Shown: one piece after another, positions 1-25,570 of the stretch | Layout: each line of letters begins with the position of its first letter | Position numbering within the stretch: position 1 is the stretch's first letter | Virus record (IMG/VR): IMGVR_UViG_3300007538_000162 | Coordinates: 1-25,570 of that record | Length of the DNA stretch: 25,570 nt | Source: a virus | Direction: 5' to 3' (one strand) | Notes under the pieces: model-generated | What the model was told of the DNA's origin: nothing | Database searches by the model: none | Seen by the model: only the letters and a program-made list of their open reading frames with translations | Made by a program: the position numbers and the translations under genes

Positions 1-254
1 CCGGGGTAGGTCAGGGTCCACGTCATGCCCGACGCCGACAGCACGACCGAGGACGCCATCCCCGCCATCGACCCCACGGTGAACGTCACCGGGTCCGTCA
101 CGGTGCCGCTGTTCGGCGTCCACGCGACGGTGGACTCGCCCACGATGTCGGCCGAACCCTGGTCCGTGAAGTCGAAGTGCGAGCGGAGGATCATGCCCTT
201 CGTCTGCGCGGGGGTTCCGCCAGCCGCCGCCCCGTAGGTAGTCGGGTGCGCCAT
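1..254 (-). CDS. Partial virion structural protein (N-terminal 84 codons)
   Basis: The start codon at 254-252 overlaps the stop of the preceding gene as TGATG, and the frame stays open to the left edge of the window. The visible protein begins MAHPTTYGAAAGGTPAQTKG and continues with Gly, Ser, Thr and Val-rich sequence predicted to form beta strands. No catalytic motif or signal peptide is visible. It is the last visible gene of the structural operon, after the giant internal protein and a small beta protein, so a tail appendage, fibre or capsid-associated protein is the best guess. The C-terminus is missing because the window ends, not because the gene is broken. The reading frame is secure; the function is inference from position. 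Confidence 0.75.
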   Translation of the reverse strand, partial: MAHPTTYGAAAGGTPAQTKGMILRSHFDFTDQGSADIVGESTVAWTPNSGTVTDPVTFTVGSMAGMASSVVLSASGMTWTLTYP

Positions 255-637
255 CAGATCACGTCCGCGACTTCGTAGTCCACGGTCACGCTCAGGCCGT
301 GCCCCGAGCCGGCATCGGACTCGGCCGTGATGTTCAGCGCCTCGCCGCGGAGCAGCGGGATCGGCTGCGTGAACTGCGTGGACGACCACTCGTCAGCGCC
401 AGCCGACAGGTCCATCGACACGTCGAACAACTGGACCGTCTTGCTGGCGTCGGAGTAGCCGCGGACGTTGAACGTCGCGCCCGCGCCCACGTCGTTCGTC
501 GCACGGACGCCGAGCAGGACGCACGGCCCGGTGAAGGCAGCGCCGCCGCGCAGGGCAGCCCCCACAGCCGTCTCCGACGTGGTGATGCTGGTGATGGCGA
601 GGCCGTCAGTACGGCCGAAGGATCTCTTGTTCAGCAT
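254..637 (-). CDS. Small beta-rich virion protein, 127 aa
   Basis: This 127-residue protein has alternating hydrophobic and polar residues and many Gly, Thr and Ser, as in a compact beta-sandwich. Its C-terminal half (a QPIPLLRGEALNITAESD segment, then VTVDYEV) resembles the end of the 145-residue protein at 14692-15129, which also has an acidic or Gly turn followed by a short strand ending in a V-x-V-x-Y-E motif. The two may be distant paralogues. It lies 12 bases after the giant internal protein gene and overlaps the next gene by TGATG. A virion decoration or appendage role fits its position. I do not recognise a named family. Confidence 0.8.
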   Translation of the reverse strand: MLNKRSFGRTDGLAITSITTSETAVGAALRGGAAFTGPCVLLGVRATNDVGAGATFNVRGYSDASKTVQLFDVSMDLSAGADEWSSTQFTQPIPLLRGEALNITAESDAGSGHGLSVTVDYEVADVI

Positions 638-649
638 GGCGGCTCCAGT

Positions 650-3600
650 CTACTCCGAGTCGTCCTCGGCTTGTTCCTTGACTACCCGCATCTGCGGGAA
701 CTTCAACCTCTCGTCCCAAGGCGCGACCGGCTCCAGTTCGCGGAGGAGACGGTACAGGTCCCGCTCGCGGACCTGTTGGATCTTCTCAGCATCGGCCGTA
801 ACCGGGTACAGGTTCATGCCGGTCATCACCAGCAGCATCCGGTCCACCATGCTCTGCTCCCACTCGGGGTGCAGCGCCGGGTCCTCGGGCGGGATGACGA
901 CGCGCCAGTACGCGGAGAGGATGGAGTTCAGCGGGGTCGCCTGAAGCCGTGCGAGGGCACGCGGGTTGTCCGTCTCGATCCCGAGCTTGCGCTCGCCGTC
1001 AACCGGGCGAAGCGGGCGGCTGGTCTTCAACTGGAGCACCACGTCGCGCAGGTACGGCGGCAGCAGATCGAGGTCGCTCTCGTCCCACCCCGCCTTGTTC
1101 CCGACGTAGGCCCCACGCTCCAGCCGCTCCCCGCGAGCCGTGACGCCGCCGATGTACTGGAGCGCCTGGATCGGGGCGCTCAACTGCCCCACGGCGTCGG
1201 CTCGTTCGTTCGCCGTGATGAACCCAGGGGCGACGGCGCGGGCAAGCGCGACCTTCCGCTCCACCGATTCCAGCACGCCGGTCTGCGGGAGGTCCATCAT
1301 GGCGAGGATCTTCCCCGCGCCCATGTTCAGCAGGACCCGGTGCCGCGCGCCCTGCGGGAGCTGCGCCATCTCCTCGTCGCTGAACTGCCCGCGGTGGTAG
1401 ATGTCCAGCGCCGTCGCGATCGTCGCCCACGGTCCGGGGTTCCGCGCCGCCCATTGCGTCTGGAGCCGGATGTTCCCGGCGTCCCAGGTGTAGAAGCCGA
1501 ACATGCGCTTCAACACGCGACGCTCGAACGGGCTGATCTCGTCGTAGTTCCGCGCCGCCCGCTCGACCTGGCGAACCGCCTGCTCCCGGGTCGCACCCTG
1601 ACGCAATGCCCCGATGTAGAGCGTCGCCCTGAACTGGTCCTCGACCGCGCTGTTCATCTCCGACGTGATCCGCGCCCAGCCCGGAGCCCCGATCGCGCCG
1701 AGCAGTCCAGACACGCCGGGGCTGGCCCCCATCGGTGCGCCGAGCAGGGAGCCGGCGAAGGCCCCTGACGCCCGCGTGGCTGCGCCGGCCAACTTCTTGC
1801 CAGCGTCGGACCACGACGCCTTCGCTGCGCGCTCCAGGACGGCCCTGGCGTCCTTGTCTCGGATGCCAGCCTTGATGTCTCCAGCGAAACCCACGATCTC
1901 GCTGACCGGGACCGACTCGGTGACGGCGCGAGCAAAGGCGTTCCAGAGCCCACCCCGGAGCGTGTCGCGCTCCAGCAGGTCCACGGCGGGGGAGACGTCC
2001 CTGGAGCCAGAGGCCATCCCGGTGGACTTGATCGGCCGGTCGTCGTACAGCCGCACGTCGCGCTTCGATGACGAGCCGGCCTGCACGAGCCCCTGCTCGC
2101 GGCGGAACGCTTCGGACCGACCCGTCGAGTGGATGTTGTCCTCGAGCATCTGCATCTCGAGGTCGCGCATGGTCATGGTGCGAGCGCCGATGCGGATCTC
2201 AGCGTCGGGCTTCAGGCCGGCGACGACGGACGACGCGATCAGGTGGTTCGTCGGACTGAGCATCGCCTCCGGGTTGACCTGCACACCGCTCATCAGGTTG
2301 CCGACGATGTTCGTGGACGTGTAACCGACCGGGCTGCGCCACGTCGTCAACTGCTGCTTCGCCCAGGCGTGGACCCCATCGTAGGCAGCAGCAACGGCGT
2401 CGCCGGTCGTCGGCTCGAACACCGTCCGCGCGACGTTCCGCCCGCTGACCGACTCCTCGAGCTTCTTCCGAGGCGCCGCGCCGTCCTTGTAGAACCAGTT
2501 TACGAACTCCGCGACCGGCTTCGGCAGGTACAGCGGCGTCTCCAGCGCGTGCTCCGCGCCCTTGATGTACGCCATCAGCTCCGGCTTCGCGAGCACCGGG
2601 TTCTCGCCCACGAACTTGTTGAAGACCTCAGCCGAGGTCATCCCCGACTCCAGGTTCATCACGATCGTGTCCTCCAGGTGCTTCAACTCGGGCGGCAGGC
2701 CGACCCGGTTGTGCGCGCCGACCATCGGGCCGGAATCGACCATCGCGTAGCCGATCGCGTCCGCATGCAGCTCGCCGTCCCAGCCGAACGTCCGCGCGAT
2801 GCGCTGGCCCATCGGGAAGCGGGCGCGGAGGTCAGCGATGAAGTGGCGGTCCGCGATGGCGCTGTCGGCCTCCTTCAAGAAGTGGGAGATCAGCGGGATC
2901 GGGTCGTGGTTGTAGGGGGCGAGGTTCTGCCACTCGCGCTTGAGTGTCGCCTCGCGCCACTCCGCAGGGATCGGCCCGGTCTTGCCCTCTGCCTTCCACA
3001 ACTGCTTCAGCCCGTCCTCGACGGCGCGGGCCTGGCGCACGGACAGGCGGTCCCCGGCGATGTCCACCATGCCGGGGGTCAGGTAGGACGGGGAGATGAT
3101 CTCGCCCGCGAGCGCCTTCTGCTTCGACAGCCCGTCCCACTTCGTCAGGTTCGGGAGCAGGCGGGTCAGGTCCAGGTTCGCCACGATGTCGTCAACCGAC
3201 GCGCCGCGGACCCCCTGCTCGGCCAGGTGCTCGTGGAGTTCCCGGGCGTAGCGTCGAAGCATCTTCCGCAGGTTGTCGGCGTTGCGACGGATGTGCTCGG
3301 GCTGGTCCTTCGGTGGCGGGCGCTTCCCGGTCGCGAGTTCGACGACCTTCGTCCGCTCGTGCGGCTGCAAGTCGTTGAACTCCTCCATGTGACGGACGCG
3401 GGCGAACAGGCCGTTGACCTCCTTCTCGTTGAGAGCCGCCTCGCGGGTCATCTGCGCGTAGTAGTCGTGGACGAAGGCGGCTGGGTCGCCGGTCTTGGGG
3501 CGGGTCGCAGCGGCCTTACGCTGGAGCCTCCCGAGTTCCTTCTGCTTCACGCCGATGTCGTTCTTCGCCTGCTTCAGCGCGTGCTTCGCCTCTGAGAGCA

Positions 3601-6600
3601 TCGCCTTCACGACGACGACTTGTTCCTCCATCGCATCGAGCACGCTGCTTGACTCGGGCGGCGTCGCCACGCGATCCAGCCGGCGCCCGCTGGCGTGTGC
3701 CATCGTCTCGCTCTCGCCCGAGTAGGCACTCCTGCCGATGTTCTTCTGGTCCCACCCGTAGGTGACGCCCTGCCCGCCCATGTTCTCGGCGGCGTCCACA
3801 AGCTCGTCGGCGGCATCCTGGCCGTGGCGAAGTCGCAGGCGCATGGACTTCAGGTTCGCGGCATGCGCGTCGATCTCGGCCTTGAGCCGAATCGAGTGGT
3901 CGCGAAGGTCGTTGATCTCGACCAGCAGTTCGTCGGCGGCTTCGGACTTCTTCAGCCACTCGTCCCACGCGCTGAGAGTCGGCTCCGCGCCCGATGCGTC
4001 GTGCCGCGTGCTCGCGTTCTGGACGATCTTCTTCCGCGCCTTGTCCGTCATCGGCTTGCGGTCCGACTCCAGTACGCGCATGACCCGACTACGGGCGCGT
4101 TCGGCGGCTTCGTTGGCGAGCAGCCACACGTCGTCCCCGCCGTCGATCAGTTCGATAGCAGCGTCGAGATCGCCCTTCTTCAAGGCCTTCTGCGCCCGCG
4201 TCACGTCCGCGCCCCGCGACTTCGCCGTCTCGGCCATCTCAGCGAGCACCTTCCGCGCCACGGCGTCTGCGGCGGCGTTGGCGGCGATGTCGGCCTTCGC
4301 CCGGAGTCGAGCCAGCCCCTCGGCGCGGTCAGCGAGAACCGGCGACGACACAAGTTCCGCGATCTCGGGGAGGTCGCTTCGGAGCTTGTTCAGCCCCTTC
4401 GTGAACGCCTGCGCCGCCAGGAGTTCCAGGGTGAACGACTCGCCGGTGCCGCCAGCGCGGGCGGCGTCGTCCATCGCGCGGAGCGCGGCGGCGGCGGCTA
4501 TGATCCGCCCGCTGTCACCGTCGTCCAGCACCTTCAGCGTGTCGTAGGCATCGTCCCCGAGCACGTCCACGAGGGACTGGATGTACGCGCGCCGCTTGTC
4601 CGCGATGATCGCAGCGGTCCGGTTGTTCCGCTGCAAACCGTCCACGAGGTCCGCGAACATGGCCGGGTGCATCACCTCGCCCCGCGCGTAGGCACCCCAG
4701 TAGGACGTCGCGGTCGGGCCGGCGAGCGGCTGCGCGGAACGCGGGCCGTGGACCATCGACGTCAGCGTGCGCTGGAGATGCTCCGTCCCGAACCACGACG
4801 AGCGCGATCCCAGTACCTTCCGCCCGAACGCCGTCCTGCTCAGGTAGCGCGAGGTCGCCGCCGCCGCCTTCAGCCGAGCCGCGTCGTTGATGGCGAGGAT
4901 TCGCTTCGGCGCGTCCTGCGACAAGATGGCCGAGCCGTCCTCTGCGATCCCGACGAGCGTTCCGCCCGCAGCGTCGGCCTCCTTCAGCGCAGCAGCGAAC
5001 GCCGCCTCGGCCTCGGGGATGTATGTGGCGCGGTAGTCAGCGAACGCCTCGGGCGTCTCGGGGAGTTTGACGCCCTTCGGAGCCGCGTCGTCCAGCCACT
5101 TGTCCCAGGCCAGCAGCGTCCGATGGTCGCCCTTCAGCGGCGCGTCGTGCCGGTGGGACACGTCCACCAGTTCGATCATGCGGCGGTTGAACTCCATCTG
5201 CGCGGCGATCGAAGCAGCGTCCTGACCCTCGGCGGCGCTGCGTCGGGCCTCCGTCACTATCTGGAGCAGCGCCTCGCGCTCCTGGTTGACCTCATCCAGT
5301 TCGACGTGCCACGACTCGACCGCGAACGCGGAGTTCGGGGTGTCCGCGAGAGCGTCGATCTCGGCCTGGATCACCTTCGCGTCGTTTTCGAGGATCTGCA
5401 TCCGAGCGCCGGCAGTCCGCTCCACCGTCGCCAGTTTTTCGGCAACGCGGGCGCGGGCGGTCGTGGAGATCGCCGCGTGGGCGTCGTCCATGATCCGCAT
5501 CCCGGTTCGACTCAGGTTGATCCCGGCATGCGCGGCGAGATCGACCGGCCAGGACAGCGCCGTCGAGATGTCCGTCACGACCATGAGCGGGACCGCCATG
5601 AAACTGCGCGAACCCTTGTTCCCGTCCGCGATCGCCTCGTTCATCGCGATCCGCCAGCGGTCGGTCGTCCCCTTCGCAGACTCCCCAGGCAGCGCCGCAC
5701 CACGTCCCAGCATCCCAGGCAGCAGCAACTCCTGCGCGTCCTCGGGCATATCGGCGGCGACGCCCATGTACGCCATCTTGGTGAGCGCCGTCTCGATCGG
5801 GTCCACCAGCGCGGCGTCCACTTCGTCCACCATGCGCGCCACTTCGTCGGGGTGCAGTTCGAGGTCGAACACGTCCCCGGACTCCCCGAGCAGCGTGGAG
5901 TACATGTCGTGGACGAACCCGAACGCCTCATCCACGAAGCTCTCAGGCGGCGACCTGAACTCCTGATGGAACACCGACGCGCCGAGTTTGTCGATCTCGG
6001 GCTCCGTCATCACGAACGCCTCGGGGACGGCGTTGTCCATCTGCATCGACAGGTACTCGCCTGCGGACAGCAGCGGCGCGTCAGGCGCGTTCGCGAGGCT
6101 CCACTCGACCTGCCGCCGCACGCGGGACTTCGCCGCAGTAGCGGCGGCTCCAGACGCCTGCACGTCCCAGGTGTAGTGGTACACGGTTTCGAGTACCTTC
6201 AGCAGCCCCTTGACGGGGAGCATCCCGGTGCTAAACCCCTTCTTCGCCCCCTCCATCGCGAAGCCGCCAGCCGCGTTGACGATGCTCGTCGCCCGCTCGC
6301 CGCGCTCCAGCGCGCCCATCTCCGGGTCAACGTAGGACGACACATCCACGACGAACTGCCCGGTGGCCGGGTCCACGGCGACGGGGAGGCCTCGCCGCTT
6401 CACCAGGGCGAGAGCGTCCTCGCGGTTCTGGCCCTCGGTCAGCAGCCCGACGTTCTCCAGCAGCCGCAGGTTCCGCACGCCGCTTGCCTTCGGCGGGAAC
6501 TTGTTGAGCTGGTTCATCAGGATCTGCTCGTCCGACAGGGCGAACACGTCGTCGTCGGGGTTCGACGCTACGACGGGGGCGGTGGACGGCTCGACGGGTA

Positions 6601-6664
6601 CGCCGCCGAACCGGCTACCCGTTGTCGGTTCGTCCTCTGCCGGGACCCCGCCGAAACGACTCAT
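650..6664 (-). CDS. Giant internal virion / DNA-ejection protein, 2004 aa
   Basis: At 2004 residues this is by far the largest gene, and it probably travels inside the capsid as part of the DNA-ejection apparatus. The N-terminus holds a tandem motif, SRFGGVP at residues 2-8 and again at about 17-23. Long helical and coiled-coil stretches lie near residues 400-500, 910-960 and 1005-1060. A motif of the form RHDA-x(n)-TL-x-AWD-x-WL occurs twice, near residues 503-525 and 887-904. A Gly/Ala-rich hydrophobic segment lies near 1638-1661. It is followed by a segment reading SPFERRVLKRMFGFYTWDAGN near 1710-1730, which resembles a signature I know from C-terminal regions of other very large phage proteins. 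No lysozyme, transglycosylase, RNA polymerase or protease active site is recognisable. The start overlaps the stop of the 570-residue protein gene as TGATG. Tape measure is the main alternative, but no tail-tube genes accompany it. Confidence 0.85.
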   Translation of the reverse strand: MSRFGGVPAEDEPTTGSRFGGVPVEPSTAPVVASNPDDDVFALSDEQILMNQLNKFPPKASGVRNLRLLENVGLLTEGQNREDALALVKRRGLPVAVDPATGQFVVDVSSYVDPEMGALERGERATSIVNAAGGFAMEGAKKGFSTGMLPVKGLLKVLETVYHYTWDVQASGAAATAAKSRVRRQVEWSLANAPDAPLLSAGEYLSMQMDNAVPEAFVMTEPEIDKLGASVFHQEFRSPPESFVDEAFGFVHDMYSTLLGESGDVFDLELHPDEVARMVDEVDAALVDPIETALTKMAYMGVAADMPEDAQELLLPGMLGRGAALPGESAKGTTDRWRIAMNEAIADGNKGSRSFMAVPLMVVTDISTALSWPVDLAAHAGINLSRTGMRIMDDAHAAISTTARARVAEKLATVERTAGARMQILENDAKVIQAEIDALADTPNSAFAVESWHVELDEVNQEREALLQIVTEARRSAAEGQDAASIAAQMEFNRRMIELVDVSHRHDAPLKGDHRTLLAWDKWLDDAAPKGVKLPETPEAFADYRATYIPEAEAAFAAALKEADAAGGTLVGIAEDGSAILSQDAPKRILAINDAARLKAAAATSRYLSRTAFGRKVLGSRSSWFGTEHLQRTLTSMVHGPRSAQPLAGPTATSYWGAYARGEVMHPAMFADLVDGLQRNNRTAAIIADKRRAYIQSLVDVLGDDAYDTLKVLDDGDSGRIIAAAAALRAMDDAARAGGTGESFTLELLAAQAFTKGLNKLRSDLPEIAELVSSPVLADRAEGLARLRAKADIAANAAADAVARKVLAEMAETAKSRGADVTRAQKALKKGDLDAAIELIDGGDDVWLLANEAAERARSRVMRVLESDRKPMTDKARKKIVQNASTRHDASGAEPTLSAWDEWLKKSEAADELLVEINDLRDHSIRLKAEIDAHAANLKSMRLRLRHGQDAADELVDAAENMGGQGVTYGWDQKNIGRSAYSGESETMAHASGRRLDRVATPPESSSVLDAMEEQVVVVKAMLSEAKHALKQAKNDIGVKQKELGRLQRKAAATRPKTGDPAAFVHDYYAQMTREAALNEKEVNGLFARVRHMEEFNDLQPHERTKVVELATGKRPPPKDQPEHIRRNADNLRKMLRRYARELHEHLAEQGVRGASVDDIVANLDLTRLLPNLTKWDGLSKQKALAGEIISPSYLTPGMVDIAGDRLSVRQARAVEDGLKQLWKAEGKTGPIPAEWREATLKREWQNLAPYNHDPIPLISHFLKEADSAIADRHFIADLRARFPMGQRIARTFGWDGELHADAIGYAMVDSGPMVGAHNRVGLPPELKHLEDTIVMNLESGMTSAEVFNKFVGENPVLAKPELMAYIKGAEHALETPLYLPKPVAEFVNWFYKDGAAPRKKLEESVSGRNVARTVFEPTTGDAVAAAYDGVHAWAKQQLTTWRSPVGYTSTNIVGNLMSGVQVNPEAMLSPTNHLIASSVVAGLKPDAEIRIGARTMTMRDLEMQMLEDNIHSTGRSEAFRREQGLVQAGSSSKRDVRLYDDRPIKSTGMASGSRDVSPAVDLLERDTLRGGLWNAFARAVTESVPVSEIVGFAGDIKAGIRDKDARAVLERAAKASWSDAGKKLAGAATRASGAFAGSLLGAPMGASPGVSGLLGAIGAPGWARITSEMNSAVEDQFRATLYIGALRQGATREQAVRQVERAARNYDEISPFERRVLKRMFGFYTWDAGNIRLQTQWAARNPGPWATIATALDIYHRGQFSDEEMAQLPQGARHRVLLNMGAGKILAMMDLPQTGVLESVERKVALARAVAPGFITANERADAVGQLSAPIQALQYIGGVTARGERLERGAYVGNKAGWDESDLDLLPPYLRDVVLQLKTSRPLRPVDGERKLGIETDNPRALARLQATPLNSILSAYWRVVIPPEDPALHPEWEQSMVDRMLLVMTGMNLYPVTADAEKIQQVRERDLYRLLRELEPVAPWDERLKFPQMRVVKEQAEDDSE

Positions 6665-8376
6665 CAGGGCTTCCTGTAGACGGGGCCGTTCGGCTCCTCG
6701 CGGTACTCGGCGCGAGGCGGCAGGGCGTCGAATTCCTCCTTCGTCTCCACGATCGGAAGGTCGCCCGCTCCATCGGTGAAGTCAGCCGCCTTGTCCATCC
6801 CGGCGATGTTGCGGAGGCCACGGATGCCCTCGAGCTGCTGCGCCTCGGCAGGCGCGAACTTCTCGAGCACGCTGATCGCCCGCTGCTTCGACTCCGCAGT
6901 CGGAGACGTCCAGTAGGCGTCGTATGCGGCCTTGAACTCCTTGGCGGCTGCCCCGGTCAGGCCCGACCCGGCGCGGACCAGCGCCTCCAGCGTCTTGCGG
7001 CGCTCGGCGGAAGCGGCCGTCGCGGCGCGCGACTTGTCCACATGGGAGTAGGAGTGCGACGTGCGCGGAGCGGTAGCCGTCTTGCGCCGCGCCTCCTCCT
7101 CGGCCAGCCGTCGCCCGGCATCGCGCTGCGCCCGAGCCTCCCGAGTGACGTCGGCAACGGCAAGGTGCGCCGGAGTCCCGTCCTCGACCATCTGCGCGAC
7201 CCGCTCGCCCCACAGCTTCGCCTGCTGCCAGTCGTCGGTGTCCACGCCCATGAACTGAGCCGCGTAGCCCATCGCCTTCTGCTTCAGCGGGTCGGCTGCC
7301 TGGCCCTCTGCCTTGCCTGCGCCCAAGTACTTCGCCGTGTACGCCGCGATCTGCTTCTTGTTGACAGCGCGAGCGAACGCGGTCACGCGCTCCACCAGCC
7401 CGTCCAAATCCTCGGGGATCTGCCCGCCGAACGCATCGAAGATCTTGGGGTCGCCCGTCCGCTTGTAGAGCATCACGGCGCGAGCCACGGCGGTCGGGTC
7501 GAGGATCACGTCCTCGCCGGCACCGAGTTCCAGCGCAGGGTTCGGGAGCCCCGACTCCATCGACGCAGCGCGAGCCATGTCCGCGTCGGCGCGGCGCTTC
7601 GCGTCCCGCTCGTCCATGATCGCGCGCCCGTACTGGTCGCCTTCCTCCGCACCGCGAGCCAGGTCCTGCCGACTCGGGCCGACGCCGCCGAGCCCGCCGA
7701 GCGACTCCATCGCAGCCGTCAGCCGATCCGGCGACGACACGGACGGCCGACGCCCCGGCGACGGGACACGCTGCGGACCCTCCGCGCCTGGAACGACGGA
7801 CGCCTCCGCGGGCTCGCCGCGCGACTGCTGGAGGATGTGCTGCTGGATCTGCGCGTTGCGCTGGTTCACGCCCGCGCTGGACGCTCGGCCAGCGAGCATC
7901 GCGTCGTCCGCGAACTCAGCCGCCATCAGCTCGTCCTCGGCCAGCGACCGCTCATTCCGGCTCGCCGCCGCCTGACGCTGCGCCTCCGACTTCTGGAACG
8001 CGGCATCGTCCAGTTCAGCGGCGGCGGCGTTCCGGTCGAACGGCGGCATCTCCTGTGGCGGGGCGGCAGATGTCACACCCCTGCTCTTGCGCTGGGTCGC
8101 GGCGGTCCCGAGCACGCCGCCCAGGTTCAGGGGCTCCAGAGGGTCCAGCGTCGCAGCGACACCGGCGTCCTCGAGGGCGAGGTTGCGCGCGAAGTCGAGT
8201 TCCTGCCGGTCCGCGACCTGACGCTGGATTTCCATCTGCTGCTGCTGGGCCGCGAGCTGCTGGCCCATCTGCATGCCGCGGACGATCCCCTGGAACACTT
8301 CCGCGATCCCAGCGCCCACCACGTCGCGCTTCTGCGCGCCCGGATCGACGTATCCGCCAGGGCTGACGACCGGCAT
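6664..8376 (-). CDS. Putative internal virion / ejection protein, 570 aa
   Basis: The protein is rich in Ala, Gln, Glu and Arg and mostly helical, with Gln-rich sequence near residues 36-55 and low-complexity Pro/Ser linkers near 190-225. Its C-terminus reads IVETKEEFDALPPRAEYREE and then ends NGPVYRKP. This resembles a short tail found at the ends of many phage virion proteins (hydrophobic-x-x-x-E-x-F/Y-x-x-LP, acidic residues, G, basic end). That tail is known by pattern only and its role is unknown. The gene overlaps its neighbours by TGATG on both sides. It sits between two smaller Ala-rich proteins and the 2004-residue protein, the usual grouping of podovirus ejection proteins. Function is inferred from composition and position. 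Confidence 0.8.
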   Translation of the reverse strand: MPVVSPGGYVDPGAQKRDVVGAGIAEVFQGIVRGMQMGQQLAAQQQQMEIQRQVADRQELDFARNLALEDAGVAATLDPLEPLNLGGVLGTAATQRKSRGVTSAAPPQEMPPFDRNAAAAELDDAAFQKSEAQRQAAASRNERSLAEDELMAAEFADDAMLAGRASSAGVNQRNAQIQQHILQQSRGEPAEASVVPGAEGPQRVPSPGRRPSVSSPDRLTAAMESLGGLGGVGPSRQDLARGAEEGDQYGRAIMDERDAKRRADADMARAASMESGLPNPALELGAGEDVILDPTAVARAVMLYKRTGDPKIFDAFGGQIPEDLDGLVERVTAFARAVNKKQIAAYTAKYLGAGKAEGQAADPLKQKAMGYAAQFMGVDTDDWQQAKLWGERVAQMVEDGTPAHLAVADVTREARAQRDAGRRLAEEEARRKTATAPRTSHSYSHVDKSRAATAASAERRKTLEALVRAGSGLTGAAAKEFKAAYDAYWTSPTAESKQRAISVLEKFAPAEAQQLEGIRGLRNIAGMDKAADFTDGAGDLPIVETKEEFDALPPRAEYREEPNGPVYRKP

Positions 8377-9101
8377 CAGACGACTCCCAGCCGACGACGG
8401 CGTTCTTCTTCCGTCTCGACGCGCCCGACGCCGCCGCCGCCGACACGCTGCGCGAGCGTGCTGGAGAGCGTGTCGAGCCCGCTGCCGCCAGCGCCGGCCC
8501 CGCCGAAGGACTGGCCCTCCACGAAGCCGCTGCGCTGCGAAGGGTCGCCTTGGACGTTGATCTTCGGCACCGAGGACCCACCGCCACCAGCAGCGGCGCT
8601 CGCGCCGGTCCCGACGATCTCCATCGCCATCTGGAAGATCTTGTTGAAGGTTTCAGCATCCGTCGTCTTCTGTCGGGGCGTCGCGAGTCTTTTCAACTCG
8701 CTGGCTCGGAAGCCCTGGATGTCTTCATCGAACTGAGCCCGAGCACGCTCCGACGACCGGGCCTGCGCTTCCTGCGAACTGCTGGAGAGCGCGGAGCCGA
8801 GAGCCGCCCCCTGCGCGGTCCCTGCGATCCCGAGGCGGCGGCTCAGTTCGTCGTTCCGCCCGCTCTGCGCGACCTGCTGGTTCACGCCCAGCGTCTGCCG
8901 GTCCCGGAGGAACGACGACAGCCGCGACTGCTCCTGCGGAAGCACGAATCGCTCGTACTTCTCCTGCATCGTCAGCGGGCGCCCGCCGACCTGCTGCACC
9001 CCGAAGCCGGCGTCGGCAGTGAACCCCTCCCCCGGCTCGCTGCCGGCGTGCGGGAGCCCGAACCCCGTCTCAGCGGAGACGTTCTTGTACGGTTCAGCCA
9101 C
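8376..9101 (-). CDS. Putative internal virion protein, 241 aa (GTG start)
   Basis: The start is chosen as GTG at 9101-9099 because a strong AAGGAGG lies about seven bases upstream and the GTGGCTGA overlap places the previous gene's stop inside it; an upstream in-frame start would run deep into that gene. The 241-residue protein has Gly/Pro-rich ends and a central helical region with a QEKYERFVLPQEQSRLSSFL segment and an Ala/Ser-rich stretch. The C-terminal 60 residues are Gly-rich and end in a run of Glu and Arg. Together with the 152- and 570-residue neighbours it resembles the small, low-complexity ejection proteins of short-tailed phages. No catalytic motif is seen. Confidence 0.8.
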   Translation of the reverse strand: MAEPYKNVSAETGFGLPHAGSEPGEGFTADAGFGVQQVGGRPLTMQEKYERFVLPQEQSRLSSFLRDRQTLGVNQQVAQSGRNDELSRRLGIAGTAQGAALGSALSSSSQEAQARSSERARAQFDEDIQGFRASELKRLATPRQKTTDAETFNKIFQMAMEIVGTGASAAAGGGGSSVPKINVQGDPSQRSGFVEGQSFGGAGAGGSGLDTLSSTLAQRVGGGGVGRVETEEERRRRLGVV

Positions 9102-9552
9102 GGTCGGCCTCCTTCTTCTTCCGCTGCTGTTCGCCGTGGATCGCCTGCCCCGCCTGCATCCCGAGCGTCGCACCGCTCTGGACGACGCTGCCGACGTTGG
9201 CGAAGGTGTCCGCGATGCGCTGGTTCTCCAGCAGCAGCTCCTGAAGCCGCGCCTGGTCGAAGGCGGCACGCGCGTCGGCCTCGTCCCGCGCCGTGATCGA
9301 CTGCACGCCTCCGAGCGCCTGGCCGAGCGCGGACTGCTGGCCCGCCTGTGCCTGTGCCCGGTCGCCCAGCATCCCGCCGCGCTGGACCGGACCGCCCATC
9401 AGCCCGACGTTCGCCCCACCCTCCTGCTCCGCGACGGCCTGCCGAGCGACCGCCATCCGATGCTGCGCGCGTTGCGCCAGCTCAGCGCCGAGCTCCCTTC
9501 GGAACCGGCTGTCCAGCCGCGGGTCGGAGATGGTGGTGAAGTCGAGGGGCAT
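9094..9552 (-). CDS. Putative small internal virion protein, 152 aa
   Basis: This helical, Ala/Gln/Arg-rich protein starts MPLDFTTISDPRLDSRF and has a central Gly/Gln-rich linker (about residues 45-85), a helix with many Glu, Asp and Leu, and a short Gly/Ala segment (about 120-138) followed by a strongly basic and acidic tail. The Gly/Ala segment could insert in a membrane but is short. It is the first of four Ala/Gln-rich proteins in a row and is followed directly by the 241-residue protein through an 8-base GTGGCTGA overlap. An internal capsid or ejection role is inferred from order and composition. A tail-needle or assembly-chaperone role is possible. Confidence 0.78.
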   Translation of the reverse strand: MPLDFTTISDPRLDSRFRRELGAELAQRAQHRMAVARQAVAEQEGGANVGLMGGPVQRGGMLGDRAQAQAGQQSALGQALGGVQSITARDEADARAAFDQARLQELLLENQRIADTFANVGSVVQSGATLGMQAGQAIHGEQQRKKKEADRG

Positions 9553-9564
9553 CGTCAGTCCATC

Positions 9565-10215
9565 CTACTTGTAGAACGCCTCAACACGAATACCACGGCC
9601 GAGTGAGTAGCATTGGACGAGTTCCGGGGGCGTGCCGCCCGTTCCCGACACGGTGAACGCAAGCCGCAGCCACGCATCGTAGGTGCCTGCCGGGACCGAC
9701 GCAGAGAACCCGTCGATCCGCAGGGGAAGCGACCTGTGGACAATGCCCGTAAGCACGCCCCACGTCGTCGTCACGCCGCGAAGCCCGGTGTCGTTGATGT
9801 AGAGCGTCGCCGTCACCGACACGTCGAACGACGTAGACGACCCCCACTCGTGCTTGAACTTCATCAGGTCGATGAACGCCGAGATCACCACGTCGGCCTG
9901 GGCGTGCGTCGTGAACCGAACCGCCGTGTCGGCCGGCGTGTAGACGTTCGTGTTCTCCCCGAACGGCTCGCCCGACAGCGCCAGAGAGAGCGTCTCGAAG
10001 TCGCCCGGGTAGGACTCGGCCACCCACACCCGCGTCACGGCCCCGGGCTGGAAGTGCTTCGCCTTCAGGATGCTCCCCGACGAGATGTTGTTGATGTCCA
10101 CCGCGCCGTTGATCGCCTCGCCCAGCCCGGTCGAGCCGTGCCCGAGAGCCGTGTTGATCTCGGAGGCCGACAGCGGCGAGGCGTCGGTGATCGTCGGTGC
10201 GGTGTACGTGCTCAT
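9565..10215 (-). CDS. Tail appendage / fibre-like protein, 216 aa
   Basis: The N-terminal 60 residues include a short helical segment with an SASEINTALGHGSTGLGEAI pattern, then INNISSGSI. The remaining 150 residues are rich in Thr, Val, Ser and Gly and look like a beta-sandwich. The same plan, a short helix with a D/E-x-N element and then a beta domain, recurs in the two proteins encoded just upstream, so the three appear to be tandem paralogues or a hetero-assembly. The start overlaps the previous stop as ATGA. A role as a tail fibre, collar appendage or receptor-contact protein is inferred from position after the tail hub. No enzyme motif is visible. Confidence 0.78.
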   Translation of the reverse strand: MSTYTAPTITDASPLSASEINTALGHGSTGLGEAINGAVDINNISSGSILKAKHFQPGAVTRVWVAESYPGDFETLSLALSGEPFGENTNVYTPADTAVRFTTHAQADVVISAFIDLMKFKHEWGSSTSFDVSVTATLYINDTGLRGVTTTWGVLTGIVHRSLPLRIDGFSASVPAGTYDAWLRLAFTVSGTGGTPPELVQCYSLGRGIRVEAFYK

Positions 10216-10739
10216 CGATGCACCCGGGTCACGATGATCTGCGCGTCGCTGAACGTGGCAGAGCCGCCGACCTCCTGCGCGTACAGCTCGATCGTGTGCG
10301 TCGAGGCCGACGCCTCGAACAGATAGGCGATCTGGATCGCCCGCTGCTCGTCGGGGGCAAGCGTGAAGTGCCGGATCGTCTCAGCGACGCCTGCACCGCC
10401 GACGTAGATCTGGACCCGCACGTCGCAGTTGGCGCTGGCGTCCTCGAGAACCTCGACCTCCGCGATCGCCAGGACCGCCTCGCCGTTCGTGCAGGTCCAG
10501 TTCGTCGTGCCGCTCGGGACGACCTTCGTCCACGCCGAGAGCCCGGTCCACGGCCCGGCGTCCGTCTCGACTCCGACTTCGCGCCACGTCCCGGTCAGGT
10601 GCCGCGTGTCTACGGACCCGCGCTCGACCTGCCATTCCTGCACGTCGTTCGCCATCGACGCGAGATCATCGAAGTTCGCCTGGACCTCGGTCGCGTCGAG
10701 GGCGTCGCCCGGCAAGATCTTGTTCGTGAGCCCAGCCAT
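10212..10739 (-). CDS. Tail appendage / fibre-like protein, 175 aa
   Basis: The start at 10739 overlaps the upstream stop as TGATG, which excludes longer starts that would run into the neighbouring gene. The N-terminus (NKILPGDALDATEVQANFDDL) is a pattern typical of short helical N-termini in phage fibre or appendage subunits: hydrophobic residues, G-D-x-L-D-A-x-E-V-x-x-N-F-D. A short helix and a linker lead to a beta domain of about 120 residues with Trp, Thr and Val-rich strands. It is the middle of three similar consecutive genes. The function as a virion surface appendage is inference from this architecture and its place downstream of the hub. Confidence 0.78.
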   Translation of the reverse strand: MAGLTNKILPGDALDATEVQANFDDLASMANDVQEWQVERGSVDTRHLTGTWREVGVETDAGPWTGLSAWTKVVPSGTTNWTCTNGEAVLAIAEVEVLEDASANCDVRVQIYVGGAGVAETIRHFTLAPDEQRAIQIAYLFEASASTHTIELYAQEVGGSATFSDAQIIVTRVHR

Positions 10740-11368
10740 CAGCGGGTCCACCCGATCGCGCCGATCCACTGGAGCGCAACGCTGACCGGAGAAGCCGATC
10801 CGACGCTCTCGCGCCAGTCGCGGATCTTGAGGCGGATCTGGTGCGAGCCAGGGCCGACGACGGCCCACTCCCGAACGAGCACGCCGACCTTGAACGTGGA
10901 GCCGCTGTCGTACATCGACACCGTGGTCACAGCGGACCCGTCGTCCCCGTCGATCGACAGCCGCGACGACCATCGGAAGTCGTGCGGCGTGCCGGTAGCC
11001 GAGGCGGTCAACTGGAACGAGCCGATGATCTGGAGCTGCGTCGTCTCCTGCGTCGTGAACTCCAGCAGCAGGGCCGCGCTGCTGCCGTCCTCGACCGTGA
11101 CCCAGCCCTGGCCCTCGGTCGGCGTCGGGAGCGTGAACGTCGAGGCGACCGCCGTTCGCAGAAGATCGCCCGCCGAGTCGTGGGTCAGCGACACCGACTC
11201 CATCGACGCCGAGGCCTTGACCGACATCGACGGCTGGACCTGCAAGGACGCGATGTTGTTCTGGTCCAGCGTCGCGACGGCCCGCTCCGCACGGTTCAAC
11301 TCGCGCATCAGCGCGTCCGCGTCAGCGACGTGGCTGGCCGTGAACTTCGCCCTGGGCGCGTAGAGCAT
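10739..11368 (-). CDS. Tail appendage / fibre-like protein, 209 aa
   Basis: The TGATG overlap with the 64-residue gene at 11368 fixes the start. The first 40 residues contain a short helix (HVADADALMRELNRAERAVA) followed by an NNIASLQVQPSM turn, and the rest is a Ser/Thr/Val-rich beta domain ending in aromatic and hydrophobic residues. The plan matches the next two genes and suggests duplication followed by strong divergence. In position it follows the tail-hub candidate, where fibre or appendage subunits usually lie. I see no hydrolase, chaperone or carbohydrate-active signature. Which of the three touches the host receptor cannot be judged from sequence. Confidence 0.78.
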   Translation of the reverse strand: MLYAPRAKFTASHVADADALMRELNRAERAVATLDQNNIASLQVQPSMSVKASASMESVSLTHDSAGDLLRTAVASTFTLPTPTEGQGWVTVEDGSSAALLLEFTTQETTQLQIIGSFQLTASATGTPHDFRWSSRLSIDGDDGSAVTTVSMYDSGSTFKVGVLVREWAVVGPGSHQIRLKIRDWRESVGSASPVSVALQWIGAIGWTR

Positions 11369-11562
11369 CAGGCGTTCTCCAAGGCGCGGACCACGCGCTG
11401 AAGCGTACCCTCCGACGTGTCCTGCGCGCGAGGGGCTCCCACGCTCCGCAGGGCCTTGTTGATCGACTCCAGGGGCCTGCGCTTCGCCGCGAACAGAGAA
11501 ACGCCCACGTCGGCCTCTACGACCGCCAGAAGCGCACGCTGGAGAAGCCGCTGGGCGCTCAT
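11368..11562 (-). CDS. Small helical protein, 64 aa
   Basis: The gene begins with ATGA (ATG at 11562-11560 over the hub gene's stop) and ends with TGATG into the next gene, so both ends are fixed by coupling. The protein is MSAQRLLQRALLAVVEADVG followed by a basic, Leu-rich region, and it is likely to fold into two or three helices. No Cys, signal peptide or clear membrane segment is visible. Its size and location between hub and fibre genes suggest a small connector or assembly factor. No family is recognised, so this remains a hypothetical structural or accessory protein. Confidence 0.72.
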   Translation of the reverse strand: MSAQRLLQRALLAVVEADVGVSLFAAKRRPLESINKALRSVGAPRAQDTSEGTLQRVVRALENA

Positions 11563-13490
11563 GCGTCCGTCCCCCTGGTGCGGCGACCGTGCTCGGCCCA
11601 CTCCAGGTAGAAACCGACGATCTTCCAGGGCAGCGCCCCGGAGGCGGTCGAAAGCCGGAAAAGGACCGACTTGCCGGTGAGGTCGCTGATCGGGATGCGC
11701 TTCGTCCGAGTCCGCGCACCGTCCCACACCCGGAAAGTGTCCCAGTTCCCGTCGTCCCAGTGCGTCGCGTCCGGGTCCGTCAGCGCGAACGTGGTCGAGC
11801 CGACTGCGGAGCGGTCGTCCCAGTCGGTGAACCACTCGACCGTCATCGAGTAGTTCCCGGTCTGGACGTACACGATCTCCAACGTCTTGAACGTCTTGTC
11901 CTGGTCTGGGGAGCCGAGGTCGATCCACTTCGTGTCGAACGAGCCCTGGAAGGAGTCGTCGCGGATCTGGTCGCTACTCCCCCATTGGCCGATGTCCCAG
12001 GTCTGTGTGCCTCCGACCGTGGACTGGAATCCGACGAGGACCTCGTGCTTGTACGGGAGCGCGCAGGACAGCGGGAAATCGTCGATCACCGAGAACGCCG
12101 CCCCGGGACCGCCGCCGATGGCATCGACGTGGACCGCCCACACCGTGCGGTTGGACGAGCCGCTGCTGACGACCGAGAAGTAGATGCGCCGGTCCTCGAT
12201 CGACGCCCACGCGAAGGCGTCGTCCAGGTACGCCTTCGGAAGCTGCTCGACCAGCGCCGACAGCTCGCGCGACACCGGAACCACGCTCACGCCGTCGAAG
12301 GCGTAGACGCCCGACTCAGCGAGGAAAAACACGCGCCCGTCCAGGGACGCCACGGCGCGGTCGCTGACGCACCCGACACCAGAGAACACCGGCGACAGCA
12401 CCGGCGTCTCCGTCTTGTCGTGTGTCAACTGGAACATCGACCGACGCTTGAACACGACGGCGAAGTCCTGCGCGTGCGCCCACGCCGTCACCACGTCGCC
12501 GTCGCCGCTGGACACGTCGAGCAGGTTCGTGGACGACACGGCTTCGGGAGCCGGGGTGCCGCTGATCAGCCGCGAGTAGTGCAGCAGCGAGGGGTGCGCC
12601 ACCGAGCGGTAGTACACGCGACCACGGAACGGGAACGCGAACAGGGACAGCGGCGGGGCCAGGTTGCTGCCGACAGGCGCGAGCACGTCCGTCGAGGACA
12701 GATCCGGGTCCGTGTGGTCGAAGAAGGTCCGCGAACGGATGCCCTTCATCTTCTGGATGGAGTACCACGCGCCGCCGTCGATCGATCGGTAGTAGTTCGA
12801 CTCGATCACGTCGTCGGACGGCGTGTCCGAATCCCCGACCACCAGCATCGTATAGCGGTAGTTCGCGGTCGCTTCTGACGTGTCCAGTTCGGACGAGGGC
12901 GGCGACGGCTCCGACTCCTGGCCGTGGTCGTTGACCCAGGTGCGGCAGTAGCGGACCTTGTGGTCGTCGGCCGACTGCAACCACGACAGGTTCGTGTAGA
13001 GCCCGCCCGCTGCCGTCTCTCCGAGGTACACGACGGGGGCCGAAGGCGGCGACGAGATCCCAAGCGGCGACAGCACCCGGCCGTCCCACTTCATGTTCGC
13101 ATCGCGCCCGTTGGTGATGATCAGGATGTCCCCGACCTGGATCATGCGCGTGCCGTCGCGGAGGCGCTGCGCCCTCGTTCGACCCGACGCGATCCCGCCG
13201 AGGGACTCGCCCTGGAGCACGGCGATCTTGTCCGCGTACGCGATGACGAGCTCGAGGGCGCCGTTCCGGTGGAACACTGCCATCGAGTCGATCGCGGTCG
13301 TGAACGGAATCCCAGCGTCACCCCAGTCCGTCAGCGGGACGATGCCGGGCGTCCGGGCGACTTCGCCGCGGTTCGTGAACACGGCGCCCGAGATCCGAGT
13401 GCTCGACCCATCCCGCTGCCAGACGCGGGTGTCCAGGCCAGCGGTGTGCGCCGGGAAGAACTTCCGCTGGTGCCCCGCGCTTCCGGCCAT
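11559..13490 (-). CDS. Putative tail-hub / DNA-stabilisation protein, 643 aa
   Basis: I chose the ATG at 13490, two bases after the adaptor stop; the open frame extends upstream only over the adaptor coding region. The protein starts MAGSAGHQRKFFPAHTAGLD. It contains repeated blade-like beta segments, each with Gly turns and hydrophobic strands, for example GALELVIAYADKIAVL, VYYRSVAHPSLLHYSR and RVFFLAESGVYAFDGVSVV. This pattern resembles the beta-propeller hub proteins of short-tailed phages (P22 gp10-like stabilisation proteins and related). Near residues 155-245 lies a module with a YCRTWVNDHGQESEPSPPSS segment and a later YYRS motif, comparable to an insertion in the adaptor encoded upstream. 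The C-terminal 120 residues form another beta domain. Assignment is by architecture and gene order, not by an unambiguous signature. Confidence 0.72.
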   Translation of the reverse strand: MAGSAGHQRKFFPAHTAGLDTRVWQRDGSSTRISGAVFTNRGEVARTPGIVPLTDWGDAGIPFTTAIDSMAVFHRNGALELVIAYADKIAVLQGESLGGIASGRTRAQRLRDGTRMIQVGDILIITNGRDANMKWDGRVLSPLGISSPPSAPVVYLGETAAGGLYTNLSWLQSADDHKVRYCRTWVNDHGQESEPSPPSSELDTSEATANYRYTMLVVGDSDTPSDDVIESNYYRSIDGGAWYSIQKMKGIRSRTFFDHTDPDLSSTDVLAPVGSNLAPPLSLFAFPFRGRVYYRSVAHPSLLHYSRLISGTPAPEAVSSTNLLDVSSGDGDVVTAWAHAQDFAVVFKRRSMFQLTHDKTETPVLSPVFSGVGCVSDRAVASLDGRVFFLAESGVYAFDGVSVVPVSRELSALVEQLPKAYLDDAFAWASIEDRRIYFSVVSSGSSNRTVWAVHVDAIGGGPGAAFSVIDDFPLSCALPYKHEVLVGFQSTVGGTQTWDIGQWGSSDQIRDDSFQGSFDTKWIDLGSPDQDKTFKTLEIVYVQTGNYSMTVEWFTDWDDRSAVGSTTFALTDPDATHWDDGNWDTFRVWDGARTRTKRIPISDLTGKSVLFRLSTASGALPWKIVGFYLEWAEHGRRTRGTDA

Positions 13491-13492
13491 GT

Positions 13493-14674
13493 TCAGCTCG
13501 TCGTCACGTCGATGACCATGCGCCGGGGGCGCCGGGAACTCCCGCCCATGATCCAGGGCCGCACCCTGTTCTGGACGTGGCGCTGCTTCATCGACGCGAT
13601 GCCAGCCATGAAGTCCTGCTTCGCCAGCGCTGCCGCCTGCCACTCCTTCGTCGCACGCAGCGCGACCGCTTCAGCCCCGCGGAGCCACGTCGGGACGTCC
13701 TCCTCGGGGAACGGCTGGGTGTCGGTGTCGGCCTTCATGGCGGGCGGCAGGATGATCGCGTGAGCCGTGATCTGGTAGACGGCATCGGGGACGGGGTGAA
13801 GCCGAACGTAGAGCTGCTGCGGCTCGTCCGTCACGCGGTCGCCCAGGTAGTCGTCGCCGCGATTGTCCTGGTAGGTCGCGGTCGGGCTCGTCTGCTCCGA
13901 GAGGAAGTACGGCGTGCTGCCGCCCGCCCGGGAGCGGTAGAAGCGCACGCCGAAGTCCTGGCGCGTGTCAGGGGTCAGCGTCACCGTCACGTTCGACAGG
14001 GAGGTCGTCGTCAGCGCGGGGGACAGCCGCGATTCGCCGCCCGTCGCCGGGTCCCAGTACGTCTGCCAGTACTTGTAGACCCCGGTGAGCCCGGTGCCGC
14101 CCGTCGCATACGTCGGGGCCTCCTGCGGGGCGGGGAGCGTCGCGCGCCGGTAGGTCGAGAACTGCGCCGGGGTGCCGGTCGTGTCCTGCTGAAGCCAGCG
14201 CATTTCCTGGGCCGTGAGCGACGTCAGGTCCTGCGGCACCGTCGATGCGTCGTGCATGACCAGCATCTGCACCGACTTGACCCCCCGGGGGAGGGCGATC
14301 TCGTCGTTCAGGAACGTCACGTCGTAGGTCCCGTCCGGGTCGGGCCACGTCGATTCAAGGTGGATCTTCGTCGCGGACGACTCCACGTTCGCCACCCGCA
14401 TCACGCGGTTGTTGGCGATCATCGTGTGGCCGAACGGGGTGGACGACAGAGCGCCGCCGAGCGAGACGACCCGGCTGCCCTTGGTGAAGGTGGCGTCAGC
14501 GGACGTGTAGACCCCTCGCGTGGAGAGGCTGAACTCGCGCAGGAGCCAGGGCCAATCGAAGGCCTGCCCCAGCTCCTGCGCGGCGTCGTTCAGGTACACG
14601 TCCAGCTTCGCGTCGGTGACGGACTCGTCCTCGAGCCGGTCACGAAGCCGCTGCCTCGCGTCTGCAAGTTCCAT
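13493..14674 (-). CDS. Head-tail adaptor with inserted beta domain, 393 aa
   Basis: The N-terminus (MELADARQRLRDRLEDES, then LDVYLNDAAQEL) is the helical opening typical of phage adaptor proteins that bind under the portal, such as P22 gp4-like and SU10-like adaptors. The C-terminal region (residues about 310-370) is again helical with AEAVALRATKEWQAA and ends in basic residues. Between them, at about residues 185-290, lies an extra beta module with GVYKYWQTYWDPATGGESRL and FYRSRAGGSTPYFLSEQTS. It looks like a fibronectin-III-type or similar sandwich domain. A GGGAG ribosome site precedes the ATG by four bases. The adaptor call rests on the terminal helices and on position between the capsid and hub genes. 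Confidence 0.75.
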   Translation of the reverse strand: MELADARQRLRDRLEDESVTDAKLDVYLNDAAQELGQAFDWPWLLREFSLSTRGVYTSADATFTKGSRVVSLGGALSSTPFGHTMIANNRVMRVANVESSATKIHLESTWPDPDGTYDVTFLNDEIALPRGVKSVQMLVMHDASTVPQDLTSLTAQEMRWLQQDTTGTPAQFSTYRRATLPAPQEAPTYATGGTGLTGVYKYWQTYWDPATGGESRLSPALTTTSLSNVTVTLTPDTRQDFGVRFYRSRAGGSTPYFLSEQTSPTATYQDNRGDDYLGDRVTDEPQQLYVRLHPVPDAVYQITAHAIILPPAMKADTDTQPFPEEDVPTWLRGAEAVALRATKEWQAAALAKQDFMAGIASMKQRHVQNRVRPWIMGGSSRRPRRMVIDVTTS

Positions 14675-14691
14675 GCGGCTCCCTCAGAAGG

Positions 14692-15129
14692 CTAGAAGTC
14701 CTCCTGGTACTCCACGAACACGGACACGTCGGCCAGGGCGGTCGCGGAAGCGGCCTTCGTGATCTGAAAGATCAGGACGGACCCCTTCTCCAGTTCCCGG
14801 TTCTGGTCGGGCACGGCCTCCCAGGGGACGTACCCCGTGATGGCCGTGCCGCCCGTCGCGTTGCTGAACGCGGACGACAGGAGGTTGACCGTCTCCGAGC
14901 CGTCCGTGCCCTTGTCCACGAGCTGCACGCTCCAGTAGTCCGAGGCGTCCACCGCGTCCGACGTGGAACTGACGAGCCCCGCGTTGACAATGCGGACGTT
15001 GGAGTGCGGGAACGCGAACAGCACGTCGTCGCTGGCGCTGACTGCCCCGATGTGCGCCTCGGCCCGCTTCAGAAGCGTGCTCCGAGCCGCCTTCAGGTCG
15101 TAGCGGGTGATGCTCGGCTTGGACGCCAT
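14692..15129 (-). CDS. Beta-rich virion protein, possible capsid decoration, 145 aa
   Basis: After a short basic helix (RYDLKAARSTLLKRAEAHIG) the protein is a compact beta domain. It ends with ELEKGSVLIFQITKAASATA and then VSVFVEYQEDF. The motif of N-x-x-L-x-x-G-D/S-x-L-x-x-x-I-T-K followed by a terminal V-x-V-x-Y-E strand is familiar from small phage structural proteins coded near the capsid gene. A good AGGAG site lies seven bases upstream of the start at 15129. The end of the protein resembles that of the 127-residue protein at 254-637. A head decoration or collar role is inferred; it carries no enzyme signature. Confidence 0.78.
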   Translation of the reverse strand: MASKPSITRYDLKAARSTLLKRAEAHIGAVSASDDVLFAFPHSNVRIVNAGLVSSTSDAVDASDYWSVQLVDKGTDGSETVNLLSSAFSNATGGTAITGYVPWEAVPDQNRELEKGSVLIFQITKAASATALADVSVFVEYQEDF

Positions 15130-15138
15130 CGTGTACTC

Positions 15139-15708
15139 CTACAGGCTCTTGATGAAGGCGGCGATCGTGCCCTCGTCGTTGGTGTCGCGGGCCTCGAGAG
15201 CGACGCCGACCGACTTCATGTGGACGAGGATGCCGTTGACCGCCTTGGCGAGCGTCGCCACGGCGTTGCGGACCTCGTCCTGGTCGTAGGTCCCGCCGAT
15301 CGCCGCGATGGTCGTGCCCGCCGTACCGCCCGACGAGTCGGTGAGCGCGGAGAGCGAGGGCTGCGCCGACGCCGTGACCAGGTAGTCCTTCGCGTCCACC
15401 GGGTACAGGAGGTCCCCGATGGCGATGTCCTGCGTCGACTCGACCGCGACGGTCGGGAAGTAGCCGAAGACCCCGATCAGGACCTCGGCGTTCGCGAGGA
15501 ACGAGTGGCCGGCCGGCCCGAGGATGACGCCCTTCACGGTGAAGGACTCCTCGGGCAGATCCGTCTGCGGCTGGATAGCGAAGTAGCCGTCGCGGGCGGC
15601 GGCGTTCGTGAGGTCGATCATCACCACGTCGCCAACGTTGCCTGCGGCGACGAGCTTGGCGGGGATCTTGAGGGTGGCGGCGGAACCGCCAGCGAAGTTG
15701 AAAGCCAT
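15139..15708 (-). CDS. Putative capsid decoration / head-fibre protein, 189 aa
   Basis: The gene follows the major capsid gene by 25 bases and has AGGAG seven bases before its ATG. The N-terminal two thirds are Gly/Val-rich strands (for example KLVAAGNVGDVVMIDL and a GDLLYPVDAKDYLV segment). The last 50 residues form a helix with the pattern DEVRNAVATLAKAVNGILVHMK followed by SVGVA. A helix of that kind, in which alternating Ala, Val and Asn lead to a short hydrophobic end, is common in proteins that bind the capsid surface as trimers (cement or head-fibre proteins). This is pattern knowledge, not an identified family. The location just after the coat gene supports the call. Confidence 0.72.
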   Translation of the reverse strand: MAFNFAGGSAATLKIPAKLVAAGNVGDVVMIDLTNAAARDGYFAIQPQTDLPEESFTVKGVILGPAGHSFLANAEVLIGVFGYFPTVAVESTQDIAIGDLLYPVDAKDYLVTASAQPSLSALTDSSGGTAGTTIAAIGGTYDQDEVRNAVATLAKAVNGILVHMKSVGVALEARDTNDEGTIAAFIKSL

Positions 15709-15733
15709 GATGTGCTCCTAGTCCTGTTCCGAG

Positions 15734-16831
15734 TTACTCGACGGTGCCCGAGAAGCCGACGACGCCGAGGCGCGAGAGCGACCCGGTGGCGAGGAAGCCG
15801 CTGAAGGCGTAGTTCCACTGCATCGCGGCCATCTGGTGGCCGAGGTCGTACGGCCCCTCCAGCACGAAGTCGTGGTCGGGGAGCACGCACAGGTGCAGGC
15901 CCACCGCCGACTTGAGGTTCCCCGCGATCATCGGGTTCTTGCCCGGGACCTCGAAGTGCTCCTTCTTCATGCTGAACTGGCCGTTGGTCGGCCGGCGCTT
16001 GCCGGTCGTGGTCAGGACGTAGGTGAGGCCCGAGCCCTCGAGTTCGGCCTCGAAGCAGACCGGGATGCCGCGGAACAGCAGGTTCTCGAAGCCCAGGTTG
16101 CCGAGGGTCAGGTCCTGGTCCTTCTGCGACGGCGCGACGTACTTGTCGTACAGCAGGTAGACGTCCTGGTCGGTCGTCATGATGTCGGGGCGGGAGCGCC
16201 CGCGCAGCGAGCACTGGAGCACGACCTCCGACCACTTCTCCTCGCCGTCCGTGTTGAACGTCGAGATCGTCGCCTGGCGCGAGCGCCACTTGGAGTAGGT
16301 CGAGCGGCTGATGCCGGCCGTGGTGGTCGTCTGCGACGCCTCCGCGGTGTTCGGGACGATGAGCCCGAGCGGCAGCATCTCGTTCGACGCCTGCGAGGCG
16401 GCGTACATCTGGCGCGCGATGTCGTTGCCGAGCGCCTCCTTCATGATCGCCATCTTGCTGTTCAGGAGCGAGACGACCTGCGCGCCGGTCTTGGCGTTCT
16501 TCGCCATCTCGTCCTTGGAGAGCAGGAAGTGCGCCCGGGTGCGGCCCTGGTGGGTCGCGTAGTCCCAGCGGGCCGTGTCCGGGCCGTCCTCGGGGGTCAC
16601 GCTGAACGTGCCGAACTCGCCGTGCGAGCCGACGTTCGCGCTGTCCGTGATGGCGACCGGGATGCGGTAGTCGGCGCCGGTGCCGCCGTACTTGACCGCG
16701 CCCTGCTGGTACATCCAGGCCAGGAGCGGGTTCGACTGCGACAGCTCGAAGCTGACTTCGGGGAGGATCTTCGGGGCCGTGGTCGAGAACACCCGGGTCA
16801 GCGGGAGGCTCGAAATCGTGTTCGCGGGCAT
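15734..16831 (-). CDS. Major capsid protein (HK97-fold type), 365 aa
   Basis: Position after the scaffold, size of 365 residues and an even acidic/hydrophobic composition identify this as the coat protein. An N-terminal segment with SFELSQSNPLLAWMYQQGAV is followed by a beta region (TGADYRIPVAITDSANV) and a long helix with TGAQVVSLLNSKMAIMKEAL (spine-helix candidate, near residues 118-137). A later stretch contains IMTTDQDVYLLYDKYV, the familiar coat motif in which a peptide is assigned and then aligned as T-D-x-x-x-Y, and then LGFENLLFRGIPVCFEAELE. A clear AAGGAG lies six bases before the ATG. No protease gene is visible nearby, so maturation may rely on scaffold exit without cleavage. The HK97 fold itself is inferred. 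Confidence 0.9.
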   Translation of the reverse strand: MPANTISSLPLTRVFSTTAPKILPEVSFELSQSNPLLAWMYQQGAVKYGGTGADYRIPVAITDSANVGSHGEFGTFSVTPEDGPDTARWDYATHQGRTRAHFLLSKDEMAKNAKTGAQVVSLLNSKMAIMKEALGNDIARQMYAASQASNEMLPLGLIVPNTAEASQTTTTAGISRSTYSKWRSRQATISTFNTDGEEKWSEVVLQCSLRGRSRPDIMTTDQDVYLLYDKYVAPSQKDQDLTLGNLGFENLLFRGIPVCFEAELEGSGLTYVLTTTGKRRPTNGQFSMKKEHFEVPGKNPMIAGNLKSAVGLHLCVLPDHDFVLEGPYDLGHQMAAMQWNYAFSGFLATGSLSRLGVVGFSGTVE

Positions 16832-16842
16832 CGTCTACTCCT

Positions 16843-17670
16843 TCACGCTCCGCGCTTCGCTTCGGCCAGGGCGGCGTTCGCGATGTCCAGCGCGGAGAGA
16901 GCCCGGCGACTGCCGGGAGATGACCCATTCGCGCGAGAGCGAGGGGCCGAGGTTGCGGTTGCGGCGGCTCGCTTCTGTTCGCGAGCCTTCGCCAGTTGAT
17001 CCAGCGCAGAGCGAGAGGCGAGCCTCAGAGCCTGCTTCGGATTCTGGCGGGCGATGTCGAGGAGGTCCGCGTCGTTCTCGATGATCACGCCCAGCAGAGA
17101 CGCCGCCTCCTTGTTGCCGAACTCCTGGCCGAGTTCACCCGCCGTCAGCAGGGCCTCGTAGGAACTCGCCATCGTGTCGAGGAACTTCCGCTGCTCCAGG
17201 GCCGGCCTCAGAGGGGCCATGCCCTCATCGACCGTCTTGCGAGCCTCCTCGCGCGCCGCCTGCTTCGCGTAGAAGCTGACCAGCTCGCGAGCCGTGGCGC
17301 CCTCGGGGGGCTCCTCGGTGTCCTCGACAGGAACCGGCTTCGGAGCAGGCTTCTCGGCCTGCGCCTTCAACAGCCCCTCGATCGCGGCGGTCAACGACCC
17401 GATCTGCGCCTCCAGGCGTTCGATCTTCGCGTCAGCGGCCGTGGTCGCGGCTGGCTGGACGGACTCGGGCTCGTCGCCTTCGTCCTCGTCGGACGGCTCA
17501 TCGCCGTCCTCCGTCCCCTCGGCTTCCGGGTCCGCGTCGCCCTCGTCCTCGTCCTCGATCTCGGAGAGCATCTGGTCAACGGACCCGTACAGGTCCATGA
17601 CCTCCTGCTCCGACGAGTCGTCGGCCGTGGAGTCCAGTTCAGCAGAGCCGGCGTCGGCTTCGGATTTCAT
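16843..17670 (-). CDS. Putative scaffolding protein, 275 aa
   Basis: The protein is highly acidic at its N-terminus (residues about 35-70 are almost all Glu, Asp, Gly, Pro and Ser). It has a coiled-coil-like stretch (DAKIERLEAQIGSLTAAIEG) near residue 82, a Pro-rich linker, a helical core and a basic Ala/Arg/Ser C-terminus ending in ALDIANAALAEAKRGA. Acidic, helical proteins with a basic C-terminal helix placed directly before the coat gene are typical phage scaffolds, and the basic C-terminus is the part that binds coat protein in P22. The start codon lacks a strong Shine-Dalgarno match, and the 46-base gap upstream holds a hairpin. The next gene, the coat protein, starts 11 bases later. Confidence 0.82.
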   Translation of the reverse strand: MKSEADAGSAELDSTADDSSEQEVMDLYGSVDQMLSEIEDEDEGDADPEAEGTEDGDEPSDEDEGDEPESVQPAATTAADAKIERLEAQIGSLTAAIEGLLKAQAEKPAPKPVPVEDTEEPPEGATARELVSFYAKQAAREEARKTVDEGMAPLRPALEQRKFLDTMASSYEALLTAGELGQEFGNKEAASLLGVIIENDADLLDIARQNPKQALRLASRSALDQLAKAREQKRAAATATSAPRSRANGSSPGSRRALSALDIANAALAEAKRGA

Positions 17671-17692
17671 GCTGAAACCCTACACGCGCACA

Positions 17693-17728
17693 GCGGCGGT
17701 TGAAAAGCGTTCGTTTTCATTTCGCCGC
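17693..17728 (-). promoter_or_regulatory. Inverted repeat / hairpin before the scaffold gene
   Basis: This is a nested inverted repeat in the largest gap of the structural operon. The outer arms, GCGGCG at 17693-17698 and CGCCGC at 17723-17728, and the inner arms, TGAAAA at 17701-17706 and TTTTCA at 17714-17719, are perfectly complementary. They are separated by a small internal loop, and the terminal loop is seven bases. On the minus strand the hairpin contains the stop codon of the zinc/winged-helix gene and lies upstream of the scaffold start. It has no U-run after it, so it is not a standard terminator. It could affect mRNA processing or the ratio of head proteins, or be a protein-binding site. 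Structure is seen; function is unknown. Confidence 0.55.
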
Positions 17729-18295
17729 CGATCGTGCAGCGACAGAGGGCAATGCGTAGACGCCGGGCTTCGTCCTGGTCAGCAACCCCTTCTTCGCCGC
17801 GGCCATCAGCGCGTTCTTCACGTCGCCGCGGCTGGCGGCGTCGCAGGAGTCCGCGATCGTGATCCAGTCCAGAGGCGTGTTCGCCGTCTTGAGCACGCCG
17901 ATCACCTGCCGCGTGACCTTCGCGACCGACTTCTTCTTCGCCCCGCCCAGCGTATCGGACCGCCTCTCAATCGGGTCGATCTCGCCCTTGCTCGCGATCC
18001 CCCACGCCTCGCGGGTCTTGTCCCACTCGCGACGGTTCCCGTACTGGAGCCCGTCCATCTCAGGGGGGTGCCGCTTGTCGCTGGAGTCGAACGTCCCGTT
18101 GACGACGCTGAAGCAGTCCACCAGCAGCGTCTCGGGCTTGATCACGCGGATCGGCTGGTTCCGTCCGCACATCGGGCACTCGACGCCAGGGAAGCCGAGC
18201 CTCGCCTGGTTCAAGTTCTCCCGCATGTTCATCCGAACCGTCCAGCGGTGGCTGCACCGCGTCTCCTCGGCGCATCGGAAGTCGTACAGGGCCAT
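17717..18295 (-). CDS. Zinc-ribbon plus winged-helix protein, 192 aa
   Basis: The start overlaps the portal stop as TGATG. The N-terminal 50 residues begin MALYDFRC and have Cys at 8, 14, 40 and 43, with the last pair as CPMC; this resembles the short zinc-ribbon of FmdB-like proteins. Residues about 126-182 (TRQVIGVLKTANTPLDWITI, then a second helix and the GLLTRTKPGVYAL hairpin) look like a winged helix-turn-helix with a wing ending in G-x-Y. A basic patch (GGAKKKSVAKVTRQ) precedes it. This predicts a DNA- or RNA-binding protein lying between portal and scaffold, an unusual place for a regulator. A DNA-packaging, head-completion or late-regulation role is inference. Confidence 0.75.
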   Translation of the reverse strand: MALYDFRCAEETRCSHRWTVRMNMRENLNQARLGFPGVECPMCGRNQPIRVIKPETLLVDCFSVVNGTFDSSDKRHPPEMDGLQYGNRREWDKTREAWGIASKGEIDPIERRSDTLGGAKKKSVAKVTRQVIGVLKTANTPLDWITIADSCDAASRGDVKNALMAAAKKGLLTRTKPGVYALPSVAARSAAK

Positions 18296-20184
18296 CAGAT
18301 ACCTCCAACCCCAGGCGGGCCGGGCTGCGGCTGCGGGGTGTCAGGACCGGCCTGCCCGCCGCTCGCGCTGACCGGCGACGGGCGACGCACGCCGTCCATC
18401 AACTGACCGGCGACGTCTCCGATCGGCCCCATGAACGCCTCGGGGTTCTCGCCGTAGATGTCGAAGATCCGCTCGATCGTGTTCTTGATCATCTCGGGCG
18501 GCAAGATCCCGACCTGGACGGCGGGGACGAAGTTCTGCACCACGAGGTTGATCGCCGCCACCAGCGAGATCAACTGCTCCTGCTGCCCTGCCGGGTCGCG
18601 GGGGATCATCGAGGACACGACGACCTCGACGTCGAAGCGACCGCTGATCTCCTGCGGGTTGAAGTCGAGGAACTCCGGCCCCTGCGGACCAGCGATGCGG
18701 ACCTGCTGAACGGACGTGCTCATCTGGCGGAAGATCGCCATCTGCTTGTCCATGACGCTCTGGAGCCACTCCGCGAACGTCTCCTGACGGACGCTCATCC
18801 GGGCCTTCGTGCCGCTGTCCGCGATCCGAGCAGCCGTCGCCGTCGTGGAGGCGTTGACCGCGCCGCGCTGCGCGCCGTCGATGGAGCCGATCTCCATCAT
18901 CGCCTGCCGCAGCACCGTCAGCACCAGGTCCGTGTCGCCGGGAGGCTTCATCTCCGGAAGCACGAAGAAGGCGTCGCGCACGTTGTCCGCGTTGACCGGC
19001 AGGACCGCCGACTCCTCGTCCGACTCCATGAAGTCGCGGAGCTTCTCCTCGTCGGCCAGCCCAGCCGCCATCAGCCCCTTGCGGCGGCTGTTCGTCCGGT
19101 GCTGGCGCAAGATGTACGCGATCTCGTCGTTCAGCCGAGTGCCGATCTCGCGGATCGACGCCAGGTCCGAGACGCTGGTGCTGAAGAAGTCGCCGGGCAC
19201 GTCCACGAACCGCAGGACGTCGTAGGACCAGCCCGGCATCGTCAGCCCGTCCTCCACCGAGCCGATCATCACCATGCCGTCAGGGGCCGAGTTCGGAGCC
19301 CAGAAGTAGGTCGTGTACCTGGACCGGGTGCCGCTGCGATCGACCCAGTGGTGCAGCTCGTAGATCGTCACCGCGTCGGGCTCGCTCAGATGCTGCCGAA
19401 TCGAGTCCGTCGCCTGCTCCTGCGCCATCGGCATCGACTGGATGTGAGCGTCGGCCTCGATCCCAGGCGGAAGCCGAAACAGGGGTGAACGCCGCACGTC
19501 CTCGAGCAGCACCGTGTACCGCTCCATGACCCAGGGGCAATCGCGGAGGTTCGCGAACCCGGCAGGCCGAAGCAGGTCCCACGGCGGGACGCGCCGCAGG
19601 TACGGAAGCGCGTTGTCCGACGTGAAGCCGACGTCCTCCTCGCGGAGCGCACGTTCGATCTGCACGCGGACCGGCGAGGGCAGGGTCGCCAGCTCGCCCG
19701 GGTCGCCGTCCTGCCCCGTCTCGTAGTCCGGGCTCTTGAACGCCGCCACCGAGTCCTTGCTGTCCCAGCCCACCTTCGCGATGCCGTGACCGCACAGAAG
19801 GGCGTCCAGCAGACACTCGCGGGCCACGCGGGTCGAGCCGTTCCGCCGCCAGAAGTAGTTACCGGCAGCGCCCATCACCCGCTGCTGGCCGAGCTGCTCG
19901 CGCTGCGTCGGGGCGAACGAGAACATCGGGGACCGGGGCATCATCGACGCGATGATCGTCTGCGACTGCGACAGCAGGTAGTTGATCCAGGGCCGGTCGG
20001 TTGGGACCGTCTGGTCCGGGCTGAACTGCTCCGTCTGGTCCATCCACCCCGGCTTGCCCTGGTACTCGCGCAAGATCCCCGACCAGAACCGCTCGTGCGG
20101 GGCCATCTCCGCGATCGACGCGCGAAACGCCTTCTTCCAGCCCTCGATCTCGTCGTCGCGAACCTGCCTGTGTCGAATCGCCAT
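18295..20184 (-). CDS. Portal protein, 629 aa
   Basis: The gene lies one base after the terminase stop, the usual position of the portal, and its 629-residue length fits podovirus portals. Recognisable portal features include WINYLLSQSQTIIASMMPRS near residue 66, the helical ARECLLDALLCGHGIAKVGWDS near residue 120 and RRVPPWDLLRPAGFANLRD near residue 205. The C-terminal region has ASTTATAARIADSGTKARMS near residue 445 and FAEWLQSVMDKQMAIFRQMS near residue 475. The final 30 residues are Pro/Gly-rich and probably disordered. It forms the dodecameric DNA channel at one capsid vertex and is the docking site for terminase and the adaptor. The family call is strong; I cannot assign a phage subgroup. 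Confidence 0.93.
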   Translation of the reverse strand: MAIRHRQVRDDEIEGWKKAFRASIAEMAPHERFWSGILREYQGKPGWMDQTEQFSPDQTVPTDRPWINYLLSQSQTIIASMMPRSPMFSFAPTQREQLGQQRVMGAAGNYFWRRNGSTRVARECLLDALLCGHGIAKVGWDSKDSVAAFKSPDYETGQDGDPGELATLPSPVRVQIERALREEDVGFTSDNALPYLRRVPPWDLLRPAGFANLRDCPWVMERYTVLLEDVRRSPLFRLPPGIEADAHIQSMPMAQEQATDSIRQHLSEPDAVTIYELHHWVDRSGTRSRYTTYFWAPNSAPDGMVMIGSVEDGLTMPGWSYDVLRFVDVPGDFFSTSVSDLASIREIGTRLNDEIAYILRQHRTNSRRKGLMAAGLADEEKLRDFMESDEESAVLPVNADNVRDAFFVLPEMKPPGDTDLVLTVLRQAMMEIGSIDGAQRGAVNASTTATAARIADSGTKARMSVRQETFAEWLQSVMDKQMAIFRQMSTSVQQVRIAGPQGPEFLDFNPQEISGRFDVEVVVSSMIPRDPAGQQEQLISLVAAINLVVQNFVPAVQVGILPPEMIKNTIERIFDIYGENPEAFMGPIGDVAGQLMDGVRRPSPVSASGGQAGPDTPQPQPGPPGVGGI

Positions 20185-20185
20185 C

Positions 20186-21679
20186 TCAGAACCTGTTTCG
20201 CTTGAGCTTCTTCGTCAGACGGTCCTGCCGCCGCTGGTGCGCCTTGAAGTCGTGGATCGTCCACTCGCCAAGAGGCTTGATCCCACGCTTCGACTCCTCG
20301 GCCCCATACCCGGCCTCCGAGCGCTCGAACTCTCCGATGATGCCGTATCGGAGCGCATCAAGGGCGTGATCTGCACAGGAAGCGTCGATCCGGTCCCGCA
20401 CGTTGCCCTCGTCGTCGCAGACGTAGACGTAGGAGCGGACCTCGCGGATCAGGTTCCGACACGCCGACGAGATCCGAAGCTGCGGCACCCCCGTCTCGGG
20501 GTGCGGGATCAGCAGCCGCTCCACGGTCTTGATGCCGTCGATGACGCTGCCGCTGCCCTTCTTCGTCACCCGGGCCGGGATGCCGGCCTTCCGGTAGTGG
20601 AACACGTCCTGCGTGCCCTTGCTGACGTCGCAGTACACCGTCACGAGCCCGCGGTGTTCGTGGATCGGACCGACACGCCGCACCCACGACTCCCCAGGCC
20701 CCTCGACGTGCGTCGGCAGGCGGTCGGCGTAGATCTCGTCCACGACGTAGATCGCCCCGGTTGGGGCGTGCTGGCCGATCAGCAGGAAGCAGCCAGGCGA
20801 CGCCCAGCCCCAGTCCTGGCCGCCCCACCACCGCATGTCCTCATCGGGGATCAGGTCGGGCTCGATGATGTGGATCAGCGGATCGAACGACTGGTAGACC
20901 AGCCCCTCGAACGTGTCCCAGGACGCCATGAAGTCGCGCTTGAACCACCGCTCGGGGAGCATCGCGCGCATGCGCTCCAGCTCCTTCCGCGGATACCAGG
21001 GATTCTGCTCCGTGGTCCAATGGTGGATTCCGGTGTCCTCGAGGAAGTCCCTGGCGTCCCACAGCGTCGGCTTCGCCCAGGAATCGGGACGCGGGGAGCC
21101 GGTGCCGATCAGCCACCCCTCCTTGTCCGACAGACGGTTCCGAATCTGCAAGTACGAGGCGTAGGGCAGCGTCGCGATCTCGTCGGCCCACACGCCGCTG
21201 ACCGCAGCGCCCTGGAGCTGCGTCTCGTCGAAGCCGGTCTTGCGCTGGATCAGACAGCCGCCCTCGAGCCAGATCTCACCGTCCACCTCGGAGATGATCA
21301 GCGGGGCCACACGCTGCAACACCGACCGGAACATCGCCCAGGACAGCGTGGTCAGGCTCATCGTCGGAGCCACGACCCAGAACGTCACCCGGGGCTTGTC
21401 CTTGCTCGCCTTCGGCTCCTTGCCGATCGGCTTCCAGTCGCACCCCGCCGTCAACGCCTTGACGGTCTCCATCACGATCCGCGCCGCCGCCTTCTCAGCC
21501 CCCATGTACGACTTGCCGGCACGGACGCCGCAGAACGCGAACGTGTCCCGGGACGGGTCGCGGTAGAACGCCTCTGACGGCGGGAACGGGCGCTCCTTGA
21601 GGTTCCGCAGCAGCGGACCCTGGATGTCCAGGCCACCGGGGCGGGCGTCGTCCCCGCGGCTCTTTGGACGCCCAGCCAT
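20186..21679 (-). CDS. terL: Terminase large subunit, 497 aa
   Basis: This is the ATP-driven DNA-packaging motor and nuclease. The Walker A motif is CGVRAGKSY near residues 50-58. The Walker B/catalytic segment is VSGVWADEIA with D166 and E167. A coupling motif (GTGSP) lies at 192-196. The C-terminal RNase H-like nuclease shows D289 in GGQDWGW, DE at 314-315 in VVDEIYAD, D351 in YCDVS, and the closing acidic motif CADHALDALRYG with D437 and D441. The 497-residue length is normal. The start overlaps the small terminase stop as TGATG and the portal begins one base after this gene's stop. Confidence 0.97.
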   Translation of the reverse strand: MAGRPKSRGDDARPGGLDIQGPLLRNLKERPFPPSEAFYRDPSRDTFAFCGVRAGKSYMGAEKAAARIVMETVKALTAGCDWKPIGKEPKASKDKPRVTFWVVAPTMSLTTLSWAMFRSVLQRVAPLIISEVDGEIWLEGGCLIQRKTGFDETQLQGAAVSGVWADEIATLPYASYLQIRNRLSDKEGWLIGTGSPRPDSWAKPTLWDARDFLEDTGIHHWTTEQNPWYPRKELERMRAMLPERWFKRDFMASWDTFEGLVYQSFDPLIHIIEPDLIPDEDMRWWGGQDWGWASPGCFLLIGQHAPTGAIYVVDEIYADRLPTHVEGPGESWVRRVGPIHEHRGLVTVYCDVSKGTQDVFHYRKAGIPARVTKKGSGSVIDGIKTVERLLIPHPETGVPQLRISSACRNLIREVRSYVYVCDDEGNVRDRIDASCADHALDALRYGIIGEFERSEAGYGAEESKRGIKPLGEWTIHDFKAHQRRQDRLTKKLKRNRF

Positions 21680-22128
21680 CAGCAGTTCTCGGGCTGCACG
21701 ACGATGATCTCCTTGCCCGCCGAGTCCTTCAGCCGCAACTGCCCGTCCACCGCCAGCACGCGGTCCAGACCAGCCGACGCCACCTTCAGCAGCGTCTCGT
21801 CCTTCATCGCGGCGCGGATCTCAGGGTCGTTCAGCCGGCTGTCCAGCTCCCCCAGCGCCTTCGCGGACACCTGGGCGAATCCCGCCGCCAGAGCCTTCTG
21901 CGTCGTCTCCAGCGAGGTCCAGAAGTCCGGGTCGCCACGGTCGTAGAGCTTCTGCGTCACACCCGACGCCAGCCCGAACTGCTTGTCCAGACGCCGAGCC
22001 AGCTTCGGCTCCAGCCCGAACCCCTCCTTCTTCTCAGCCACCGCAGCGCCCACAAGACGCTTCAGCACCGAGTTCGGATTCTTCCCGTCGCGCCCACGGC
22101 GCGCGTCCTTCGGCAGATCATCAGCCAC
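21679..22128 (-). CDS. terS: Candidate terminase small subunit, 149 aa (GTG start)
   Basis: The start is taken as GTG at 22128-22126, with AAGGAG seven bases upstream; the GTGGCTGA overlap places the stop of the preceding gene inside it. The 149-residue protein is largely helical, with basic residues at the N-terminus (DDLPKDARRGRDGKN), helices such as SVLKRLVGAAVAEKKEGFG and FAQVSAKALGELDSRLNDPE, and a short beta C-terminus ending IIVVQPENC. Size, helical core and position directly before the large subunit are those of small terminases, which recognise the packaging site. No helix-turn-helix signature can be pointed to with confidence, so the assignment rests mostly on gene order. Confidence 0.65.
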   Translation of the reverse strand: MADDLPKDARRGRDGKNPNSVLKRLVGAAVAEKKEGFGLEPKLARRLDKQFGLASGVTQKLYDRGDPDFWTSLETTQKALAAGFAQVSAKALGELDSRLNDPEIRAAMKDETLLKVASAGLDRVLAVDGQLRLKDSAGKEIIVVQPENC

Positions 22129-22294
22129 GACGCTGCTCCTTCCGCCCCGACCACTCCATCCGAACACGAACCTGGGCCAGCACGCGAGCCTCCTTCTCCG
22201 GCATCTCGCCGTCAACCACCATGATCGCAACACGCTCACGGTACGCCTCAACGGCGTCCTCCGGCCAGTCCCGAAGCGACTCAGGGAGCGTCAT
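22121..22294 (-). CDS. Small acidic/basic helical protein, 57 aa
   Basis: The ATG at 22294-22292 overlaps the stop of the 30-residue ORF as ATGA, so I prefer it to the GTG nine bases upstream. The protein reads MTLPESLRDWPEDAVEAYRE followed by a segment with AIMVVDGEMPEKEARVLAQV. This pattern (W-P-x-x-x-x-E-x-Y/F-x-E-R-x-A-I-M-x-x-D-G-x-x-x-x-x-E-A) matches a short motif I know from small proteins and C-terminal tails in phage and proteobacterial accessory regions, of unknown function. The C-terminus is basic. The gene ends inside the start of the small terminase candidate. Confidence 0.7.
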   Translation of the reverse strand: MTLPESLRDWPEDAVEAYRERVAIMVVDGEMPEKEARVLAQVRVRMEWSGRKEQRRG

Positions 22295-22383
22295 CGAGCC
22301 CACCCAGCCACCACCAACCGCACGCCGTCAGCAGGACACCAGACCCTGTTCCGGTACGAGCGACAGCAGCGGGGACAGCGCAT
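22291..22383 (-). CDS. Zinc-knuckle micro-ORF, 30 aa
   Basis: A 30-codon ORF fits between the regulator stop and the 57-residue gene with coupled ends: TGATG at 22385-22381 and ATGA at 22294-22291. The product is MRCPRCCRSYRNRVWCPADG followed by VRLVVAGWAR. CPRC, then 10 residues on CPADG, gives a C-P-x-C ... W-C-P-x-D-G-x-x-L pattern that closely follows small zinc-ribbon knuckles in other proteins, where the second half is C-P-x-D-G. It lacks the usual fourth Cys, but Cys7 or Asp could complete a site. No Shine-Dalgarno is seen, consistent with coupled translation. The coding claim rests on precise overlaps and the recognisable motif, not length. Confidence 0.6.
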   Translation of the reverse strand: MRCPRCCRSYRNRVWCPADGVRLVVAGWAR

Positions 22384-22808
22384 CACGACGACGGCAGGCA
22401 ATCGCCCGTCCACACGTCCTTGCGCCAGGCAAGTACATGACGGTCCAGAGCCTCAGACGCATCCAGCAGCGCATCCGAGTACCCAGCCGCCACACCCAGG
22501 TCGTAGTCCGACAACGGCTCCGAAGCAGGAGTCACGTCCTCCAGCTCGTCCAGAACCGGACCCCACCACCCCGACCATTCCTCCTGGAGAGCCTCCGACA
22601 GCAGCACGGACGGCAGAACCCCAAGAGCCCGAGCGAACTCCACCAGCGTCGAAACAGACGGCTCGCACCGACCACGCTCCACGTCCGAGACGTACTGGCG
22701 GCTGCACGACAACCGCTCCCCCAGCTCAGCCATCGTCAGCCCCAGCGACTGCCGACGTGCGCGAACAAGGCGACCGAGACGACCGCGAACGCTGACCCGA
22801 GTGACCAT
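22383..22808 (-). CDS. XRE/Cro-C1-type transcriptional regulator, 141 aa
   Basis: Residues about 12-70 form a classical HTH_3 domain: GRLVRARRQSLGLTMAELGE is the first helix pair and SRQYVSDVERG (36-46) the recognition helix, followed by PSVSTLVEFARALGV. The C-terminal 70 residues are acidic and Trp-rich (EEWSGWWGPVLDELEDV) and may mediate oligomerisation. There is no Shine-Dalgarno before the ATG, but a perfect TTGACA and a TAGCCT lie so close that the transcript would begin at or next to the start codon, so a leaderless mRNA is likely. The regulator heads the virion operon and faces an array of inverted repeats in the divergent region. It may be a lysogeny repressor or an early-to-late switch. 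Confidence 0.88.
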   Translation of the reverse strand: MVTRVSVRGRLGRLVRARRQSLGLTMAELGERLSCSRQYVSDVERGRCEPSVSTLVEFARALGVLPSVLLSEALQEEWSGWWGPVLDELEDVTPASEPLSDYDLGVAAGYSDALLDASEALDRHVLAWRKDVWTGDCLPSS

Positions 22809-22814
22809 GCGGAG

Positions 22815-22842
22815 AGGCTACACCCACCATTACCGCTGTCAA
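22815..22842 (-). promoter_or_regulatory. Candidate promoter of the regulator (leaderless)
   Basis: Reading the minus strand, TTGACA (complement of 22837-22842) is a perfect -35 element. After 16 bases comes TAGCCT (complement of 22815-22820), which matches the three most conserved positions of a -10 element. Transcription would start about seven bases later, at about 22808, the A of the regulator start codon. The -35 box overlaps the CCGCTGT arm of the inverted repeat at 22833-22839, so a protein bound there would compete with polymerase. The -10 match is weak and a host-specific sigma factor is possible. Confidence 0.5.
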
Positions 22843-22886
22843 CCAATAACCGTCTCGCGCGTCTACCGACGGTTCTATTACAGCGG
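22833..22886. promoter_or_regulatory. Nested inverted repeat, candidate operator
   Basis: Two perfect 7-base inverted repeats are nested. The outer pair is CCGCTGT at 22833-22839 and ACAGCGG at 22880-22886. The inner pair is AACCGTC at 22848-22854 and GACGGTT at 22868-22874. The inner half-site recurs as ATAACCGTC at 22846-22854 and, identically, at 22942-22950. The outer left arm overlaps the candidate -35 box of the regulator, so autoregulation by the XRE protein is a reasonable inference. It could also be an RNA or replication-origin structure. Confidence 0.55.
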
Positions 22887-22941
22887 AAACAGCCCTGACA
22901 GCACCTAACTAGCCGTAACTGCTGCGGAAAAGTGTACGCGG

Positions 22942-22955
22942 ATAACCGTCACGGT
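22942..22955. promoter_or_regulatory. Palindromic third half-site, candidate operator
   Basis: ACCGT at 22946-22949 region and ACGGT at 22951-22955 form a perfect 5-1-5 palindrome centred on the C at 22950 (ACCGTCACGGT at 22945-22955). It contains the 9-base ATAACCGTC copy of the upstream operator half-site. Together with the nested repeat 60-100 bases to the left it makes a three-site cluster in the divergent control region, as expected for a cooperative phage repressor. No convincing plus-strand promoter was found over it. Confidence 0.45.
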
Positions 22956-23590
22956 GCTGTGGAATTTGGGGGCGGGGGGAGGGGTGATTGTAGCTAGTAC
23001 GCAGGAGTCCCTTCTTCCCCGGAGGTACCCCTACCCCGGGGGGTGTCGCCGCCGCCGTCCACGTCGGTCTGTCTCCTGGCCAGCGCCTGCCAGCCCACCT
23101 GAGGCCGTACCAGCCACGCCAGCCCGTCCTGCCACACACACCCACGTCGGCCCATGTCTCGGCATCCGCAGCCCGTCCCGCGCCGGCCCCTGCCCCCGCT
23201 CCCCGCGCTCGCTTCGCTCGCGCTCCGTGTCTCTGCTTCGGCTGGGCTGGACTCTCGCCGGTGCTGAGCCTGCGCGCGCTCGAGCTGCTGTCGCCGGTGC
23301 TTCAACCGTGCAAGCGACTGCGCGCGGGCTGGGGACGGCCTCTCGCGCGCCACCTGCTGACCGGGCTGGCACTGACACCGGCGCTGACACTAGGACGGTG
23401 GCGCATGCGAGCGCGGCTTGTGGAGGCGGCTGGATGGGTGGCGCACTCCCTCCCCCTCCTTCCTCCCCTACCCCTCGAGCGCCTTCCTCCCCCGCTCCAC
23501 CCACAAGAACCGCTAGACGTCGCCGTTGCGCGAAGATTCTTGAACTTCCCTGTAGACAGCCCGGGGAGTCTAGGGCATGCTTCTCTTATC

Positions 23591-23614
23591 AGCCCGATGG
23601 GACGGGCTGGGGAG
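23591..23614 (+). promoter_or_regulatory. Hairpin plus ribosome binding site before the 71-aa gene
   Basis: Arms AGCCCG (23591-23596) and CGGGCT (23603-23608) are perfectly complementary, with loop ATGGGA. A GGGGAG ribosome site follows at once (23609-23614), nine bases before the ATG. The loop ends in GGGA, the same four bases that form the loop in the other copies of this pre-start hairpin further right. It therefore looks like a slightly divergent first member of the series. Confidence 0.6.
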
Positions 23615-23623
23615 ACAGACACC

Positions 23624-23839
23624 ATGATCCGCGCCAGCGCAGCCACCCCCGCCGACCCCCGATACTCGCCGCGTCTCTGTTCGCTCTGCTTTCTCGGCAT
23701 CGACCACAGCGAGGCCGCGCATAACGCCGAGGTTTCTTACACCCGAAGAATCCACCTCGACGTCATCCTCGAGGACGCGATGGATCGTGGGGCGACCGCC
23801 GAGGAAGCGCAGCAGATCGCGGACCTCAACCGAACCTGA
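23624..23839 (+). CDS. Small protein with CxxC and His pair, 71 aa
   Basis: This is the first gene of the plus-strand array. The start at 23624 is supported by GGGGAG nine bases upstream and by a hairpin just before it. The protein has a short Ala/Pro-rich N-terminus and then C19-S-L-C22 with H28 and H33, a possible small zinc site. A helical C-terminal half follows, with HLDVILEDAMDRGATAEEAQ. I do not recognise a family. A small DNA- or protein-binding early protein is a fair guess from position next to the control region. An in-frame upstream extension exists but crosses low-complexity sequence and lacks a ribosome site. Confidence 0.72.
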   Translation: MIRASAATPADPRYSPRLCSLCFLGIDHSEAAHNAEVSYTRRIHLDVILEDAMDRGATAEEAQQIADLNRT

Positions 23840-23938
23840 CCAGTCGAAACCGCTTCGGCGGTCCGTCGGGATTGCTCGCCCGGCGCTGATGAGACAGAGC
23901 ACAAACGCCCTGGGAAGGGCACAACGGGAGATACGAAC
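23840..23938 (+). promoter_or_regulatory. Intergenic three-hairpin module, copy 1
   Basis: Hairpin I is ACCGC-TTCG-GCGGT at 23849-23862, a perfect stem on a UUCG tetraloop and shorter than in the other copies. Hairpin II is CGTCGGG (23864-23870) with CCCGGCG (23879-23885), seven pairs including one G-U, and an eight-base loop. Hairpin III is GCCCT-GGGA-AGGGC at 23907-23920, and GGGAG follows eight to thirteen bases before the ATG at 23939. There is no U-run after hairpin I. Order and spacing match the following four copies, although hairpin I here lacks the CCCTTG prefix. Confidence 0.65.
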
Positions 23939-24265
23939 ATGGAAACTGCTACCTTCCGCACTGGCAACCTCGTGGTCCGCACCCGGTTCAACGCCGATGA
24001 CACCTTCAGCGCGCGGATCTACATCGCCGGGGAGCCCTGCTGCGTTGCTCGCGTGGACTGCATGCGCCTGGCGCGCGGCTGGAGCAAGGCGATCGACTCG
24101 CGCGATGCGCACCGGGAAATGGCCAGCTCGGCGCTGTCCTTCGAGGGGGCTGGGCTGTGGTCGCCCGACGGCGACTGTGAGGCATACGAGCGACCGAGCA
24201 AGGTCGAAGACGCGGGCGGCTGGTACGACTCCGACGACTCCGGCGAGGTCATCTTCGCCCGCTGA
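23939..24265 (+). CDS. Small acidic protein, 108 aa
   Basis: The ATG at 23939 follows GGGAG at a good distance. The protein begins METATFRTGNLVVRTRFNAD and has a beta-rich first half with Cys pair CC near residue 34 and a further Cys near 41. A helical middle (CMRLARGWSKAIDSRDAHRE) and an acidic C-terminus with GGWYDSDDSGEVIF follow. No known family is recognised. Its acidity and size match the other small array genes, and its gene is bounded on both sides by the hairpin modules. An accessory, host-directed early role is inferred from this setting only. Confidence 0.75.
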   Translation: METATFRTGNLVVRTRFNADDTFSARIYIAGEPCCVARVDCMRLARGWSKAIDSRDAHREMASSALSFEGAGLWSPDGDCEAYERPSKVEDAGGWYDSDDSGEVIFAR

Positions 24266-24358
24266 TCATCCCTTGATGTCCTCGGGTTCGCTCGAGGTCA
24301 TCGGGGGCCGGATCGGCCCACAACAACAGCCCTGGGAAGGGCACATCGGGAGAATCAT
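24266..24358 (+). promoter_or_regulatory. Intergenic three-hairpin module, copy 2
   Basis: Hairpin I begins just after CCCTTG: arm 24275-24286 pairs with 24291-24302 over a TTCG loop, 12 positions with one G-U pair and one T-T mismatch. CGGGGG closes the arm. Hairpin II is GGGCCG (24305-24310) with CGGCCC (24314-24319), loop GAT. Hairpin III is GCCCT-GGGA-AGGGC at 24329-24342, followed by GGGAGA and the ATG at 24359. No poly-U tract follows hairpin I. Confidence 0.75.
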
Positions 24359-24610
24359 ATGTCCTACTTCTACTCCGACCCCAGCCGCGAAAGCGACCCT
24401 CACGCGCTCCCCGATGCCGAGGTCTTTTACGCCGATGCGGGCGACCTGGACGAGTGCTTCGGCCTGGGCGACGACGACGACGAGCCTTCGCCGGCAGGCT
24501 GGTACGCCTACGCCTGTTTCCCCGGTTGCCTGCCCGACGGCGATCCCTGCGGCCCATTCGACAGCGAGGCCGAAGCGATCGAGGAGTGGCGATCGATGTA
24601 CTGCGACTAG
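24359..24610 (+). CDS. Small acidic Cys-containing protein, 83 aa
   Basis: The ATG at 24359 is preceded by GGGAGA. The N-terminal 48 residues are strongly acidic with a DDDD run. The C-terminal half, GWYAYACFPGCLPDGDPCGP followed by FDSEAEAIEEWR, resembles a motif I know from small phage and plasmid-borne proteins of unknown function: G-W-x-x-x-x-C/x-x-P-G-C-L-P-D-G-x-P-x-G-P-F-x-[ST/D]-E-A-x-A. The recognition is by pattern only. It is flanked by two hairpin modules and so forms one of the cassettes of the array. Confidence 0.8.
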   Translation: MSYFYSDPSRESDPHALPDAEVFYADAGDLDECFGLGDDDDEPSPAGWYAYACFPGCLPDGDPCGPFDSEAEAIEEWRSMYCD

Positions 24611-24704
24611 GACTGAAGCGCCCTTGATGCCCTCGGGTTCGCGCTCGAGGGCATCGGGGGTCACTTCGGCCCATAACGGCCCTGGGAAGGGCAAGGGAGA
24701 GACG
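24611..24704 (+). promoter_or_regulatory. Intergenic three-hairpin module, copy 3
   Basis: After CCCTTG, hairpin I pairs 24626-24637 with 24644-24655 (12 pairs with one G-U, loop TTCGCG). It differs from copy 2 at the mismatched position, where T-T is replaced by C-G, so the stem is improved by two matching changes. Hairpin II is GGGTC (24658-24662) with GGCCC (24668-24672), including one U-G pair. Hairpin III is GCCCT-GGGA-AGGGC at 24679-24692, then AGGGAGA and the ATG at 24705. Confidence 0.75.
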
Positions 24705-25046
24705 ATGAGCAACGACGACTGGACCGAGCAGGCTTACTGGCGCGATGTGGCGAGCGCGGCCGATGACGCCGCCGAGAACGTCCGCGACCACGGTCAGGAC
24801 GCGAGCGAGGCGATCAACGAGGCCGCGGACGGTTCGGCGTGGGTGATCTACACCTTCCGCGCCAGCCAGACGATGACCTTCACGGACAACGCGGACGCCT
24901 TCGAGGAGTACGGCTTCACCTTCGAGGGCAAGAGCTGGGGTGAGATCGTGTCGATCTGCGCGGCGTGCGCCTTCGAGGCCGACGTGCGCGACTACTTCGG
25001 GCGCCACTACAACGAGGACACCGGGCGCAGCTTGGATGACGAGTAG
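24705..25046 (+). CDS. Small acidic protein of a widespread unknown family, 113 aa
   Basis: The start at 24705 is chosen because GGGAGA sits five bases before it and the hairpin module ends just upstream; the open frame extends leftwards only through the neighbouring genes. The protein is acidic with MSNDDWTEQAYWRDVASAAD, then the segment EAADGSAWVIYTFRASQTMT and an NADAFEEYGFTFEGK stretch, and an Ala-rich C-terminus. A segment of the form A-D-G-S-x-W-V-I-Y-x-x-x-A with a following D-A-x-E-E is familiar from small phage and mobile-element proteins of unknown function. No catalytic residues can be named. Confidence 0.82.
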   Translation: MSNDDWTEQAYWRDVASAADDAAENVRDHGQDASEAINEAADGSAWVIYTFRASQTMTFTDNADAFEEYGFTFEGKSWGEIVSICAACAFEADVRDYFGRHYNEDTGRSLDDE

Positions 25047-25148
25047 CGGATCCTGATCCCTTGAACCGTCCGGGGCTCGCGCTTCGGGCGGTTCGGGGGC
25101 CGCAGGGTCCACCACACAACGGCCGCGGGAGCGGCGACGGGAGAGAAA
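25047..25148 (+). promoter_or_regulatory. Intergenic three-hairpin module, copy 4
   Basis: After CCCTTG, hairpin I pairs 25063-25075 with 25082-25094: 13 pairs, three of them G-U, with loop CTCGCG. The stem sequence differs almost completely from copies 2 and 3 yet pairs fully. Hairpin II is GGGCC (25097-25101) with GGTCC (25106-25110), one G-U. Hairpin III is GCCGC-GGGA-GCGGC at 25122-25135, with both arms changed relative to copies 1-3 and the GGGA loop unchanged. CGGGAGAG precedes the ATG at 25149. Confidence 0.75.
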
Positions 25149-25451
25149 ATGCGCGACTTCTACACCTATTGGCTTTGCGACTGCTGCACTGTCATGGCCG
25201 TCAACGGCGACCCTTGCGAGTGCCACGACGGCGAACCACTCGATGCGTTCGTCCTGCCCGATGGGGCCTGTGGAGGCCTGGTCATCGATGACTGCCCGGC
25301 GTGCCACGGCGACGAGTGCGAGCGCGAGGACTGCGACCACGACGGCTACCAAAGCTTCTCGTGGAGCGGCTGCGACGGATGCGCCGAGAACGCCGACAAG
25401 GGGGGGGGCCTCCACCGCTTCGTCGTGTTCGTCAGCGGCGGCGAGTCCTGA
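25149..25451 (+). CDS. Cys-rich small protein, 100 aa
   Basis: The ATG at 25149 follows GGGAGAG. Twelve Cys occur in 100 residues: C10, C12, C13, C23, C25, C41, C49, C52, C57, C62, C75 and C78, suggesting two zinc-binding knuckles or a disulfide-rich fold. The N-terminal YWLCDCCTVMAVNGDPCEC and the later FSWSGCDGC resemble a motif of phage and plasmid proteins of unknown function, where C-x-x-C is followed by a basic G-x-H-R-F segment. Here a run of eight G residues (25401-25408) encodes most of the Gly stretch before LHRF. It is likely to be an accessory nucleic-acid or protein-binding protein. Confidence 0.8.
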   Translation: MRDFYTYWLCDCCTVMAVNGDPCECHDGEPLDAFVLPDGACGGLVIDDCPACHGDECEREDCDHDGYQSFSWSGCDGCAENADKGGGLHRFVVFVSGGES

Positions 25452-25546
25452 TCATCATCCCTTGCAGCCACCGGGGGGTCGCCCTTCGGTGGCTGCGGGG
25501 GCCGGATGGTCGGCCTTCAACGCCGCGGGAGCGGCAGGGAGAGAAC
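25452..25546 (+). promoter_or_regulatory. Intergenic three-hairpin module, copy 5
   Basis: After CCCTTG, hairpin I pairs 25464-25478 with 25482-25496: 15 pairs with two G-U and loop TCG. CGGGG follows. Hairpin II is GGCCG (25500-25504) with CGGCC (25511-25515). Hairpin III is GCCGC-GGGA-GCGGC at 25522-25535, as in copy 4, and AGGGAGAG precedes the ATG at 25547. Confidence 0.75.
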
Positions 25547-25570
25547 ATGCCCCGATACCCCTTCATCCTC
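25547..25570 (+). CDS. Start of a further plus-strand gene (partial)
   Basis: An ATG follows a GGGAGAG ribosome site and a full hairpin module, as for the other genes in the array. Eight codons are visible, MPRYPFIL, and the frame runs off the window. Nothing can be said about function. Its presence indicates that the cassette array continues to the right. Confidence 0.65.

Follow-up and report, generated by a model that had tools for sequence, protein, structure and literature searches.

A total of five gaps between consecutive small plus-strand genes were analyzed at the right end of the virus fragment IMGVR_UViG_3300007538_000162 (25,570 bases, G+C 0.68; this whole stretch is referred to as the window). 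Judged by its sequence, gap 1 contains a type II hammerhead ribozyme that is complete, with core, GUC site and pseudoknot. Each of gaps 2-5 holds a single long irregular hairpin composed of a lower stem (P1), a fixed 2x3 internal loop and an upper stem (P2). The hammerhead and the irregular stems occupy the same slot, in the order stop codon, element, hairpin III and GGGAG. Overall, our analysis suggests that the gap elements are most likely mRNA processing signals that yield single-gene mRNAs.

The minus strand of the record carries the head module, with a terminase, an SU10-like portal and a major head protein. The major head protein (15734-16831) resembles those of Myxococcus phages Mx8/Mx9 and Stenotrophomonas phage BUCT555 at 23-25% identity, and the portal weakly matched a Manatee Spring podovirus. 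The small plus-strand genes are listed below; the sixth is cut off by the record end.

23624-23839, plus strand, gene 1 (71 aa)
23939-24265, plus strand, gene 2 (108 aa)
24359-24610, plus strand, gene 3 (83 aa, net charge -20)
24705-25046, plus strand, gene 4 (113 aa, net charge -19)
25149-25451, plus strand, gene 5 (100 aa, net charge -17)
25549-25570, plus strand, gene 6, start only (truncated by the record end)

Third-position G+C of 0.79-0.94 in these genes supports their being coding. No Pfam or PHROG match worth naming was found for genes 2-5, and gene 4 showed a weak match to Vibrio phage D63. The products of genes 3, 4 and 5 (24359-25451) are small, strongly acidic and without named relatives, and are candidates for decoy or counter-defence proteins. 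A run of nine G at 25400-25408 within gene 5 is a possible assembly error or slippage site, and the C-terminal part of gene 5 is therefore uncertain.

Analysis of the gene leaders revealed hairpin III, a 5-bp stem with a GGGA loop (AUGGGA at gene 1) and with GGGAG a few bases downstream, at the following positions.

23592-23607, plus strand, hairpin III-like leader of gene 1 (GCCCG-AUGGGA-CGGGC, then GGGGAG and the ATG at 23624)
23907-23920, plus strand, hairpin III of gap 1 (GCCCU-GGGA-AGGGC)
24329-24342, plus strand, hairpin III of gap 2
24679-24692, plus strand, hairpin III of gap 3
25122-25135, plus strand, hairpin III of gap 4 (GCCGC-GGGA-GCGGC)
25522-25535, plus strand, hairpin III of gap 5

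The stem occurs in three versions and pairing is kept in each. The original prediction placed hairpin III before GGGAG in all five gaps, and our analysis bears this out and adds the leader of gene 1. Since hairpin III thus precedes 6/6 genes, the unit consists of a cutting or separating element, hairpin III, the ribosome site and the gene. A further weak hairpin lies just 5' of the gene 1 leader hairpin, at about 23544-23569.

The element preceding hairpin III in gap 1 is the following.

23841-23903, plus strand, type II hammerhead ribozyme (RF02276), cleavage predicted after C23863

Analysis with cmscan identified RF02276 at 23842-23903 (43.6 bits, E 5e-6; gathering score 37), and no other Rfam family reached its gathering score in the window. 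Base-by-base reading gave a stem I of 7 bp, a stem II of CAGUC/GACAG with one A-A mismatch followed by GAAA, and a stem III of ACCGC-UUCG-GCGGU, together with a GUC triplet at 23861-23863 and CUGAUGA at 23886-23892. All three core elements of a hammerhead (CUGANGA, GAAA and NUH) are therefore present, with stems I and III closed and stem II open. Loop I (UGCUC, 23873-23877) can pair with the tail (GAGCA, 23897-23901) in a pseudoknot of 5 bp, which is supportive rather than proof because 6% of loop and tail shuffles also gave a 5-bp match. A loop I/tail pseudoknot has been described for the majority of type II hammerheads (PMC3088659). A type II hammerhead was also observed in a sampled genome from the order of a Rhizobium strain (L180:9525-9590), where it closely follows a stop codon and is itself followed by a GGGGAG site and an ATG; owing to this similar placement, the placement in gap 1 is not unique. 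An int-alpA RNA (RF02996) scored slightly over the gathering score in an unrelated viral contig (L189:359-430).

RF02276 was absent from gaps 2-5 at E values up to 10, the hammerhead core was not found there, and no known Rfam ribozyme class fitted these gaps at E up to 10. The elements identified in gaps 2-5 are listed below.

24261-24317, plus strand, irregular stem of gap 2 (P1 24261-24267/24311-24317, 2x3 loop, P2 24270-24307)
24610-24672, plus strand, irregular stem of gap 3 (P1 24613-24618/24664-24669, plus 2 bp past a mismatch; P2 24621-24660)
25048-25110, plus strand, irregular stem of gap 4 (P1 25048-25055/25103-25110, P2 25058-25099)
25448-25513, plus strand, irregular stem of gap 5 (P1 25448-25456/25505-25513, P2 25459-25501)

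P1 measures 7, 6, 8 and 9 bp in gaps 2-5 and is joined to P2 by a 5' linker of 2 nt and a 3' linker of 3 nt; P2 follows the layout CCCUUG-N7-CG...CG-N7-CGGGGG. The stop codon of the preceding gene lies inside P1 in gaps 2 and 5 and immediately upstream of P1 in gaps 3 and 4. The pattern CCCTTG-N7-CGGG-N(2-12)-CG-N7-CGGGGG occurs at four places in the window, namely gaps 2-5, and at none in 100 shuffles. P1 forms in a common register in all four copies, which 0 of 20,000 shuffles matched, and unrelated registers gave at most 5 pairs per copy. When each element was folded alone, the minimum free energy structure consisted of P1, the internal loop and P2 in 4/4 cases (z -4.5 to -7.1), with one additional pair spanning the internal loop in gap 3. 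Among 17,006 overlapping 63-mers from both strands of the record, a fold of at least 6 bp, a 2x3 loop and at least 8 bp was found only at gaps 2, 4 and 5.

Pairing was analyzed on equal-length trimmed segments, aligned without gaps and with the apical loop replaced by AAAA, since MAFFT alone misaligned gap 4. Across the four copies, which are paralogues from one genome, 97.7% of cells in the 22 consensus pairs were paired and both sides were changed in 11 of the 22 pairs; none of 500 shuffles reached the observed values, and the paired cells dropped to 33-52% in slid registers. Divergent sequence with preserved pairing, the central argument of the original prediction, is hence upheld, as are the hairpins of copies 2-5 framed by CCCTTG and CGGGGG, whose arms differ and still pair. 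Other parts of the prediction need revision. Its hairpin I is real but is the upper part of a longer stem closed by P1 and not a separate hairpin. Its four fully changed arm sets do keep their pairing, but the arms of gaps 2 and 3 are nearly identical and the gap 2 arm has one T-T mismatch, leaving about three independent arm sequences, not four. An identical three-hairpin module in all five gaps was not found, gap 1 having the hammerhead in place of hairpins I and II.

Hairpin II, the remaining member of the predicted module, proved to be a foldable alternative and not part of the module. In this fold the last G residues of CGGGGG and the following CC pair with the 3' strand of P1, so that it competes with P1, and it is 8-14 kcal/mol less stable. 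Hairpin II forms in gaps 2, 4 and 5 when the 5' flank is forced to be single-stranded (24263-24317, 25048-25110 and 25448-25513), and in gap 2 also when the segment begins at the stop codon, which shortens P1. A ribosome on the stop codon might keep the 5' flank single-stranded and lead to hairpin II, a refolding that could couple processing to the termination of translation. Hairpin II may be such a switch, or equally a by-product of the high G+C content.

The conserved bases of the element in gaps 2-5 are concentrated around the internal loop. Three U.G pairs are invariant, two in CCCUUG/CGGGGG and one as the fifth pair of P1. Because these pairs never vary, the covariance model scored the sense strand far higher (57-65 bits) than the reverse complement (17-24 bits), and this strand asymmetry favours a sense-strand RNA over a DNA cruciform or operator. 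Selection on RNA structure in gaps 2-5 is thus well supported.

Searches for relatives returned near-identical sequences of the same phage. A terminase search revealed two IMG/VR contigs 99.8-99.9% identical to the window; one of them (L005) covers gaps 1-3 with zero differences there and so adds no covariation. The homologue search with gene 4 found the same contig only, and patterns for hairpin III with the ribosome site found the same phage only, besides chance and low-complexity matches. For patterns of the element in viral and genome collections, the other matches among those listed were without the pairing or the flanking layout. Covariance model R1 gave only weak matches in the fetched loci and in a sample of about 580 genomes, and the score of its best match was inflated by the AAAA placeholder loop of the model. 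No diverged homologue of the element in gaps 2-5 was found by protein, DNA-pattern or covariance-model searches among the matches listed and the genomes sampled, which leaves absence unproved.

Taking these results together, we judge the chances to be somewhat better than even that the plus-strand genes form one transcript that is cut by the hammerhead in gap 1 and by an RNase III-type enzyme in gaps 2-5. Beyond the hammerhead match and the structures, pairing and strand of the stems, which are shown, we infer that the genes are co-transcribed and that the elements are cleaved, as well as the enzyme involved, the position of the cut and a stabilising role. Transcribed together, the small plus-strand genes would give a message that is cut at each gap. 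The gap 1 hammerhead would cleave itself after C23863, and the gene 1 mRNA would then end in the UUCG-capped hairpin of stem III and the gene 2 mRNA start in stem I. The cut in gaps 2-5 would be made by an endonuclease, most likely RNase III of the host, on or close to the 3' side of the internal loop. The upstream mRNA would then keep P2 as a hairpin cap at its 3' end, and the downstream mRNA would carry a short leader containing hairpin III. This GGGA-loop hairpin may thus be the common 5' leader hairpin of each single-gene mRNA, standing before the ribosome site. That the first slot is filled by a ribozyme suggests a cutting function for the slot, and the gap 1 hammerhead lends independent support to cutting in these gaps. 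A T7-like RNase III role, as originally predicted, is the best explanation for gaps 2-5 but does not extend to gap 1, where the hammerhead had been overlooked. In T7, R1.1 has an asymmetric internal loop of 4/5 nt, and cutting at site a converts a 60-nt RNA into 47 + 13 nt (PMC6121014). The hairpin thus probably stays with the upstream piece, and by analogy cuts on the 3' side in gaps 2-5 would cap the upstream mRNAs with P2, much as stem III of the hammerhead would.

It is possible, but improbable, that the stems of gaps 2-5 are not cut at all and act as end protectors against 3' exonucleases or as partial terminators without a U tract, giving each gene its own mRNA end. Their stability is in keeping with such a role, as gaps 4, 5 and 3 rank 1, 2 and 4 among the 70-nt windows of the record, and termination without a U tract has been proposed for some G+C-rich bacteria. 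However, no terminator-like site (a G+C-rich stem followed by a U run) was found on the plus strand in 22800-25570, and a terminator in each gap would require a promoter for each gene, whereas no promoter-like site was found in the same interval. An invariant internal loop, the U.G pairs and the length of the stem would be superfluous for a simple block, and the hammerhead of gap 1 points to cutting.

Neither the invariant CCCUUG/CGGGGG nor the U.G pair of P1 is required for cutting by RNase III, and a sequence-specific partner is therefore possible. We are more doubtful of the wider proposal that the stems are sites for an RNA-binding protein of phage or host, or for a sequence-specific endonuclease other than RNase III, that controls the cluster together, with hairpin III perhaps bound by a CsrA-like protein. 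The invariance of these bases would fit such a protein, as would the variable segment, which stays constant at 7 bp, and the GGGA that is invariant in the hairpin III loop of six leaders, next to GGGAG. Against this, the ribosome site lies outside all these hairpins. CsrA sites prefer ANGGA hexaloops, of which there is at most one here, before gene 1, and GGGA is also an ordinary GNRA tetraloop.

Sharing a slot with a hammerhead also raises the thought that P1, the 2x3 loop and P2 form a small self-cleaving ribozyme of a new class, replacing the hammerhead in gaps 2-5; we consider this quite unlikely. Association with hammerheads guided earlier ribozyme searches (PMC10085705), and the lack of a fitting Rfam ribozyme class and the gathering of conserved bases at the internal loop agree with this idea. 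Yet the loop has just five unpaired bases, no pseudoknot was seen by eye, and nearly all the invariant bases sit in ordinary pairs; moreover, ten other ribozyme-associated motifs were tested in an earlier survey and none cleaved (PMC10085705). Finally, it is very improbable that the repeats are DNA elements, such as promoters or operators that carry inverted repeats, comparable to the ESAS in cluster K mycobacteriophages, since despite a similar position upstream of small non-structural genes the arms vary while pairing stays, which a DNA-binding protein would not require, the U.G pairs make the strands unequal, no -35/-10-like sites were found in 22800-25570, and mRNA hairpins were little supported for ESAS according to the cluster K authors, the opposite of the case here. 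We also set aside integron attC sites, CRISPR-repeat mimics and permuted hammerheads, as inspection showed none of their conserved sequences.

SAS and ESAS are repeated start-associated elements of cluster K mycobacteriophages and cluster EF Microbacterium phages (PMC3203893, PMC7302621). Like them, the units described here place an upstream repeat and then a conserved ribosome-site motif before many small non-structural genes, and inverted repeats are shared with the cluster K ESAS. Unlike SAS and ESAS, which conserve sequence (those of cluster K with promoter-like hexamers and SigA-like promoters), the gaps conserve pairing while much of their sequence varies. No 13-bp GGGATAGGAGCCC-type motif was found in the gaps, and the 17-bp repeats of cluster K are conserved in sequence whereas the arms here vary.

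Comparison of gaps 2-5 with phage T7 revealed a closer likeness. The early genes of T7 are separated by RNase III sites, such sites between phage genes are known, and to call insulated one-gene cassettes undescribed, as the original prediction did, is too strong. When folded in the same way, the T7 early gaps show a lower stem, an asymmetric loop and an upper stem, an architecture also found in gaps 2-5. The best folds of 0.7-1 and 1-1.1 had a 2/3 loop, and two further gaps formed one at a cost of at most 1 kcal/mol, but the 1.2-1.3 gap did not show it near its best fold. R1.1 was folded here with a 2/3 loop as against the published 4/5, our fold counting one C-G pair inside the loop; relative to the published loop, gaps 2-5 differ in having a 2/3 loop. 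The stems of gaps 2-5 resemble T7 sites as irregular intergenic hairpins, repeated between small genes, with an asymmetric loop that is longer on the 3' side. They differ in showing no sequence similarity, in an upper stem of 16-20 bp (about 9-13 bp in the T7 folds) and in neighbouring a ribozyme. AAGGUC...GGCCUU, which surrounds the loop in T7, was absent from gaps 2-5 when the sequences were read beside the T7 sites. If the stems are indeed processed, P1, the 2x3 loop and P2 would constitute a compact structural signature with which to look for processing signals in G+C-rich phages.

The claim of novelty for one-gene cassettes is also tempered by clustered hammerheads that flank single prophage genes, published in 2011, for which single-gene mRNAs were proposed (Perreault et al. 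2011, PMC3088659). Cleavage was demonstrated in vitro for several of these hammerheads, and in vivo for one set (PMC3088659). Gap 1 resembles these clusters in being an RF02276 member between small phage genes. The clusters repeat hammerheads, whereas here one hammerhead and four unrelated stems share the same slot; in mainly open-access literature, no paper was found that describes equivalent slots occupied by a hammerhead and by repeated stems of RNase III-like type. If the proposed processing is right, one phage operon uses two ways of cutting mRNA, by RNA alone and probably by protein, at equivalent positions with the same downstream leader. Such an operon would lend itself to comparison when asking which function phage hammerheads serve in clusters: if a nuclease site can fill the slot of a hammerhead, the job of the hammerhead there would simply be to separate neighbouring mRNAs.
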